DNA of 64,000 nt from contig NZ_SZZH01000001.1 in the NCBI RefSeq assembly GCF_005298075.1, positions 186,001 through 250,000 on the forward strand, read 5' to 3'. The position numbers and the translations under genes were made by a program. The notes below the pieces were generated by a model. That model was not told the origin of the DNA. It searched no databases and saw only the letters and a program-made list of their open reading frames with translations. Source of the stretch: Nakamurella flava. Lineage in GTDB: Bacteria > Actinomycetota > Actinomycetes > Mycobacteriales > Nakamurellaceae. Below, in pieces: positions 1 through 64,000 of this stretch. The stretch's first letter is position 1. Each line of letters starts with the position of its first letter.

Positions 1-2
1 GG

Positions 3-941
3 TGCACTCCCGAAGCCGCCTACCTGGTGTTCCCGCTCTACTTCCTGCACCTGCACCTGTGGTCACCCCGCGTGGGCGTCGCCGCGGTGGCCTTCCTCGC
101 CCTGGTGACCGTGGTCGGCGCCGGGGTGCGGTTCGGCTGGAACGTCGGCGCCGTGGTCGGACCCGTCATCGGCGCGCTCGTCGCCGTGCTGGTCGGCTGG
201 GGCTACCGTTCACTGGCCCGGGAGGCGGCCGAGCGGGAGGCACTGATGGCGGAACTGCTGGCCACCCAGACCAGGCTGGCCGCCACCGAACGGCAGACCG
301 GGGTGCTGGCCGAACGGGGCCGGCTGGCGCGGGAGATCCACGACACCGTCGCGCAGGGTCTGTCCAGCATCCAGATGCTGCTGCACGCCGCCGAACGCGC
401 GGACCCCGAGGGCCCGGGGGTGGAGCACGTGCGCCTGGCGCGCACCACGGCCGCGGCCAACCTGGCCGACACCCGCCGTTTCATCCGTGAGCTCACCCCA
501 CCCGCGCTGGACGACCAGGGCTTGGCCGGGGCCCTGCGCCGGTTGGCCGCGACCCAGTGGAGCACGCCGCGGGTGCTGGTGCGGGTCATCGCTCCGACCG
601 AGCATGCCGACTGGCCGATGGACGTGCAGACGGCGGTGCTGCGGATCGCCCAGGGGGCGGTCGGCAACGCGCTGCGGCACGCCGATGCCACCGCGGTCGT
701 GGTCGAACTCAGCGGTGACGCCACCCGGTTGCAGATGATCGTGACCGATGACGGCTGTGGGTTCGACGTCGAGGATCAGGTCCGGAGGCAGAGCGTGGGC
801 GCGACCGACTCCTTCGGGTTGACGGCCATCCGTGATCGCGTCGGCCAGTTCGGCGGTCGGTTACGGGTGGTCTCGAGCCCGGGCGGCGGCACCACCGTCG
901 CGGTCGACCTACCCCTGTCGAGCCCGGCAACCGCCCCGTGA
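3..941 (+). CDS. NarL-family sensor histidine kinase, 5' end outside the window
   Basis: Membrane sensor kinase that autophosphorylates on histidine and passes the phosphate to the response regulator encoded directly downstream. The reading frame is open to the window edge, so the N-terminus and part of the sensor membrane domain are missing. Visible parts in order: hydrophobic segments up to about base 205, a HisKA_3 dimerisation helix with H-box REIHDTVAQGLSSIQ near base 331, an N-box NALRHAD near 667, a G-box DDGCGFD near 748, and a final SSPGGGTTVAVDLPL. The stop overlaps the regulator's GTG start as GTGA, so the two are translationally coupled. The signal sensed cannot be read from this fragment. 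Confidence 0.9.
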   Translation, partial: CTPEAAYLVFPLYFLHLHLWSPRVGVAAVAFLALVTVVGAGVRFGWNVGAVVGPVIGALVAVLVGWGYRSLAREAAEREALMAELLATQTRLAATERQTGVLAERGRLAREIHDTVAQGLSSIQMLLHAAERADPEGPGVEHVRLARTTAAANLADTRRFIRELTPPALDDQGLAGALRRLAATQWSTPRVLVRVIAPTEHADWPMDVQTAVLRIAQGAVGNALRHADATAVVVELSGDATRLQMIVTDDGCGFDVEDQVRRQSVGATDSFGLTAIRDRVGQFGGRLRVVSSPGGGTTVAVDLPLSSPATAP

Positions 942-1585
942 TCCGCGTACTGCTGGCCGACGACCATCCCGTGGTCCGGGCCGGGCTCCGCGCCCTGCTC
1001 ACCGGTGAGCCCGGTATCGCCGTCATCGGGGAGGCCGCGACCGCGGACGAGGCCGTGTCCGCCGCCGCACGGGATCGACCTGATGTCGTGCTGATGGACC
1101 TGCAGTTCGGTGGTGCGCTCACCGGAGCGGACGCGACCCGGCGCATCAGATCGAGTGACAACGGCGCGATGGGAACGGATCTCGATCCACCCCCCGCCGT
1201 CCTGGTTCTCACCAACTACGACACCGACGCCGACATCCTGGGCGCCGTCGAGGCCGGGGCCAGCGGCTACCTGCTGAAGGACGCCCCACCGGCGGAGCTC
1301 GTCGCCGCGGTCCGCGCGGCCGCGGCCGGGGAGAGCGCCCTGGCCCCGGCCATCGCCTCCCGGCTGCTCGACCGGATGCGCAATCCGGGCGTGAGCCTGA
1401 GCCCGCGGGAGTTGCAGGTGCTGCGGCTGGTCGCCGACGGGCTCGGCAACGCCGCCATCGCCCAGCAGCTGGTGGTCACCGAGCTGACCGTCAAGTCGCA
1501 CCTGGTGCACGTCTACGCCAAGCTCGGGGTGTCGTCGCGGACAGCGGCCGTGTCGGCGGCCCGGCGGTCCGGGTTGCTGCGCTGA
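938..1585 (+). CDS. LuxR/NarL-type response regulator
   Basis: DNA-binding response regulator of 215 residues and the partner of the upstream kinase. The receiver domain carries the acidic pair D8/D9, the phospho-acceptor D54 in VLMDLQ and the conserved K114 in YLLKD. A LuxR-type helix-turn-helix starts at LSPRELQVL and runs to the end (GLGNAAIAQQLVVTELTVKS, then the recognition helix). It starts with GTG inside the kinase stop codon. Length and layout are normal for the family. Its targets are unknown; it could act on its own operon or on the YciI gene downstream, but nothing in the sequence proves that. Confidence 0.92.
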   Translation: MIRVLLADDHPVVRAGLRALLTGEPGIAVIGEAATADEAVSAAARDRPDVVLMDLQFGGALTGADATRRIRSSDNGAMGTDLDPPPAVLVLTNYDTDADILGAVEAGASGYLLKDAPPAELVAAVRAAAAGESALAPAIASRLLDRMRNPGVSLSPRELQVLRLVADGLGNAAIAQQLVVTELTVKSHLVHVYAKLGVSSRTAAVSAARRSGLLR

Positions 1586-1691
1586 ACGGCCCGGCCCGGT
1601 CGCCCGTCCGTCGATGAGTCGGAGCGGCGCCGTCGGTCCACCCGTCGGGCGGACGTCCACCGCCCGCGGACGGACAGCGCAGGAGGAGACC

Positions 1692-1751
1692 ATGCGACAG
1701 ACAGGCACGGTGCGATCGGCCGCGGCGCCCGGATCGGTGGTCGGCCGATGA
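1692..1751 (+). CDS. 19-codon leader ORF ahead of the YciI gene
   Basis: A perfect AGGAGG (1681-1686) lies 5 bases before an ATG at 1692 that opens a 19-codon frame, MRQTGTVRSAAAPGSVVGR. The frame ends in TGA overlapping the ATG of the YciI gene (ATGA at 1748-1751). No other strong ribosome-binding site lies immediately before 1748, so ribosomes probably reach the YciI gene through this ORF by coupling. The peptide has no recognisable domain and no run of a single codon that would suggest classical attenuation. It could be a coupling device only, or a small protein. No database check was possible. Confidence 0.45.
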   Translation: MRQTGTVRSAAAPGSVVGR

Positions 1752-2089
1752 CCAAGTTCCTGATCTCGTTCCCCGCCGCGGCCATGCAGATCCCGGCCGA
1801 CGAGCTGCCCGCCGTGTCGGACGCCACCCGCGCCGTCGTGCGTGACGCCAAGGCCGCCGGCGTCTGGGTGTTCGGTGGCGCCTTGGACGAGACGGTGCCG
1901 CCCGTCCTGGTGGGCGCGGATCGGGCCGTCACCGAGGGGTCGTATCCGCAGACCGCCACCCTCGACGGGGGCTACTGCATCCTCGAACTGCCCGACCGCG
2001 ACGCCGCCCTGCACTGGGCCGCGCGCTTCGCCGCATCGTGCCGGTGCGCCCAGGAGCTACGGGCGTTCCACTTCGACCCGGAGAGCTGA
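1748..2089 (+). CDS. YciI-like (YCII / DGPF) family protein
   Basis: Small cytoplasmic protein of 113 residues with the ferredoxin-like YCII fold. Supporting segments are MTKFLISFPAAAM at the start, AGVWVFGGALDE in the middle, TEGSYPQTATLDGGYCILE and then an amphipathic helix DRDAALHWAARFAA. Family members are thought to be small enzymes or ligand-binding domains and are often associated with sigma-factor or dehydratase genes; the reaction is not known. The start overlaps the leader ORF stop, and the gene lies 162 bases after the response regulator, so all four could share a transcript. Confidence 0.8.
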   Translation: MTKFLISFPAAAMQIPADELPAVSDATRAVVRDAKAAGVWVFGGALDETVPPVLVGADRAVTEGSYPQTATLDGGYCILELPDRDAALHWAARFAASCRCAQELRAFHFDPES

Positions 2090-2210
2090 CCCGCTCGGCC
2101 CCCGGACCCGGACAGCGGTCGTCGTCTCTTCCGGGTGGCGGCGGGGCCGGAGAAACGAAGTCTCGCCGGCGTCCTCGAGATCGTCCTCCTCGGTGGGGAA
2201 CAGGGTGCAC

Positions 2211-3491
2211 GTGACCCTGCTGCCCGCGCCCCCGTCCATCGCCGACGGCGCCACCACCGCCGATGTCATCGCGTGGGTAGCGACCCATCTCGGTGACCTC
2301 ACCCGCGAGGGCCCGGAGGGCGTGCGGGCCGGTGCGTTCCGGGGCGGGCAGTCCGCCGCCGACGCGGCCCTCGCCGCCCTGGACATCACCGGCTACGCCC
2401 GCACCCGCAACACCGTGCTGCCGGTCGATCGGCGCGGGGCCAGCCGGATATCGCCGTACATCCGGTACGGGCTCACCCCGCTCCGGCAGGTGTGGGACGC
2501 GGTGGCCGACGCGCCGACGGCCGACCGCGGCAAGTACCGCGACGAATTGCTGTGGCAGGAGTACGCCCGGCACCTCTACGCCCGGGTCGGCGGCGCGAAC
2601 GGAGAGGCGCTGCGCCGGCGGCAACCGCATCCGGACCCGGCGTGGGCCGACGACCCGTGGCCGACCGAGATGGCGTGCATGGCCGCGGTGACCGGCGAAC
2701 TGCACGAGGACGGCTGGGTCGTCAACCAGACGCGGATGTGGCTGGCCTCGCAATGGGCCGTGCGGGCCGGGGCCGACTGGCGGCGAGGCGAGGACGAGAT
2801 GTTCGCCCACCTGCTCGACGGGTCCCGGGCCGCGAACCGGCTCGGCTGGCAGTGGACGGTGGGTACGGGCAGCGGCAAGGCCTACGGCTTCAGCCGGTGG
2901 CAGGTGGAAAAGCGGGCCCCCCAGTTGTGCCGATCGTGCCCGCTGAACACTCGCTGCCCGATCCAGGACTGGCCGAAGGGACAGCTGGGCCCATCGGTCG
3001 ACGGGCCCGAGCTGAGCGGGGTCATCCCGGCCGGCCCGGCGGAGGTCGAAGGGACCGGGACGGACGCCGACACCGTGTGGCTCACCGCGGAGAGCCTGGG
3101 GACCTCGGACCCGGCGCTGGCGGCGGACGACGAGCGGCCGGCCGTCTTCGTGTTCGACGCCCCGCTGCTGGCCAGGCTCCGGCTCTCCGGCAAACGCCTG
3201 GTGTTCCTGGCCGAGACCCTCGGTGAACTGGCGGCCAGCCGGCCGGTGGAGGTGCGCCGGGGCTCGGTGGTCGACGAGTTGGCCGGCCGCCCGATGGCCG
3301 CCACCTGGACGCCCGTCCCCGGCTGGGCCGAACGGGCCCGCACCCTGCAGCCGGTGGAGGTGCACCCGTGGCCCTGGCTGGTCCGGCCCGGTCCGGCGTC
3401 GTTGCGGTCGTTCTCGTCGTGGCGTCGGGACCTGCGGATCACCCGCGCGCCGGCCACCGCGCGCCGCGGTCGAGCAGGGTCTCGTCGGTGA
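2211..3491 (+). CDS. Photolyase/cryptochrome-like protein with FAD domain first (apparent circular permutation)
   Basis: Flavoprotein of about 426 residues related to DNA photolyases and cryptochromes. The FAD-binding helical domain comes first (about 20-260), with KYRDELLWQEYARHLY, then WVVNQTRMWLASQW, then LLDGSRAANRLGWQWTVGTG, all matching the flavin-pocket blocks of the family. Where photolyases normally carry the RIFNP block, this one has a cysteine cluster LCRSCPLNTRCP (C240, C243, C249). After it comes a segment from about 285 that resembles the antenna-binding Rossmann domain normally at the N-terminus (VWLTAESLGTSDPALAA, then PAVFVFDAPLL). Start choice is uncertain: GTG at 2193, 2205 and 2211 are all possible; 2211 follows AGGG at a good distance. 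The 3' end overlaps the converging hydrolase gene by 53 bases. DNA repair by light is likely but not proven. Confidence 0.75.
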   Translation: MTLLPAPPSIADGATTADVIAWVATHLGDLTREGPEGVRAGAFRGGQSAADAALAALDITGYARTRNTVLPVDRRGASRISPYIRYGLTPLRQVWDAVADAPTADRGKYRDELLWQEYARHLYARVGGANGEALRRRQPHPDPAWADDPWPTEMACMAAVTGELHEDGWVVNQTRMWLASQWAVRAGADWRRGEDEMFAHLLDGSRAANRLGWQWTVGTGSGKAYGFSRWQVEKRAPQLCRSCPLNTRCPIQDWPKGQLGPSVDGPELSGVIPAGPAEVEGTGTDADTVWLTAESLGTSDPALAADDERPAVFVFDAPLLARLRLSGKRLVFLAETLGELAASRPVEVRRGSVVDELAGRPMAATWTPVPGWAERARTLQPVEVHPWPWLVRPGPASLRSFSSWRRDLRITRAPATARRGRAGSRR

Positions 3492-4944
3492 GGCGCAGGG
3501 GGGCCGTGCCCCACGCCGCGGTGACCCCCCGTTCCGGACCGCTCAGGTGCACGTCGACGTAGAGCCGGTGTGGACTCTCTAGGAAGGCGAGGTCCACGCG
3601 AAGACGGGGGGTGCCGTCCCGGCTGGCGGTCACCCCGCCGCTGACCGCGACCGGTGGGGTATCGGGATGGGACTGGGTGTCGGGCTCGACCACCGTCCAC
3701 CGCTCCCCGGTACCGATGGGCACCGTGAGACGGATCCGCCCGTCCTCCAGCCAGGCGACCCGGCAGACGCCGTTGCCGTCGGGGGGCGGGATGGTGACGG
3801 TCAGATCCGTCCCCCGGTGGACGCCCATCCAGCGGTCGTCGACCGGACCGCCGGACGACGCCGGCAGAACCAGATCACGTAGACGTCGTGCGAGGGCATC
3901 ATCGTGGTCGGCCACCCGGGGCTGCAGCGGCACCCGGCGTCGGGCCGACGTCCCGAGTCCCGGCAGCAGGATGTCCCAGACCGCGTCGAGTACGGCCTGG
4001 GTGCGGACGGTTCCCATCGTGGTGACGAGCACGGCGTCGTACTCGGGCAGGACGAGGCAGAACTGGCCGTAGGCGCCGTCACCGCGGTAACCGTGGCGAC
4101 TTCGCCACACCTGGTAGCCGTAGCCGAGACTCCAGTCCGGATGAGGACTTTCGGGGACGAAGCGCGGTCGGCGAACGTCGGCGACCCAACCGGCGGGGAG
4201 CACCTGCCGGCCGTGCCACCGTCCCTCCCGCAGATATAGCAGGCCGAGTTTGGCCACCGCCTCGGTGGTGGCGTGCAGACCGCTGAAGCCCACCGCCCGG
4301 CCCGGTGGGTTCTCGTGCCAGGCCACCGGGCCGATGCCCAGCGGATCGAGCAGGCGGGGCCGCAGGTAGTCCGTCAGGCCACACCCCACGGCCCGCTGCA
4401 GGGCGGCGGCCACCGCGTAGGTGGCGGGCTGGTTGTAGGTGAACCTGCTCCCGGGGGCCGACTCGGGTTCGTGCAGCAGGAATCCGCGCACCGGCTCGTC
4501 CGGGTCGGTCGCACTGGCGTCCAGCACCATGTCGCGGTGGTGTCCGGTCGCCATGGCCAGGGCATCCCGGATGCGGATCTGCCGACTGCCCGGTCCGGTG
4601 ATCTGGTCGGCGAACTCCGGGAAGTGGTCGATGATGCGGTCGTCCAGGCCCAGCCGCCCCTCGGCCTGCGCGAACCCGACCGCCGTCGCCGTGAACGTCT
4701 TGCTCAGCGAGTACAGGTGGTGCACCCGCCCGGCCGAGTATGGCGCCCACCACCCCTCGGCGACCACGGCCCCGCCGCGGACCAGCATGAGGCTGTGCGG
4801 CTCGACCTGGGGGTCCCGTTCGAGTGCGTCCAGGAATTGGGCGACCGCCTCGGCGCGCACCCCCATGGATCCCGGTGAGCGACGGGGGAGCGGCCGCGAC
4901 TCGGTGCCGGCCGCGAGGGAGGCCGAGCCGGCCCCGGTGATCAT
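3439..4944 (-). CDS. Serine hydrolase, beta-lactamase / penicillin-binding-protein fold (copy 2)
   Basis: Class C beta-lactamase-like serine hydrolase of 501 residues. The SxxK motif is SLSK with nucleophile S79 and general base K82, and the second motif is YNQ in FTYNQPATYAVAAAL. A C-terminal beta-rich domain of about 150 residues follows, as in esterase-type members. No signal peptide or lipobox is obvious, so a cytoplasmic location is likely. It is a close paralogue of the gene immediately upstream (44 bases away, same direction), with matching blocks such as VVAEGWWAPY and LYSLSKTFT. Its 3' end overlaps the end of the photolyase-like gene. Substrate is unknown: esters, D-amino-acid peptides or beta-lactams are all possible. 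Confidence 0.85.
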   Translation of the reverse strand: MITGAGSASLAAGTESRPLPRRSPGSMGVRAEAVAQFLDALERDPQVEPHSLMLVRGGAVVAEGWWAPYSAGRVHHLYSLSKTFTATAVGFAQAEGRLGLDDRIIDHFPEFADQITGPGSRQIRIRDALAMATGHHRDMVLDASATDPDEPVRGFLLHEPESAPGSRFTYNQPATYAVAAALQRAVGCGLTDYLRPRLLDPLGIGPVAWHENPPGRAVGFSGLHATTEAVAKLGLLYLREGRWHGRQVLPAGWVADVRRPRFVPESPHPDWSLGYGYQVWRSRHGYRGDGAYGQFCLVLPEYDAVLVTTMGTVRTQAVLDAVWDILLPGLGTSARRRVPLQPRVADHDDALARRLRDLVLPASSGGPVDDRWMGVHRGTDLTVTIPPPDGNGVCRVAWLEDGRIRLTVPIGTGERWTVVEPDTQSHPDTPPVAVSGGVTASRDGTPRLRVDLAFLESPHRLYVDVHLSGPERGVTAAWGTAPLRLTDETLLDRGARWPARG

Positions 4945-4988
4945 CGCGGAAGCGTAGCCGTTCGACTACGCAGCGGAAACAGTGGTGG

Positions 4989-6485
4989 TCAGCCCAGGGG
5001 TCGGGGCGCTCCCTGGCTGAGGAACGCCTCCTCGGTGAGCCGCAGCGGCTCGGTGCCCCAGGCCGCGGTGACTCCCGCGCGACGACCCGAACGGCTGACC
5101 TCGACGACGAGCCGATGCGGGCTCTCCAGGAACAGGACGTCGATGCGCAGGGTCGGGTCGGCGTCGACCCGCTGGCCGGCCACCATGCCCCAGTTGCCGG
5201 CGCCGACCAGGCCACCGCTGGCCGCCACCGGCGGGTGCGCGGTGTGGTCGTCGGTGCTGGGATCCACGACCTCCCACCGCGTCCCCGAGCCCACCGGGAC
5301 GGTGAACTCCACGGTGCCGTCGTCGATCGTCGCCGTCACCTGGTCTCCGGATGCGGTGACGGCGACGGTCAGGCCGTCGCCGGAGTACGTCCCGGCCCAG
5401 TCCGCCGGGACGGGGTCACCGGCCGATCCGGCCAGGGCGAGACCGGCCAGCCGCTGCCCCAGGGCGTCGTCCGCCACCGCGGCGGCGGCGTCGTCCAGCG
5501 GGCCGTCGGTCAGGGCGGGCAGCAGGTGTTCCCAGGCGGCGTCCAGCACCTGCTGCATGTCGGCGGTCGCCATCGTCGCCGCCAGAACGACGTCCTGCTC
5601 GGGCAGGATGACGCAGAACTGGCCGTAGGCGCCGTCGCCGCGGTAGCCGTGCCGGGCCATCCACACCTGGTAGCCGTACCCCTGCGCCCAGTCCGGATTG
5701 GGCTCCCGCGATGAGTCGACCCGCCGCTCGCGGACCTGCTCGGCCCAGCCGGCCGGGAGGAGCTGCCGGCCCTCCCACACCCCGTCCCGCAGATGCAGCA
5801 GACCGAGTTTGGCGATGGCCTCGGTGGTGGCGTGCAGCCCGGAGAAACCGATGTTCCGCCCGTCCGGGTACTGCTGCCAGCCGACCGGGCCGATACCGAG
5901 CGGGTCGAACAACCGCGGCCGCAGATACTCGGTGAGCGTGCAACCGGCCCGCTTCTGCAGGATCGCGGCCACGCTGTACGTGCCGAGCTGGTTGTAGGTG
6001 AACCAGGTGCCCGGATCGGACTCGGGCTCGTGGAGCAGCAGCCCGCGCACCGGTTCGGCCGGGTCGGTGTGCACCGCGGTCTGGATCATGTCGACGTGGT
6101 GCCCGGTGGCCATGGCCAGCGCGTCACGGATCCGCATGGCCCGCGAACGCGGCCCGGTGATCTCGTCGGCGAACTCGGGGAAGTGGTCGATCAGGCGGTC
6201 GTCCAGATCGAAAAGCCCCTCGGCCACGGCGAAACCGGCGGCCGTCGAGGTGAACGTCTTGCTCAGCGAATACAGCAGGTGCACCCGCTCCGGGGTGTAG
6301 GGGGCCCACCAGCCCTCCGCGACCACGGAGCCGCCGCGCAGCAGCATCACGCTGTGCGGGTCGATGCCCGGCTCGGACTCGAGCACGTTCAGGAACCGTT
6401 CGATCCCGCCACTCGCGACCCCGGCCGAGCGGGGCGAGGTGCGGGGCAGGGCGGACGTGGGCGCGGAGGAGGCGACTGTGCTCAC
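4989..6485 (-). CDS. Serine hydrolase, beta-lactamase / penicillin-binding-protein fold (copy 1)
   Basis: Beta-lactamase-fold serine hydrolase of 498 residues and first gene of a two-gene unit. The SxxK motif is SLSK (S73, K76), the tyrosine motif is YNQ in FTYNQLGTYSVAAIL, and a block GYGYQVWMARHGYRGDGAYG surrounds the late active-site strand. It is collinear over nearly its whole length with the following gene, which points to a tandem duplication. The N-terminus is Ala/Ser/Thr-rich but lacks a clear signal sequence. The start ATG lies 167 bases from the GTG of thrS, which is read the other way. Confidence 0.87.
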   Translation of the reverse strand: MSTVASSAPTSALPRTSPRSAGVASGGIERFLNVLESEPGIDPHSVMLLRGGSVVAEGWWAPYTPERVHLLYSLSKTFTSTAAGFAVAEGLFDLDDRLIDHFPEFADEITGPRSRAMRIRDALAMATGHHVDMIQTAVHTDPAEPVRGLLLHEPESDPGTWFTYNQLGTYSVAAILQKRAGCTLTEYLRPRLFDPLGIGPVGWQQYPDGRNIGFSGLHATTEAIAKLGLLHLRDGVWEGRQLLPAGWAEQVRERRVDSSREPNPDWAQGYGYQVWMARHGYRGDGAYGQFCVILPEQDVVLAATMATADMQQVLDAAWEHLLPALTDGPLDDAAAAVADDALGQRLAGLALAGSAGDPVPADWAGTYSGDGLTVAVTASGDQVTATIDDGTVEFTVPVGSGTRWEVVDPSTDDHTAHPPVAASGGLVGAGNWGMVAGQRVDADPTLRIDVLFLESPHRLVVEVSRSGRRAGVTAAWGTEPLRLTEEAFLSQGAPRPLG

Positions 6486-6602
6486 GGGCCGACACTAACC
6501 CCGGCTGACGACGCCCCGACCACGCGCCCCGCGGGTGCGTCCCGGGGGCCGCCACCGGGTGCCCGGACCGGAAACGACGGTGGGCCCGCCGACCGGAGCG
6601 AC

Positions 6603-6608
6603 TAGCAT
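6603..6608 (+). promoter_or_regulatory. Candidate -10 element for thrS
   Basis: TAGCAT lies 43 bases before the chosen GTG of thrS and fits the actinobacterial TAnnnT pattern. No convincing -35 hexamer is seen 16-19 bases upstream. The untranslated leader would be short, which leaves no room for a T-box. Confidence 0.4.
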
Positions 6609-6651
6609 CGGGTGCCGGTCTCGATCACCTACACCCCCCTGGAGCAGCACC

Positions 6652-8757
6652 GTGTCGTCCCTGCCCGCCGTCCCCGCACCCTCCGTCGCGAGCGTGAAGG
6701 TCCCGGCCGGTACGACCGCCGGCGTCGCCGTTCGCGAAGCCGGCCTCGCCGGCACCGGCGCCCAGGCGGCGATCGTCGTCCGCGAGGGTGACGGCCACCT
6801 GCGCGACCTCTCCTGGGCGCCCGACGCCGACACCGAGGTGCAGGTCGTCACCGCCGACACCGAGGACGGCCGAGCCGTCATCCGGCACTCGACCGCGCAC
6901 GTGCTGGCGCAGGCCGTCCAGGACAAGTACCCGGACGCCAAGCTCGGCATCGGGCCGTTCATCAAGGACGGCTTCTACTACGACTTCGACGTCGCGGCGC
7001 CGTTCACCCCCGAGGACCTCAGCGACCTCACCAAACGGATGCGGAAGATCATCAAGTCGGGGCAGCGGTTCTCACGGCGTCCGGTGTCGATGGAGGACGC
7101 CCGTGTCGAGCTGGCCGGCGAGCCCTACAAGTTGGAGCTGATCGAGCTCAAGGGCTCCGGGGACGCCGCCGACGCCGCCGAGGGCGCGAGCGTCGAGGTC
7201 GGCGCCGGTGAACTGACCATCTACGACAACCTGCACGCGCACACCGGGGACCGGGTGTGGGGCGATCTGTGCCGCGGCCCGCACGTCCCGAACACCCGTT
7301 ACATCCCGGCGTTCGAGCTGACCCGCTCGGCCGCCGCGTACTGGCGGGGGAGCGAGAAGAACCCGCAGCTGCAGCGGATCTACGGCACCGCGTGGGAGTC
7401 GGCCGAGGCGCTGACCGCCTACCAGGAGTGGCACGCCGAGGCCGAGCGCCGGGACCACCGCAAGCTCGGCGCCGAGCTCGACCTGTTCTCCTTCCCGGAC
7501 GAGCTGGGGTCTGGGCTCGCGGTGTTCCACCCCCGCGGCGGCATCATCCGCAAGGAGCTGGAGGACTACTCGCGGGCCAAGCACATCGAGGCCGGCTACT
7601 CGTTCGTCAACACCCCGCACATCACCAAGGGCAAGCTGTACGAGATCTCCGGTCACCTCGACTGGTACGCGGACGGCATGTTCCCGGCGATGCACCTGGA
7701 CGCCGAACTGGACGAGAACGGGCAGGTGCGCAAGCCCGGCCAGGACTACTACCTCAAGCCGATGAACTGCCCGATGCACGACCTGATTTTCCGGTCGCGC
7801 GGGCGGTCCTATCGCGAGCTGCCGCTGCGGATGTTCGAGTTCGGCACCGTCTACCGGTACGAGAAGTCCGGTGTCATCCACGGTCTCACCCGCGTCCGCG
7901 GCATGACCCAGGACGACGCGCACATCTTCTGCACCCGCGAGCAGATGCGTGACGAGCTGGCCAGCCTGCTGCGGTTCGTCCTGGACCTGCTGGCCGACTA
8001 CGGGCTGGATGACTTCTACCTGGAACTCTCGACCCGCAACCCGGAGAAGTCGGTGGGCACCGACGAGAACTGGGAGGAGGCCACCGACACCCTCGCCCAG
8101 GTGGCCGCCGAGTCGGGCTTGCAGTTGGTCGCCGACCCGGGTGGGGCCGCCTTCTACGGCCCGAAGATCTCCGTGCAGGCCCGGGACGCGCTCGGCCGCA
8201 CCTGGCAGATGTCGACCATCCAGCTGGACTTCAACCTGCCCGAGCGCTTCGAGCTGGAGTACACCGGCTCGGACGGGACCAAGCAGCGGCCGGTGATGAT
8301 CCACCGCGCGCTGTTCGGCTCCATCGAGCGGTTCTTCGGCGTGCTCACCGAGCACTACGCGGGGGCGTTCCCGGCGTGGTTGTCGCCGGTCCAGGTGGTC
8401 GGCATTCCGGTCGCCGAGGTCTATGCCGACCATCTGGTTGACGTGGTGGACCGTCTGCGGCGCAAGGGGATCCGCGCCGAGGTCGACCTGTCGGACGACC
8501 GCATGCAGAAGAAGATCCGGAACCACACCACCGGCAAAGTGCCGTTCCTGCTGCTGGCGGGGGAGCGCGACGTCGAGGCCGGAGCGGTGAGCTTCCGGTT
8601 CCGCGACGGCACCCAGCTCAACGGCGTGCCCGTCGCGACCGCAGTGGCGGCCATCAGTGACTGGGTGTCCGGCCGCGTCAATACCTCGCCCACCGCCGAT
8701 GCTTTCGGGCCGCTGCTCGGGGCGGCTGCGGACATCGAGGGCCCGACCGGTGGGTGA
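6652..8757 (+). CDS. thrS: Threonyl-tRNA synthetase
   Basis: Cytoplasmic class II synthetase that charges tRNA-Thr, 701 residues from GTG at 6652. Domains in order: N-terminal TGS-like domain, an editing domain opening with [11 protein letters not shown] (HxxxH) for hydrolysis of Ser-tRNA, the class II core with motif 1 around [17 protein letters not shown], motif 2 [15 protein letters not shown], and motif 3 near [16 protein letters not shown], then an anticodon-binding domain beginning [13 protein letters not shown]. An in-frame GTG at 6535 would add 39 unrelated residues upstream; GTG 6652 follows GGAG and is preferred. The stop overlaps the HIT gene by 8 bases, an arrangement known from mycobacteria. 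Confidence 0.97.
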
Positions 8758-9313
8758 CCCTCACCTGGAACCGCAGGACGGGATCGGCGTCCCCGACCAG
8801 CTGCAACGGCTGTGGACGCCGCACCGCATGGCCTACGTCACCGGGGCCGAAGGTGGAGCCGACGCCGCGCGGGCGGTGGACGCGGCGCCGGTCTGCCCGT
8901 TCTGTCGGATCCCGGGCCTGTCCGACGAGGACGGGCTGATCGTCGCCCGCGGCGAGAAGGTCTACGCAGTCCTGAATCTCTACCCGTACAACCCGGGGCA
9001 TCTCATGGTCGTGCCCTACCGGCACATCCCGGACTACACCGACCTGGACGACGCCGAGCTGGCCGAGTTCAGCGCCTTCACCCGCCGGGCGCTGGTCGTA
9101 CTGCGGTCGGTCAGCGCCCCGCACGGGTTCAACATCGGCATCAACGCCGGGTCGGCCGCCGGCGCCGGCATCGCCCCCCACCTGCACCAGCACCTGGTGC
9201 CCCGGTGGGGTGGCGACGCCAACTTCATGCCGGTCATCGGGCAGACCAAGGTGCTGCCCCAATTGCTGGGGGACACCCGGCGGCTGGTCGCGGAGGCCTG
9301 GAGCGCTCAGTGA
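8750..9313 (+). CDS. HIT-family Ap4A phosphorylase (Rv2613c-like)
   Basis: Histidine-triad nucleotide hydrolase/transferase of 187 residues that breaks down diadenosine tetraphosphate. The HIT motif is [10 protein letters not shown], and the flanking blocks [18 protein letters not shown] and [14 protein letters not shown] are as in the mycobacterial Rv2613c phosphorylase. A CPFC motif near residue 46 probably binds zinc. The N-terminal [11 protein letters not shown] is also conserved, which supports the GTG at 8750 rather than the internal ATG at 8828. It overlaps thrS by 8 bases. In other actinobacteria pgsA follows directly; here about 8.5 kb of accessory genes intervene. Confidence 0.92.
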
Positions 9314-9365
9314 CGGTGTGAACTGGCCGGGTCCGTCCTGCAACTGTTCTGGTCACGGCAGCCCA

Positions 9366-9686
9366 TCAGGCGGCGCCGCGATCCCACCAGCCGTAGTCAC
9401 CCACCGCCGCTCCTTCGGGGCAGTACATCTCCTGCCAGTAGCTCCCGCCTCCGGCAACGGTGATCTCCTTCTGCCCGGTGACCGGCACCCCGAGGACGAT
9501 GCACTCGAGCTTGACCTCGACCTTGCGAGAGTCATCGGGAGCGTTGCACGTGAAGGTGACCGTCTTGTAGTTGGTCGAAGTCGAGCAGGTCGCCGCCGTG
9601 TCTGCCCACCCGGCAGCCGGTAGGGCCACGGTCGCCGCGCCCGCGAGCACGAAGGCGGCGCCGATTCCAGCCATAGTTCGCTTCAT
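9366..9686 (-). CDS. Small secreted cysteine-containing protein, unknown function
   Basis: Predicted exported protein of 106 residues. The chosen ATG at 9686 follows a GAGGAG-type ribosome-binding site and starts a classical signal peptide (MKRTMAGIGAAFVLAGAATV, with likely cleavage after AAGWA or shortly behind). The mature part is about 80 residues with four cysteines that could form two disulfides (ATCSTSTNYKTVTFTC, LECIVLG, MYCPEG). It ends with an aromatic GDYGWWDRGAA. No family is recognised. The DNA around it is less GC-rich than the rest of the window, in keeping with an accessory gene. Confidence 0.65.
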   Translation of the reverse strand: MKRTMAGIGAAFVLAGAATVALPAAGWADTAATCSTSTNYKTVTFTCNAPDDSRKVEVKLECIVLGVPVTGQKEITVAGGGSYWQEMYCPEGAAVGDYGWWDRGAA

Positions 9687-10098
9687 CGTTGTTCTCCTCT
9701 TCGAATTGCTCTCGTAGTGACGACCATGCACGGTAATGCACGTCAAAGTCGGCAGGTACTCCGAAATGAGGGCAGGCGAATCTCGTTGGCTCTTTCACCC
9801 CCGCTGGTCTCGATTTTTCGTACACGCGAACCCGGTCTCACATTTTCTTCAATACAGATGGATTCTAGGTATCAAGCCCGGATATGAGCTGACGTGCGGG
9901 CGGGTTCAGATGTCCCATTCTTCGGAAATGCCGAGAGGCGCGCCGTGTTCAGATCGCCCGGTCAGCATGCGACCAGCGGAGACGCTGGGGTATGGCGCGG
10001 TGGCGGTTGCCACGAAGCGACATGTGGTCGACGAGACCAGCTCCGTCGATGGACTTAAGGAGACGCCGGTCGTCTCAGGCTCCGATCCAGGACAGGCG
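9687..10098 (-). other. 412-base gap without a convincing gene
   Basis: Noticeably AT-richer than its surroundings between about 9700 and 9900. On the minus strand a TAGAAT hexamer (9862-9867) could be a -10 element for the small secreted protein, giving a leader of roughly 170 bases. Open frames in this gap have poor actinobacterial codon usage and no recognisable motifs, so none is called. Confidence 0.4.
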
Positions 10099-10644
10099 TC
10101 AGACGCCGCAGAACCAGTCGTCGTCGGAACGGGCCGGCTCGGTGCTTCCGGGGGCCGGGAACGGGCGCTGGAACGTGAAGGCATCGGGACTCGGGCCGTT
10201 GGCCCGGAGCTGCTCGAGCCGCTGCTCGGCCTCGGCGACGGTGGGCCGGTGGCCGGCGGGCACCCACCACAGCACGATGAAGGGCTCACGCATGCGCTCG
10301 AACCATTCCCGGCGTCGGCGCAGCACCTCGACGTGGAACGGGCCGTAGACGAACGCGCCGAGCGCCTCGAGGGACGACCAGGTGCTCATGTTGACGATGA
10401 GGGCGTCGTCACCGAACCCACGGACGGCGGTCGCGTCGCCATCCTCGGTCTGCAACCGCCAGACGAAGCCCGGGGCGGCGTCGGCGGCGGCATTCACCGG
10501 GTCGAGCAACTCCACGAACCCGGCCAACCGGGCAGAAGTCAATGGTTCGACCGGGAGAGCGATATTGAGCTGAGCGAGCTGATGGTCAGGCACGACAGCG
10601 ACCATACCGGCGCAACTCGGCGCGTCGCGCATGACGTGAAGCAT
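10099..10644 (-). CDS. DUF3291 domain protein
   Basis: Cytoplasmic protein of about 181 residues with the DUF3291 fold (ferredoxin-like, related to heme-degrading monooxygenase-type barrels). Family blocks are QLAQLNIALPVEPL, AAPGFVWRLQTEDGDATAV, NMSTWSSLEALGAFVY and VLWWVPAGHRPTVAEAEQRL. Biochemical role is unknown. The start used is ATG 10644, which overlaps the upstream gene's stop as TGATG and so suggests coupling. Family alignment would also allow ATG 10605 (MVAVVPDHQ), which lacks a ribosome-binding site of its own. Confidence 0.78.
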   Translation of the reverse strand: MLHVMRDAPSCAGMVAVVPDHQLAQLNIALPVEPLTSARLAGFVELLDPVNAAADAAPGFVWRLQTEDGDATAVRGFGDDALIVNMSTWSSLEALGAFVYGPFHVEVLRRRREWFERMREPFIVLWWVPAGHRPTVAEAEQRLEQLRANGPSPDAFTFQRPFPAPGSTEPARSDDDWFCGV

Positions 10645-10961
10645 CACTTCAAGAAATCGGACACCGAGACATACAGGCACATCTCGCCACCGACGTTCGT
10701 GACACCCGTGTAGCGTTCCTTGAAGTCGAGCAGACCATTCTTGCGACAGGTTTCCTCGGTCAGATCCAGCATTTCCCTGATTTGCTCCAGGGACGCCCCG
10801 GGCGGGCCTTCGATTGTCAGTTCTTGAGCACAACCACCGGATCCGCAGGTCTCTGATTCCCGGACGACCCGCAGACCCTCGGGCAGGACCGGCACGTCAG
10901 CCGCATCAGGCGCCGACGCGGGCCTACTCATGAGCAGAACGACGAAGAACATCAGGGGCAC
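10644..10961 (-). CDS. Membrane-anchored or secreted small protein, probably 5'-frameshifted
   Basis: As it stands the frame begins at GTG 10961 in the middle of a hydrophobic stretch (PLMFFVVLLMSRPASA) and encodes 105 residues with cysteines in ETCGSGGCAQ, ETCRKNG and EMCLYV. There is no ribosome-binding site before this GTG. The same frame read upstream gives SWRQGVITLTVTTVTV, completing a membrane segment. A second frame starting at ATG 11037 gives MSAELRRPTP and joins it exactly if one base is removed from the six-G run at 11007-11012. The intact protein would then be about 130 residues with a short cytoplasmic tail, one membrane helix and an outside domain. Function unknown; coupled to the DUF3291 gene by TGATG. 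Confidence 0.6.
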   Translation of the reverse strand: MPLMFFVVLLMSRPASAPDAADVPVLPEGLRVVRESETCGSGGCAQELTIEGPPGASLEQIREMLDLTEETCRKNGLLDFKERYTGVTNVGGEMCLYVSVSDFLK

Positions 10962-11231
10962 GGTGACGGTCGTGACGGTCAGTGTGATGACGCCCTGCCG
11001 CCACGAGGGGGGTCGGTCGTCGCAACTCGGCGGACATCTCGGCCCCGTTCTCGGCCCGGAGGAGGGCAGCAGCCTGGGTCGGTCGATCGGACCATCCTCC
11101 TAGCACCGCTGGCCACGCCGCCGGAGACACCTGACCTGGAGAGGGAGCGAGCCGAGACCGCGGCCGGCGGGGAACGGGCGACAGATCGATACCATCGATC
11201 GACAGTGGCGCCTGCCCTATGGAGCATTCGG

Positions 11232-11753
11232 ATGACCGTGAGACTGCGTGCTCTCGAGCGCGACGACCTGCCCTTCGTGCACCTTCTCAGCAATGACTCG
11301 TCGGTGATGACGTACTGGTTCGACGAACCGTTCGAGTCGTTGGCCGAGCTCACGGACATCTACGACCGCCACATCCACGACAACCGGGAACGGCGTTTCG
11401 TCATCGAACTCGACGACGAGAACCGGACGTCGGCCGGCATCGTCGAACTCGTGGAGATCGAACCGGTCCACCTGACGGCGGAGTTCCAGATCATCGTGGC
11501 CCCCTGGCACCAGGGGCGCGGTCATGCGTCGACGGCGACCGATCTCGCCCTGCGGTACGCCTTCGCGACCTTGAATCTGCACAAGGTCTACCTCATCGTC
11601 GACATCGAGAACGCCGGAGCCATCCACGTCTACGAGAAGAACGGTTTCGTCGTCGAGGGCACGCTTCGTGAGGAGTTCTTCGCCGCCGGGCGCTATCGAG
11701 ATGCGTTGCGCATGGCAATCCTGCAGCGTGACTACCTGAACACCTCGTCCTAG
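11232..11753 (+). CDS. speG: Spermidine N-acetyltransferase (GNAT family)
   Basis: Cytoplasmic GNAT enzyme of 173 residues that acetylates spermidine or spermine and detoxifies excess polyamine. Similarity to bacterial SpeG is strong over the whole length: VMTYWFDEPFES, IHDNRERRFVIE, AEFQIIVAPWHQGRG (acetyl-CoA loop), LNLHKVYLIVDIEN, and EEFFAAGRYRDALRM near the end. The ATG at 11232 follows GGAG at 7 bases and is preferred over the upstream start at 11205. The length equals that of the well-studied Vibrio enzyme. It stands alone between small genes of unknown function. Confidence 0.88.
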   Translation: MTVRLRALERDDLPFVHLLSNDSSVMTYWFDEPFESLAELTDIYDRHIHDNRERRFVIELDDENRTSAGIVELVEIEPVHLTAEFQIIVAPWHQGRGHASTATDLALRYAFATLNLHKVYLIVDIENAGAIHVYEKNGFVVEGTLREEFFAAGRYRDALRMAILQRDYLNTSS

Positions 11754-11909
11754 GACCGGGCGGATGCGGCTGCGTTTTCAGGTCGAGCGATAGGCCGGCT
11801 ACTCGTCCACGGTCCACCCCGCGGAGAGAGTCGACTGCGCCGGAACTCGGGCGACAAGCAACCCGGCCTCTGGTACGACCTATCCGGTAGGCCAGCCAGG
11901 AGGAGATCG

Positions 11910-12338
11910 ATGACAGCACCCGAGAACCAGATGCTGACCGACGCCGCCGAGGTCGAGAGACAATTGCTCTGCGGTGACTCCAGTTTCGCCTTTGTGCGCG
12001 CCACTGAAGACCTGTGGCTCGCGCTCGTCGAATCCCGCCCGGATCTCCGGTTGGATATTGCGTTCAACAAGACGACGACGGAACCGGTCCTGATGCGGCT
12101 CGCCCAGGACCCGGACCCAAGGGTTCGGAACCGCATTGCCATGACCGGTCGCCTGACTCTGCCGATCTTCCAAGTGCTCTCGCGCGACGCTTCCGAAGAC
12201 ATTCGGGGAACCGTGGTGTTCCACCCGAAGCTGCCTGAGGAGGTGAGGGCGGTGCTGCGGCGTGACCCGTCCGCCTGGGTGCAACGCTGTGTTCGACAGT
12301 CGCGGTGGGGCTCCCCCGAGCAGTTCGATGACCCATGA
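11910..12338 (+). CDS. Small HEAT-like repeat protein
   Basis: Cytoplasmic protein of 142 residues, helical, with short repeats of the type ALVESRPDLRLDIAFN, MRLAQDPDPRVRNRIAM, VLSRDASEDIRGTVVFH and VLRRDPSAWVQRCV, each placing a D-P-x-x-x-V/I-R signature. This pattern is characteristic of leucine-rich-variant / HEAT-type repeats that make a curved protein-binding surface. A strong AGGAGGAG lies just before the ATG. The stop overlaps a following 59-codon frame as ATGA. No enzymatic motif is seen. Confidence 0.65.
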   Translation: MTAPENQMLTDAAEVERQLLCGDSSFAFVRATEDLWLALVESRPDLRLDIAFNKTTTEPVLMRLAQDPDPRVRNRIAMTGRLTLPIFQVLSRDASEDIRGTVVFHPKLPEEVRAVLRRDPSAWVQRCVRQSRWGSPEQFDDP

Positions 12339-12514
12339 CAGATCCGTGGTGCGGTCTGGCCGGCACCGCGACCACCGTCACCCGTGTCGAACCGGCCGTC
12401 GCCGCTGTTCTGGCCGTCGTCCTCACAGTGGCCCTGACCAACGCCGCCAGGCCTCCTGATGACGCGACATCAGGCGGGCGCGCCCCGTCCTGCGCCTGCC
12501 TGACCGGCGGATGA
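12335..12514 (+). CDS. Possible 59-residue small membrane protein
   Basis: An ATG at 12335 overlaps the stop of the HEAT-like gene (ATGA) and opens a 59-codon frame. The product would contain one hydrophobic run, EPAVAAVLAVVLTVALTNAA, followed by a Cys-containing tail SCACLTGG. Coupling to the upstream gene is the main argument that it is translated. There is no family match I recognise, and the frame could equally be a chance opening in GC-rich DNA. Confidence 0.3.
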   Translation: MTDPWCGLAGTATTVTRVEPAVAAVLAVVLTVALTNAARPPDDATSGGRAPSCACLTGG

Positions 12515-12585
12515 CCGTCCGGCTCAAGGACGAGTGGTCGCCCGTGAAAACCTCTGGCGGCACGGGACGTTGGGCCCACCCTGCG

Positions 12586-13354
12586 GTGCTGGGCAACACG
12601 GCAGTGATCACGGGGGTCGGTCGGCGGCGCGGAATCGGTGCGGGTACCGCGCCACCCGACTGGCGGCCGACGGCTGGGATCTGGCGCTGTCGTACTGGGG
12701 CCCCTACGACGAACGGCTGGGCTTGATAGGGGGACCGACGATCCCGGAGACCTCGCGGCCGACCTGATGGTCGACCATTCCGTCTGGGTCGAACTCCTCC
12801 CCGCCGACCTCAAGGACCCGGCAGCACCCGTCTCGCTCATCGCGTCCGCGCATGACCTCCTCGGACGGATCGACGCGTTGGTCATGGCTCACTGCGAGAG
12901 TGTCGATTCCGGCCTGCTGGACACGACGATTGAGAGTTTCGACCGGCATTACGCCGTGAACGTCCGCGGGAGTTGGCTGCTGTTGGCCGCGTTCGCCCGC
13001 CAGCTACCGCCCGGCGGGGGTTCCGCAGTGGCCCTGACCAGTGACCACACAGTCCACAACCTCCCCTACGGAGCCACCAAGGGCGCGCTCGACCGGTTGG
13101 TCCTGGCCGCCGCCCACGAACTCGGCCACCTCGGGCTCCGTGCGAATGTCGTCAACCCGGGGCCGGTCGACGCCGGCTGGATGTCGGAGGACATCCGGGC
13201 CAGCGGTCTCGCCCAGCACCCCACGGGCCGACTCGGCACTCCGGCCGACATCGCCGACATGATCGCGTTTCTCCTCAGTGAGTCCGGCCGCTGGATCAAC
13301 GGGCAACTGCTGTACGCGAACGGCGGTTTCCCGCTGGGACGTCTGCCCGTGTGA
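12586..13354 (+). pseudogene. Short-chain dehydrogenase/reductase broken by two frameshifts
   Basis: Rossmann-fold SDR whose parts lie in three frames. From GTG 12586 one frame gives the cofactor motif AVITGVGRRRGIGAG. At about 12646-12654 the homology moves to a second frame, ATRLAADGWDLALSYWGPYD. In the five-G run 12729-12733 it moves again to the frame that holds the remainder: VELLPADLKDP, ALVMAHCES, the YGATK catalytic motif near 13070, NVVNPGPVDAGWM and the C-terminal NGQLLYANGGF. One missing base at each site would restore a normal SDR of about 255 residues. Either the gene is truly inactive or the sequence carries two indel errors; the good conservation after the breaks favours a recent event or an error. 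Confidence 0.8.
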
Positions 13355-13523
13355 ACGTGGTCCCCGCGTCAGCTTGTCCTTGGACACGCTCGTGGGGCGT
13401 CTGCGGCCCGAGGCCTGGCGCGCTCGTCGGTCGCTCCGAACGCACATCAGTGTGTCGGGTTTGTCCGACTACCTGTTCGGGACTCTTCAGGGCAACCCGC
13501 TCGAAGAGCCGAGGAGGTCCATC

Positions 13524-14012
13524 ATGACCAGCGCCTACCGATCCATCACCACAGGCACCCCGCGCCGCACGGCCGCCCAGACCGTCGCCGCCGTCGTAGG
13601 TGTCGTCTTCCTCCTGGTGGGTGTGGCCGGGTTCATCCCCGGGGTCACCACCAACTACGACCAGCTGACCTTCGCCGGCCACCATTCGGAAGCGTTGCTG
13701 CTCGGCATCTTCCAGGTGTCGATCCTGCACAACATCGTGCACCTGCTGTTCGGCATCGCCGGGCTGCTGATGGCGCGGACGCACGGGTCGGCGCGCATCT
13801 ACCTCATCGGCGGTGGCGTCATCTATCTGCTGCTGATGGCATACGGCTTCTTCGTCGATCAGGGGAGTCAGGCCAACTTCGTCCCGCTGAACAGTGCCGA
13901 CAACGTGCTGCACCTGGTCCTGGGCGTCGGGATGATCGGCCTCGGGCTCGTCACCGGACGGCAGGCCACCGCCACCGTCCCGCCGAGCCGCGGCTCGGCC
14001 ACCTCCGCCTGA
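13524..14012 (+). CDS. DUF4383 membrane protein
   Basis: Integral membrane protein of 162 residues with four hydrophobic segments and the DUF4383 family pattern: TVAAVVGVVFLLVGVAGFIP, then GHHSEALLLGIFQVS, then ILHNIVHLLFGIAGLLMA, and a late NSADNVLHLVLGVGMIGLGL. The histidine-rich helices (LHNIVHLL, DNVLHL) are typical of the family. Function unknown. A GAGGAGG ribosome-binding site precedes the ATG at 13524. A DUF3040 gene follows 35 bases later in the same direction, so both may be one transcript. Confidence 0.82.
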   Translation: MTSAYRSITTGTPRRTAAQTVAAVVGVVFLLVGVAGFIPGVTTNYDQLTFAGHHSEALLLGIFQVSILHNIVHLLFGIAGLLMARTHGSARIYLIGGGVIYLLLMAYGFFVDQGSQANFVPLNSADNVLHLVLGVGMIGLGLVTGRQATATVPPSRGSATSA

Positions 14013-14047
14013 CGGCATCCGCGCACCGCTACCCGCCGGGAAATGAC

Positions 14048-14368
14048 ATGTCGCTCGACGAGAACGAGCAGCGCCAACTGGACCGTATCGAGCGACAGCT
14101 CCGCCGCGAGGACCCGACGTTCGCCTTCACCCTGGACGGCGGCCCCGACCAGAAGCGTCGCCGGCAGTGGCGACAGCTGGCCGGGCGACTGGTCGGCATC
14201 GGCCTCGTCGCCATGCTGATCGGCCTGATGGCCCAGGACGGACTGTTGTCCTTCGGAGCCATCGTCCTTGCCTACGGGTCACTGTCGGTCGCCGTCGGCG
14301 GCGTGATGATGCTGCGGCACCGTACCCACCCCTCGGAGCGGTCGTCCGCCCCCGACGAGGGGTCGTAG
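14048..14368 (+). CDS. DUF3040 membrane protein
   Basis: Small protein of 106 residues typical of actinobacteria. The N-terminal soluble part MSLDENEQRQLDRIERQL, then REDPTFA, is the DUF3040 signature; two membrane helices follow (LVGIGLVAMLIGLMAQ and FGAIVLAYGSLSVAVGGVMM). The tail is basic then acidic. Function unknown; often found in stress or cell-envelope settings. Lies between the DUF4383 gene and manganese catalase. Confidence 0.8.
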   Translation: MSLDENEQRQLDRIERQLRREDPTFAFTLDGGPDQKRRRQWRQLAGRLVGIGLVAMLIGLMAQDGLLSFGAIVLAYGSLSVAVGGVMMLRHRTHPSERSSAPDEGS

Positions 14369-14417
14369 TCCACCGCCCGACCGCATCCGACGGTGTCCGC
14401 CACAGCCCAGTCAGCCG

Positions 14418-14467
14418 AGAAGCGTTAGCGTGTAACATTTTTCGTTTTCGCGGGCGGGAACGCTTCT
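14418..14467. repeat. Inverted repeat upstream of manganese catalase
   Basis: AGAAGCGTT (14418-14426) and its exact complement AACGCTTCT (14459-14467) flank a 32-base, unusually T-rich spacer. The right arm ends 57 bases before the catalase ATG, so it overlaps the likely promoter zone. It could be an operator bound by a dimer, or an RNA hairpin. Confidence 0.5.
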
Positions 14468-14524
14468 GATGCCTGGCACCTGCCGTGGCCACCGTCGTCG
14501 TCCACCAGAGAGGCTGGAGAGCAC

Positions 14525-15406
14525 ATGTTCTTCCATCGTCAGGAACTGCAGCACCAGGCCACCCCCGAGCGGCCGGACGCCGTGTACGCCCGCAAACTCC
14601 AGGAGGTGCTGGGCGGCCAGTACGGCGAGATCACCGTCGCCATGCAGTACGGCTTCCAGTCGTGGAACATCCATCTCCCCGGCAAGTACCGGGACCTGCT
14701 GTACGGCATCGGGGCCGAGGAATTCGGGCACGTCGAGATGTTGGCGACGATGATCGCCCAGTTGCTCGAGAAGGCCCCCCTGGGCATCACCGACGAGGCC
14801 GTGCAGAACGATCCGACCGTGGCCGCCGTCATCGGTGGCACCGACCTGCAGCACGCCATCGTCGCCGGGGCCGGCGCCCGCCCGGTCGACAGCATGGGCA
14901 ACCCCTGGTCGGCCGGCTACATCACGGCCAGCGGCAACCTGCTCGCCGACTTCACCGCCAATGCCAACGCGGAGATGCAGGGTCGCCTGCAGGTCGCCCG
15001 GCTCTACCACATGACCGACGACCACGGCGTCCGAGACCTGTTGGCATTCCTACTCGCTCGCGACACGATGCACCAGAACCAGTGGCTCGCCGCAGCCCAG
15101 GAACTGCGCGACGAGGGACTGGAGGGACTACCGGTGCCGGACAACTTCCCGCTGGGCAAGGAGGACCGTGACGTCTCCTACCAGTACATCAACTTCTCCA
15201 ACGGCCAGCACGCCTCGGAGGGGCGGTGGGCCAGTGGACCCACCCCGGACGGCAAGGGCGAGTTCAGCTACGTCGCCGAACCGCCGGCCGGTGTGCCGAT
15301 GCCGCCGCCCACCCACCCGGACGCCCGGCTGTACGGCACCACGGACGTTCCGAACGTCGTCGAGAAGATGGCCGGGCGAGCGCAGGACGCGCTGGGCCGC
15401 GAGTAG
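14525..15406 (+). CDS. Manganese catalase
   Basis: Non-heme di-manganese catalase of 293 residues that converts hydrogen peroxide to water and oxygen in the cytoplasm. Metal-ligand blocks of the ferritin-like bundle are visible: GGQYGEITVAMQYGFQSWN, GAEEFGHVEM (Glu and His ligands), and NANAEMQGRLQVARLYHMTD followed by LLARDTMHQNQW. The C-terminal part with GEFSYV and a Pro-rich tail is as in other family members. ATG 14525 is preceded by GGAG. Expression may be controlled through the inverted repeat upstream. Together with mntP and its riboswitch at 26 kb it points to active manganese handling in this organism. Confidence 0.93.
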   Translation: MFFHRQELQHQATPERPDAVYARKLQEVLGGQYGEITVAMQYGFQSWNIHLPGKYRDLLYGIGAEEFGHVEMLATMIAQLLEKAPLGITDEAVQNDPTVAAVIGGTDLQHAIVAGAGARPVDSMGNPWSAGYITASGNLLADFTANANAEMQGRLQVARLYHMTDDHGVRDLLAFLLARDTMHQNQWLAAAQELRDEGLEGLPVPDNFPLGKEDRDVSYQYINFSNGQHASEGRWASGPTPDGKGEFSYVAEPPAGVPMPPPTHPDARLYGTTDVPNVVEKMAGRAQDALGRE

Positions 15407-15415
15407 TCCTCCGGC

Positions 15416-16957
15416 TCACGGGCGGGGTCCCGGGGCCCCGCCCGCCGTCGTCGGCCGGTGCAGCAGGACCAGATCACTGCCGGTGTCGACCACTGCGTAT
15501 CCACCGGCCAGCAGGTCCCGTTCCCGCTCCCGGGCCCAGCCCGCCCCGAACTGGTCGCTGTCGCGGTACAGGATCACCCAGTCCGCCCGCAACGGCAGGT
15601 GCGTCGAGTCCTCCCACTCCGGGTTGGCCATCAGCACCGGGTGGCGGTCGGCGGCGTTGCCCAGCAGACCCACGTCGGCGATCAGGCGCTCCCCGTCCGG
15701 CACCGCGTCGATCAGCCGGTGGGCGTCGTCGCACCACGGACATTCCTGATCGCTCTGCGCCAGGGTCCGCGGCCACTCCGTCGTGTGCACGCCCACGTCG
15801 ACCGCCAGCAGACAGACCGCCGCGGTGGCCAGCCCCGCGGCGCTCGACCACCAGGCTCGCGACTGTCCGGCCGTCGTGCCCCGTCGGAGGCGGCGATCCC
15901 GGACGGCCACGGCGAGCGCGACGAAACACACCACCATCAGCGGGGCGTCGTAGTAGAACGTCATCTCCAGGTACACCTCACGGCTGGAGGCGAACCGGGC
16001 GGCCAGCGTCGGCAGCAGGACGAGGATGACGGGGGAGCGCAGCCCCAGCGATGCCGTCGCCGCCAGCGCCGCGAGCAGGGCCCAGCCCCGCGGTTCGGTG
16101 AGATGCCGGACGACCGTGCCGGCCATCGCCAGACCCGTCCCGACGAGCGACGGGTCGCCCCCGATATTGCTGGCGTACGTCCAGGTCCCGGTGTAGCTGA
16201 ACGCCGGGATCAGCACTCCGACGGTGAACAGCACGGCCAGACCACCGGCGACCACCAGGGCCACGCCGAGCCGACGCGACCCCCACACCAGCAGGGCGAG
16301 GCCCAGACCGGCGACCAGCAGACCGCTGTCCTCCTTGGTCAGCAGCAACGCCGCCGACCACAGCATCAACGCCCGGGGGCGACCCTCCACCAGGGCCACG
16401 CAGGCCAGGGCCAGGAACGCCACCGTGAAACCGACCTCGTGGACGTCGAAGTCGACGACCTTGAGCATCCCCCAGGACAGCGCGAACGCTCCGCCGACCG
16501 CGAAACCCAGCCCGCCGAGCAACCGGACCGCCAGCCCCGTGACCGCCCACACCGCGACCGCCAGCAGCGCGGCCTGCACAAGCAGCAGCGTGACCACGCT
16601 CGGCCAGACCCGGTAGAGCGGCGCGATCAGCGCCATGACCGGGCTGAAGTGATCACCCAGGATCCAGAACGGGTCCTGCGACTTCACCAGCACCAACGGG
16701 GCCCGCAGCTGCGCGTAGTTCGCGACGGCCTGCTGGAAGATCGTGATGTCGATGGTGGTCTTGAACTGGTGGTGGCGCAGCACCGACACGACGGCGTAGA
16801 GCAGCCCGGCCAGCACGGCAACACCCAGCACGGCGACGCGCCGGGCACGTGCGCTCCCCGGCGGGCCCCACGGGTCGAGTGCCGCGCCCGCGGAAGCGGA
16901 GGCGAGGGCCGCCGCCGGAACGACAGGGGCGGCGACGAAGGGCGGGGCGGCAGGCAC
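15416..16957 (-). CDS. DUF2079 polytopic membrane protein
   Basis: Membrane protein of 513 residues with about ten hydrophobic segments and the DUF2079 signatures: [17 protein letters not shown] after the first helix, [20 protein letters not shown] in the first loop, and [17 protein letters not shown], then [18 protein letters not shown]. The acidic and histidine residues in the early outside loops resemble those of GT-C glycosyltransferases, to which the family is thought to be related, so a polyprenyl-phosphate-sugar transferase role is possible. A soluble outside domain follows about residue 380. The first 35 residues are Ala/Pro-rich and a later start is possible. Confidence 0.75.
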
Positions 16958-17001
16958 GGGAGTCCATTCTCCGGTCTGCCGGACACCGTCCCCGCCATCC
17001 G

Positions 17002-17730
17002 CTACCGCAGGACCGGGATCCGGTCCCGCAGCTCCTCCCGGACGGCCGCGGCCACCTGCGACCAGCTGACGTCGGGCCGATCGTCACTCACGGCACCGAC
17101 CGATGCCGGGTCCAACGGCTGTTCCAGCGCGGCGTAGGCGTCGACGGCGACCGCCCGCAACGGATCGGGGTCGGCCACCACCAGCATCGCGCTGACCACC
17201 GACCCCCACTTGTTGACGCGTTGCGCGACGCCGGCGAGCTTGCGGGCACCGCGATCGCTCACCGCGTGCACGCTGAACTCACCGGGGCAGTACTCGTCCG
17301 GCACCTCACCGACCCGGGCGTCCAGGCCCAGCGCGCGCAGACCCCCGACGATGGCGTCGGCCATGATCTCGAAGCGTTCGCGGATACCGTTGCGCGCCAA
17401 CGGATCAGGAGCGGCCAGGTCGATGACGAGAGTGTCGGCGTGGTACGGGGCCATCCGGCCGCCCACCGGTCGCACGAACGGCGCGAAACCGTGCCGTTCG
17501 CAGGCCGCCGCGGCCGCCGGGTAGCCGGGGGCCAGGGTGTCGCGCCGGCTGAACGCGGCCCGCCGACCCGTCCGGTGCAGCCACAGCGCGCCTTCGGTGG
17601 GTGGCTGCGGGCGGCTCGTCCGCTCCTCACCGACGGCCGGGCGCAGCGCCGTACCCCACGGTTCCCAGTCGGCGTCGGGGGCGTCCTCGGCCAGCACGAC
17701 GATCGGCCCGGCACCGTAGGCAGTGGTCAC
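17002..17730 (-). CDS. Lipoate-protein ligase A / biotin ligase-fold protein
   Basis: Cytoplasmic protein of 242 residues of the BPL_LplA_LipB superfamily. Supporting blocks are a RPVGGRMAPYHADTLVIDL strand pair (the RRxxGG-like loop of ligases), EYCPGEFSVHA and the catalytic lysine segment ARKLAGVAQRVNKWG. It probably attaches or transfers lipoyl or an octanoyl group, but this compact form lacks the C-terminal accessory domain of full ligases and its acceptor is not evident. It starts with GTG at 17730 and is divergent from pgsA, sharing the short upstream region. Confidence 0.75.
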   Translation of the reverse strand: MTTAYGAGPIVVLAEDAPDADWEPWGTALRPAVGEERTSRPQPPTEGALWLHRTGRRAAFSRRDTLAPGYPAAAAACERHGFAPFVRPVGGRMAPYHADTLVIDLAAPDPLARNGIRERFEIMADAIVGGLRALGLDARVGEVPDEYCPGEFSVHAVSDRGARKLAGVAQRVNKWGSVVSAMLVVADPDPLRAVAVDAYAALEQPLDPASVGAVSDDRPDVSWSQVAAAVREELRDRIPVLR

Positions 17731-17806
17731 CGGCCGATTGTGCCGCCGGGCGTCCCGTGCTGAGCGCGCCGGGGCCGTCGTCGCCGGAGCGAAGAGCCCC
17801 GACGGT

Positions 17807-17812
17807 TATGGT
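17807..17812 (+). promoter_or_regulatory. Candidate -10 element for the pgsA operon
   Basis: TATGGT fits TAnnnT and lies 34 bases before ATG 17847. If this is the -10, transcription starts near 17819, which rules out the alternative ATG 17808 as the pgsA start. Confidence 0.35.
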
Positions 17813-17846
17813 GAAACCGCCCAGCTTCGCGAGCGAACGGATTTTG

Positions 17847-18491
17847 ATGCTGAACTCCCTGGCCCGCGCGTCGGTGTCGAAGGTCACCGACCCGATCGGC
17901 CGCGGACTGCTCCGCTCCGGGCTCACCCCCGACCTCATCACCATCGTCGGCACGATCGGCGTCATCGCCGGATCGGTCGCTCTGCTAGCGACCGGGCACC
18001 TGTTCTGGGGCACGATGGTCGTCACGTTCTTCGTCCTGATGGACCTGGTCGACGGCGCCATGGCCCGGGCCCGCGGCTACGGGACCGACTTCGGTGTCGT
18101 TCTGGACGCCTCCTGCGATCGGATCGCCGACGGCGCCGTCTTCGGGGCACTCACCTTCTACGCCTTCGGCCAGGGCGACACCGTCCTCGGGGTCGCCGGG
18201 TTGCTCTGCCTGGTCACCGGTCAGGTCATCTCGTACGTCAAGGCTCGCGCCGACTCGGTCGACCTGCCGATCGGCGGCGCCCTGGCCGAACGCGCCGAAC
18301 GCAACATCCTGGGCCTCGTCGGCGCCGGACTGGCCGGCCTCGGCGTGCCCTACGCGCTGGACGTCGCCCTCTGGCTGCTCGCCGCGGCCGGCATCGTCAC
18401 CGTGGTCCAACGTCTGGTCCAGGTCCGACAGGCCGCCGTCCGCGCGGCCGCCGACCCGACCCGGCACCGGACCGGCCGCCCGGCCCTGTGA
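17847..18491 (+). CDS. pgsA: Phosphatidylinositol (phosphate) synthase
   Basis: Integral membrane CDP-alcohol phosphatidyltransferase of 214 residues, first enzyme of phosphatidylinositol mannoside synthesis: CDP-diacylglycerol plus inositol phosphate. The family motif is complete: MDLVDGAMARARG followed by FGVVLDASCDRIADG, which holds the DG..AR........G...D...D pattern. The block TGQVISYVKARAD matches the mycobacterial Rv2612c protein, and the N-terminus MLNSLARASVSKVTDPIGRG aligns with it, supporting ATG 17847 over ATG 17808. Its stop overlaps the acyltransferase start (GTGA). About six membrane segments are visible. Confidence 0.92.
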   Translation: MLNSLARASVSKVTDPIGRGLLRSGLTPDLITIVGTIGVIAGSVALLATGHLFWGTMVVTFFVLMDLVDGAMARARGYGTDFGVVLDASCDRIADGAVFGALTFYAFGQGDTVLGVAGLLCLVTGQVISYVKARADSVDLPIGGALAERAERNILGLVGAGLAGLGVPYALDVALWLLAAAGIVTVVQRLVQVRQAAVRAAADPTRHRTGRPAL

Positions 18492-19447
18492 GCGCGGCCC
18501 CCGACCAGCCGGCGCCCGCGTCCGGGCTGGCCGACCGGCTGACCGCCACCGGCCTGCTCGCCGGCTGGGCCACCCTCAAGGCGCTGCCCGCGTCCCTCAC
18601 CGCCCCGCTCTTCCGCTTCGGGGCCGACCGGGCCGCCGCCCGCGACGGCGCAGGGGTGCGGCAATTACGGGCCAACCTGCGCCGCGTACTGGGCCCCACC
18701 GCCGGCCCCGCCGAGCTCGACGCCGCGGTCCGTGACGGCATGCGCTCCTACGCGCGCTACTGGCTCGAGACGTTCCGGCTGCCGGTCATGGACCACGACG
18801 ACGTCGTCCGGCGGGTGACGGCCGAGTCGACCGGCCTGGAGTACATCGACGCCGCGCTGGCCCAGGGCCGCGGGGCCGTGCTCGCGCTGCCGCACTCGGG
18901 CAACTGGGACGTCGCCGGGCTGATGGGGCGACGACGCTGGGGATCGCTGACCACCGTCGCCGAACGCCTCAAGCCGGAACGGGTCTACGAGAAGTTCCTG
19001 TCCTACCGGGAATCGCTGGGCATGGAGATCCTGCCACTCACCGGCGGGGTCAGCCCCTCGGAGGTGCTCAAGGAACGCTTGACCGCCGGCGGGGTGGTCG
19101 CGCTGCTCGCCGACCGTGACCTGTCCCGGCGTGGGGTGCCAGTGACGTTCTTCGGCGAGCCGACCCGGATGCCGGCCGGGCCGGCCATGCTGGCCGCCCT
19201 GACCGGGGCCGCCCTGTTCCCCGTGCACCTGTCGTACACCGCCGACGGGTGGCGGCAGACCATCGGACCGGAGATCACCCTGCCCGGGACCCGCCTGCGC
19301 GAGCAGGTGCACGGCGGCACCCAGGCCGTGGCCGACGTCCTCGCGCGGGAGATCGCCACCGCCCCGGCCGACTGGCACATGCTGCAACCGCTGTGGCTCG
19401 CCGATCTGCCGGAGAGCCGACGGGCGGCGCTGGGGGACCAGCGATGA
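18488..19447 (+). CDS. Phosphatidylinositol mannoside acyltransferase (LpxL/HtrB family)
   Basis: Membrane-associated acyltransferase of 319 residues that adds a fatty acyl chain to the mannose of PIM (Rv2611c / PatA type). The catalytic HxxxxD motif is HSGNWD, preceded by the family block GRGAVLALP. Further blocks are LLADRDLSRRGVPVTFFGE and MPAGPAMLAALTGAAL. It starts within the pgsA stop (GTGA) and its own stop overlaps pimA (ATGA), so three successive pathway steps are translated in a chain. Length and order agree with other actinobacteria. Confidence 0.92.
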   Translation: MSAAPDQPAPASGLADRLTATGLLAGWATLKALPASLTAPLFRFGADRAAARDGAGVRQLRANLRRVLGPTAGPAELDAAVRDGMRSYARYWLETFRLPVMDHDDVVRRVTAESTGLEYIDAALAQGRGAVLALPHSGNWDVAGLMGRRRWGSLTTVAERLKPERVYEKFLSYRESLGMEILPLTGGVSPSEVLKERLTAGGVVALLADRDLSRRGVPVTFFGEPTRMPAGPAMLAALTGAALFPVHLSYTADGWRQTIGPEITLPGTRLREQVHGGTQAVADVLAREIATAPADWHMLQPLWLADLPESRRAALGDQR

Positions 19448-20580
19448 GGATCGGACTGGTCTGCCCCTACTCGTTCGACATCCCCGGCGGAGTGCAGGCC
19501 CACGTCCAGGACCTGGCCCGCACCCTCATCGGCCTCGGTCACCACGTGTCCGTCCTCGCCCCTGGCGACGACAGTGAGGCCACCGAGTACCCGGACTTCT
19601 TCGTCCCGTCCGGACGCAGCGTGCCCATCCGTTACAACGGTTCGGTCGCGCGGCTGTCCTTCGGGCCGATGTCGTACACCCGGGTCCGCCGGTGGATCCG
19701 CAACGGCCGGTTCGACGTGTTGCACGTCCACGAGCCCGTCGCGCCGTCGCTGTCGATGCTGGCCCTGATGGTCGCCGACGGGCCCATCGTCGCCACGTTC
19801 CACACCTCCAACGCCCGCTCCCGGATGCTGGCCGCCTTCCAGGGCGTGCTGCAGCCGTTCCTGGAGAAGATCACCGGCCGGATCGCGGTCAGCGAACTGG
19901 CCCGGCAGGTGCAGGTCGAACACCTCGGCGGCGACGCCGTGATCATCCCCAACGGCGTCGACGTCAGCTTCTTCGCCGGGGCGTCACCGCTGCCCGACTA
20001 CCCCCGGTCCGGCGGCACCATCGGCTTCATCGGCCGGTACGACGAACCCCGCAAGGGCATGGAGGTCCTCGTGGCCGCCATGCGCGAACTGGTGCCGCAG
20101 CGCCCCGACCTGCAACTGCTCATCGCCGGCGGCGGCGACCAGAAGGAACTCGTCGAGGCCTGCGGACCGACCGTCGCCCCGGCGCTGAAGTTCCTCGGGC
20201 GGGTCTCCGACGAGGACAAGGCGTCGATGCTCCGGTCCGTCGACGTCTACTGCGCCCCGAACACCGGCGGGGAGAGCTTCGGCATCATCCTCACCGAGGC
20301 GATGAGCGCGGGCGCGCCGGTCGTGGCCAGCGACCTGGAGGCCTTCCGCCGGGTCCTGGACGGCGGCATCGCCGGAGTGCTCAGCCCGGTCGGTGACGGG
20401 CCGGCCCTGGCCCGGGCCCTCGGGGGAGTGCTCGACGACCCCGGCCGCCGCGCGGTGCTGGCCGCGCAGGGCCGCCGGGTGGTCGCGGCCTACGACTGGC
20501 CGGTCGTCGCCGCCACCGTGGTCAAGGTCTACGAGACCGTCGTCGCCGCCGACCCGCGGCTGGTCGGCGAGGCGGACTGA
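19444..20580 (+). CDS. pimA: Phosphatidylinositol alpha-mannosyltransferase
   Basis: Peripheral membrane GT4 glycosyltransferase of 378 residues that transfers mannose from GDP-mannose to phosphatidylinositol, making PIM1. The N-terminal domain has CPYSFDIPGGVQAHV and VLHVHEPVAPSLSM; the interdomain region has ATFHTSNARSR; the C-terminal nucleotide-sugar domain has IGFIGRYDEPRKGMEVL and the EX7E-type motif GGESFGIILTEAMSAG. The start ATG lies inside the acyltransferase stop. It is the last tightly overlapping gene of the pgsA operon. Confidence 0.93.
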   Translation: MRIGLVCPYSFDIPGGVQAHVQDLARTLIGLGHHVSVLAPGDDSEATEYPDFFVPSGRSVPIRYNGSVARLSFGPMSYTRVRRWIRNGRFDVLHVHEPVAPSLSMLALMVADGPIVATFHTSNARSRMLAAFQGVLQPFLEKITGRIAVSELARQVQVEHLGGDAVIIPNGVDVSFFAGASPLPDYPRSGGTIGFIGRYDEPRKGMEVLVAAMRELVPQRPDLQLLIAGGGDQKELVEACGPTVAPALKFLGRVSDEDKASMLRSVDVYCAPNTGGESFGIILTEAMSAGAPVVASDLEAFRRVLDGGIAGVLSPVGDGPALARALGGVLDDPGRRAVLAAQGRRVVAAYDWPVVAATVVKVYETVVAADPRLVGEAD

Positions 20581-20621
20581 GCTCGGCTCGTCAAGCCCAG
20601 CGTGGCGAGGTGCTGGTGGGG

Positions 20622-20627
20622 TATGAA
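20622..20627 (+). promoter_or_regulatory. Candidate -10 element giving a leaderless transcript
   Basis: TATGAA ends 6 bases before ATG 20634, so a transcript started here would begin at or next to the start codon. No ribosome-binding site is seen before that ATG, which agrees with leaderless translation. No -35 hexamer recognised. Confidence 0.35.
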
Positions 20628-20633
20628 AGCCGC

Positions 20634-21152
20634 ATGAGTGAGGTCCCGCCCGGTCCGCCGGCCATGGCCAAGCCGCCCTGGTGGCTGATCACGCGGTGGG
20701 GACAGTGGGCCTGGTTCCTGTTCATCTACCCCGGGATGATGTGCTACTTCGCAATCGACCGCGTGCGGAGCGGCCGGGGTGGCTCGCTCGAATTTCTGTG
20801 GATCACTCTGCTGGCCTGCTGTGCGCTGTACGGCCTGGTCCAACTGACCATGACGTTGCTGGCCTACCGGCGCGACCCCACCCTGCGGACCCGGAAATGG
20901 CCGGACCCCCCGCCGTCCGCGCGATTGTCGCGGCAGGTGAAGCGGCTGGTGGCGTTCCTCGCCGTCCTGGCCCTTGGCCTTGTGCTGTTGATCTTCGTCG
21001 GCTGGGCCCCGGCGCTGTTCGTGACGCTGGTCCTGGGCGGCGTCGCCGTCGCGGTCGACCGGTTCGATCTGTTCTCCGAGCCCCAGCCGCCGTTCGGTGC
21101 GACCGCGCCGCTGCCGCAGTCCGACCGGGACGCCGATACACCCGACCGGTGA
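20634..21152 (+). CDS. Integral membrane protein, unknown family
   Basis: Protein of 172 residues with about four hydrophobic segments: GQWAWFLFIYPGMMCYFAI, LEFLWITLLACCALYGLVQ, LVAFLAVLALGLVLLIFVGW and ALFVTLVLGGVAVAV. Both ends are Pro-rich and hydrophilic. No catalytic or transport motif is recognised. It sits between pimA and the LemA-Nudix gene on the same strand, but its own candidate leaderless promoter suggests separate expression. ATG 20634 is used; an in-frame ATG-like start at 20610 would overlap the candidate promoter. Confidence 0.65.
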   Translation: MSEVPPGPPAMAKPPWWLITRWGQWAWFLFIYPGMMCYFAIDRVRSGRGGSLEFLWITLLACCALYGLVQLTMTLLAYRRDPTLRTRKWPDPPPSARLSRQVKRLVAFLAVLALGLVLLIFVGWAPALFVTLVLGGVAVAVDRFDLFSEPQPPFGATAPLPQSDRDADTPDR

Positions 21153-21288
21153 CCGCGGGTCCACGATCCGGCCGGGCCGTGCGATTCTGTTCGCGTCCGG
21201 TGTCCCGTTCCGGACCGGTCCGGCGTGAGACGCGCCCGGATCCGGACCCGCCCGTCGTCCCGGGCGCCGCCGGCGAGGAGGCAGTCGC

Positions 21289-22395
21289 GTGACCACGGTG
21301 CTGGTCGTTGCCCTGGTCGCCCTCGTGCTGGCGATCGGGTTCCGGTTGTGGCTGACCGCCAACCGGCTCGACCGCCTGCATGTCCGCACCCAGGCGGCGT
21401 GGGTGGCTCTGGAGGGGGCGCTGGCCCGACGCATCGTGGCCACCCGGGCGGTCGCCGCCGTCGGTGACCTGCCGCCCGGTGACGCCGAGCAGCTCCGTCA
21501 CCTGGCCGCGGCCGCCGACACCTCCGACCGCCGGGGCCGGGCCGACCGGGAGAACGACCTGTCCCGCTCGCTGCAGCGCGTGCAGTCGGAGCTGCCGTCC
21601 GCGATCCCGGCCGACCTGGTCGCCGAACTGCACGACGCCTCCGAGCGGGTGCTCCTGGCCCGGCGGTTCTACAACGACGCGGTGCGCGACACCCGGGCCC
21701 TGCGAGCCGACTGGTTCACCCGGGTCTGCCGGCTGGCCGGCCGGGCCGAACTCCCCGACTACTTCGAGATCGCCGAGGCCTCGGGGCACGGGGGGACAGC
21801 GGTGGCCGCCGACCCGGCCGAGGGCAACGCGGCCACCCCGGTCGAGACCGCGGAGGCCCACGGCGCGCCGGCCGTCCCAGCGCATCCCACCGTCGAACGC
21901 ACCGCGGCGCGGGTCGTCCTGCTCGACCACGACGATCGGATCCTGCTGCTGTCCGGCATCGACCCCGACAGTGGCGTGGACCCGGCCCGACGGTGGTGGA
22001 TCACCCCCGGCGGGGGCCTGGAGGCCGACGAGGATCCCGCCGCCGCCGCCGTGCGGGAACTGGCCGAGGAGACCGGGCTCCACCTGGAGCCGTCCGACCT
22101 GGTGGGGCCGCTGTGGCGGCGCACCGCCGAGTTCGTCTTCGTCGGCAACCGGCTCCGTCAGCACGAGGTCTACTTCGCCGCCCGCCGACCCGACCGGTCC
22201 GGCGCCGCCATCGCCCCCGAGCTGGTGACCGACGTCGAGGCGCGCACCCTCACCGGCCACCACTGGTGGACGTTCGACGACCTGGGCACCACCACGGAGG
22301 ACATCTACCCGCCCACCCTGGCGACCCGACTCCCGGAACTGCGGTCGGCCCTGTCCACCCGCCGTGCCCCAGGCGAGCCCGAACGCATCGACTGA
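21289..22395 (+). CDS. LemA-like domain fused to a Nudix hydrolase
   Basis: Membrane-anchored protein of 368 residues. Residues 1-20 form one membrane helix; residues 25-160 look like LemA (NRLDRLHVRTQAAWVALEGA, then RRFYNDAVRDTRALRADWF). After an Ala/Thr-rich linker (about 165-200) comes a Nudix domain with box GGGLEADEDPAAAAVRELAE followed by ETGL, which has the invariant G, E, RE and EE positions. It resembles mycobacterial Rv2609c, which occupies the same place after pimA. The Nudix part probably hydrolyses a nucleoside-diphosphate-linked compound near the membrane; the substrate is unknown. GTG 21289 follows GAGGAGG. Confidence 0.82.
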   Translation: MTTVLVVALVALVLAIGFRLWLTANRLDRLHVRTQAAWVALEGALARRIVATRAVAAVGDLPPGDAEQLRHLAAAADTSDRRGRADRENDLSRSLQRVQSELPSAIPADLVAELHDASERVLLARRFYNDAVRDTRALRADWFTRVCRLAGRAELPDYFEIAEASGHGGTAVAADPAEGNAATPVETAEAHGAPAVPAHPTVERTAARVVLLDHDDRILLLSGIDPDSGVDPARRWWITPGGGLEADEDPAAAAVRELAEETGLHLEPSDLVGPLWRRTAEFVFVGNRLRQHEVYFAARRPDRSGAAIAPELVTDVEARTLTGHHWWTFDDLGTTTEDIYPPTLATRLPELRSALSTRRAPGEPERID

Positions 22396-22475
22396 TAGCG
22401 GGCGGGTGCCGGACATCCCCGGACATCCCGGCGGAGACCTCAGCGGCGAGCCCGAGCGCATCGACTGATCGCGGG
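22372..22475. repeat. Imperfect direct repeat over the end of the Nudix gene
   Basis: A 31-base unit at 22372-22402, covering the last codons and the TGA stop of the Nudix gene, recurs at 22445-22475 with two mismatches (offset 73). The flanking GCCGGACATCC is repeated as well. It looks like a short tandem duplication that placed a copy of the gene's tail in the intergenic region. Confidence 0.75.
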
Positions 22476-22595
22476 TCGGCGCGCCGGACATCCCGGCGCC
22501 GTGACCTGTCCTACCGTGAGGCGGCCCACACCACGCTCGGTGATGGGCATGGGGGTTTCTGTCATCAAACGCCATGCGGCCAGGGGGTTTCGACC

Positions 22596-23726
22596 ATGCG
22601 TCTTCGTCGTCGAGGGATGCGGGCGATCGTGGCGGTGGGGACCGCCGCGACCCTGACCGTGGGCCTGTCCGCCTGCTCGTCGAACGATCGGACACTGACC
22701 AGCGCGGCCACCGCCGAGGTCGCCGGTACGTCATCGGCGGCACCGGCGCCGAGCCCGTCCCCGACCAGTTCGTCGCCGACGCCCACCAGCCCGACCGCGG
22801 AGCCCACCCCGGAGCCGGCCACCAGCGCCGCCGAACCCACGCCGGAACCGCCGCCCCCGGCGCCGGTCGACCCGCTCACCGGCGGTGCCCCGAGCGGCAA
22901 TCCGGTGCTGGCCGTCAAGATCGAGAACACCGCCGGGGGCTGGCCGCAGTACGGCACCGGGCAGGCCGACGTCGTCTACGTCGAACAGGTCGAGGGTGGG
23001 CTGACCCGCCTGCTCGCGCTCTTCCACAGCTCGCTGCCGGAGGAGGTCGGCGCGGTCCGCAGCCTGCGCACCACCGACACCGAGGTGCTCCCGGCCTACG
23101 GTTCGCCGGCCCTGCTGTTCTCCGGCGGGGCGGGCGGTCCGCTCGACGCCCTGGCCGACACCCCGGTCGTCGACGCCTCAGGCATGGGGGTCACCTGGCG
23201 GTCGTCCGCGGCCAAGGCCCCGTACAACCTGCACGCCAACCTCCAGCAGCTCGCCGCGGCGGTGGGGGACCGGTCGCCGGCCCGCGACGCCGGGTTCACC
23301 TTCGCCGCCGGTGACTCGCGTCTGGACGCCGCCCCGGCGGTGACGTCGATCGCCGTGCAGTTCCAGGCCGCCCGGGCCGCCTTCGCCTGGAACGGCAGCG
23401 CCTACGCCGTGCAGCGCAACGGCGGGTCGGCCGCCGACGCCCAGGGCACTGCCATCACTGCCGACAACGTCGTCGTGATGAACGTGACCGCCGAACCCGA
23501 CGGGGTCGTCGACTCGGTCGGCTCGCCGTCCTACATCTCCCACACCGTCGGCGACGGCACCTTCACCCTGTTCCGCAACGGCCGGGCCCTGGACGGCCAC
23601 TGGTGGCGGGGCGCGGCCGACCAGCCGTTCCGGTACGAGGACGCCTCCGGGGCGGCCCTGCCGTTCGCCCCCGGGAGCACCTGGATCGTGCTGGCCACTC
23701 AGACCACCACGACCGAGACCGGCTGA
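22596..23726 (+). CDS. DUF3048 lipoprotein
   Basis: Exported lipoprotein of 376 residues. Signal peptide with twin arginines (MRLRRRGMRAIVAVG) and lipobox LSAC with C27 as the lipidated cysteine. A Pro/Ser/Thr/Glu-rich linker (about 45-95) tethers the folded part to the membrane. The DUF3048 domains follow: VLAVKIENTAGGWPQYGTGQADVVYVEQVEGG, here seen as the blocks AVKIENT, PQYGTGQADVVYVE and GAVRSLRTTD, and later a C-terminal half with SYISHTVGDG and RYEDASG. Function is unknown; the family lies near cell-wall genes in Gram-positive bacteria. ATG 22596 is chosen because it begins the signal peptide. Confidence 0.85.
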   Translation: MRLRRRGMRAIVAVGTAATLTVGLSACSSNDRTLTSAATAEVAGTSSAAPAPSPSPTSSSPTPTSPTAEPTPEPATSAAEPTPEPPPPAPVDPLTGGAPSGNPVLAVKIENTAGGWPQYGTGQADVVYVEQVEGGLTRLLALFHSSLPEEVGAVRSLRTTDTEVLPAYGSPALLFSGGAGGPLDALADTPVVDASGMGVTWRSSAAKAPYNLHANLQQLAAAVGDRSPARDAGFTFAAGDSRLDAAPAVTSIAVQFQAARAAFAWNGSAYAVQRNGGSAADAQGTAITADNVVVMNVTAEPDGVVDSVGSPSYISHTVGDGTFTLFRNGRALDGHWWRGAADQPFRYEDASGAALPFAPGSTWIVLATQTTTTETG

Positions 23727-23743
23727 GCCAGCCTGTTTGTCGC

Positions 23744-23749
23744 TACCGT
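23744..23749 (+). promoter_or_regulatory. Candidate -10 element giving a leaderless transcript
   Basis: TACCGT ends 6 bases before the GTG at 23756. The spacing would place the transcription start at the start codon. A similar GTCCTACCGTG lies at 22508-22518 upstream of the DUF3048 gene. Confidence 0.35.
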
Positions 23750-23755
23750 GCAGGA

Positions 23756-24727
23756 GTGACGCGGGACGGGACGGATGCGCGGGGGCCGACACCCCTGGCT
23801 CTGGGCCACCGACGGGATCTTACCGCCGACTGCGGCAAGTGCGTCGGGTTGTGCTGCGTCGCCCTGGCTTTCGCGCGGTCCGCCGACTTCCCCGTTGACA
23901 AACCCGCCGGCGAACCGTGCCGCCATCTGGACCCGGCCGACCGGTGCTCCATCCACACCGACCTGCGGCCCCGGGGATACCGCGGCTGCACGGTGTTCGA
24001 CTGTTTCGGCGCCGGCCAGCAGACCACCCAGCTCACCTTCGGCGGCCGGTCCTGGCGGGACGACCCACAGGACCGGGCCGCGATGTTCGCCGCCTTCCCG
24101 GTGATGCGGCGGCTGCACGAGCTGCTGTGGTACTGCGAGCAGGCGGTCACCCTGGCGCGGATCGCCCCGGCCCGTCCGGACCCGGAACCCTGGGTGCGCC
24201 TGGTGGCCCGCGTCCACGCAGCGACCCGCCTGTCGGCCGACGGCCTGCGCGCGCTCGACGTCGACGCCGAGTACGCCGCGGCCCGGCCCCTGCTGCTGCA
24301 GGCCAGTGACCTCGCCCGGGTCGGTCTGTCCCGGGCCGCCGTCCGCCACCGGGGACGTCCGGTCGGACCGGGTGATGACCTGGCCGGTGCCCGCTTACCC
24401 GGTGCCGATTTGACCGGAGCCTGCCTGCGCGGGGCCCTGCTCATCGGTGCGGACCTGCGCGGCGCCCGGCTGCACGCCTGCGACGTGCTGGGCGTCGACT
24501 GGCGGGACGCCGACCTGTCCGGGGCCGACCTCCGCACCGCCATCTATCTCACCCGCACCCAGGTCGACAGCGCCCGGGGCGACGCCTCGACCCGGCTGCC
24601 CGAAGGCTTCCATCGGCCGGCGCACTGGTCGGTCGAACCGGCCGCCGGGTGGCCGTCGGTGCCCGGTGTCGCCCCGGTACGGGCCGGGACACGCAAGCCG
24701 GGCCGACGGCCCCGTCGCCGCGAGTAG
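23756..24727 (+). CDS. Cys-rich metal-binding domain with pentapeptide repeats
   Basis: Cytoplasmic protein of 323 residues in three parts. The N-terminal third has a dense cysteine cluster, [10 protein letters not shown] near residues 25-34, then EPCRHL, RCSIHT and RGCTVFDC, a pattern like the YkgJ-type zinc- or iron-sulfur-binding domains. A helical middle segment with [15 protein letters not shown] follows. From about residue 210 pentapeptide repeats appear ([20 protein letters not shown] and onward), which would form a short right-handed beta helix, and the tail is basic. Role unknown. Start GTG 23756; no ribosome-binding site at normal distance, consistent with a leaderless message. Confidence 0.75.
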
Positions 24728-24730
24728 CAT
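24725..24730 (+). promoter_or_regulatory. Candidate -10 element for leaderless pdxS
   Basis: TAGCAT overlaps the stop codon of the preceding gene and ends 8 bases before GTG 24739. No ribosome-binding site is present before that GTG. The geometry matches 33890-33895 ahead of the DUF2269 gene. Confidence 0.4.
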
Positions 24731-24738
24731 CCGCAGAC

Positions 24739-25668
24739 GTGTCTGCACCTGCTGAAACCACGTCCCCGTCCACCCCCACGTCCCTGACCGCGACGGGTAC
24801 CTCGCGGGTCAAGCGCGGGATGGCCGAGATGCTCAAGGGCGGCGTCATCATGGACGTCGTCACCGCCGACCAGGCCAAGATCGCCGAGGACGCCGGCGCC
24901 GTCGCCGTCATGGCGCTCGAGCGGGTCCCCGCCGACATCCGCGCCCAGGGTGGCGTCTCCCGGATGAGCGACCCCGACATGATCGACGGCATCATCTCCG
25001 CGGTCTCCATCCCGGTGATGGCCAAGGCCCGCATCGGTCACTTCGTCGAGGCCCAGGTCCTGCAATCCCTCGGCGTCGACTACATCGACGAGTCCGAGGT
25101 GCTGACCCCGGCCGACTTCGCCCACCACATCGACAAGTGGGCGTTCACCGCGCCGTTCGTGTGTGGGGCGACCAACCTGGGCGAGGCCCTGCGCCGCATC
25201 ACCGAGGGTGCGGCGATGATCCGCTCCAAGGGCGAGGCCGGCACCGGAGACGTCTCCAACGCGGTGACCCACATGCGGACCATCGGCGGGCAGATCCGCC
25301 GGCTCACCGCCCTGTCGCCCGACGAGCTGTACGCCGAGGCCAAGGAACTGCAGGCCCCGTACGAGTTGGTCGCCGAGGTGGCGGCCAACGGCAAGCTGCC
25401 GGTGGTGCTGTTCACCGCGGGCGGCATCGCCACCCCGGCCGACGCGGCGATGATGATGCAGCTCGGCGCGGAGGGCGTCTTCGTCGGATCCGGCATCTTC
25501 AAGTCCGGCAATCCGGCCGCCCGGGCCGAGGCCATCGTCAAGGCCACCACCTTCTACGACGATCCCGACGTCATCGCCAAGGTCTCCCGCGGTCTGGGCG
25601 AGGCCATGGTCGGCATCAACGTCGACGACGTTCCCGTGCCGCATCGGCTGGCCGAGCGGGGTTGGTGA
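24739..25668 (+). CDS. pdxS: Pyridoxal 5'-phosphate synthase, PdxS subunit
   Basis: TIM-barrel synthase subunit of 309 residues that condenses ribose 5-phosphate, glyceraldehyde 3-phosphate and ammonia into PLP. Ammonia comes from PdxT, encoded 8.7 kb downstream. Highly conserved segments are visible: [68 protein letters not shown] and [15 protein letters not shown]. The first 25 residues are Ser/Thr/Pro-rich and vary between species. Likely translated from a leaderless message. In most actinobacteria pdxT is close by; here an accessory block separates them. Confidence 0.97.
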
Positions 25669-25782
25669 CCGCGGTCTCTGGTGAGTGGGGTGGGCCGGTC
25701 GCGGGGGACCGTGGTCGTTCTCACGTGCTCCGGTATGCCGTCAGGGTTGCCTGTGACGGGTCCGACGGGCGACGATAAGGGC

Positions 25783-25980
25783 ACTGAAGGGGAGTAGTTC
25801 CACCCGGTCGGCTGGTCTGGCCGGGTGCGGATGGTCGACATACTGGCGCGGTTCTCTGGCGAACCGCTCCCGGCCCTCCACCGGCGTCATCGGCCGGCGA
25901 ACGAGACCTTCGGTCAGCGTAAGCACGCTGGCCGAGGCCTCCCCGTACCCGCCCTCGGTCAGCTCGACCGAGAGGCTCTC
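25783..25980 (+). promoter_or_regulatory. yybP-ykoY (manganese) riboswitch upstream of mntP
   Basis: Closing stem P1 is ACTGAAGG (25783-25790) with CCTTCGGT (25907-25914). The conserved strands GGGGAGTAG (25789-25797), GACATACTGG and ACGAGACC (25901-25908) are those of the yybP-ykoY class, which binds Mn2+. Inner hairpins are CACCCGG/CCGGGTG and GCGGTTC/GAACCGC. Downstream, CAGCGT-AAGC-ACGCTG is a perfect small hairpin. CTCGGTC (25954-25960) can pair either with GCCGAGG (25931-25937) or with GACCGAG (25966-25972). The second pairing covers the start of the AGAGG ribosome-binding site (25971-25975), so metal binding probably decides translation of mntP. Confidence 0.85.
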
Positions 25981-25982
25981 CC

Positions 25983-26555
25983 GTGACGTTCTGGCCCCTG
26001 TTCCTCATCGCGCTCGGCGTTTCCGCCGACGCGTTCGCCGTTGCCCTCGGCAAGGGCCTGCATTTGCGGCGTTTCACCCTCGGCAACGCCGTGCTGATCG
26101 CCGGCGCCTTCGGCGTGTTCCAGGCGGTCATGCCGCTGCTCGGCTATTTCCTGGGCATCGGGTTCTCGTCGTTCATCGAGGATTTCGACCACTGGATCGC
26201 GTTCGGGCTGCTCGGGGCGATCGGCGCCAAGATGCTGTGGGAGGCGTTCCGCGGCGACCACGCCGACGAGGAAGTGGACACCGACCGGGTCGACCTCAAG
26301 GAACTCACGGTGCTCGCCATCGCCACCAGCATCGACGCCCTGGCCGTCGGGGTGACCTTCGCGTTCCTGCCGGACGTGCCCATCGCCGGCGCGGTCATCC
26401 TGGTCGGCGTCACGACGTTCGTCATCAGCTTCGCCGGGGTGCTGCTCGGCCACCGGGTCGGGCACCGGTTCGGCAAGCCGGCCGAGATCGCGGGTGGACT
26501 CATCCTCATCGCGATCGGCACGAAGATCCTGGCCGATCACCTGGGCTGGTTCTGA
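25983..26555 (+). CDS. mntP: Manganese efflux pump MntP
   Basis: Six-helix membrane exporter of 190 residues that removes Mn2+ from the cytoplasm. The two conserved acidic helices are LGVSADAFAVALGKGL in the first repeat and IATSIDALAVGVTFAFL in the second, each with the Asp needed for transport; EDFDHWIAFGLLGAIGAKM lies between them. The fold is an inverted duplication of three helices. GTG 25983 follows AGAGG, which is controlled by the riboswitch just upstream. The last 19 bases overlap the end of the converging DUF2127 gene. Confidence 0.93.
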   Translation: MTFWPLFLIALGVSADAFAVALGKGLHLRRFTLGNAVLIAGAFGVFQAVMPLLGYFLGIGFSSFIEDFDHWIAFGLLGAIGAKMLWEAFRGDHADEEVDTDRVDLKELTVLAIATSIDALAVGVTFAFLPDVPIAGAVILVGVTTFVISFAGVLLGHRVGHRFGKPAEIAGGLILIAIGTKILADHLGWF

Positions 26556-27340
26556 CCGCTGTCCACGGTGGGCCGGCCGGTGCGCTGCTGGTCCAGGGCG
26601 GCCCGTTCGACGGTCAGCAGGCTCTCCTCGCTGTGCTCGGCCCGGTAGGCCGCTCCGCCGCCGCGCACCCCGAACAGCCGCTTGGACCAGATGAGCCAGA
26701 CCACGGCGGCGACGTTGATGGCGGTCAGGACGATCTTGAGCCAGGTGACCCGCTCGGACAGCTCCCAGATCTCCAGCGGGAGGAAGACGCTCGTCACCAC
26801 CACCGACAGGTACTCGCCCCACCGGCGGACCTGCCACAGACCGAACGACTCGACCAGCAGCAGGGCGGCGTAGGCGAACGCGGCGACCGCGGCCCAGGTG
26901 ATGGCGTGGCCCGACAGCCCGAAGACCCGGTTGATGCCGCGCACCACCTCGGAGGTCTCCAGGTGCCAGCCCAGCTGGTCGGCGATGGGCTTGAACAGGG
27001 CCAGTTCGTTCTCGAAGGACTGCTGCAACCGGACCCGGGAGTCGCGGAAGTACAGGATCAGCACGCCGAGCAGCACCGCCAGCAGGGCTCGGCCGACCCG
27101 CTCGGCGGCCAGCAGTCGCATGATGACCCGATCCCGCAGTAGTCGCCCGCGGGGGACCTCGGGGGCGCTGTCGGCCGGTCCGGAACCGTCGGGCGGGCCG
27201 ACCACGAAGTCGCCGCAGCGCAGACACCGCCAGGCCGTCCCGACGGCGGTCTCGGCGGTCAACCGGTCGCGCAGCTCCGCCTCGTCCGGCGCGAACGTCT
27301 CGTGCCCACGGCGACCGCAGGTGCGCAGGCTCCAGTCCAC
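26537..27340 (-). CDS. DUF2127 membrane protein with N-terminal Cys segment
   Basis: Protein of 267 residues. The N-terminus has cysteines in LRTCGRRGHETF and WRCLRCGDFVVG that could bind zinc. From about residue 75 follows a DUF2127 membrane domain: RLLAAERVGRALLAVLLGVL, an outside loop with SFENELALFKPIADQLGWHL, then four more helices with the typical GLWQVRRWGEYLSVVVTSVF and PLEIWEL. Function unknown. Starts with GTG at 27340. Converges on and overlaps mntP by 19 bases. Confidence 0.75.
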   Translation of the reverse strand: MDWSLRTCGRRGHETFAPDEAELRDRLTAETAVGTAWRCLRCGDFVVGPPDGSGPADSAPEVPRGRLLRDRVIMRLLAAERVGRALLAVLLGVLILYFRDSRVRLQQSFENELALFKPIADQLGWHLETSEVVRGINRVFGLSGHAITWAAVAAFAYAALLLVESFGLWQVRRWGEYLSVVVTSVFLPLEIWELSERVTWLKIVLTAINVAAVVWLIWSKRLFGVRGGGAAYRAEHSEESLLTVERAALDQQRTGRPTVDSGQNQPR

Positions 27341-27414
27341 CGGCCGAGGGTACGACCGGGGGAGGGCCGATCAGGGGGTGGCGGTCCGGAACCCCCCGTC
27401 GGTGGCGTTGCGGG

Positions 27415-28275
27415 TCAGTGGTGGAGGACCTGCTCGACCGGGGTGGCCGGGTGCCCGGTGAGGCGGGCGACGTCGTCGGTGACGGTGGCGAGTTCGCCGG
27501 CGGCGATCGCCGTGTAGGTCGACACCCAGCCGGCGACCATCCAGTCCGGTGCGCCGAAGCCGGCTCGCGATGCGAACGCCTCCTCGAGGGTCTCGGCCCG
27601 GTAGCGGACGGGACGGCCGGTGACGGCGGTCAGCAGGTCGGCGACCTCGGCCAGCGACACGGCCTGCGGTCCGGTCAGCTCGTACGTGCGGCCGGCGTGG
27701 TCCCTCGGGCGGCGCAGGACGGCGGACGCCGCTTCGGCGATGTCGTCCTGGGCGACGGCGGCGACGCGTCCGTCCCCGGCCGGCCCGCGGATGACGTCGC
27801 CCGGGCCGTCGGGATCGGGCCCGGCCAGGCCGGGCAGGAAGTCCGCGTACAGGTTGTCCCGCAGGATCGTCAGCGGCACCCCGGTCGACCGCAGGTGCTG
27901 TTCGGTGTGCCAGTGGTCGCGGGCCAACAGGAACGTCGCGTCCGGGGCGGCGCCGGCGAACGAGACATAGACCAGGTGGGGGACCTGCGCGGCGGCCGCC
28001 GCGTCGGCGAACGCGCGGTGGACGGCGACCCGGTCCGGGGATTCGGACGCCGACACCATCAGCAGGGCGGACAGACCGCCCAGCGCGGTTCGCACGTCCG
28101 GGGTGTCGGCGTAGTCGGCGGTGACCACCTCGGCGCCGGCCAGCTGCGGGGCCCGCGCGGGATCCCGCACCAGCAGCCGTTGCCGCACTCCGGCGGCGGC
28201 CAGCAGCCGGGCGACCCGGCCGCCCAGCCGGCCGGTGGCGCCGGTGATCCCGATGGGCAGCACGTCGTCGGACAT
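27415..28275 (-). CDS. NmrA-like atypical short-chain dehydrogenase (NAD(P)-binding)
   Basis: Cytoplasmic Rossmann protein of 286 residues. The dinucleotide motif is GITGATGRLGGRVARLL at the N-terminus. Later blocks LLMVSASESPDRVAVHRAFA, HLVYVSFAGAAPDATF, HWHTEQHLRSTGVPLTILR and TYELTGPQAVSLAEVADLLT match NmrA / quinone-oxidoreductase-like members (QOR2 type). It lacks the Ser-Tyr-Lys triad of classical SDRs, which fits either redox sensing or quinone reduction. ATG 28275 is used because the glycine motif follows directly; a longer frame to 28587 would run into the MocR gene. Confidence 0.82.
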   Translation of the reverse strand: MSDDVLPIGITGATGRLGGRVARLLAAAGVRQRLLVRDPARAPQLAGAEVVTADYADTPDVRTALGGLSALLMVSASESPDRVAVHRAFADAAAAAQVPHLVYVSFAGAAPDATFLLARDHWHTEQHLRSTGVPLTILRDNLYADFLPGLAGPDPDGPGDVIRGPAGDGRVAAVAQDDIAEAASAVLRRPRDHAGRTYELTGPQAVSLAEVADLLTAVTGRPVRYRAETLEEAFASRAGFGAPDWMVAGWVSTYTAIAAGELATVTDDVARLTGHPATPVEQVLHH

Positions 28276-28322
28276 GCCCGCGACTGTAGGCGGCCCGCCG
28301 GTCCGAGTGCCGGGAACCGATG

Positions 28323-29870
28323 TCAGGCGAGCCATCCGGGGATCGACGACCGGGCTCGTTCGGCCGCCTGCTCGGCCACCCCGGACAGGCGCCGGACCGC
28401 CTCGGTGAGGACGTCCGGGCTCGCGGTGAACGGCAGCCGCAAGTGTTCGCCCATCGTCCCGTCCGGCCCGAACCGCGGCCCGGCGACCACCCGCACCCCG
28501 GCGGCGGGTGCCACCGCGGCCAGTTCGGTGGCGCTGGCCTCCGGCAGCCGCACCCACAGCGAGGTGCCCCCGGCCGGGGTCGTCCACCGCCAGGTGGGTA
28601 GGTACCGGGCCAGGGCGGACTGCACCGCCTGCGCCCCGGCCGCGACCCGGGCCCGCTGCACGTCCAGAGCGCCTTGCGGCTCCTGCAGCAGCCGGGTCGC
28701 CACCAGCTGGTCCAGCACGGGCCCGGCCATGTCACCCAACGCCCGCGCGGCAGCCAGCCGGCGGATCTGGGCCGGGGTGCCCCGGACCCACCCGGTGCGC
28801 AGACCACCCCACAGGGGTTTGGAGACCGAGCCGAGGGTCAGCACGATCTCCCCACCGCGCCGGGTGTCGGCCGCGGCGACCGGCGGCGGCAACGGGCCGC
28901 TGCCCGGGAAGGAGATGTCGCGGAACGACTCGTCGACCATCAGCAGTGTGCCGGCCGACCGGGCCGCAGCGACCAGCGCCTCCCGGGTCGACCAGGGCAT
29001 GACCGCGCCGGTCGGGTTGTGGAAGTCGGGGATCAGGTAGGCCAGCCGGGGGGTGGAGTGGCGCAGCGCCGGACCGATGACACCCAGGTCCCAGGTCTGC
29101 TCCGCGGTCGGCGTCGAGCCGTCGGGGGCGACGTCGCAGGAGGCGGCCAGGCCGACCGGAACGGGGACCCGCCGGTGGTGGCGGACCGCGTCGAGGGCGA
29201 TCGGGTAGGTCGGGCATTCGAGCAGCACCCGGTCCCCGGCCGCGCTGAACTCGCCCAGGCCCAGGGTGAAGGCGTGCTGGGCGCCGGACGTCACCAGCAC
29301 CTGCTCGACCGTCGTCGGGACCCCGGCGGCGGTGAACCGGTCGGCGATGACCTCGCGCAGTTCGGGCAGCCCGTAGGGGTGGTAGCCGTCGGTCGCGGCG
29401 TGCGTCATGAGGTCTTCGGTCGCGGCCACCACCGCCGCGCGGAGGGCATCCGCCGGCGGCGGCAGGCTGGCCACCGTCAGGTCGATGATGTCGTCGCTGC
29501 CGACGGCCGGGTACCCGAAGATGGCCGCACCGGCCGCCCCCACCCCCGCCAGGCCCGGGGGGGCAGCGCCGTCGGGTAGCCGCAGCCGGCTGCCCGAGCC
29601 ACGCCGGGAGTCCAGCCATCCCTGATCCCGGAGCAGGGCGTAGGCCGCGCCCACGGTGGTCCGGGACAGGGCCAGTCCGCCGGCCAGTTCCCGCTCGCTG
29701 GGCAGGCCGGTGCCCACCGCGAGGCGGCCGTCCAGCAAGGCGGCCCGGATGCGATCGGCCAGGTCCCGATAGGTCGGGCCGCGATCGGCGTCGGCCGGGC
29801 CGAGCCGCCGGGCCAGGGCCACGGCGGACAACCGGCTCGACGGGCGGGCGATCAGGTCGAGATCCTGCAT
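28323..29870 (-). CDS. MocR-family transcriptional regulator (GntR HTH plus aminotransferase fold)
   Basis: PLP-dependent regulator of 515 residues. The N-terminal winged helix-turn-helix carries YRDLADRIRAALLDGRLAVG, LPSERELAGGLALSRTTVG and AAYALLRDQGW. The C-terminal aminotransferase-fold domain has GYHPYGLPELREVIADRF, PDFHNPTGAVMP, MVDESFRD and the PLP lysine in TLGSVSKPLWGGLRTGW. Such proteins sense PLP or an amino-compound aldimine and control a divergent gene. Here the divergent gene is a YczE membrane protein, the usual partner. Its place between pdxS and pdxT makes a PdxR-like role in vitamin B6 balance plausible. Confidence 0.9.
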   Translation of the reverse strand: MQDLDLIARPSSRLSAVALARRLGPADADRGPTYRDLADRIRAALLDGRLAVGTGLPSERELAGGLALSRTTVGAAYALLRDQGWLDSRRGSGSRLRLPDGAAPPGLAGVGAAGAAIFGYPAVGSDDIIDLTVASLPPPADALRAAVVAATEDLMTHAATDGYHPYGLPELREVIADRFTAAGVPTTVEQVLVTSGAQHAFTLGLGEFSAAGDRVLLECPTYPIALDAVRHHRRVPVPVGLAASCDVAPDGSTPTAEQTWDLGVIGPALRHSTPRLAYLIPDFHNPTGAVMPWSTREALVAAARSAGTLLMVDESFRDISFPGSGPLPPPVAAADTRRGGEIVLTLGSVSKPLWGGLRTGWVRGTPAQIRRLAAARALGDMAGPVLDQLVATRLLQEPQGALDVQRARVAAGAQAVQSALARYLPTWRWTTPAGGTSLWVRLPEASATELAAVAPAAGVRVVAGPRFGPDGTMGEHLRLPFTASPDVLTEAVRRLSGVAEQAAERARSSIPGWLA

Positions 29871-29874
29871 CAGA

Positions 29875-29928
29875 CCACTTTCTCGCAAGTGGCCCTGGAA
29901 AACCAGGCCAGTGTCGGGTGAAGTGGCC
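29875..29928. promoter_or_regulatory. Probable MocR operator region between mocR and yczE
   Basis: The 61-base divergent gap holds repeated words: CCACTT (29875-29880) facing AAGTGG (29887-29892), a second AAGTGGCC at 29921-29928 in direct repeat with AAGTGGCC at 29887-29894, and GGCCCTGG facing CCAGGCC across four A residues (29892-29909). MocR regulators bind direct repeats of this kind in divergent gaps. Confidence 0.55.
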
Positions 29929-29931
29929 ACC

Positions 29932-30663
29932 ATGTCCGGTGCCACCGAACCCGTTCCCATTCCGTCCCCTGCACCTCGTCGTGGGTGGTTGCTGCCCGTC
30001 CCGGCCGACCGCCGTCCCCGCAGGTTCGCCCAGCTGCTCGTCGGGCTGCTCGTCTACGGCCTGACGATGGCGATGATGGTCCGCGCCGTCCTCGGTCTGG
30101 ACCCCTGGGACGTGTTCCACCAGGGCCTGACGGAGTGGGTCAACCGCTGGGTGCCGCTGTCGTTCGGCGCGATCATCACCATCGTCTCGGTGGCCGTGCT
30201 GCTGCTGTGGATCCCGCTGCGGCAACGCCCGGGGGTCGGCACGGTGGCGAACGTCGCGATCATCGGTGCGGCCACCGATCTCGGCCTGTTCCTGTTCCCG
30301 GCGACGGAGAGCTGGCCGGCCCGCATCGCCTACCTGGTCGCCGGCATCGCCGGTAACGCCCTGGCCGGTGCCCTGTACATCGGGGCCGGACTCGGCCCCG
30401 GCGCCCGCGACGGCCTGATGACCGGACTGGTCGCCCGGGGCGTCGGTTCCGTGCGGCTGGTCCGCACCAGCATCGAGATCACCGTTCTGGCGGTCGGTTT
30501 CGTGCTCGGCGGGACGGTCGGCGTCGGCACCGTGCTGTACGCCGTGTCGATCGGCCCGCTGCTGCACGTGCTGCTGCCGCTCTGCCGAATCGACCCCGCC
30601 GTGGTCCCGACGGTGCCCCCGTCCAACGTGGTGGACCCGGCCGACTGTCGTCCGAACGGCTGA
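29932..30663 (+). CDS. YczE/YitT-like membrane protein
   Basis: Integral membrane protein of 243 residues with five or six helices. Family features are RRFAQLLVGLLVYGLTMAMM, the loop VLGLDPWDVFHQGLTEW, and IGAGLGPGARDGLMTGL, all typical of YczE proteins that are found divergent from MocR regulators across actinobacteria. Possibly a transporter or sensor for a vitamin B6 compound or the ligand of the regulator, but this is inferred from the pairing only. ATG 29932 is preferred; GTG 29911 would add seven residues and overlap the second operator repeat. Confidence 0.8.
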   Translation: MSGATEPVPIPSPAPRRGWLLPVPADRRPRRFAQLLVGLLVYGLTMAMMVRAVLGLDPWDVFHQGLTEWVNRWVPLSFGAIITIVSVAVLLLWIPLRQRPGVGTVANVAIIGAATDLGLFLFPATESWPARIAYLVAGIAGNALAGALYIGAGLGPGARDGLMTGLVARGVGSVRLVRTSIEITVLAVGFVLGGTVGVGTVLYAVSIGPLLHVLLPLCRIDPAVVPTVPPSNVVDPADCRPNG

Positions 30664-30774
30664 TACTGCGGCCGGCGATGCTTGTCTACCGTCCAGGATC
30701 GGCAGGCCGATGGCGTGGGGGAACAGACCTGCCGGGTGTCGGCCGGCCCCCGACCCGTCCGACGCCCGGCAGCC

Positions 30775-31458
30775 CTACCCCTCGAGATCGTCCATCGTGA
30801 CGATGCCGTCCTGCAGGGCACGCGCGATCAGTGCCGCCTTCGTCGGTGCCGGCCGCCCCACCTCGGCGTACTTGGTCCGGATGCGTGCCAGGTGCGTGTT
30901 CACCGTGGCCCGGGTGATGTGTAGTGACGCCGCGACCAGGTCCTTGGACTCGGTGCGGAACCAGCTCAGCAGGACCTCCAGTTCGCGGGGCGACAGGCGG
31001 GGTCGACGGCTTCGCGGGTCGTCGGCCATCGCGCCGGCGGCGGTGGGGCCGATGTAGCCCCGGTCGGAGGCGGCGAACAGGACGGCCCGCTGCAGGTGTG
31101 CCCGCCCCTCAGCCTTGGTGAGGAAGGCGAGCGCGCCCTGGTCCAGGCAGTCCAGCACGACCCCGGGGTCCGTCGTCCCGGAGAAGACCACCACCCGATG
31201 GCCCGCGGCCACCAGGGCGCGCAGCAGCCCGAGGTCGGGTCGACCGGTTCCCAGGTAGAGGTCGAGTACCACGACGTCCACCGGCCCGGCCGCGTCCAGT
31301 CGTTCCGGAGCTCCGCCCTGGGCGTCGGTGGCGGTGTGGACCACCCGGATCGCCGGCCCGGACTGCGCGAACCACGCCTCGATGCCGGCGTGCACCACGT
31401 CGTGGTCATCCACCACGGCGACCCGCACCGGGTGTCGGCCCGGATCCGGAACACCCAT
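30775..31458 (-). CDS. LuxR-type response regulator
   Basis: DNA-binding regulator of 227 residues. The receiver has the acidic pair in VAVVDDHDVVHAGI, the phospho-acceptor Asp in VVVLDLYLG and the conserved Lys in FLTKAEGR. The C-terminal LuxR-type domain starts LSPRELEVLLSW and contains LVAASLHITRATVNTHLARI. ATG 31458 overlaps the stop of the upstream kinase gene as TGATG, so kinase and regulator are coupled. The insertion HVRTKYAEVGRPAPTKAAL-like in the last helix is a known variant of this family. Targets unknown. Confidence 0.88.
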   Translation of the reverse strand: MGVPDPGRHPVRVAVVDDHDVVHAGIEAWFAQSGPAIRVVHTATDAQGGAPERLDAAGPVDVVVLDLYLGTGRPDLGLLRALVAAGHRVVVFSGTTDPGVVLDCLDQGALAFLTKAEGRAHLQRAVLFAASDRGYIGPTAAGAMADDPRSRRPRLSPRELEVLLSWFRTESKDLVAASLHITRATVNTHLARIRTKYAEVGRPAPTKAALIARALQDGIVTMDDLEG

Positions 31459-33818
31459 CACCGACCGTCCTCCCAGGTGCCCTGGACCCAGACCTGATCG
31501 CCCACCGCCACCGATCGGACCGTGACCGGCCCGGCGGATTCCTCCGAGCCGGACGCGACGAAACCGGGTATCCGGGTCACCACGCTCACGGCGACCCGCC
31601 CGTCGGTCGCGTCGACCACCACGCGGGCGGAGTCGACCGCCCGGGCCAGCAGGGCCATCGGCGCCTCCAGGAGTTGCCGGCGGACCTGCACCGGCAGGGC
31701 CGGGGCCGCACCGTGCACGTCCAGGGTCGCCGCCACCCCGGCCCGTTCGCTGGCCTGGACGGAGGCGCGCACCTCGTGGACCACCGGGTCGTCGACCTCG
31801 TCGTGCTCGGCGAAAATCCTGCGCAGCCGGGCGCTTTCGACGCGCGCGGACCGTTGCACCCGGTCGTCCCGGGGATCGGCGCGACCGTCGGCCAGGGCTT
31901 CGAGCAGGGGGACCACGGTGGTGGACACCATCGCGGCGCGCTCGGCCCGGTCGGCGGCCAACGCGGCGGCTCGTCGCTCCGCGGACCGCAGGGCGGCCCG
32001 CTCGGCGTCCTCCGTGGCGGCCGTCCGGGCCACGTCCAGCAGTCCTGCGTAGAACACTGCGGCGGCCAACGGGAAGATCGTCAGCAGGGTCACCTGCTGA
32101 CCGAAACGGGCGACGTCGGCCGCCGTCAGACCACCTTCCGCCACCAGTGGGACGACGTCCAGCAGGACGGCTCCGGCGACCGCCAGGACCGACCAGCGCG
32201 GTCGACGCCCGGTCAGCAGGACGACGACGACGTAGGGCACCGCTCCGAGGGCCCAGTTGGCGGGCCGGGAGATGTCTGCCGGCCGGAGCGCCAGGACGAA
32301 CAGGACGTCCGCGACCAGGACGGACCCCAGCCATCCGCCGACGACCGTCGGCCGCCAGTCCCGGTCCCGGGCCATCCGCCCGCCCCCGGCGGCGGTCGCG
32401 ACGAGCAGTAGCGCGGCGAGGACCGCCGACATCAGCGGTGGGGCCCCGTCGGTGGCCAGGCCGACGGCGGCGAACTGCACGACGGCGACCGCGGTGACCA
32501 CGGCCAGTGCGATCCCGAAGTAGCGGAGGTAGGGCACCCGGATCGACCGGACGGCCGACGTGTCGGTCGGCGTCGTCGCCGTGGCCGAGGGGAGCCAGGT
32601 GAGGGTGATCGTGGTGCCGGCCCCTGTCGCGCTGTCGACCAGGGCGGTGGCTCCGATCCGGTCGAGGCGGCCGACCACCGACTCGCGCAGGCCCCGTCCG
32701 GGCCCGTCCCGGACCAGGGTGGGATCGAACCCGGGACCCTGGTCCTGCACGACGACGACCACTCCGTCCCGGACCTCGCGCACGAGCACCTGCACCGGCA
32801 CCGCCCCGGCGTGTCGCTCGACGTTGGTGAGCAGTTCCCGGATCGCCCGGACCAGGACGGCGACGACCTCGCCGGGTGCGGTCGGCGCGCCCTCGACCGC
32901 CAGGGAGACGGTGAGCGGGCTGTCGGCCACACAGCGCCGGACGGCGTCCGCCAGCCCGCCGTGTTCCCCCACGTCGGTCGGGTGGTGACCGGTCAGGCCG
33001 TCCAGGGCCCGCAGGTCCCGTTCGGCCTGCCGCCGGATCCGATCCGCCGCCGGGCTCGCGGCGCCGTCGCCGACCATCATCAGCGTGGCCGCGGCGGTGT
33101 CGTGCAACAGCGACCAGTGTTCCCAGGTGGCCGCACGGCGGGCGGCGGCCACATCGAGGTCCGCCAGGGCGTTGCTGCGTTCCCGGGCGGCGCGGTCGGC
33201 CTCGCGGGCCACGGGCAGGAACACGCCCACCAGTCCCCAGCCCAGCACAGCCTGCAACGGCATCACGTAGAGCGCCGGGACCGTCCACACGCTCTGTCCG
33301 GTGGCCATCACCGCACCGGTGACCGCCGCCGCGGTCACCGCCGTGCAGGCGGCCAGGGCCAGCCCGCGCCGGGCGTGCCAGGCGAGGGTGACGTTGGCCG
33401 CGGTGACCACCATGACGACGAACCCCTGCTGACCGACGACGTCGGCGCTGGTGACCGTCCAGGGCGCGGACAGCCCGACCGCGACCGCGACCAGGACGTC
33501 GAGGATCGTCCAGGCCAGGGTGCGGTGGCGGACCGTGAGCAGACGGGCGACCGCCCACGCCAGGACGGCGGCGCAGACCGGAACCGCGGCGCTCTCCGGG
33601 GACGCGCCGAGCAGTCCGAACGCCCCCGCCGATACGCCGACGAGGCCGCGCAGGACCGCGGCGTTCCGGTCGATGATCGCCCGGGCCCGGCGTTCGGCCG
33701 GTCCGTCCGTCCCCGGGGCGGCGGCCCACTCGTGCATGTCACCGGTCCGGCGACGGGGAGCGCGGCCGGGTCTCGCCGAGGATCGGTCATCGTGCATGTC
33801 GGGTACCGATTTTCGCAT
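31458..33818 (-). CDS. Large histidine kinase with two membrane/kinase-like halves
   Basis: Membrane protein of about 786 residues. First half: four or five helices, a dimerisation segment HWSLLHDTAAATLMM (His near 239), an N-box RELLTNVERHAGA and a G-box VVQDQGPGFDP, i.e. a complete NarL-type kinase core. Second half: a new five-helix domain (about 430-590), then a coiled segment ALRSAERRAAALAADRAERA and a domain (about 640-780) that resembles a kinase tail but lacks clear N and G boxes. The double layout is unusual. The start is uncertain (ATG 33818, 33797 or 33737). Coupled to the following response regulator. Confidence 0.75.
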   Translation of the reverse strand: MRKSVPDMHDDRSSARPGRAPRRRTGDMHEWAAAPGTDGPAERRARAIIDRNAAVLRGLVGVSAGAFGLLGASPESAAVPVCAAVLAWAVARLLTVRHRTLAWTILDVLVAVAVGLSAPWTVTSADVVGQQGFVVMVVTAANVTLAWHARRGLALAACTAVTAAAVTGAVMATGQSVWTVPALYVMPLQAVLGWGLVGVFLPVAREADRAARERSNALADLDVAAARRAATWEHWSLLHDTAAATLMMVGDGAASPAADRIRRQAERDLRALDGLTGHHPTDVGEHGGLADAVRRCVADSPLTVSLAVEGAPTAPGEVVAVLVRAIRELLTNVERHAGAVPVQVLVREVRDGVVVVVQDQGPGFDPTLVRDGPGRGLRESVVGRLDRIGATALVDSATGAGTTITLTWLPSATATTPTDTSAVRSIRVPYLRYFGIALAVVTAVAVVQFAAVGLATDGAPPLMSAVLAALLLVATAAGGGRMARDRDWRPTVVGGWLGSVLVADVLFVLALRPADISRPANWALGAVPYVVVVLLTGRRPRWSVLAVAGAVLLDVVPLVAEGGLTAADVARFGQQVTLLTIFPLAAAVFYAGLLDVARTAATEDAERAALRSAERRAAALAADRAERAAMVSTTVVPLLEALADGRADPRDDRVQRSARVESARLRRIFAEHDEVDDPVVHEVRASVQASERAGVAATLDVHGAAPALPVQVRRQLLEAPMALLARAVDSARVVVDATDGRVAVSVVTRIPGFVASGSEESAGPVTVRSVAVGDQVWVQGTWEDGR

Positions 33819-33889
33819 ATCGGGCAGTCCTGTCCCGTCACCGGTGGGGTGAGCGGGGCCGCGGGTGCCGGAACGACCGCCCGGATCTC

Positions 33890-33895
33890 TAGGGT
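33890..33895 (+). promoter_or_regulatory. Candidate -10 element for leaderless DUF2269 gene
   Basis: TAGGGT ends 8 bases before ATG 33904, the same geometry as at pdxS. No ribosome-binding site precedes the ATG. Confidence 0.4.
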
Positions 33896-33903
33896 CAGCG
33901 GTC

Positions 33904-34347
33904 ATGGAAGACCTGTTCGCCGTGCTCCACGTCGTCTCGGCCGTGTTCATCGTCGGCCCGATGGCCATCCTCCCGATGACCGCGATGCGCGCGATCCGCA
34001 CGGGTCAGGCCGGCCAGGTGCAGGTCCTGGCCCGCTCGACCCAGATCCTCGCTTTGCTGTCCCTGCTGGTGGTGGTGTTCGGTTTCGCGATCCTCGGCGT
34101 GACCACCCACGACACCACGATCACCACCGGCTGGGTGCTGTCCTCGCTCGTCCTGTACGCGATCGCCCTGGGGCTGACCCTGTTCCTCGTGGTGCCCACC
34201 CTGCAGCGGGCGGCCGACGAGCTGGCCACCGCCGGGACCGCGACGACGCACCCCGCGCCGCCGAGGTACCCCGCCGTCGCCATGGGATCGGGCGTCACCA
34301 GCCTGCTGCTGGTGGCGGTCGTCGTCCTGATGACCTGGAAGCCGTGA
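33904..34347 (+). CDS. DUF2269-like integral membrane protein
   Basis: Membrane protein of 147 residues with four helices, starting MEDLFAVLHVVSAVFIVGPMAI. The early His in LHVV followed by a glycine-proline helix, the RAIRTGQAGQVQVLARST loop and a second pair of helices fit the DUF2269 family. Function unknown. Its stop overlaps the GTG of pdxT (GTGA), so the two are co-translated; it thus replaces pdxS as the immediate neighbour of pdxT in this genome. Confidence 0.72.
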   Translation: MEDLFAVLHVVSAVFIVGPMAILPMTAMRAIRTGQAGQVQVLARSTQILALLSLLVVVFGFAILGVTTHDTTITTGWVLSSLVLYAIALGLTLFLVVPTLQRAADELATAGTATTHPAPPRYPAVAMGSGVTSLLLVAVVVLMTWKP

Positions 34348-34976
34348 CCACCATGACCTCGACCGACCCGGTGATCGGCGTCCTGGCCCTGCAGGGCGAC
34401 GTCCGTGAACACCTGATGACCCTCGCCGGCCTCGGCGTGACCGCCCGGCCCGTCCGCCGCGCCCGCGAACTCGACGGCCTGGACGGCATCGTCGTCCCCG
34501 GTGGGGAGTCAACGACGCTGTGCCGGCTGCTCGACGTCTTCGAGCTGCGCGATCCGCTCACCGCCCGCCTGCGGGCCGGCCTGCCGGCGTTCGGATCCTG
34601 TGCGGGCATGATCGTGCTCGCCACCGAGATCCTCGACGGCCGCCCCGATCAGGTCCCGCTCGGAACCCTGGACATCACCGTGCGCCGCAACGCCTTCGGG
34701 CGGCAGCGCGACTCGTTCGAGACCGACCTGCCCGTCGCCGGTCTGGCCGGTGGACCGCTGCGGGGCGTCTTCATCCGGGCCCCCCGGGTCGAGCGGGTCG
34801 GACCGGACGTGCAGGTGCTCGCCGAGGTCGACGGGTACGCGGTCGCGGTGCGCTCGGCCACCGCGATGGCGGTCGCCTTCCATCCCGAGGTCGGTGACGA
34901 CGACCGGCTGCACGAGGCGTTCCTGGAACTGGTGACGGAGCGGCAGCGGACCCCCGCGGGCCCCCGCACGCCGTAG
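34344..34976 (+). CDS. pdxT: Pyridoxal 5'-phosphate synthase glutaminase, PdxT subunit
   Basis: Class I glutaminase of 210 residues that releases ammonia from glutamine and channels it to PdxS. The active-site cysteine is C86 in FGSCAGMIVLA, and the His-Glu pair is in AFHPEVGDD near the end. Also visible are GVLALQGDVREHL at the start and IVVPGGESTTLCRLL, both family hallmarks. GTG 34344 has GGAA at a proper distance and overlaps the upstream stop; ATG 34353 is an alternative. yebC follows after about 95 bases. Confidence 0.96.
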   Translation: MTTMTSTDPVIGVLALQGDVREHLMTLAGLGVTARPVRRARELDGLDGIVVPGGESTTLCRLLDVFELRDPLTARLRAGLPAFGSCAGMIVLATEILDGRPDQVPLGTLDITVRRNAFGRQRDSFETDLPVAGLAGGPLRGVFIRAPRVERVGPDVQVLAEVDGYAVAVRSATAMAVAFHPEVGDDDRLHEAFLELVTERQRTPAGPRTP

Positions 34977-35072
34977 GATCGTCGGTCGGGTGACGGACGG
35001 TGTCAGGCCGGGTCACAGGACCGCAACGGTCCGGCATCGGCACGAGCGGGCAGTGAAGGGGTTTGCAGGTTC

Positions 35073-35840
35073 ATGAGCGGCCACTCCAAATGGGCGACGA
35101 CCAAGCATCAGAAGGCGGCCAAGGACGCCAAGCGCGGCAAGTTGTTCGCCAAGCTGATCAAGAACATCGAGGTGGCGGCGCGCACCGGTGGCGGTGACCC
35201 GGACGGCAACCCCACGCTCTACGACGCCATCCAGAAGGCCAAGAAGACGTCGGTGCCGAACGAGAACATCGACCGCGCCGTCAAGCGCGGCTCCGGTGCG
35301 GACGGTGGCGGCGCCGACTACCAGTCGATCACCTACGAGGGGTACGGCCCCGCCGGCGTGGCGATCATGATCGAGTGCCTCACGGACAACAAGAACCGGG
35401 CGGCCTCCGAGGTCCGGGTGGCCGTCACCCGCAACGGCGGCAACATGGCCGACCCGGGGTCGGTGTCCTACCTGTTCAGCCGCAAGGGTGTCGTCACGGT
35501 GCCCCGCAAGCACGACGGCGTCGCGGTGGACGAGGACGAGCTGACCCTGGCCGTCCTGGACGCCGGGGCCGAGGACGTCAACGATGTCGGCGAGGCCTTC
35601 GAGGTGATCTCCGAGCCGACCGACATGGTCGCCGTCCGCAAGGCGGTCACCGCGGCCGGGTTCGACTACGACTCCGCCGACCAGTCGTTCCTGCCGTCGG
35701 TCGAGGTGTCGCTGGACGTCGAGAGTGCGCGCAAGTTCGTCAAGCTCATCGACGCCATCGAGGACCTCGACGACGTCCAGAACGTCTACACCAACGCCGA
35801 CATCTCCGACGAGGTCGCCGAGCAGCTCGACGCTGAGTAG
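35073..35840 (+). CDS. YebC/TACO1-family protein
   Basis: Cytoplasmic protein of 255 residues, beginning [20 protein letters not shown], the universal N-terminus of the family. Further blocks are [40 protein letters not shown] and [13 protein letters not shown]. Members bind DNA or the ribosome; YebC homologues are described as transcription regulators or as factors helping translation of proline-rich stretches. The position directly before ruvC is conserved in actinobacteria, hence older names linking it to ruvC regulation. Confidence 0.95.
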
Positions 35841-36046
35841 GCGCCGAATAAGCGCTGAACACGCGTCGAGCCGGGCCCGGTTCCGGGCTCGTCGGGCCAG
35901 GAACACCCGGCCGTCCCGCGTGCCGCCGCCACCCCCGCGGCGGCGGCCCGGTAGCGTCGTTCGGCGTACAGACGTACGACAGACGTGAGCGAGGAACGGC
36001 CCGGGACCTGAGGTCCGCGCCGTTCGGGAACGTGGGGGTGACCGGC

Positions 36047-36580
36047 GTGCGGGTGCTCGGTGTCGATCCCGGGCTGACCCGGTGCGGGATCGGAATCGTG
36101 GACGGCGGAGCCGGCCAGGCCCCGCGGATGGTCGCGGCCGGCGTGGTCCGCACCCCGGCCGACGCCGACATCGCCCTGCGGTTGCTGCAGGTCGCCGAGG
36201 AGGTGGAGGCCCTGATGGACCGCTACCGGCCCGACACGGTCGCCGTGGAACGCGTGTTCAGCCAGCACAACGTGCGCACCGTGATGGGCACCGCCCAGGC
36301 CGCCGGCGTGGTGGCCCTGGCCGCCGCCCGCCGGACCATCCCGGTCGCCTGGCACACGCCGAGCGAGGTCAAGGCCGCCGTGTCCGGCAACGGTGACGCC
36401 GACAAGGCGCAGGTCGCGACCATGATCACCCGGCTGCTGCGCCTTTCCGCCCCGCCCAAGCCGGTGGACGCCACCGATGCGCTCGCCCTGGCCCTGTGCC
36501 ACCTGTGGCGTTCGCCGCTGCAGAACAAGCTGGCCGAGCAGACCCGGCTGGCCCGAGGGATCCGGATGGTGGCGCGATGA
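36047..36580 (+). CDS. ruvC: Crossover junction endodeoxyribonuclease RuvC
   Basis: Dimeric nuclease of 177 residues that cuts Holliday junctions. Acidic active-site residues lie in [14 protein letters not shown] (first Asp), [11 protein letters not shown] (Glu) and [14 protein letters not shown] (last Asp pair). The block [20 protein letters not shown] is typical. GTG 36047 gives the usual N-terminus of actinobacterial RuvC and has a G-rich stretch about 8 bases upstream; GTG 36032 and 36038 are possible alternatives. The stop overlaps ruvA (ATGA). Confidence 0.95.
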
Positions 36581-37224
36581 TCAGCTCGCTGAGCGGCACC
36601 GTGGCGGCCATCGGCCTGGACCACGCCGTCATCGAGGTCGGCGGGGTCGGGTTCGCCGTGCGAGCCACCCCGAACACCCTGGGAAGTCTGCGGCGCGGTG
36701 AGAACGCCCGCCTGGCCACCACTCTCGTGGTCCGGGAGGACTCGCTCACGCTGTTCGGCTTCGGGTCCGACGCGGGTCGGGAACTGTTCGAACTGGTCCA
36801 GTCGGTGTCCGGGGTCGGTCCCAAGATCGCGTTGGCCCTGCTGGCCGTGCTCGACCCCGACCAGCTGCGCTCGGCGCTCGCCACCGGGGACACGGCCGCG
36901 CTGATGCGGGCCCCGGGCATCGGCAAGAAGGGGGCCGAGCGGCTGATCCTGGAGCTGCGGGACAAGGTCGGCGTCGTGCCCACGGTGATGCCGGCGGGCA
37001 CCGCGTCGCCGTCCGCCGCGGTCGCGGCCGTGCCGGCCGCCCCGCTGGACGGCGCCGGTCAGGTCGTCGAGGCGCTCGTCGGGCTCGGGTTCACCGCCAA
37101 GCAGGCCGAGGACGCCGTGGCCGCCGTGCTGGCCGAGGCGGCCGGATCGACCGACGGCGCTCTGCCCACCGACGTCAGCGCCGTGCTCCGCCGCGCCCTC
37201 ACCCGCCTCGGCCGGGGCCGGTGA
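36577..37224 (+). CDS. ruvA: Holliday junction DNA helicase subunit RuvA
   Basis: Tetrameric DNA-binding subunit of 215 residues that holds the four-way junction. Domain I begins [20 protein letters not shown]; domain II contains the two helix-hairpin-helix motifs [14 protein letters not shown] and [13 protein letters not shown]; after a flexible Ala/Pro-rich linker (about 140-155) domain [19 protein letters not shown], contacts RuvB. Starts within the ruvC stop and ends within the ruvB start (GTGA). Confidence 0.96.
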
Positions 37225-38351
37225 CGCCGCCCATGAGCGGACTCTCCGGCGTCTTCCCCGACCCCGAGGATCCCGGTGACGACGAGCACGTCGAGTTCAC
37301 CGTGGACCCGCACCAGGTGCCGGCCGACGCCGACGTCGAGGCCTCACTCCGCCCGAAGTCGCTGGCCGAGTTCATCGGGCAGCCCCGGGTCCGCGAGCAG
37401 CTGGAACTGGTGCTCACCGGGGCCAAGCTGCGGGGTGTCCCCCCGGATCACGTGCTGCTGGCCGGCCCGCCGGGCCTGGGTAAGACGTCGCTGTCGATGA
37501 TCATCGCCGCCGAGCTGGGCGCCTCCATCCGGCTGACCTCCGGTCCGGCGTTGGAGCGGGCCGGCGACCTCGCCGCCATCCTGTCCAACCTGGTCGAGGG
37601 CGACGTGCTGTTCATCGACGAGATCCACCGGATGGCCCGGCCGGCCGAGGAGATGCTCTACCTGGCGATGGAGGATTTCCGGGTCGACATCGTCGTCGGC
37701 AAGGGCCCCGGCGCCACCTCGATCCCGCTGGACATCGCCCCGTTCACGCTGGTCGGGGCGACGACCCGGTCCGGGCAGTTGACCAGCCCGCTCCGGGACC
37801 GGTTCGGTTTCACCGCGCACATGGAGTTCTACGCACCGGAGGAACTCACCCAGGTCATCACCCGCAGCGCCGCCATCCTGGGCGTGCAGCTGCGGCCCGA
37901 CGGCGCCACCGAGATCGCCCGCCGGTCCCGCGGCACACCCCGGATCGCCAACCGGCTGCTGCGCCGCGTCCGCGACTTCGCCGACGTCCGCGCCGACGGG
38001 TCGATCACCCGGGAGGTCGCGCGGGCGGCGCTCGCGGTCTACGAGGTCGACGAGCTGGGCTTGGACCGGCTCGACCGCTCGGTGCTCGGCGTCCTGTGCC
38101 GCACGTTCGGCGGGGGACCGGTCGGGATCACGTCCCTGGCCGTCGCGGTGGGGGAGGAGCCGTCCACCGTCGAGGAGGTGTGCGAGCCGTTCCTGGTGCG
38201 TATCGGGCTGCTCGCCCGCACCCGGGCCGGCCGGGTCGCCACCCCCGCGGCCTGGGAGCACCTGCGGCTCACCCCGCCGCGGAACGCCCCGGTCCTCGGC
38301 GCGGCCCCGGGCGACAGCGCCGGTGACGACGGCCTGTTCGACGCGTCCTGA
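37221..38351 (+). CDS. ruvB: Holliday junction branch-migration ATPase RuvB
   Basis: Hexameric AAA+ motor of 376 residues. Visible elements: [20 protein letters not shown], Walker [12 protein letters not shown], Walker [11 protein letters not shown], sensor 1 [13 protein letters not shown] with the nearby arginine in RDRFG, sensor 2 in [19 protein letters not shown], and the C-terminal winged helix ending [11 protein letters not shown]. The last 30 residues are a species-variable tail. GTG 37221 overlaps ruvA; ATG 37233 would also be possible. Confidence 0.96.
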
Positions 38352-38365
38352 ACGGCCGTCGACCG

Positions 38366-38725
38366 TCAGACCGCGGCGACCCAGACGACCAGGACGGCCG
38401 CGATCGTGGCGGCGCACACGGTGAGCAGGGCCAGGAGCGCCGGGAGCCGTCCGTCCGGGACGGCACCGGCCGCCGGGCCGGCGGCGGTCAGTCGGCGTCC
38501 GGTGAGTCGGTACCGGCGGACCGCCAGGCCGATGAGCGCCATCGAGGCCAGCGCCCCGGTACCGGCCAGCACCAGTCCGAACGGCCCCCAGTAGTGCGGC
38601 AGCACCCGCAGCCCGACCAGTGACCCCACGGTGAGCACCAGCGCGGTCCGTAGCCAGGCCAGCGCCGTGCGTTCCGGTTGCAGTCCCGGGTCGAACAACC
38701 CTCCCTCGGACTTCTGGGTGCTCAT
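38366..38725 (-). CDS. DUF202 membrane protein
   Basis: Three-helix membrane protein of 119 residues. The N-terminal QPERTALAWLRTALVLTVGS is the DUF202 signature (ER-T-AW-RT). Helices two and three are PFGLVLAGTGALASMALIGL and LPALLALLTVCAATIAAVLV. Function unknown. The start overlaps the stop of the preceding DUF202 gene (ATGA), so the two related proteins are made together and may form a heteromer. Ends 14 bases from the end of ruvB, which is read the other way. Confidence 0.85.
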   Translation of the reverse strand: MSTQKSEGGLFDPGLQPERTALAWLRTALVLTVGSLVGLRVLPHYWGPFGLVLAGTGALASMALIGLAVRRYRLTGRRLTAAGPAAGAVPDGRLPALLALLTVCAATIAAVLVVWVAAV

Positions 38726-39114
38726 GCGAGCAGGATCGCCAGCACGATGCAGACGCCGACCACCAGCAACACTGCGGCCAGCGGCAACGCGCTGGCGGGG
38801 GCCGGTAGCGGCCGGGAAAGTCGCAGCGCCCGCTCGGTCCGCGTCCAGCCCACCCAGGCCTGGGCCGAGGTGCCGATACCGGCCAGCACCAGCAGCACCG
38901 CCGCCGCCAACCGGAGCTGCGGATGCAGACCCAGGCCCAGGGCCTCCAGGGCGACCCCGCCGGCGGTCAGGGCCAGGGCGGTGCGGATCCAGGCCAGGAA
39001 GGTCCGCTCGTTGGCCAGCGTGAATCGGGGGTCCGGCTCGTTGCCCACCCCATAGACGGAGCGGGGGAACCGGCGACCGGGCGGCCCACCCGCCGGCCCC
39101 GCCCGATCACTCAC
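38722..39114 (-). CDS. DUF202 / YidH-like membrane protein
   Basis: Protein of 130 residues, paralogue of the next gene. The signature is DPRFTLANERTFLAWIRTAL, followed by three helices including LRLAAAVLLVLAGIGTSAQA and ALPLAAVLLVVGVCIVLAIL. GTG 39114 is preferred because the preceding run of G could serve as ribosome-binding site; ATG 39148 would add 11 residues. The arrangement of a YidH-like gene followed by a second DUF202 gene is common in actinobacteria. Confidence 0.83.
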   Translation of the reverse strand: MSDRAGPAGGPPGRRFPRSVYGVGNEPDPRFTLANERTFLAWIRTALALTAGGVALEALGLGLHPQLRLAAAVLLVLAGIGTSAQAWVGWTRTERALRLSRPLPAPASALPLAAVLLVVGVCIVLAILLA

Positions 39115-39240
39115 GGCCCGCCCCCCCAGATCGCTGCACCGGCCCATGCTCCCACCAGCGATGCCTCCGTTGGGGTGGAGGTCGGCCCGGGGGTCCTTCG
39201 ACCCACGCGTCGGACGGGCCCTGGACCCCACAATGCGTCG

Positions 39241-40962
39241 GTGACCGATGCCGCGGTGACCGACGGTCCCGCTTCCCCTCCTCCCGCCGCCCCGCCCGGT
39301 GACGGGCCGCGCCCCGCTGCCGGGCGGGCCCGCGCACGGTGGCTCACGCTGACCCTGCCCGGCCTGTGGGGGGCGGTCCTCGTGGGCGCCCTGTCGTTCA
39401 CGCCGTCGCTGCTGCCCCGGCCGGGGCTCGTCCAGGGCGCGACGTTCGGTCTCACCGCCGTCCTCGGGTACGGCGTCGGGCTCGTCGTCGCCTGGGTGTG
39501 GCGGCAGTTCCCGGACCGGGCGGCGCGGACGCCGCGGCGGTCGTCGTGGCTGACGCTGGCCGTCGTCGGCGGGGCGCTGCTGCTGGTCGCCGTCGTGCTC
39601 GGCTACCGCTGGCAGGTACAGACCCGTGAGCTGGTCGCTCTCGCGCCGGAGACCCCGTTGGCCCAGCTGCTCGTGCCGGTGGTCGGTGCCCTGGTCTTCA
39701 CCCTGCTGTTGCTGGCCGCCCGGGGGGTGCGCTGGCTGTACCGACGGGTGGCCGGCCTGCTGGCCCGGTGGATGGGGCGCAACGCCGCCCGCGCGGTCGG
39801 CGGCCTCGTCGCCGCCGCCGTTCTCGTGCTGCTGTTCAGCGGGGTCATCCGGGACCTGGCCCTCGGCGCGCTGGACCGCAGTTTCGCCGCGCTGGACACC
39901 AGCACGGAGGACAGCGCGTCGCAGCCCACCTCGACCGACCGTAGCGGGGGACCGGACTCCCTCGTCGCCTGGGACACCCTGGGTCGTCAGGGGCGGAACT
40001 TCACCGGTCGCGGCCCCACGGCCGAGCAGATCAGCGCCTTCACCGGGCAACCGGCCCCGACCCCGATCCGGGCCTACGCCGGGCTTGCGTCGGCCGACGG
40101 CGTCGAGGAGCGGGCCCGGTTGGCCGTCGACGACCTGGAGCGGGCCGGAGGGTTCCGGCGGGCCAACCTGCTGGTGGCCGGCGTCACCGGCACCGGCTGG
40201 GTCGACCCGGCCGCCCTGACCAGTTTCGAGTACGAGACCGGCGGCGACAGCGCGGCCGTCGCCATCCAGTACTCCTACTTCCCCTCCTGGCTGTCGTTCC
40301 TGGTCGACCAGGACCCGGCCCGGCAGGCCGGCCGCGCCCTCTTCGATGCCGTCTACGAACGGTGGTCGGCCCTCCCGCTGGACGCCCGGCCGAAGCTGTA
40401 CGTCTTCGGCGAGAGCCTCGGGTCGTTCAGCATGGAGGCCGCGTTCAGCGGCGAGTTCGACCTGGCCAACCGCACCGACGGGGCCCTGTTCGCCGGACCG
40501 CCCAACTTCAACCCGCTGCACGCGGAATTCACGGCCAATCGGGAGGCGGGATCGCCGCAGATCGCCCCGGTCTACCGGGACGGGCGGACGGTGCGGTTCA
40601 GCGGCGACCCCGCGCAGCCCGCGGCTCCGGCCGACCAGACCTGGTCGGGCAGCCGGGTGCTGTACCTGCAGCACCCCTCCGACCCGATCAGCTGGTGGAG
40701 TCCCGACCTGATCCTCGGCCGGCCGGACTGGCTGACCGAGCCACGCGGCCGCGACGTCTCCGACGCGATGGTGTGGCTGCCGCTGGTCACGTTCTGGCAG
40801 ACCACGTTCGACATGACGGAGTGGGTCGACACCCCCAACGGCCACGGCCACACCTTCAGCCAGGAGTACGTCGACGGCTGGGCGCAGGTGTTGCAGCCAC
40901 CGGGCTGGACGGCGGCCAAGGCCGACGAGCTGCGGGAGATCGTCGCCGCCGGGCCGTCCTGA
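39241..40962 (+). CDS. Membrane-anchored alpha/beta hydrolase (Abhydrolase_9 type)
   Basis: Protein of 573 residues. The N-terminal half has four membrane helices (GLWGAVLVGALSFTPSLLPR, ATFGLTAVLGYGVGLVVAWV and two more), matching the N-terminal domain that accompanies Abhydrolase_9. The C-terminal soluble half has an alpha/beta hydrolase core with the nucleophile elbow VFGESLGSFS and a late GHGHTFSQEYVDGW that could supply the His. The block RPGLVQG and the membrane part resemble actinobacterial proteins suspected to act on lipids. Substrate unknown. GTG 39241 is used. Confidence 0.83.
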   Translation: MTDAAVTDGPASPPPAAPPGDGPRPAAGRARARWLTLTLPGLWGAVLVGALSFTPSLLPRPGLVQGATFGLTAVLGYGVGLVVAWVWRQFPDRAARTPRRSSWLTLAVVGGALLLVAVVLGYRWQVQTRELVALAPETPLAQLLVPVVGALVFTLLLLAARGVRWLYRRVAGLLARWMGRNAARAVGGLVAAAVLVLLFSGVIRDLALGALDRSFAALDTSTEDSASQPTSTDRSGGPDSLVAWDTLGRQGRNFTGRGPTAEQISAFTGQPAPTPIRAYAGLASADGVEERARLAVDDLERAGGFRRANLLVAGVTGTGWVDPAALTSFEYETGGDSAAVAIQYSYFPSWLSFLVDQDPARQAGRALFDAVYERWSALPLDARPKLYVFGESLGSFSMEAAFSGEFDLANRTDGALFAGPPNFNPLHAEFTANREAGSPQIAPVYRDGRTVRFSGDPAQPAAPADQTWSGSRVLYLQHPSDPISWWSPDLILGRPDWLTEPRGRDVSDAMVWLPLVTFWQTTFDMTEWVDTPNGHGHTFSQEYVDGWAQVLQPPGWTAAKADELREIVAAGPS

Positions 40963-40988
40963 CCGTCACCGGTGACCGCCCGGTCGGG

Positions 40989-42323
40989 TCAGCGCACCGG
41001 GCCGAGGGCGAACCGCACGACCTTGCCGTCGGCGAAGGTGACCTCGGCCAGGCCGGACCGTACCTCGCCGGTGTCCGGTGACGTCGCGCGCACCCGCCAA
41101 CTGACCGTCTCCCGGGCGATCTGTTTGCGGGTGAAGTCGATGGCGACGTTGGTGCGCACGCGTTCGGTGACCAGGTCTTCGACGGAGGCCCGGTTGCGGG
41201 TGGCGGCCAGTTCACGGAACGGCGCCGTGGTGCTCACCTCGCAGTCGTCGGCGAAGAACTCCAGCATCTGCTCGGCGTCGCCCCGGGCCCACGCGTCCTC
41301 GAACCGCCGGGCGAGCAGGAAATCCCCGGCCTGCCGCACCCCCAGCTCGATCAGTTCGTCCAGGAACGCGGGCGACCGGTTGAGCTTGGAGGCGTAGCCC
41401 CGCTGCCGGGAGGAGCGCGGGCGTTCCATCTCCAGCACGCGGACGGTCATCCGCTTGTACCGCGGGTCGGTGATGACGCCCTGCTCGACGAGCCGGTCGA
41501 TGCGCTCGATGAACGCGAGCTCCTGGTACAGCGACAGGTTGCCGGCCAGCTCGTTGCGGCGGTCGGCGATGGCGGCCACCGACTCCGGCTCGTCGTCACG
41601 GGCCGACGGGTTGATCTGGATGACCCACACCTCGTCCGGATGGTCGTCCAGCAGGTCGCGGATCGGTGGGTTCTGCGAGAACAGGCCGTCCCAGTACTTG
41701 CGACCGGCGACGTCGATCGACCGGAACAGCGTCGGGATGGCCGCGGACGCCAGCACGGCGTCCGTGCTGATCTCGCCCCGGCGGCTGTCGAAGGCCTTGA
41801 ACGCCCCGGACAGCACGTCGACCGCGCCGAGCAGCAGGTGCGGCGCACCGGTCCCGAGGGCCTCGGCCCGCCGGTTCAGGTCGGCCACGTCGACGTGCTG
41901 GTCGATCAGGCCACGCAGCATCCGTTCGGCCGCGTCGGCCCCGGGGTTCTGGTACGGGCTCAGAGCCGGGAAGGCGATGTAGTCGGCCGCCTTCGCCGAC
42001 CACTGCACGAAGGCGTTGACGAACGCCTCGCCGGGGGAGCGGGCCGCGTTGTCGGCCCAGAACCCGCGCAGCCGCTGCCCGGCCACCGACGGGTCACCGT
42101 CGACGAGGGCCGACCAGGCCAGCAGCGCGCAGATCGCCCCGCCGGACGTGCCGCTGATGCCGGTGACCTCGATCCGGGACTGCGCGTCCGGCTCCAGCAG
42201 CCGGCTCAACACCCCGGCCGTGAAGGCGGTGTGGCTCCCGCCGCCCTGGCAGGCGATCGCCACCCGTGGCCGTTGATCGCCCACCGCTCCCGCCGCTGCC
42301 GTGCTGTCGTCGATCCCCACCAT
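40989..42323 (-). CDS. Patatin-like phospholipase with C-terminal NTF2/SnoaL-like domain
   Basis: Protein of 444 residues. The patatin part has the oxyanion loop CQGGGSHTAFTAGVL, the nucleophile elbow GISGTSGG with S60, and the second catalytic residue D212 in YWDGLFSQNPP. From about residue 340 a separate domain (FEDAWARGDAEQMLEFFADDCEVSTT and onward, in two blocks) has the pattern of a SnoaL/NTF2-like cone. It likely hydrolyses ester bonds in lipids; the second domain may bind a product or a partner. No signal peptide. Starts with ATG; faces away from yajC. Confidence 0.85.
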   Translation of the reverse strand: MVGIDDSTAAAGAVGDQRPRVAIACQGGGSHTAFTAGVLSRLLEPDAQSRIEVTGISGTSGGAICALLAWSALVDGDPSVAGQRLRGFWADNAARSPGEAFVNAFVQWSAKAADYIAFPALSPYQNPGADAAERMLRGLIDQHVDVADLNRRAEALGTGAPHLLLGAVDVLSGAFKAFDSRRGEISTDAVLASAAIPTLFRSIDVAGRKYWDGLFSQNPPIRDLLDDHPDEVWVIQINPSARDDEPESVAAIADRRNELAGNLSLYQELAFIERIDRLVEQGVITDPRYKRMTVRVLEMERPRSSRQRGYASKLNRSPAFLDELIELGVRQAGDFLLARRFEDAWARGDAEQMLEFFADDCEVSTTAPFRELAATRNRASVEDLVTERVRTNVAIDFTRKQIARETVSWRVRATSPDTGEVRSGLAEVTFADGKVVRFALGPVR

Positions 42324-42638
42324 GAGTCAGCCTCTCCGTCGACGATCCGGTGTCCTGCGGCCCCGGCGCGCCGGTGGGACGGGCCCGATCGGAACGCTAG
42401 TGGGCGCCGGTCCGGCGGGCCATGGTGACGGCGGCCGGTCCGCGATCCCTGCCCCGAACGGTAGGTCTGGAGTAGCCTGGCCTGAACTGTCCGGGTCCCA
42501 CCCCGTGTGCCGAGCACCGTCGTACCTCCGTGGGAACCGACTGCCGTGGCCGACCGTTGCATCACCGAAGAGGCGGATGCACCCGGCCGGGTCACCGGCA
42601 CCGACGACCGCCCAGACGATCGCAAGGAGAAACCCCCC
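42324..42638 (+). other. 315-base gap between patatin and yajC
   Basis: Holds the start region of the leftward patatin gene and the promoter zone of yajC. TAGCCT at 42473-42478 is a candidate -10 for yajC, which would give a leader of about 155 bases. An in-frame GTG at 42507 could extend YajC by 44 residues, but these are hydrophilic and unlike the family N-terminus. No other gene is seen. Confidence 0.4.
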
Positions 42639-42998
42639 GTGGAAGGCCTGCTCCTCCCCGTCCTGTTGTTCGCCGCCCTCGGCGTGATGATGTACATGTC
42701 CGTCAAGAAGCAGAAGCGGATGGCCGCGCAGACGCAGGAGATGCACAACGCGCTGCGTCCCGGCACCCGCGTGATGACCAGCTCCGGTCTGCATGGCACC
42801 GTCACGGCCATCGCCGACGACACCATCGAGCTCGAGATCTCCCCGGGTGTCCGCACCACCTGGGTGAAGGCCGCCGTGCGCGAGGTCGTCGTCCCGGCCG
42901 CCGACGCCATCAGCGAGCCGGCCATCGTCGAGTCGGTCGAGCCGCTGCCGCCGTTCGGTGAGTCCGACGGTCGGTCGAACCTGCGCAAGGACAGCTGA
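42639..42998 (+). CDS. yajC: Preprotein translocase subunit YajC
   Basis: Single-span membrane protein of 119 residues that associates with SecDF. The helix is LLLPVLLFAALGVMMYM, followed by KKQKRMAAQTQEMHNALRPG, then VMTSSGLHGTVTAIADDTIE, the YajC core. A short variable tail follows. GTG 42639 has AAGGAG nine bases upstream. A strong hairpin directly after the gene separates it from secD, so the Sec genes are adjacent but probably not one operon. Confidence 0.93.
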   Translation: MEGLLLPVLLFAALGVMMYMSVKKQKRMAAQTQEMHNALRPGTRVMTSSGLHGTVTAIADDTIELEISPGVRTTWVKAAVREVVVPAADAISEPAIVESVEPLPPFGESDGRSNLRKDS

Positions 42999-43014
42999 CC
43001 CCTCGATCCTCCGA

Positions 43015-43050
43015 CGCCCCGACCCCGCATTCCCGGGTCGGGGCGTTCTC
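43015..43050 (+). terminator. Intrinsic terminator after yajC
   Basis: An 11-base-pair stem, CGCCCCGACCC (43015-43025) with GGGTCGGGGCG (43035-43045), closes a 9-base loop and is followed by TTCTC. The stem is perfect; the T-tract is short, as is common in actinobacteria. Confidence 0.75.
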
Positions 43051-43194
43051 ATGCGGGTTGCGCGTGGGAAGGGGCCGTCGGCCCCGTCCCGCGTTCTAGG
43101 GTGACAAGCACAGCCGGTCGAGGGCCGTGACCGTCCGTCATCAGACGGCGGCGCGCCGTTCCCTCACCGGGGCGTGCAGGAAGAAAGTGGCGAC

Positions 43195-45135
43195 GTGGCG
43201 ACACCAACGGGACAGTTCCGTCCGTGGCGGTTGATCTGGACCTTCATCGGTATCACGGCCGTGCTCTACGGCCTGGTGTTCCTCCTTCCCGGAGCGAACA
43301 CCCCAAAGCTGGGCATCGACCTGCAGGGCGGGACCCGCATCACCCTCACCGCCCGCACCCTGGACGGGTCGGATCCGACCCGCACCCAGATGGACCAGGC
43401 GCGGAACATCATGGAGAGCCGGGTCAACGGCTCCGGTGTCGCCGGGGCGCAGGTGCAGATCGACGGGTCCCGTCAGCTGGTCATCACCGTGCCCGGCACC
43501 CAGGACCTCAACAACCTGACCCGCAGCGCCCAACTGAACATCCGGCCCGTCTCGATCGACGCGTCCGGCAACCCGGTCGCGAGCTTCCCGGCCGGCTACG
43601 TGCCGCCGACCACGAGTGCCGCGCCGACGTCCGGTTCCGAGGCCACCGGGTCCAGTGCCCCCACCACCGTCTCGGCCATCGGCGACACCGCGTCGCCGAC
43701 CCCGACAGTCGACGAGAGCGTCGGTCAGGGGACCGGTGCCGCCGCCACGACCGAGACCGCCGCCCCGACCGCGGCGGCCAGCCCGAGCGTCGTCCCGGCC
43801 ATCGGCGACACCACCACCGCCTCGCCGCAGGGCCTGCGGGCGGCGGCGGAGGCCACCGACGCGCCGACCAGCGCCGCGGCCACCGACGCGAGCGCCGCGG
43901 CCACGACCCCGGCCGGCACCGACGCCTCGGCCACCGGCGCCACCCCGACCAGCACGGCCCCAGTGGCCTGGCCGACCGGCAGCAACCCGGAGAACCCGAC
44001 CCAGCCGCTGGCCACCGACACCGCCGGGTGGGCGTCCTGGCTGACCGCCGCGCAGAGCGCGCTCCCCGGGCTGAGCTGCGCCGACCTCGAGCCCTACCGT
44101 GGGCTGGACGATCCCAGCAAGCCGCTGATCGCCTGCAGCGACAACGGTGACGCGATCTACCTCCTCGAGCCGACGATCATCGCCGGCACCGAGATCAGCA
44201 ACGCCACCTCCGGTCTGGACCCCCAGGGTGGCGGCTACGTCGTCAACCTGACGTTCAAGTCCGACGGCGCCTCGACCTGGGGCTCCTACACCTCGGCCAA
44301 CGTCGGCAAGCTGACCGCGATGACGCTGGACGGCGAGGTCATCTCCGCGCCGCGCATCAACTCGGCCATCATCGGCGGCAACACCCAGATCTCTGGTGGC
44401 TTCACCCAGGCCTCAGCCTCGGCCCTGGCCAACTCGCTGAAGTTCGGCTCGCTGCCACTGGCCTTCGACCGGGCCGAGTCCGTCAGCGTGTCGGCCGAAC
44501 TGGGCCTGGAGTACCTCAAGGCGGGCATCATCGCCGGCGGCATCGGGCTGCTGCTGGTGATCATCTACTGCCTGATCTACTACCGGCTGCTCGGCGTCAT
44601 CACCATCCTGTCGCTGGTGCTGTCGTTCGGCATCGTCTACGCCGTGCTGGTGCTGCTCGGCCGGTGGATCAACTACAGCCTGGACATGGCCGGCGTCGCC
44701 GGTCTGATCATCGCCATCGGCATCACCGCCGACTCGTTCGTCATCTACTTCGAACGCATCAAGGACGAGGTCCGCGAAGGCCGGACGTTCCGCTCCGCCG
44801 TGCCCCGCGGCTGGTCGCGGGCCAAGCGGACCATCCTGTCCGCGGACGCGGTCTCGTTCCTGTCCGCGTTCATCCTCTACATCCTGGCCGTCGGCGAGGT
44901 GAAGGGCTTCGCGTTCACGCTGGGCCTGTCGACCGTCCTGGACCTCGTCGTCGTGTTCCTCGTGACCCACCCGCTGGTCCACCTGGCGTCCGGGTCCAAG
45001 ATCTTCCAGTCGCCGACGTGGTCGGGCCTGGGCGGGGTGGCCCGGGCCGGTGCCCGGCAGCGCGCCGCCACCAGCCGGGCCCTGGCCGGGGCGCCCGCCG
45101 ACCCCGCTGCGAACAGCAAGGAGGTGTCGGTGTGA
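43195..45135 (+). CDS. secD: Protein translocase subunit SecD with long Ala/Thr/Pro insertion
   Basis: Membrane protein of 646 residues that, with SecF, uses the proton gradient to complete export. Residues 10-35 form the first helix; GIDLQGGTRITLT is the conserved first motif; the P1 head begins near 60. Residues 137-271 are a low-complexity stretch of Ala, Thr, Ser and Pro that interrupts the outside domain. Folded sequence resumes with GWASWLTAAQSALP. The C-terminal five helices include SFGIVYAVLVLLG and GLIIAIGITADSFVIYFERI, motifs of the proton path. GTG 43195 is used; TAGGGT at 43097-43102 is a possible -10. The stop overlaps secF. Confidence 0.95.
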   Translation: MATPTGQFRPWRLIWTFIGITAVLYGLVFLLPGANTPKLGIDLQGGTRITLTARTLDGSDPTRTQMDQARNIMESRVNGSGVAGAQVQIDGSRQLVITVPGTQDLNNLTRSAQLNIRPVSIDASGNPVASFPAGYVPPTTSAAPTSGSEATGSSAPTTVSAIGDTASPTPTVDESVGQGTGAAATTETAAPTAAASPSVVPAIGDTTTASPQGLRAAAEATDAPTSAAATDASAAATTPAGTDASATGATPTSTAPVAWPTGSNPENPTQPLATDTAGWASWLTAAQSALPGLSCADLEPYRGLDDPSKPLIACSDNGDAIYLLEPTIIAGTEISNATSGLDPQGGGYVVNLTFKSDGASTWGSYTSANVGKLTAMTLDGEVISAPRINSAIIGGNTQISGGFTQASASALANSLKFGSLPLAFDRAESVSVSAELGLEYLKAGIIAGGIGLLLVIIYCLIYYRLLGVITILSLVLSFGIVYAVLVLLGRWINYSLDMAGVAGLIIAIGITADSFVIYFERIKDEVREGRTFRSAVPRGWSRAKRTILSADAVSFLSAFILYILAVGEVKGFAFTLGLSTVLDLVVVFLVTHPLVHLASGSKIFQSPTWSGLGGVARAGARQRAATSRALAGAPADPAANSKEVSV

Positions 45136-46499
45136 CCGGCCCCGAGAAGACGGCCGCCGACGCGGCCGACCTGAACTCCGAGCCCGCGCCCGCCCCCGGG
45201 TCGGTCGACGCGGCCGCCGCCGGCCTGGACACCGGCGGCAAGTCCGGGTCGACGCGCAAGGCGTCGTTCCTGTCCCGGCTGTCCACCGGCACCGGCGCCT
45301 TCAACGTCCTCGGACCGCGCCGCTGGTACTACATCGTCTCCACCGCGCTGGTCGTCGCCTCGATCCTGCTGATCGTCGTCCGGGGCTTCAACTTCGGCAT
45401 CGACTTCGCCGGCGGCACCCAGCTGCAGTTCGCCCCGGCCGCCGGGACCGGCATCTCGACGAGCGACGTCGCCTCGACCGTGGCCACCGCCACCGGGGTC
45501 GAGCCGGACGCCGTGCAGGTGGTCGGCAGCAATCTGCTGGTCAGCTCGTCCTCGCTGACCCCCGAGCAGGTCACCGCGGCCAAGGCGGCGATCACCTCGA
45601 CGTTCGCCCCGACCGGCGGCGTCTCGGACTCCGCGGTGTCCGAGACCTGGGGCGGGGAGATCTCGCAGCGGGCGCTCATCGCCGTCATCGTCTTCCTCGT
45701 CGCCGTCGCGATCTTCCTGTGGATCCGGTACGAGCGACGGGTCGCCGCCGGGGCCGTGGTGTCGGTGCTGCACGACGTCGTCATCACCGCCGGCATCTAC
45801 TCGTTGATCGGGTTCGAGGTCACCCCGGCGACGGTCATCGGCCTGCTGACCATCCTCGGCTTCTCGCTCTACGACACGGTCGTGGTCTACGACAAGGTCC
45901 AGGAGAACTCCAAGGGCCTGCTGTCGCTGACCCGCCGGACGTATCCGGAGGCCGCGAACCTCGCCATCAACCAGACCCTGATGCGATCCATCAACACCTC
46001 GCTGATCGCCCTGCTGCCGGTCGCCGGCCTGCTGGTCGCCGGCGTCGTGCTGCTGGGTTCGGGGACTCTGAAGGACCTGTCGCTGGTCATGCTGATCGGC
46101 ATGCTCGTCGGCGCCTACTCGTCGGTGTTCATCGCCGTCCCGCTGGCCGTCGACCTCAAGCTCCGCGACCCCCAGGTCAAGGCGCACACCGCCCGGGTCG
46201 CCGCCAAGCGTCAGGCCGACGGCCTGATCGTCGACGCCGACGGCGACGTGATCGCCCGCACGGTCGGCACCGGCAAGGCCAAGGCGGCCAAGCGGGGTGC
46301 CACCCGCGCCGGCGCCGCGACTCCCGGGGCGGCCCCGACGGCCGCCCCGCCGGCCGCCGGGGTGGCGGTGGCCGAACGCCCGGCCGGTGCTCCCGAGCCG
46401 GGGGCCGCACCCCGACCCGGCGTCAAGCCGGTCCGCCCCGGGGCGGGTAAGCGGCCGGCCGGCAAGGGCAGCCGACCGAGCGGCAAGCGCAGCCGGTGA
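45132..46499 (+). CDS. secF: Protein translocase subunit SecF
   Basis: Membrane protein of 455 residues, partner of SecD. N-terminal hydrophilic tail of about 55 residues, first helix near YYIVSTALVVASILLIVV, the conserved NFGIDFAGGTQLQF motif, and five C-terminal helices with LLTILGFSLYDTVVVYDKVQ and NQTLMRSINTSLIALLP. After the last helix comes a basic Ala/Pro/Lys tail of roughly 100 residues, longer than in most bacteria. GTG 45132 overlaps the secD stop, and its own stop overlaps apt. Confidence 0.95.
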   Translation: MTGPEKTAADAADLNSEPAPAPGSVDAAAAGLDTGGKSGSTRKASFLSRLSTGTGAFNVLGPRRWYYIVSTALVVASILLIVVRGFNFGIDFAGGTQLQFAPAAGTGISTSDVASTVATATGVEPDAVQVVGSNLLVSSSSLTPEQVTAAKAAITSTFAPTGGVSDSAVSETWGGEISQRALIAVIVFLVAVAIFLWIRYERRVAAGAVVSVLHDVVITAGIYSLIGFEVTPATVIGLLTILGFSLYDTVVVYDKVQENSKGLLSLTRRTYPEAANLAINQTLMRSINTSLIALLPVAGLLVAGVVLLGSGTLKDLSLVMLIGMLVGAYSSVFIAVPLAVDLKLRDPQVKAHTARVAAKRQADGLIVDADGDVIARTVGTGKAKAAKRGATRAGAATPGAAPTAAPPAAGVAVAERPAGAPEPGAAPRPGVKPVRPGAGKRPAGKGSRPSGKRSR

Positions 46500-47059
46500 C
46501 CGCCGAGCACACCATGGACGCCGTGGTCGAGGCGGCCGGGCAGCAGCTCGACCGCCTTGTCCGGGTCCAGCCCGACTTCCCGCAGCCCGGGGTCCTCTTC
46601 CGGGACCTGACCCCGGTGCTGGCCGACGCGATGGCCCTGGACCTGCTGGCCCGCGCGCTGGTCGCGCCGGCCCCGACCGCGACGCTGGTCGCCGGGATCG
46701 AGGCCCGCGGGTTCCTGCTCGGCGCGGTCGCCGCGATGTCGCTGGGCGTCGGCGTGCTGGCCCTGCGCAAGCCCGGCAAGCTGCCGGGCGAGGTGCTCAG
46801 CGAGTCCTACGACCTGGAGTACGGCGCCGCCGCCCTGCAGGTCCACCCGGGGGACGTCCCGGCCGACGCCCGCGTGCTGGTCATCGACGACGTGCTGGCC
46901 ACCGGCGGGACCGTCGCCGCGGCCTGCCGCCTGCTGCGCCGCGCCGGCGCCGAGGTCGTCGGGGTGTCGGTGGCCGTCGAACTCGCCGCGCTGGGCGGCC
47001 GGGCCGCGCTGGCCCGGCAGGAGGCCGACGTTCCCGTCAGCACCGTCCGGGCCTGGTAG
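46496..47059 (+). CDS. apt: Adenine phosphoribosyltransferase
   Basis: Cytoplasmic purine-salvage enzyme of 187 residues: adenine plus PRPP gives AMP. The PRPP-binding motif is VLVIDDVLATGGT; the hood and base-recognition blocks are QPGVLFRDLTPVL and AGIEARGFLLGAV. KPGKLPGEVLSESYDLEYG is the flexible loop. GTG 46496 overlaps the secF stop. The secDF-apt-rel order is conserved in actinobacteria; here about 9 kb separates apt from rel. Confidence 0.94.
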   Translation: MTAEHTMDAVVEAAGQQLDRLVRVQPDFPQPGVLFRDLTPVLADAMALDLLARALVAPAPTATLVAGIEARGFLLGAVAAMSLGVGVLALRKPGKLPGEVLSESYDLEYGAAALQVHPGDVPADARVLVIDDVLATGGTVAAACRLLRRAGAEVVGVSVAVELAALGGRAALARQEADVPVSTVRAW

Positions 47060-47068
47060 CCGGCGGCC

Positions 47069-47094
47069 GGTCGGGCTCCTCCGGAGCCGGACGG
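47069..47094 (+). terminator. Possible hairpin terminator after apt
   Basis: GGCTCC (47074-47079) pairs with GGAGCC (47083-47088) across three bases, and the flanks can extend the stem with bulges. No T-tract follows, so termination here is uncertain. Confidence 0.3.
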
Positions 47095-47171
47095 CCGGGT
47101 CGCGTGGACGGATGATCGTCCGGTGACCGGATGGTCGCCGGACGTTCGCCCGGCTGTGGCATCGTCGGGGC

Positions 47172-47984
47172 GTGACCTCCACCGCCTCGCAGCCCACCGA
47201 GACCACCGCCGATCCGCGCACGGCCGGCCACACCACCACCCTGGACGGCAGCTGGAACTTTCGCGATCTCGGCGGGACGCGGACGGCGCTCGGTACCGTC
47301 CGCCCCGGTCTGCTGCTCCGCGCGGCCGTGCTGTCGGGCTTGACCCCGGCCGGGGAGCAGGCGCTGCTGGATCTCGGGGTGACCGACGTCTTCGACCTGC
47401 GGGGGCCCCTGGAGATCGCCCGGGAGGGCGCCGACCGGCTACCCGACGGCGTCACCGGACACGTCACCCCGTTCCACCCGGAGGAGGACGACACCCCCGT
47501 CCACGAGGCGTCCGAACAGCAGGAACAGGACCCGATGGAGCGGGCTCGAAGCTACTACACGAAGATCCCGACGCTGGCTCCGGCCTCGGAATCGGTGGCG
47601 ACGATGCTGCGCGTCTTGGCCGACGACAGTCGGGGCGCGGCCCTGGTGCACTGTGCCGCCGGTAAGGACCGGACCGGCTGGACCATCGCCACGGTGCTCG
47701 GCGCCCTGGGCGCCGACCGCGAGACCATCCTGTCGGACTACCTGCTGTCCAACACGGCGGTCGGGTCGCTGCGGGACTGGATGCGCCGGCAGTACGGCGC
47801 CGAGGAGGCGGCCAAGCCGTCGGACGAGCTGCTCGGCGTGAACGAGGGCTTTCTCGACGCCGCGTGGACGGCGATGGAGGCCGCGCACGGCGACCTCGAC
47901 GGCTACCTGCGGGCGATCGGTCTGGAGGGTGGCCTGGACGGCGACGTGGTGGCTCGTCTGCGGGCCCGGCTGCTGGAGTCCTGA
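47172..47984 (+). CDS. PtpB-like tyrosine/lipid phosphatase
   Basis: Cytoplasmic or secreted-type phosphatase of 270 residues in the Tyr_phosphatase2 family. The P-loop is HCAAGKDRTGW (HCxxGKxR), preceded by the substrate loop NFRDLGG and LLLRAAVLSGLTPAGEQAL. GVTDVFDLRG supplies a conserved strand. Mycobacterial PtpB of this type hydrolyses phosphotyrosine and phosphoinositides; in an organism that makes phosphatidylinositol this is a sensible substrate, but that is inference. GTG 47172 is the chosen start. No signal peptide is visible. Confidence 0.86.
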   Translation: MTSTASQPTETTADPRTAGHTTTLDGSWNFRDLGGTRTALGTVRPGLLLRAAVLSGLTPAGEQALLDLGVTDVFDLRGPLEIAREGADRLPDGVTGHVTPFHPEEDDTPVHEASEQQEQDPMERARSYYTKIPTLAPASESVATMLRVLADDSRGAALVHCAAGKDRTGWTIATVLGALGADRETILSDYLLSNTAVGSLRDWMRRQYGAEEAAKPSDELLGVNEGFLDAAWTAMEAAHGDLDGYLRAIGLEGGLDGDVVARLRARLLES

Positions 47985-47994
47985 CCGGCCCGGC

Positions 47995-49305
47995 TCACAG
48001 GCCGCCGCGCATGGCGGCGATCGGTTCCAGGGCCGCGGCCTTCAGCGCCGGGTAGGTCCCGGCCAACACGCCGATCGCCGCACCCAGCAGCGGTGCGATC
48101 AGGGCCAGGCGGACGTCGAGGATCGGCGTCCAGTCCCGGAGCAGGGCCGTCACGACGACGGCCAGCACGCCGACCGCCGTCCCGATCAGCCCGCCGAGCA
48201 GGCCGATCAGGCCGGACTCGGTGAGGAACTGACCGGCGATGTGACGGCGCCGGGCGCCCACCGCCCGCCGCAACCCGATCTCCCCGGACCGTTCCAGGAC
48301 GGACAGCAGGGTCACGTTGGCGATGCCCAGGCCGCCGACCACCAGGGCCACCGCCCCGAACGCCAGGAACAGGGTGTTCACGTCGCCGGTGACGTCCTGC
48401 GACAGGCGGCCCGGGGTCGGCGGGACCTGCAGGCTGATGGTCTGCGGGTCGTTCGGGTGCAGCGCGATCGGCAGCTGGGTGCCGACCTGCTGGGCGGCGC
48501 CCACCGCGGTCCGGACGTCGAGCTGCTGCGGTCCGGTCAGCCCGAACCGGGCCTTCGCGGTGCCGTCCGGGACGACCACGGCGTCCAGCAGGTCGGTGCG
48601 TCGCTGCACCTCGGCGAGGATGCCCAGCACGAGGTAGGGCCGGTCGCCGAGGAAGACGCTGGGTTGCCGGTCCAGGCGGGTGATGCCGAGTCGCTCGGCG
48701 GCCCGCGTTCCCAGGACAACGACCGGGTCGCCGCGCTCGGAATGGCCGGCGTCGAACATCCGGCCGGCCGACAGGACGCCCAGCTCGGCGCCCAGCAGGT
48801 CGCCGGAACTGGCCACCACCGACAGGTCGACGCCGGTGGTGGACCCCAGGACGCCGGTGTCCACCCCGCTGAAGCGGAGCCCGCCGACGTCGACCGGCGA
48901 GTAGGTGGCCGCGGCCTCGACCCCGGCCAGCCCGGTGGCCCGGACGACCGCGTCGGCGGGCAGGGCCGGGGTCGCTCCCGGCTCCCCGGTGTCGTCGCCG
49001 AACGACCCGCCGCCGGGAGCTCCGGTGGCCGGCTGGGCCACCACGCGGGTGGCGCTGACCGCGTCGAACCGTTGGGCGATCTGCCCGGCGGCCGTCTGTG
49101 CGAGACCGAGCGTGGCGACCAGCGCCGCGATACCGGCGACGCAGCCGGCCATGGTCAGGATGAGCCGGGCCGGTTTGGCGCTGATGCTCAGCACGCTCTC
49201 GTCGAACAGGTCGAGCAGGGTGAACCGGGAACGCGGCGGCCGGTCGGGTGTGTGCGGTGAAGGCTGGTCGGTGGCCGGGTCGGGGCGGACCAGTTGGCCG
49301 GTCAT
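47995..49305 (-). CDS. ABC transporter permease, MacB/FtsX type
   Basis: Membrane protein of 436 residues. One helix near the start (ARLILTMAGCVAGIAALVATL), a large outside domain (about 70-300), then three helices at the end: LFLAFGAVALVVGGLGIANV, LIGLLGGLIGTAVGVLAVVV and LIAPLLGAAIGVLAGTYPAL. RSGEIGLRRAVGARRRHI between them is the FtsX coupling loop. It is the last gene of a four-gene minus-strand operon and probably forms a homodimer with the ATPase, moving a substrate or transmitting force with the HlyD-like protein. Overlaps the ATPase gene by 4 bases. Confidence 0.88.
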   Translation of the reverse strand: MTGQLVRPDPATDQPSPHTPDRPPRSRFTLLDLFDESVLSISAKPARLILTMAGCVAGIAALVATLGLAQTAAGQIAQRFDAVSATRVVAQPATGAPGGGSFGDDTGEPGATPALPADAVVRATGLAGVEAAATYSPVDVGGLRFSGVDTGVLGSTTGVDLSVVASSGDLLGAELGVLSAGRMFDAGHSERGDPVVVLGTRAAERLGITRLDRQPSVFLGDRPYLVLGILAEVQRRTDLLDAVVVPDGTAKARFGLTGPQQLDVRTAVGAAQQVGTQLPIALHPNDPQTISLQVPPTPGRLSQDVTGDVNTLFLAFGAVALVVGGLGIANVTLLSVLERSGEIGLRRAVGARRRHIAGQFLTESGLIGLLGGLIGTAVGVLAVVVTALLRDWTPILDVRLALIAPLLGAAIGVLAGTYPALKAAALEPIAAMRGGL

Positions 49306-50036
49306 GCCGCCGTCACCCGGCCGTCGGACAGTCGCACGACCCGCTCGGCACGCCGGCTCACCGCTTCGTCGTGGGTGATCACGGCGATGGTCATGCCGCC
49401 GGCGTGCAGTTCGGCGAACAGGTCGAGCACCGCGGCCGCGTTGGCCTGGTCGAGATTGCCGGTCGGCTCGTCGGCCAGCAGCAGTGACGGGCCGGTGACC
49501 AGCGCCCGGGCCACGGCGACGCGTTGCCGTTCGCCGCCGGACAGGGTCAGCGGCCGGGCGTCGACCCGGTGGCTCAGGTGGACCCGGTGCAGCGCCCGCG
49601 TCGCGCGCTCCCGCCGTTCCCGGCGGCCGACGCCCTGGTAGACCAGGGGCAGGGCGACGTTGTCGACCAGGCTGCGGGTGGGCAGCAGGTGGAACGCCTG
49701 GAAAACGAACCCGATCCGGCGGCCGCGGACGGCGGCGCGTTGCGCTTCGCCCATCGCCGACACGTCCAGGCCGTCGAGCCGGTAGGCGCCGGCGGTCGGC
49801 CGGTCGAGCAGACCCAGCAGGTGCAGCATCGTCGACTTGCCCGATCCGGACGGTCCGACGATTGCGACGTACTCGCCGCGGTCCAGCCGCAGGTCGACGC
49901 CCCGGAGCACGTCGACCACCGGCGGGCCCGGGAACGAGCGGCGGATGTCGACGAGCTCGACCACCGGCACCGGCGGCCCGTCGAGAACGGCCGCGCCCCC
50001 GCCACCGTCGGCCGCTGGTCCGGTCGACACGCTCAT
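49302..50036 (-). CDS. ABC transporter ATPase, LolD/MacB type
   Basis: Cytoplasmic ATP-binding subunit of 244 residues. Walker A GPSGSGKST, Q-loop in FVFQAFHLLPT, signature LSGGERQRVAVARAL, Walker B LLLADEPTGNLD and switch His in VITHDEAV are all intact. It pairs with the permease directly downstream. Its start overlaps the end of the HlyD-like gene and its stop overlaps the permease start, so the complex is made from one message. Confidence 0.93.
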   Translation of the reverse strand: MSVSTGPAADGGGGAAVLDGPPVPVVELVDIRRSFPGPPVVDVLRGVDLRLDRGEYVAIVGPSGSGKSTMLHLLGLLDRPTAGAYRLDGLDVSAMGEAQRAAVRGRRIGFVFQAFHLLPTRSLVDNVALPLVYQGVGRRERRERATRALHRVHLSHRVDARPLTLSGGERQRVAVARALVTGPSLLLADEPTGNLDQANAAAVLDLFAELHAGGMTIAVITHDEAVSRRAERVVRLSDGRVTAA

Positions 50037-52087
50037 CGCCCGACGACGACGGCGTCGCCGGCCCGCAGGGTGTCCGCCCCGGTGGCGGCGGGAGCGCCGT
50101 CCGCGGTCAACGGAGTGACCTCGGCCTCGCCGCCGGCCGACAGACCGACTGTGACCGGTTGCTGGCGGGTGGTGACGCCGTCCGTCCCCACGATCTCCAC
50201 CGACGTCGACCCGGACGCCTGGGTGAACAGCGCGGCGAGCGGGACGACGAGGACGTCGCCGTCGGTGCTGGCCACCGGGATGGTGACCTTGACGTTGGTG
50301 CCGCGCAGGGCGACGGCCTGGTCGGCCGGCAGGTTCTGCGGCTGCAGGGTGACCTCCTGCGAGCCGGTGGGGGTCTGCCCGCCCCCGCTCGTCCCGCCGT
50401 CGCCGGAACCGCCGTCACCGGAACCGCCGTTGCCGGAACTGCCGTTGTCGGCACCGCTGTCGCCGGTGGCGGCGGGCTTGCCGACCGAGACCACCGTGGC
50501 GTTCAGCTCGGGGAAACCGCGGGCCGTGAGGGTGGCGATCGCCCCGGGCTTGAGCAGGCTCGCCTCCTCGGCGGTGATCCGGGCTCGCACCGTCAGGTCC
50601 GCCGCGCTGACCCGCAGGAACGCCCCGGAGACGGTGGCGCCCAGCGAGGTGGTCACCTCGTCGACCCGTCGGGGCAGGGTCGGTAACCAGACGACCTCGG
50701 CCGCGGGCAGCGGGGTGATGGCCGCCGCCTGGGCGGCGGTCAGGGCGTCGGTGGCCTGCCGGAGTTGGGCGTTGGCGGCGTCGAGCGCGGCCTGGGCGCC
50801 GGCGGTGTCGGTCCGCAGCCCCTCCTCGCGTTGCGCCTGGGCGACGGCCAGCTGGTTCTTCGCCGCGGCGATCGCGGCGGCGTCCGGCGGGCCGGGCGTG
50901 CTGGCCCGGTCGAAACGGGCCTGGGCGGCCGACACCTCGGCGTCGGCGCGGCCGACGGCGGCCTGCGCGGCGGCGATGTCGCCGCCGCTCTGCTGGGTCG
51001 CAGTCAGCGCGTCGGCCGCCTGGGCGGCGGCGGCCCGGGCGGCGTCCAGGGCCGCCGAGGCCTGGGCGACGGCGGTCGCGTCCGGGGCGCTCCCGGTGTT
51101 CTGGGCGGTGTCGAGGGCGGCCTGGGCCTGGTCGACCGCACCCTGCAGGCCGAGCCGGGTGGAACGGGGCGGCCCGGCCTGGGCGGCCGCCAACGCCTTC
51201 TCGGCCTCGGCGTCGGCGGCCTTGGCCGCGTTCTGCTGCTCGGTGGCGGACGCGACCGCGGCCTGGGCCTCGGCGGCGGCACCCGGGGCCGGGTACTGAC
51301 GGGAGGCATAGAGGGCGGCCACGGCGGCGGCGGTCGCCGCGTCGTACGTGCCGTCCTGCGGTCCGGGGTCGAAACCCATTCCGGCCAGGGCGGTCTCGAG
51401 TTGGGTGACGTCCGGACCGGTGGACCCGCCGCCCAGCGAGCGATAGGCGGGCAGGGCGCCGGGCAGGGCCAGCACCGGCCGGCCGGCGACCTCCAGGATC
51501 ACCGTCCCGGCGCTGACCTCGGACCCGACCTCCGGCACCCGGCCGGTCACCACCGACGTGGTGCCCGCGGCAGCGGTGAGCTTGACCTCCACCGATTCGC
51601 TGAAGCCGATATCGCCGCGGGTGACCACCGTGGAGGAGAGCTGCCGGCTGGCCACCGGCACGGTGATCGGTCGGGCCGCCGGCGGTGCCGAGCGCAGCGC
51701 CGCGTCCGCGGGGGAGACGACGAGTGTGGCCGCCGCGAACCCGGCGCCGGCCATGACGACCGCGACGACCGCCGTCACCACCACGGCCCGGCGACCGGCC
51801 AGCCACCCACCCCGGGACGGGGGCGGCGCCGTCAGCTCGTCGTCGGTGACGGCCGGGCCCTGGTCGGCGGGCGGCGGGACGTCCGCCGCCGCCTCGTCGG
51901 GTGGGGCCTCGTTCGGCAGGGCGACCCAGCCGGGGCTGACGTCCACCGGGCGGGGTTGCTGCGGCAGCACCGTCGTCGGGTCGGTCGCGGATGGGTCCAC
52001 GTCGGGAGAGTGCAGGACGCGGTCGAGAAAGGTCCCGTCGGGATCCGACGCTCCGCGCTGCTCGGGCAGGCGGTGGGTCCCGGTCAT
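50033..52087 (-). CDS. HlyD/MacA-like periplasmic adaptor with peptidoglycan-binding domain
   Basis: Protein of 684 residues anchored by one helix (VVVTAVVAVVMAGAGFAAAT) after a Pro-rich cytoplasmic tail of about 95 residues. Outside comes a lipoyl-like beta segment (SSTVVTRGDIGFSESVEV), a peptidoglycan-binding-like helix set (TGPDVTQLETALAGMGFDPG), then a long Ala/Gln coiled coil (about 270-445), the second lipoyl half and a beta-barrel part with TVRARITAEEASLLKPG. A Gly/Ser stretch lies near 560. It should link the ABC permease to the cell wall or to the lipoprotein encoded just upstream. ATG 52087 overlaps the lipoprotein stop as TGATG. Confidence 0.83.
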   Translation of the reverse strand: MTGTHRLPEQRGASDPDGTFLDRVLHSPDVDPSATDPTTVLPQQPRPVDVSPGWVALPNEAPPDEAAADVPPPADQGPAVTDDELTAPPPSRGGWLAGRRAVVVTAVVAVVMAGAGFAAATLVVSPADAALRSAPPAARPITVPVASRQLSSTVVTRGDIGFSESVEVKLTAAAGTTSVVTGRVPEVGSEVSAGTVILEVAGRPVLALPGALPAYRSLGGGSTGPDVTQLETALAGMGFDPGPQDGTYDAATAAAVAALYASRQYPAPGAAAEAQAAVASATEQQNAAKAADAEAEKALAAAQAGPPRSTRLGLQGAVDQAQAALDTAQNTGSAPDATAVAQASAALDAARAAAAQAADALTATQQSGGDIAAAQAAVGRADAEVSAAQARFDRASTPGPPDAAAIAAAKNQLAVAQAQREEGLRTDTAGAQAALDAANAQLRQATDALTAAQAAAITPLPAAEVVWLPTLPRRVDEVTTSLGATVSGAFLRVSAADLTVRARITAEEASLLKPGAIATLTARGFPELNATVVSVGKPAATGDSGADNGSSGNGGSGDGGSGDGGTSGGGQTPTGSQEVTLQPQNLPADQAVALRGTNVKVTIPVASTDGDVLVVPLAALFTQASGSTSVEIVGTDGVTTRQQPVTVGLSAGGEAEVTPLTADGAPAATGADTLRAGDAVVVGR

Positions 52088-53322
52088 CAGCCGCCGCCGT
52101 TCATGGCGTCGCGGTACCGCTCGAGTTCGGCGCGGTTGTCGTCGACGAACTGCTGCTGCAAGCGCTGGTTCGCCTCGTCCAGGGCCTTCTGGTAGCCGGC
52201 CTTCTCGCGGCAGTCGAAGTCGGCGACGGCCAGTGCGATCTCCTCGCTCCGGAGGTCGGAATACCCCGGGGCGGTGGTCAACGGATTGCCGGTGACGAGA
52301 GCCGCGGTGGGCGAGGCGGTCTCGAGCTCGGACGGGTCCGGTTGCGGCAGCGACTCGTACAGCTTGTTGACGCGGTCGTTGATGCTCTGCTGGGCGGCGT
52401 CGACGGTGCTGAACCCGGGGTGTCCGGCGTCGGACATGCAGCTGCTCCAGTCGTCCTGCGCCTGCAGGACGGCAGGTTCCTTCATGCCCTGGTCCCACAG
52501 CTGCGACATCCGGTTCTGCAGGTCGGCGAACTCCTCGCCCTGCTGATATCCGGTGCCCCACACCTGCTCCTGAGCCTGGCCCCAGCAGCCCATGTCCTGC
52601 ATGTCGACGGGGCCGGCGGTGGCCATGGTCGTCACCAGCTCGCTGAGCTGACTGCTTTCGGCGGCCGGGTCGTCCGGGGCCGACGGCGTCGGGGTGATCT
52701 CCGTACCGGCCGACGCGGTCGATGCCTGCGGCTCGGAGGTGCCGGTCACGGCCGTGACGCTGACGGTCGTCTCGGTGTCCGATGGCATCTCGGCCATCGA
52801 CGATTCGGCCATCATCGGGGCGCCGTGCAGGGCGGCGTAGTAGGCCTCGCGCTCCGAGTCGCTCATCGCGTCGACGATGGCCTGGTTGGGATCCACGGGT
52901 TGGTCGGTCGGCTGGGGCATCGCCGACCACGGGTCGGTCGTCATGCCGTAGCCGTACTTCTCGGCGAACTCGCGGGTGCCCCATTGCGGGCCGGTGTCGA
53001 TGGTGGTGTCGGTCATGACGGGCTGCACGAAGGGGCGGTACTCGAACCCTTCGGTCTGCATGCACGAGACGATGAGGTCCTGGACCTGACGTTCGCGGGC
53101 CGTCGACTCCTCGGGGGACACGCTCGGTCCGGTGAAGAACTGGTCCAGCGGGTAGGTGGTGGTCGGTGCCCCGGCCGTGTTCTGCGCCGAGCCCGCCGTG
53201 CCATCGCCGGGGCCGCCGGCCGCACAGGCGGCCAGGCTCCCCAGCAGGATCGATGTCGCGGCGGCCGCCGCCGCGAGGGTGACCCGTTTGATTCCCACCG
53301 CTCTGTCGTGCTGTCGACTCAC
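52087..53322 (-). CDS. Lipoprotein, first gene of the MacAB-like operon
   Basis: Exported lipoprotein of about 411 residues with a signal peptide and lipobox LAAC (C33). The mature part is acidic and rich in Gln, Met and Asp, with four further cysteines in IVSCMQTEG, DMGCWGQAQ, SSCMSDAG and DFDCREKAG, which could form two disulfides. It ends in a coiled segment ALDEANQRLQQQFVDDNRAEL. No family recognised. GTG 53322 is the chosen start; GTG 53298 is possible. Coupled by TGATG to the adaptor gene, so it probably works with the ABC complex outside the cell. Confidence 0.72.
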   Translation of the reverse strand: MSRQHDRAVGIKRVTLAAAAAATSILLGSLAACAAGGPGDGTAGSAQNTAGAPTTTYPLDQFFTGPSVSPEESTARERQVQDLIVSCMQTEGFEYRPFVQPVMTDTTIDTGPQWGTREFAEKYGYGMTTDPWSAMPQPTDQPVDPNQAIVDAMSDSEREAYYAALHGAPMMAESSMAEMPSDTETTVSVTAVTGTSEPQASTASAGTEITPTPSAPDDPAAESSQLSELVTTMATAGPVDMQDMGCWGQAQEQVWGTGYQQGEEFADLQNRMSQLWDQGMKEPAVLQAQDDWSSCMSDAGHPGFSTVDAAQQSINDRVNKLYESLPQPDPSELETASPTAALVTGNPLTTAPGYSDLRSEEIALAVADFDCREKAGYQKALDEANQRLQQQFVDDNRAELERYRDAMNGGG

Positions 53323-53558
53323 CCTCGGACCCCCGTCCACGTGCGGATAGTGAGGCGCACTATGCCCTATCCGGGTGACAGCGGGGAGTACCGATATGTC
53401 GTAACCGTCCAATCACCGACCGCGGTCGTACCTGGTCCGGCGAGGGCTACGACCGTGGGGGCAGCGGGCCGGACGACGGGTGCTCGCGGAGGTGGACCGC
53501 TGTCGGGCGCACCGACCGGAGACGGTGGCGGGGCCGGCCGGGCCGGCCCCGCCCGCGC

Positions 53559-53780
53559 TCAGCTCTCGTCGTCGGCGTCCATCCGGAAACCGACCTTCAT
53601 CCCCACCTGGTAGTGGGCGACCGCCCCGTCCTGGATGTGGCCGCGAATCTCGGTGACCTCGAACCAGTTCAGGCCGCGCAGGGTCTGCGAGGCCCGGGCG
53701 ATGCCCGACTCGATGGCGTCGGCCAGGCCGTCCGGGGAGGTGCCGACGATCTCGGACACCGCGTACACGTGTTTGCTCAT
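53559..53780 (-). CDS. Dodecin
   Basis: Small protein of 73 residues that forms a hollow dodecamer binding flavin or coenzyme A. The sequence [19 protein letters not shown], then [20 protein letters not shown] and [12 protein letters not shown], matches the family throughout, including the Trp that stacks on flavin. ATG 53780 is preferred; a start three codons earlier is also open. Divergent from the following dehydrogenase with only 24 bases between. Confidence 0.93.
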
Positions 53781-53791
53781 GCGCGGCATGC

Positions 53792-53797
53792 TAGACC
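53792..53797 (+). promoter_or_regulatory. Candidate -10 element for leaderless SDR gene
   Basis: TAGACC ends 7 bases before ATG 53805. No ribosome-binding site precedes the ATG. Similar spacing is found at pdxS and the DUF2269 gene. Confidence 0.3.
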
Positions 53798-53804
53798 TGC
53801 GGCT

Positions 53805-54572
53805 ATGAGCGAGCAGGGCACAGTGGCGCGCCGGGTGGCGGTGGTGACCGGGGCCGGGACGGGCATCGGGAAGGCGGCGGCCCTGGCGTTGGCCGACCGC
53901 GGCTGGACGGTGGCGGCGGTGGGGCGCCGCCCCGATCCGCTGCACGAGCTGGCCGGGCAGGTGGGGGGCGACGGACGCGTCACGGTGCATCCGGCCGATG
54001 TCAGCGACCCGCTCGCGGTCGACGCGCTCTTCGCCGATGTCGTCGCGCAGCACGGCCGGGTCGACGTGCTGTTCAACAACGCCGGGGTGTTCACCGCCGC
54101 CCACGAGCCGGACGAGATCCCGCTCGATGACTGGCATCAGGCGGTGGCGGTCAACCTGACCGGGGCGTTCCTTTGCGCGCGGGCGGCGTTCGGGGTGATG
54201 CGCCGGCAGACGCCTCGCGGTGGCCGCATCGTCAACAACGGGTCGATCTCGGCCCAGGTGCCCCGGCCATGGTCGCTGCCGTACACCACCACCAAGCACG
54301 CCATCACCGGGCTCACCCGTTCGCTGGCCCTGGACGGCCGGCCGCACGACATCGCCTGCGGGCAGATCGACATCGGCAACGCGGCCACCGAGATGACCGC
54401 CGGGTTCGCCGACGCCGTCCGTCAGGCGGACGGTTCGATGCGCGCCGAGGCCCGGATGGACGTCGCCGACGTCGCGCGGGCGGTTGTCTACATGGCCGAG
54501 CTGCCGCTGTCGGCGACCGTGCTGTCGATGACGGTCATGGCGACCGGGATGCCGTTCGTGGGCCGCGGCTGA
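53805..54572 (+). CDS. Short-chain dehydrogenase/reductase
   Basis: Cytoplasmic NAD(P)-dependent oxidoreductase of 255 residues. The cofactor motif is [13 protein letters not shown], followed by the VLFNNAGVF strand, the catalytic Ser in [11 protein letters not shown] and YTTTK with the catalytic Tyr and Lys. An Arg pair in GRRPDPL after the second strand favours NADP. Substrate unknown. Possibly leaderless. It lies head to head with dodecin. Confidence 0.88.
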
Positions 54573-54809
54573 GCCGATCGGGTCACGTCCCAGGGGTACT
54601 CCGCGGCCGTGCGTTGCCGCCGGATCACATTCGTGTTCCCAGCTTCGCCGACCGGCCCTGGATTCCTGCATCCGGTGCCGCGCGGGCATACGCTCCGCCC
54701 CGTTCCACCACGGAGTGCCAGCACTCCGACACGGATCGAGGACGCACCGTTCCCGCTGAACGCGTTCAGCAGTCAGTTTGCGGGGCGATGCGCAGACAAG
54801 GAGCCCGCC

Positions 54810-56399
54810 ATGGTCACCAGTCCGCCCAGTAGCGCAGGTGGACCCCCGGAGTCCGGGTCGCACCACCCGTACCACCGGCCGTCGCCGCAGGACACCGAGG
54901 GGCATCTCAAGGAGATGTTCTCCGAGGAGGAGGCCGGCTATCACAAGGGTCTCAAGGCCCGGCAGATCCAGATGATCGCCATCGGCGGCGCGATCGGGAC
55001 GGGCCTGTTCCTCGGGGCCGGGGGTCGGCTGAACCAGGCGGGGCCGGCGCTGGTCTTCATCTACGCGATCTGTGGCTTCTTCGCGTTCCTGGTGCTGCGC
55101 GCCATGGGCGAGCTGGTGCTGCACCGGCCGTCCTCGGGGTCGTTCGTCTCCTATGCCCGCGAGTTCTTCGGCGAGAAAGCGGCTTTCACCGCCGGCTGGA
55201 TGTACTGGCTGAACTGGGCGATGACCTCCATCGTCGACGTCACTGCGGTCGCGCTGTACATGAAGTTCTTCGGTCAGTACTCCGAGTTCATCAACTCGGT
55301 GCCGCAGTGGATATGGGCGCTGCTGGCGCTGGCCATCGTGCTCAGCCTGAACCTGGTGTCGGTCAAGGTGTTCGGCGAGATGGAGTTCTGGTTCGCCCTC
55401 ATCAAGGTCGTCGCGCTGGTCGCGTTCCTGCTCGTGGGCACCTACTTCGTCATTTTCGGTACACCCATCGAGGGGCAGCAGGTCGGGTTCAGCGTCATCA
55501 CCGACAACGGTGGCTGGCTGCCGAACGGCATCCTGCCGGCCATCGTGATCATCCAGGGCGTGGTGTTCGCTTACGCCGCGATCGAGCTGGTCGGCACGAC
55601 GGCGGGGGAGACCGAGAACCCGGAGAAGGTCATGCCCAAGGCCATCAACACCGTCATCTGGCGGATCGCCATCTTCTACGTCGGCTCGGTCCTGCTGCTG
55701 GCCCTGCTGCTCCCGTACACCGCGTACCAGTCGGGCGAGTCGCCGTTCGTCACGTTCTTCTCGTCGATCGGCGTCGACGGCATCGGCATCATCATGAACC
55801 TGGTGGTGCTGACCGCCGCGCTGTCGTCGCTCAACGCCGGCCTCTACTCGACCGGCCGCATCCTGCACTCGATGTCGTCCGCCGGGTCGGCGCCGAAGTA
55901 CGCGGGCCGGATGAACAAGGCCGGCGTCCCCTACGGCGGTATCGCGATCACCGCCGTGGTCACGCTGCTCGGCGTCGGACTGAACGCGGTCGTCCCGGAG
56001 GAGGCCTTCGAGATCGTCCTGAACGTCGCCTCGCTGGGCATCCTGTCGAGCTGGGCGATGATCGTCCTCTGCCAGCTCAAGCTCAAGCAGTGGGCCGACA
56101 AGGGCCTGCTGGAACGGCCGTCGTTCCGGATGTTCGGGGCGCCGTACACGGGCTATTTGACGCTGGCGTTCCTGTTCGCGGTGCTGGTGCTGATCGGTTT
56201 CGACTACCCGGTCGGCACATGGACCATCGGTTCGCTCGTGATCATCGTCCCGCTGCTGGTCCTGGGCTGGTTCGCGTGCCGCGAGCGGATCACCGCCATC
56301 GCCGAGCAGCGTTCCGGCGTCACCGGCGCCTACCCGGTGGTCGCCAACCGGCCGCCGGACAGCGCTCTCCGGCCGAAGGACACCCCGCCGGACGCCTGA
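54810..56399 (+). CDS. Amino-acid permease, AAT family (AnsP/GABA-permease-like)
   Basis: Twelve-helix transporter of 529 residues that imports an amino acid by proton symport. The N-terminal cytoplasmic tail is about 55 residues; [20 protein letters not shown] is the family entry motif, then [40 protein letters not shown] and [20 protein letters not shown]. These blocks fit asparagine/GABA-type AAT members best, but substrate cannot be fixed. ATG 54810 follows AAGGAG. A strong terminator lies directly behind the gene. Confidence 0.88.
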
Positions 56400-56411
56400 C
56401 CGTGACCGGCC

Positions 56412-56446
56412 GACGGCCCGCCGGGAAGACCACCCGGCGGGCCGTC
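56412..56446 (+). terminator. Intrinsic terminator after the amino-acid permease
   Basis: A perfect 14-base-pair stem (GACGGCCCGCCGGG at 56412-56425 with its complement at 56433-56446) closes a 7-base loop and is followed by GTTG. It separates the permease from rel. Confidence 0.85.
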
Positions 56447-56529
56447 GTTGCATCCGGTGGCGATGACGCGGCGGTGAACGTCGCCGTCCGGAACGCGTGG
56501 GCCCGGCAGAGGGCGACCGGGCACGGTCG

Positions 56530-56535
56530 TATGCT
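56530..56535 (+). promoter_or_regulatory. Candidate -10 element for rel
   Basis: TATGCT fits TAnnnT and lies 48 bases before ATG 56584, after the permease terminator. GGAGGGACG just before the ATG provides the ribosome-binding site. Confidence 0.45.
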
Positions 56536-56583
56536 CGGACGACCATCGCAGGGCCCGGGCCGCCGCCGAGGGAGGGACGTGCA

Positions 56584-59022
56584 ATGACAGCGAACATCGG
56601 TTCCGATCTCGCGGCCGAGGCCGCCGCCGTTCCGACCGAGGCCCGCGCGCCCGTCACGCCGTCGGTGTCCGGACGGACCGGGGTCGCCGACCCGGCCACC
56701 GCGGTCACCGCCACCCGACCCACCGTCGCCGCGGCCCCCGCGACCGCCGTGCCGGCGACCTCCGCGCCCACTCCGTCGGCCACCCGCCGGGTGCGGGCCC
56801 GGTTGACCCGGCGGATCAGCGGTCAGCGGTCCGGCACGGCGACCCACAGCGTCCTGGAACCGCTGTTCGCGGTGCACCGCACGCTGCATCCGAAGGCCGA
56901 CGTCAAGGTCCTGCAACGGGCCTACGAAGTGGCCGAGAAGGCTCACAACGGCCAGTTCCGCCGGTCCGGCGACCCGTACATCACGCACCCGCTCGCGGTC
57001 GCGACCATCCTGGCCGACCTCGGCATGGACACCACCACCCTGATCGCGGCCCTGCTGCACGACACGGTGGAGGACACCCCCTACACGCTCGACTCGGTGC
57101 GCGGCGACTTCGGTGACGAGGTCGCCCACCTGGTCGACGGCGTCACGAAGCTCGACAAGGTCAAGTTCGGCGACGCCACCGAGGCCGAGACCATCCGCAA
57201 GATGATCATCGCGATGGCCCAGGACCCCCGGGTGCTGGTCATCAAGCTGGCCGACCGGCTGCACAACATGCGCACCATGCGGTTCCTGCCGCCGGACAAA
57301 CAGGCTCGCAAGGCCCGCGAGACCCTTGAGGTGCTGGCCCCGCTGGCTCACCGACTGGGGATGGCGACGGTCAAGTGGGAGCTGGAGGACCTCGCGTTCT
57401 CGATCCTGCACTCGAAGCGGTACGACGAGATCGTCCGGCTCGTCGCCGACCGGGCCCCGTCCCGGGAGACGTATCTGTCCCGGGTCACCGAGCAGCTCAA
57501 CACCGAGCTCTCGGCGGCGAAGATCCCCGGCCAGGTCGTCGGCCGCGGCAAGCACTACTACTCGATCTACCAGAAGATGCAGGTCCGGGGCCGCGAGTTC
57601 GACGAGATCCACGACCTCGTCGCGGTGCGCATCCTGGTCGGCTCGGTGCGGGAGTGTTACGCGGCCATGGGTGTGGTGCACGCTCTGTGGGCGCCGATGC
57701 CCGGACGGTTCAAGGACTACATCGCCCAGCCCCGGTTCGGGGTCTACCAGTCGCTGCACACCACGGTCATCGGCCCGGAGGGCAAACCGCTCGAGGTGCA
57801 GATCCGCACCCACGAGATGCACCACACCGCCGAGTACGGCATCGCCGCGCACTGGCGGTACAAGGAGACCCGCGGCACGCACACCGGCGCGCTGGCCACC
57901 GTCGACGAGATGGCCTGGATGCGGCAGCTCCTCGACTGGCAGAAGGAAGCCGGTGACGCCGGCGAGTTCCTCGACAACCTGCGCTACGAGATGGCGCACA
58001 GCGAGATCTTCGTCTTCACGCCCAAGGGCGACGTGCAGACGCTGCCGGCCGGGTCGACCCCCGTCGACTTCGCCTACGCCGTGCACACCGAGGTCGGGCA
58101 CCGTTGTATCGGGGCCAAGGTCGACGGCCGCCTGGTGGCCCTGGAACGGCAGTTGACCAACGGCCAGATCGTCGAGATCTTCACCTCGAAGGCCCCGAAT
58201 GCCGGGCCGTCCCGGGACTGGCTCGGCTTCGTCGCCTCCCCCCGGGCCAAGACCAAGATCCGCCAGTACTTCGCCAAGTCCCGCCGCGAGGAGGCGGTCG
58301 AACTCGGTAAGGAAGCCATCGCCAAGGCCGCCCGCCGCGCCGGTATGCCCGTCCAACGGCTCATCTCGCACGAGGCGCTGTCGCACGTCGGCAACGAGCT
58401 CGGCTACCGCGAGATCACCGCGCTCTACGCCGCGGTCGGCGAGAACCACGTCTCGGCCGCCACCGTGGTCGCCCGGGTGGTCTCCGTCCTCGGTGGGGAG
58501 GACGAGGTCGGCGACGACGTCGCCGAGAAGTCCGCATCCCCGGTACCGCGCCGGCGGCCCCGGGTCACCGGCGACGCCGGGGTCCTGGTCACCGGGATGT
58601 CCGACATCCAGGTCAAGCTGGCCCGCTGCTGCACGCCGGTACCGGGCGACGAGATCCTGGGATTCATCACCAAGGGCGGCGCCGTCTCCGTGCACCGCAC
58701 CGACTGCACCAACGCCGACGCCCTGCACGCCGAGGCGAACCGTCTCGTCGACGTCACCTGGGACCCGACGTCGGCCTCGGTGTTCCTGGTGGCCATCCAG
58801 GTCGAGGCTCTGGACCGGGCCCGGTTGCTGTCCGACATCACCAAGACGCTGGCCGACGAGAAGGTCAACATCCTGTCGGCCAACCTGTCGATGTCCAAGG
58901 ACCGGATGGCGATCTCCCGGTTCTCCTTCGAGATGGCCGACCCCAAACACCTCGGGCACCTGCTCCGCACGGTGCGGGGCGTCGAAGGCGTCTACGACGT
59001 CTACCGGGTCACCAGCGCCTGA
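56584..59022 (+). CDS. rel: Bifunctional (p)ppGpp synthetase/hydrolase
   Basis: Stringent-response enzyme of 812 residues. A variable Ala/Pro/Thr-rich tail (about 1-75) precedes the HD hydrolase domain with [13 protein letters not shown] and [13 protein letters not shown]; the synthetase domain has [20 protein letters not shown]; then TGS ([20 protein letters not shown]), a zinc-finger-like segment ending [15 protein letters not shown] and a C-terminal ACT domain ([20 protein letters not shown]). Both catalytic domains look intact, as expected for the single Rel of actinobacteria. ATG 56584 has a good GGAGGG. A PAP2-like phosphatase starts 1 base after its stop. Confidence 0.97.
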
Positions 59023-59023
59023 G

Positions 59024-59677
59024 GTGACCCGGCGGTCGGTCTGGGTCGACGCGTTCCGGTCCGCACCGTGGCGGCGTAGTCTCCTGGTCGGTCTGGTGGC
59101 GTCGATCGCCCTGGCCTTCCTGGTCCCGGCGGTCTTCGCGGCCGTACGTCAGCGTCCGGGCGCAGTGCCGTGGGAGCCGGTGCTGCCTCATCTGCCCGCG
59201 CTGCAGCTGTCGGTCCCGATCTTCACCGTCCAGTACGCCACCATCGCCCTCGTCGCGGTGCGGTTGGTCCGGCGGCCGGGTCTGCTGCCCCGGGCCGTGC
59301 ACGCCGTCGCCCTGCTCGTCACGCTGCGGATGGTGACGATCGGAATGGTCGCGCTCGACCCGCCGCCCGACCTGGTCACCTTGCAGGACCCGATCAACCA
59401 GCTGCTTTACGGGGGGATCGAGCCTCTGACCCGGGATCTGTTCTTCTCCGGGCACACTGCGCTCATGGTGCTGCTGGTCTTCCTGGCCGGACCGGGGGCG
59501 GCGCGTCGACTCGCCGCGGCCGCCGCGGTGGCCGTGGCGGTGATGCTGGTGCTGCAGCACGTGCACTGGACGATCGACGTGCTGGCCGCCCCCGCGTTCG
59601 CGGCCCTGGCCTGGTGGGTCAGCGGCCGGACGGCCCCGGCCGTCAGCGGCGTCGGGCCGGCGTCTCCCGGTCGGTGA
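59024..59677 (+). CDS. Sphingomyelin-synthase-like PAP2 membrane phosphatase
   Basis: Six-helix membrane protein of 217 residues in the PAP2_C group. The active-site motifs are RDLFFSGHTALMV (C3, His) and QHVHWTIDVLAAP (C4, His-x-x-x-Asp). Proteins of this kind move or remove phospho-head-groups of lipids on the outer face. It begins with GTG one base after the rel stop, so it is co-transcribed with rel. The last 35 bases overlap the converging GNAT-aminotransferase gene. Substrate unknown. Confidence 0.8.
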   Translation: MTRRSVWVDAFRSAPWRRSLLVGLVASIALAFLVPAVFAAVRQRPGAVPWEPVLPHLPALQLSVPIFTVQYATIALVAVRLVRRPGLLPRAVHAVALLVTLRMVTIGMVALDPPPDLVTLQDPINQLLYGGIEPLTRDLFFSGHTALMVLLVFLAGPGAARRLAAAAAVAVAVMLVLQHVHWTIDVLAAPAFAALAWWVSGRTAPAVSGVGPASPGR

Positions 59678-61457
59678 AGACGGTCTGCACCACGGACAGG
59701 ATGCGCGCCAGGCCGTCCTCGTCCTTGACCGCCACCCGAACGGCTCGTTCCCCGAGCACGGTCCCCATCGAGGTCACGTCGCGCAGGAAGACTCGGTGGG
59801 CAGCGGCTCGGGACACCAGGTCGGCCGCGGTCGGACCGCTCGAGGGCAGGTGGGCGAGCAGGAAATTGGCGACACCGGGCACGACGTCCAGGCCCAGTGC
59901 GGTCAGGCCGTCGGCCAGGCGGTGGCGCAGGACGGCGGTGCGCTGCCAGCGCCGCTGGTAGTAGTCGGGGTCCTCCAGGGCCCGCACCGCGGCCACCTGG
60001 GTGGGCAGGCCGACCGCCCACGGCGGTGACCAGCGCCGGAGTTCGGCGATCGCTTCGGGCGGACCGACGAGGTGGGCGACCCGTGCCCCGCTGAGCGCGT
60101 ACGCCTTGGACAATGAGGTCACCACGAACACCGAGGACGACGCGGCGGCGAACGGCGCCACGGAGCCGAGGTGGTGGGCCACCGGCAGCCCGGGGGTGGC
60201 GTCGGCGGCCTGCGCGTACCGCAGGTACGTCTCGTCGATCCAGATCCGGGTGCTCGCCGGTAGTTCGGCCAGAGCCGTTCGCAGCTCGGCGGTGTCGACC
60301 AGGCGGCCGGTCGGGCTGTTCGGGTTGACCAGCACCGCGAGGTCGTACCGCGCCGCCCGCCGCACGAAGTCCGCCGCGTCGAGGTCGTAACAGTCGTTGC
60401 GGTGCAACGGATATCGATCCACCTGACAACCGATGACCCGTTCCAGGACGTGCGCGTACTCGCCGTAGCTGGGGTCGGGCAGCAGGACGCGGGACGCCGC
60501 GGTGAGCCAGCGACCGAAGGCCAGGTAGATCAGCGCCGAGGATCCCGCCCCCGGCAGGACCGCCGCCGGGGGCACCGACCAGGCCCGGGCCACCGCGGCG
60601 ACCAGGCCGCTGGCGCCGGTCGGTGGCGAGGTGTGCAGCAACCAGGGCAGGTGCGCCGACACCGCGTCCAGCACGCCGGGGGCCGGTGGGAACCAGGCGT
60701 CCAGCACGTCGGCGTTGACCACCCCGTGTCGCCGGTCGAGATCGGCGAAGTCCTCGCCGATGGCCGCGAAGAAGGCGCCGCCGTGGAAGCAGCCGTCGTC
60801 GGTCCCGACCGGTTCGGTCGCCGTCGACGGTTCCGGCGAGCACCAGTCCGCGGTGGGGGCGGGGACGCCGGCGACATCCCACACGGCCGCGGTCAGGGCT
60901 GCGGTGACGCCGGGGTGGCCGGCCGCTGCGGCGACCAGCTCGGCGACCGACGCCGTCATCACCTCGTAATGCACCGCCCCGCTGGTCACCGGGAGCCCGA
61001 CCGGGCGCAACCCGGCGCGTCGATACATCCCCAGCACCTCGCGGCGTCCCATCCCGATCACGCGGTCACCGCCCGCGACCCTGACCCGGTGCAGGGCGGC
61101 CGCCATCAGCACGGCCGCCATCCGTCCGCCGCGGGCCCCGCCGGGCACGGTCAGCAGTCGGATCTCGAACACGGACTCGCCGGGACGGATGGGCAACCGG
61201 TCCCGGTCCAGGTACTTCTCGAGCGACCACCGGCCCGCCGACGGCGGGGTGATACTGACGAAGCCGACCACCGTCGACCCGTTCAGCGCGACCAGGTAGT
61301 CGTTCGTCGGATCGAGGGCGTCGGTCAGCCGGCCCTCCGGGGTCGGACGGTGCTGACCCAGCTCGACCGCGTAGATCGCGTGTCGCAGACGGTAGATCTG
61401 TTCGCGCTCGGCCGGGCCGGCGAGGGCCAGACGAAGCGGTGCGGTGACCGGCCCCAT
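59643..61457 (-). CDS. Fusion of LuxI/FeeM-like GNAT acyltransferase and class I aminotransferase
   Basis: Two-domain protein of 604 residues. The first part (about 10-170) resembles autoinducer-synthase/FeeM-type GNAT proteins: EREQIYRLRHAIYAVEL, ALDPTNDYLVALNG, SVFEIRLLTVPGG. After a linker with CFHGGAFFAAIGEDFADLD comes a HisC-like PLP enzyme (about 245-600) with VNPNSPTGR, WIDETYLRY and PLP lysine K451 in SLSKAYALSGARVA. All key residues are present. An acylated amino compound made or consumed by this pair of domains is a reasonable guess. Convergent with the membrane phosphatase and next to a PucR gene. Confidence 0.83.
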   Translation of the reverse strand: MGPVTAPLRLALAGPAEREQIYRLRHAIYAVELGQHRPTPEGRLTDALDPTNDYLVALNGSTVVGFVSITPPSAGRWSLEKYLDRDRLPIRPGESVFEIRLLTVPGGARGGRMAAVLMAAALHRVRVAGGDRVIGMGRREVLGMYRRAGLRPVGLPVTSGAVHYEVMTASVAELVAAAAGHPGVTAALTAAVWDVAGVPAPTADWCSPEPSTATEPVGTDDGCFHGGAFFAAIGEDFADLDRRHGVVNADVLDAWFPPAPGVLDAVSAHLPWLLHTSPPTGASGLVAAVARAWSVPPAAVLPGAGSSALIYLAFGRWLTAASRVLLPDPSYGEYAHVLERVIGCQVDRYPLHRNDCYDLDAADFVRRAARYDLAVLVNPNSPTGRLVDTAELRTALAELPASTRIWIDETYLRYAQAADATPGLPVAHHLGSVAPFAAASSSVFVVTSLSKAYALSGARVAHLVGPPEAIAELRRWSPPWAVGLPTQVAAVRALEDPDYYQRRWQRTAVLRHRLADGLTALGLDVVPGVANFLLAHLPSSGPTAADLVSRAAAHRVFLRDVTSMGTVLGERAVRVAVKDEDGLARILSVVQTVFTDRETPARRR

Positions 61458-61533
61458 CCGACGAGGATCGCATCCGGATCACCCGTTCCCGACCCGATCG
61501 TCCGAAAATGACGCTCCGGCGGGTCGCCCCGGC

Positions 61534-63081
61534 TCAGCGCAGCACGGCCCGACAGGCCAGGTGCAGCGCGAGCCGTACCCCGGGATCGTGCATGTCGACA
61601 CCCAGGATCTCCTGGATGCGTTGGACTCGGCCGGTGACGGTGTTGCGGTGCACGCCCAGGGCCTCGGCGGTGGCGGCGATTCCCGACTCGTGGTCCAGGT
61701 AGCTGGTCAACGTCACGAGCAGCACGTCGTCGTCGGCCCGACCACCGGCCGGGTCGCCCCCGCGCAGTGGCGCCAGCAACGACTGCGCCGCGGGCAGGAA
61801 GGTGTCGTTCTCGGTGCGGGCCAGCAGCAGTTGCTCCAGGCCCAGACCGTCGACCCGGACGAACCAGTTGTTGGCCGAGCGTTCCGCGGCGATCCGGGCC
61901 GCGTCGACCGCCTCGCCGATGGTGACGGCCAGGCCGGTGCGGTCGGCCTGCAGCGAGCCGATCCCGGTGGCGACGTTGAACGTCCGGCGGAGGTTCTCGT
62001 GCACCGCCCGCAACTGGTGGACATGGCGTTCGAGGTCCCGCGGCGTCGGGGCGGGGACGAAGCGCAGCCAGGCGGTGACTCCCCGGCCCTGGATGGTGGC
62101 GAGCGTCTCGATGCCGAGCGCCTCCAGACCGGTGCGGACCGCGCGGAGCAGCGCGAACCCGTCGACCCGGGTGCGGCCGATCACCCGGAAAGCGAGGTGG
62201 TGCCCACTCGTCCGCCAGCCCCGCTCGGTCATCCGGCGGTCGACGTCGGCGTCGTAGGTCTCGCCGAGATCGAGGAAGTCGCGCAGCAGATCGGAGGACA
62301 CCGACGCATCGGTGACCGAGGCAACCTCGTCGATGAGGATGCGCGCCGCGACCGCGGGCATGGCGATCTCCGCGGCGACCGCCAGGGCGTCGAGTTGGCT
62401 CTCCCCGATGCCGGCGGCGAAGAAGGCCAGCCGCAGGCCCGGTCGGGACGGGCTGTCCAGCCGGACGGACGCGACGGACAGCGCCGGGGTGTGCACGATG
62501 CTGGTCCACCGGTCCCACTGCACCAGCTCGACCCACAGCCGTCCGACGTCGACCGCCGAGCGTTCGTCCCGGTACTCCTCGAGCACCCCGGAGGTGTCCA
62601 GCAGGGCCACCCCGCTGTTCGTCACCGCCGACAGATGGCGCAGCAGGTCGCCGAGATCCCTTGCTCCGTAACGGAAAGCGGACGTCAGCCGGCGCACCAG
62701 GTCCAGGACGACGGCGTCGCGGGCCAGGGCCAGCCGCCAGCACGCCTCCACCAGCTCGAACGGCCGGGCCACCGTCAGCACCGTCAGGCCGACCCGGTCG
62801 GCCAGTCGGCGGGCTCCGCTGTCCAGCTGGTCGGCCCCGGGGACGGCCAACCCGCGATAGCCGTACTCGTGCACCCGCCGGAGGATCGCGTCCACCCGCC
62901 ACGGTTCGTGGGGCAGCGGGGTGGCGACGACGGCGAGCCGGCCCGCGCCGGCCGGGTCCAGCTGGTCCTCGGTGAGAGCCGTTGCCGCAGTCGGCCAGTG
63001 GCCGTCGACCGGACCGGCGACGAGGCGAAGGCCCCCGCTGCGCGACTCGGCGAGCAACGCCGACAGGCCGAACCCGCTCAC
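61534..63081 (-). CDS. PucR-family transcriptional regulator
   Basis: Cytoplasmic regulator of 515 residues. The N-terminal PucR sensor domain covers about 1-130; a GGDEF-like CdaR middle region includes VRVDGLGLEQLLLARTEND; the C-terminal helix-turn-helix is ESGIAATAEALGVHRNTVTG followed by RVQRIQEILGVD. Members control purine, allantoin, hydantoin or amino-acid catabolism. GTG 63081 overlaps the stop of the DUF917 gene (GTGA), so both are made together; the upstream gene's family suggests a hydantoin or related substrate. Confidence 0.88.
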   Translation of the reverse strand: MSGFGLSALLAESRSGGLRLVAGPVDGHWPTAATALTEDQLDPAGAGRLAVVATPLPHEPWRVDAILRRVHEYGYRGLAVPGADQLDSGARRLADRVGLTVLTVARPFELVEACWRLALARDAVVLDLVRRLTSAFRYGARDLGDLLRHLSAVTNSGVALLDTSGVLEEYRDERSAVDVGRLWVELVQWDRWTSIVHTPALSVASVRLDSPSRPGLRLAFFAAGIGESQLDALAVAAEIAMPAVAARILIDEVASVTDASVSSDLLRDFLDLGETYDADVDRRMTERGWRTSGHHLAFRVIGRTRVDGFALLRAVRTGLEALGIETLATIQGRGVTAWLRFVPAPTPRDLERHVHQLRAVHENLRRTFNVATGIGSLQADRTGLAVTIGEAVDAARIAAERSANNWFVRVDGLGLEQLLLARTENDTFLPAAQSLLAPLRGGDPAGGRADDDVLLVTLTSYLDHESGIAATAEALGVHRNTVTGRVQRIQEILGVDMHDPGVRLALHLACRAVLR

Positions 63082-64000
63082 GGCGTCACCGTCGGTTCCA
63101 GGCCCACGACCCCGTAGGCGGACGGCACGACGCGGCGGAGACGATGCGGTCGGGCGGTCCACCAGGACGGCGCGGCCAGCTCGATGATCGCGACGTGGTG
63201 CGCGGGGGAGAGGTCGGTGATCTGCAGCACCGATCGGGTGCGGACGTCGAGCACGGCCAGCAAGTTGGGCGCGGCACTGATCACCTCGCCGTCGGTCATG
63301 AGCGCCAGTGTCTCCGAACCGGTCACCAGGCGGTGCACGACATCGTCGGACGAGGCGAGCTGGTAGGTCTGGATCTGCGGGTCGACGGGGTCGGTCAGGA
63401 CCGAGTGGATGCGTCCCTGGGCCAGCAACCGGCCGCCGAGGGCGGTCGCCAGGTCATCCATCGGTGCCTCGTGCGCCGCGGTGAAGCGCCGGCCGAGTGA
63501 TAGAGCCCGGCTGACGGTCCCCGTGCAGGCGTGCTCGGCCAGGTCGCCCACGGTGAACCCGCCGATGACGACGGCGCCGGAACCGCCGGACAGGCGCAGC
63601 GCGGCCCGCACCATGGCCTCGGCTTCCGCCGGGCGGGGCTGATCGACGACGCCGACCCCGTTGCCGGTCGTGGTCGCCACCACCAGGCCGGGCAACCCGT
63701 CGACGAGCAGGGTGATCTGATCGATCCCCGACAGCGCGCGACCCATGGTGTCCGCGTCGACGAGGGTGCGCCCCGCGGCGACGACGAACCCGGTCAGCCC
63801 GTTCAGACCGCCGATCTCGAGCGTGCACAGGGCCGGGATGCGGTGGCCCAGCCACCGTTCCACCGCGGCCATGGCCTGATGGATCTGGTCGGGATCGGGC
63901 AGGCGTTCGGTGATGACGATCGGGGAGCCGCCGACGGCCACGGTCATGCAGGGCGTGGCCGGATCCAGCTCGTCCACCCCGACGACGTCCACCGGCCAGT
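63078..64000 (-). CDS. DUF917 family protein, 5' end outside the window
   Basis: C-terminal part of at least 307 residues of a DUF917 protein. Visible blocks are TVAVGGSPIVITERLP, LEIGGLNGLTGFVVAAGRTL, VDADTMGRALSG and LALMTDGEVISAAPNLLAV. Family members occur with hydantoinase/N-methylhydantoinase genes; one branch is described as S-methyl-thiohydantoin desulfurase. A GTG at 63992 exists, but the frame is open to the window edge and DUF917 proteins normally have about 50 more residues, so the true start lies outside. Its stop overlaps the PucR start. Confidence 0.82.
   Translation of the reverse strand, partial: WPVDVVGVDELDPATPCMTVAVGGSPIVITERLPDPDQIHQAMAAVERWLGHRIPALCTLEIGGLNGLTGFVVAAGRTLVDADTMGRALSGIDQITLLVDGLPGLVVATTTGNGVGVVDQPRPAEAEAMVRAALRLSGGSGAVVIGGFTVGDLAEHACTGTVSRALSLGRRFTAAHEAPMDDLATALGGRLLAQGRIHSVLTDPVDPQIQTYQLASSDDVVHRLVTGSETLALMTDGEVISAAPNLLAVLDVRTRSVLQITDLSPAHHVAIIELAAPSWWTARPHRLRRVVPSAYGVVGLEPTVTP

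What the first reader, a model, noticed from the sequence alone, without database searches (positions are those of the whole stretch)
2211..3491. Photolyase-like protein with domains in reversed order and a cysteine triad
In photolyases and cryptochromes the Rossmann antenna domain precedes the FAD domain. Here all FAD-pocket blocks come first (residues 20-260), and a Rossmann-like segment that resembles the usual N-terminus (VWLTAESLGTSDPALAA) starts near residue 285. The family RIFNP block is replaced by LCRSCPLNTRCP, which could carry a metal or iron-sulfur site. A circularly permuted photolyase with a new cofactor site would be notable.
Basis: partly seen in the sequence, partly recalled or inferred. 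Interest (0 to 1): 0.68.

Follow-up and report, generated by a model that had tools for sequence, protein, structure and literature searches.

The report
Reverse-order iron-sulfur photolyase, known class
This gene encodes a light-driven DNA-repair enzyme whose two halves are joined in the opposite order from ordinary photolyases and which probably carries an iron-sulfur cluster; the architecture is real, but this class of enzyme has already been described in other bacteria.

Summary
Window 2211-3491 (+) encodes a 426-residue protein with a photolyase FAD domain first (residues 1-256) and an antenna-type Rossmann domain last (about 286-411). The C-terminal part folded alone: all 50 solved entries listed are photolyases or cryptochromes, matched in their N-terminal domain (Z 7.9-10.0). 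In 29 of 32 ordinary photolyases the family profile's C-terminal part matches upstream of its N-terminal part, never downstream. One collinear match spans 78 of 80 named relatives, nearly all Actinomycetota. The cysteine "triad" is three of four invariant cysteines (87 of 87 sequences), matching those of FeS-BCP proteins, the class of PhrB. Lesion-contact residues are CPD-type, so I read it as a CPD photolyase. It is not categorically new: Synechococcus/Cyanobium Phr4+5/Phr6 have the same reversed order and near-identical cysteine spacing (PMC9426592), and SPL/NewPHL is a published inverted class. Possibly under-appreciated: "short" photolyases said to lack the alpha/beta domain can carry it at the other end.

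The parts
2211..3491 (+). reverse-order photolyase gene, 426 aa, GTG start (in-frame GTG at 2205 is an alternative)
   Evidence: many relatives begin with a similar M/V-xx-LPxPP motif; AF2 model mean pLDDT 93.9, pTM 0.92
2211..2978 (+). FAD (catalytic) domain, residues 1-256
   Evidence: FAD_binding_7 35.9 bits; hhalign E 7.3e-27 to the FAD part of ordinary photolyases; Foldseek 1iqr E 3.4e-7; VIA-align Z 16.5 to PhrB 5kcm over model residues 7-262
2676..2678 (+). C156, first proposed Fe-S ligand
   Evidence: invariant in 87 of 87 sequences, window included; aligned with a cysteine in 8 of 8 FeS-BCP rows
2928..2957 (+). C240-x2-C243-x5-C249, remaining proposed Fe-S ligands
   Evidence: invariant in 87 of 87; spacing 83/2/5 in 86 and 82/2/5 in 1; C240/C243 aligned with the FeS-BCP CxxC in 9 of 9 by profile alignment; C249 matches only as a Cys-Pro after a shorter gap
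2544..2546 (+). E112, CPD-type lesion residue (Gln in 8 of 8 FeS-BCP)
2724..2726 (+). N172, CPD-type lesion residue (His in 8 of 8 FeS-BCP)
2778..2849 (+). W190 to W213, stretch bounded by the two invariant tryptophans at the positions of the flavin-proximal triad members (Pro and Met in 8 of 8 FeS-BCP)
   Evidence: the correspondence to E. coli W359 and W382 is recalled numbering
2979..3065 (+). linker, residues 257-285, joining FAD domain to antenna domain
   Evidence: poorly conserved (mean top-residue fraction 0.454); no listed helix or strand in this stretch
3066..3443 (+). antenna-type Rossmann domain, residues 286-411, at the C-terminus
3444..3488 (+). non-conserved basic tail, residues 412-426, low pLDDT, within the overlap with the convergent downstream gene

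Best explanation
It is a photolyase of the reverse-order Fe-S class (SPL / Phr4-5-6 type). Shown here by homology and prediction: an N-terminal photolyase FAD domain, four invariant cysteines in the FeS-BCP arrangement, and a C-terminal domain homologous to the photolyase antenna domain. Inferred: the protein binds FAD and a [4Fe-4S] cluster; on blue light the reduced flavin donates an electron to a cyclobutane pyrimidine dimer bound in a class-I-like pocket (E112, W115, N172, M176) and splits it; flavin reduction runs over a W213-W190 dyad; the Fe-S cluster stabilises the C-terminal part of the FAD domain. Whether the C-terminal domain holds a light-harvesting pigment (8-HDF is my guess, the genome having a possible FO synthase) or only covers the flavin site is open.
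For: Order. Cysteines; PhrB C350/438/441/454 from passages of PMC3204975. CPD-type pocket: Glu 64/64, Asn 64/64, Met 62/64 in the family against Gln, His, Leu in 8/8 FeS-BCP each. Class: reversed order plus C169/C254/C257/C263 in Synechococcus Phr4 (PMC9426592 section 5), i.e. 84/2/5 residues between, against 83/2/5 here. SPL described as CPD enzymes with an Fe-S cluster (passages of PMC9649867). D. shibae NewPHL has 'a mere Trp dyad' (passage of PMC8948257). The antenna part is as conserved as the catalytic part (mean top-residue fraction 0.748 for residues 286-406, 0.741 for 40-256), so it is under selection.
Against: No biochemistry. No Phr4, Phr6, SPL or NewPHL protein named in those papers was held, so membership rests on architecture, cysteine spacing and published descriptions, not on direct alignment. 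Foldseek alone gave the C-terminal model no significant hit (best E 0.01, a viral chain; 4dja E 0.18, prob 0.92). Pfam PF00875 finds none of 64 members. A profile with the two parts swapped did not beat the native one on ordinary photolyases. In the whole-model VIA list an unrelated mitoribosomal chain scores Z 14.4, so Z 14-16 on this helical domain is not specific by itself. MAFFT placed the family CxxC one column off the FeS-BCP CxxC; the profile alignment brings them into register. The authors of PMC9426592 predict Phr4/Phr5 to be a (6-4) photolyase. E112 is not diagnostic alone: 15 of 32 class-I-like sequences have Gln there.
Confidence: 0.82

Rival explanations
1. A (6-4) photolyase: the Fe-S cysteines signal kinship with the prokaryotic (6-4) enzymes and the substrate is the same.
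For: The authors of PMC9426592 predict this for Phr4/Phr5; loss of phr4 lowered UV-C but not UV-B survival, and phr4/phr5 in E. coli protected against UV-C with little effect on UV-B (passages). Same cysteine arrangement as FeS-BCP. Family and FeS-BCP fall together in my tree, support 86/83.
Against: Residues that differ between CPD and prokaryotic (6-4) enzymes are of CPD type. Class-I-like proteins score higher with the family's FAD-domain profile than FeS-BCP do (50.9-86.4 against 23.3-36.1 bits). The tree tool warns that long branches meet at that join.
Confidence: 0.12
2. A cryptochrome-like sensor that has lost repair.
For: The FeS-BCP protein RsCryB is reported to regulate gene expression (passage of PMC9178010). 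In 19 of the 20 carrier genomes the same profile also hits another photolyase-family gene, so repair is often covered elsewhere.
Against: Lesion-contact residues are invariant or nearly so. No conserved neighbour: apart from the gene itself no cluster is shared by more than 7 of 60 loci (my gene caller was crude and found the family gene itself in only 45 of the 60).
Confidence: 0.06
3. The C-terminal domain is an unrelated Rossmann-type domain fused to a photolyase FAD domain.
For: No Pfam hit for residues 279-426 alone at E up to 10; Foldseek result not significant; hhalign covers only the first 71 columns of the domain.
Against: Profile-profile E 2.7e-10; Deinococcus relatives match over 131 columns, E 2.8e-14; all 50 VIA rows are photolyase-family chains; 29 of 32 ordinary photolyases matched in the expected place.
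Confidence: 0.03

Closest known systems
Phr4+Phr5 and Phr6 of marine Synechococcus/Cyanobium (PMC9426592, section 5 read, passages)
   Same: FAD domain first, DNA-photolyase (antenna) domain last; four cysteines, 84/2/5 residues between them in RS9916 Phr4.
   Different: Split into two reading frames in Synechococcus; cyanobacterial; predicted (6-4) by the authors. Sequences not held, so not aligned here.
SPL, short photolyase-like proteins (Xu et al. 2021, msab191; paper not held, seen only through passages of PMC9649867 and PMC9178010)
   Same: CPD enzymes related to class I/III, an Fe-S cluster, no N-terminal alpha/beta domain. Recalled, from no call: the member tested came from Rhodococcus fascians; Rhodococcus/Rhodococcoides relatives are in this family.
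   Different: Described as lacking the alpha/beta domain; here it is present at the C-terminus.
NewPHL (Emmerich et al. 2020, gkaa1147; not held, seen through passages of PMC13274461 and PMC9426592)
   Same: Inverted domain topology; CPD repair in single-stranded DNA reported; Trp dyad.
   Different: Phr7, which PMC9426592 equates with it, lacks the Fe-S cysteines; homology of its Z-domain to the antenna domain is unproven.
FeS-BCP / prokaryotic (6-4) photolyase PhrB (PDB 4dja, 5kcm)
   Same: Fe-S cysteine arrangement; top row of the whole-model VIA list (Z 16.5; 7ykn 16.1 is tied and 1iqr 15.4 close).
   Different: Antenna domain first, cysteine spacing 87/2/12 (8 of 8), different lesion residues.
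Class I CPD photolyase (PDB 1iqr, 1owl, 1dnp)
   Same: FAD pocket and lesion residues; among the best sequence matches in the PDB.
   Different: Opposite domain order, no CxxC in the columns compared, RIFNP stretch present.

Membership tests
Photolyase/cryptochrome superfamily | FAD_binding_7 domain | tested here: met
   64 of 64 family rows match PF03441; window protein above the curated cut-off
Photolyase/cryptochrome superfamily | antenna-type alpha/beta domain | tested here: met
   at the C-terminus
Photolyase/cryptochrome superfamily | bound FAD | not testable with these tools
   needs purified protein
Reverse-order Fe-S photolyases (Phr4/5, Phr6; Fe-S SPL) | FAD domain N-terminal to antenna domain | tested here: met
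Reverse-order Fe-S photolyases (Phr4/5, Phr6; Fe-S SPL) | four cysteines spaced about 84/2/5 | tested here: met
   83/2/5 in 86 of 87, 82/2/5 in 1; reference spacing from PMC9426592
Reverse-order Fe-S photolyases (Phr4/5, Phr6; Fe-S SPL) | sequence clustering with the published members | not tested
   their sequences were not held
Reverse-order Fe-S photolyases (Phr4/5, Phr6; Fe-S SPL) | light-dependent CPD repair, Fe-S cluster in the protein | not testable with these tools
   needs assay
FeS-BCP (prokaryotic 6-4 photolyase) | four Fe-S cysteines in this arrangement | tested here: met
   first Cys 8 of 8, CxxC 9 of 9 by profile alignment; the last Cys corresponds only as Cys-Pro
FeS-BCP (prokaryotic 6-4 photolyase) | PhrB-like (DPRP, PF04244) domain first | tested here: not met
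   PF04244 rings in the own genome only at C1:838771-839406, another gene; no PF04244 match in the window protein at E up to 10
FeS-BCP (prokaryotic 6-4 photolyase) | spacing 86-89/2/12-15 (passage of PMC3204975) | tested here: not met
   83/2/5
FeS-BCP (prokaryotic 6-4 photolyase) | His and Gln at the lesion site | tested here: not met
   Asn and Glu
Class I CPD photolyase | antenna domain first | tested here: not met
Class I CPD photolyase | Trp triad | tested here: inconclusive
   W190 and W213 invariant; no clear counterpart of the third Trp (W145 in 31 of 64, W150 in 57 of 64)
NewPHL | inverted domain order | tested here: met
NewPHL | Z-domain homologous to this C-terminal domain | tested here: inconclusive
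   NewPHL-like Z profile against antenna profile prob 14.7, E 0.0018; score 26.6 against shuffled 95% 18.6, but one of 100 shuffles reached 133.9; against this family's C-terminal profile only prob 0.2
NewPHL | Fe-S cysteines absent (stated for Phr7) | tested here: not met
   four invariant cysteines present here

The most novel reading that the evidence does not exclude
The whole inverted class (Fe-S SPL, Deinococcus forms, NewPHL) descends from a photolyase that already had an antenna domain, which was moved to the C-terminus by circular permutation and, in NewPHL, degenerated into the so-called Z-domain. The 'short' photolyases would then not be antenna-less ancestors of the superfamily; they lack the alpha/beta domain only at the end where it was looked for.
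Probability: 0.35. Interest if true: 0.6.

Novelty: new member of a known kind. Interest (0 to 1): 0.36.

Why it matters
[quoted passage not shown] that NewPHL was placed near the origin too is recalled. A large, well-conserved and mainly actinobacterial set in which that domain is plainly present at the other end weakens the argument from simplicity. It also gives a testable conflict on substrate: CPD by active-site residues here, (6-4) by the prediction in PMC9426592. Natural reversal shows that the two lobes can be rewired, or split into two genes as on one Deinococcus plasmid.

Tried and rejected
Pfam/NCBIfam on the C-terminal part and on the 64 members: only FAD-domain or whole-photolyase models matched; for the window protein the matches lie in the FAD region. 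Foldseek on the C-terminal model was not significant; VIA-align on Foldseek's candidates was clear. A permuted profile (C-part columns before N-part columns) was expected to beat the native one on ordinary photolyases and did not: of the 15 distinct non-family sequences it was ahead in 7 (by 0.1-3.0 bits) and behind in 8 (by 0.9-6.9 bits); a single stretch spanned both parts in only 2 (L029, L031). HMMER adds the two parts of the native profile as separate stretches and the linkers differ, so I do not use it as evidence for the order. Gene neighbourhood: no conserved operon; FeS-BCP-type genes lie in the same locus in L053, L063, L084, L154 and L157. Single origin of the inverted order: the best tree does not hold the inverted proteins together, but holding them together is not rejected (p-AU 0.408); the four-cysteine proteins lie on one side with 90/87, not a strong value. 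Phages: 8 of 50,697 records match, all within residues 75-221; viral contigs: 22 pattern matches, none confirmed as a relative. NewPHL Z-domain homology: inconclusive. That the antenna part is more conserved than the rest was an early impression; on equal terms it is the same. Literature: searches for permuted photolyases showed no such title among the papers listed (13 of 13, 25 of 1,000 and 11 of 11; titles and abstract starts only). The class was found through and the passages, and through leading. E. coli residue numbers, the abstracts of Emmerich 2020 and Xu 2021, and the Rhodococcus fascians origin are recalled, not read.

Rows dropped: one search used 87 of 100 extracted rows (left out: L003, a duplicate of the window; L021 and L049, cut by contig ends; L022, gene broken over two frames; L071, short N-terminal match; then 8 identical rows). 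A1 has 64 rows from 65 under 85% identical: L004 was replaced by the window itself, and L041, whose C-terminal end departs from the family, was left out. FeS-BCP: the 8 rows are those with 20 bits or more in the family's FAD-domain profile; L135 and L136 (both PF04244 loci) fell under it. One search took 9 (L135 included); L136 had no frame with the cysteine pattern I searched for and was not examined further. One search took every sixth of 64 family rows (11) and 32 distinct class-I-like sequences (36 before duplicates were removed). The tree used 14 family rows of 64, 4 Deinococcus, 8 of 9 NewPHL-like, 8 FeS-BCP and 16 of 32 class-I-like.

Full report
What is there. The gene at window 2211-3491 (+) encodes 426 residues. 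It starts 121 bases after the end of a YciI-like gene and its variable tail overlaps a convergent beta-lactamase-family gene by 53 bases. Relatives are common. Of 200 genomes of the order, 19 (own included) have a close homologue in the list: 17 full-length or nearly so, one partial (G005) and one broken over two frames (G009); nearly all other listed matches cover only the FAD region (residues about 14-261) at 27-37% identity, as ordinary photolyases or FeS-BCP would. Of 296 genomes of the phylum 20 have a homologue at E below 1e-150. A scan of named genomes confirmed 264 stretches as relatives, of which the best 80 were kept and seen: nearly all Actinomycetota (Rhodococcus, Williamsia, Nocardioides, Geodermatophilus, Klenkia, Acidimicrobiales, Patulibacter and others) and one Myxococcota MAG. 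More distant relatives lie on four Deinococcus plasmids (31-33% identity).

Domain order. AlphaFold2 with a 64-row alignment gave mean pLDDT 93.9 and pTM 0.92. Foldseek's best hits are photolyases (1iqr E 3.4e-7); VIA-align places residues 7-262 on photolyase FAD domains, best Z 16.5, though one unrelated mitoribosomal chain reaches Z 14.4. Residues 283-411 folded alone gave pLDDT 88.8 and pTM 0.77. Among the chains that Foldseek ranked highest for this piece, VIA-align lists 50 entries; all 50 are photolyases or cryptochromes, matched in the N-terminal antenna domain (49 of 50 rows end at or before chain residue 208; row 18, 6k8i, spans 5-300), Z 7.9-10.0. Foldseek's own E-values for the piece were not significant. 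Profile-profile comparison of the C-terminal part with antenna domains of ordinary photolyases gives prob 96.8, E 2.7e-10, score 64.5 over 71 columns, against a maximum of 23.6 in 100 column-shuffled controls; the Deinococcus C-terminal parts match over 131 columns with E 2.8e-14. The plainest test is of order: with the family profile, 29 of 32 ordinary photolyases show the C-terminal part upstream of the N-terminal part, 0 downstream, 3 no match; in 15 of the 29 the C-part has E below 0.01 for a search of 32 sequences. The same was seen in genome scans in 4 of 4 ordinary photolyases where both parts were listed. A profile with the parts swapped did not score better overall. I conclude that the domain order is reversed with respect to ordinary photolyases. 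Whether the antenna lobe also occupies its usual place in space was not tested.

Cysteines. C156, C240, C243 and C249 are invariant in 87 of 87 sequences, window included. C156 aligns with a cysteine in 8 of 8 FeS-BCP rows. MAFFT set the CxxC one column apart there; profile alignment puts C240 and C243 on the FeS-BCP CxxC in 9 of 9. The last cysteine corresponds only as Cys-Pro at a shorter distance. PhrB has its four cysteines at 350, 438, 441 and 454 (passages of PMC3204975). Residues between: 83/2/5 here (86 of 87; 82/2/5 in one), 87/2/12 in FeS-BCP (8 of 8), 84/2/6 in three fused Deinococcus proteins and 84/2/3 in the split one. No class-I-like row shows the CxxC in the columns printed. 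The 'RIFNP' stretch of class I enzymes is missing, as in the FeS-BCP rows printed.

Substrate and mechanism (inferred). At positions that separate CPD from prokaryotic (6-4) enzymes the family has Glu (64/64), Asn (64/64) and Met (62/64), where FeS-BCP have Gln, His and Leu (8/8 each); class-I-like proteins have Glu 17 and Gln 15 of 32, Asn 32/32, Met 24/32. W213 and W190 are invariant and a third triad Trp is doubtful, which resembles the Trp dyad reported for D. shibae NewPHL (passage of PMC8948257). I therefore expect flavin-dependent CPD repair. The genome also has an ordinary photolyase and a FeS-BCP; no CRY-DASH reaches its cut-off. An 887-residue frame matches CofH at 264.6 bits, under that model's cut-off of 374.1, perhaps a fused FO synthase; the model rings in 11 of 14 control genomes (over the cut-off in 3), so this is only a hint that 8-HDF is available.

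What is known. Reversed order is not new. PMC9426592 (section 5 read; passages) describes Synechococcus phr4+phr5 and Cyanobium phr6 with the FAD domain first, the DNA-photolyase domain last and Fe-S cysteines (RS9916 Phr4 C169, C254, C257, C263). PMC13274461 (passages) says NewPHL/SPL repair CPD in single-stranded DNA and have an 'inverted domain topology', citing Emmerich 2020. [quoted passage not shown] Both primary papers were not held. The window protein is best filed as a new member of this reverse-order Fe-S class.

What may be new. In this family the 'missing' domain is present, at the C-terminus, and as conserved as the catalytic domain (0.748 against 0.741). In Deinococcus sp. QL22 the two lobes are separate overlapping genes, FAD first, antenna second (L173), parallel to phr4/phr5. 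If the NewPHL Z-domain is also a worn antenna domain, the ancestor argument falls for the whole class; my test of that was inconclusive. The FAD-domain tree neither shows nor rejects a single origin of the inverted order, and long branches meet in it.

Noticed in passing
L173:2345-3118 and 3115-3636 (Deinococcus sp. QL22 plasmid unnamed3): The reverse-order photolyase is split into two overlapping genes: FAD domain with four cysteines, then an antenna domain annotated as hypothetical protein (PF00875, 21.6 bits, under the cut-off of 26.6).
   Followed up: yes
window 3439-4944 (-) and 4989-6485 (-): Two tandem beta-lactamase-family (PF00144) genes, convergent with the photolyase gene; the first overlaps the photolyase's variable tail by 53 bases.
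   Followed up: partly
L053, L063, L084, L154, L157: A FeS-BCP-type photolyase gene lies in the same locus as the reverse-order gene.
   Followed up: partly
L170:1498-4075 and L180:567-3144 (Asticcacaulis plasmids): The NewPHL-like gene sits between an NAD(P)-binding protein and a DUF3429 gene; DUF3429 is also next to it in Novosphingobium (L175), and a UbiB-type kinase gene is next to it in Peteryoungia (L177) and Ruegeria (L178).
   Followed up: no
G009:C52:24637-25870 (L022): The family gene is broken over two reading frames in this genome: frameshift, sequencing error, or a split gene as in Synechococcus phr4/phr5.
   Followed up: no
G000:C1:1486789-1489041: 887-residue frame matching CofH below the cut-off, possibly a fused FO synthase (FbiC type).
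   Followed up: partly
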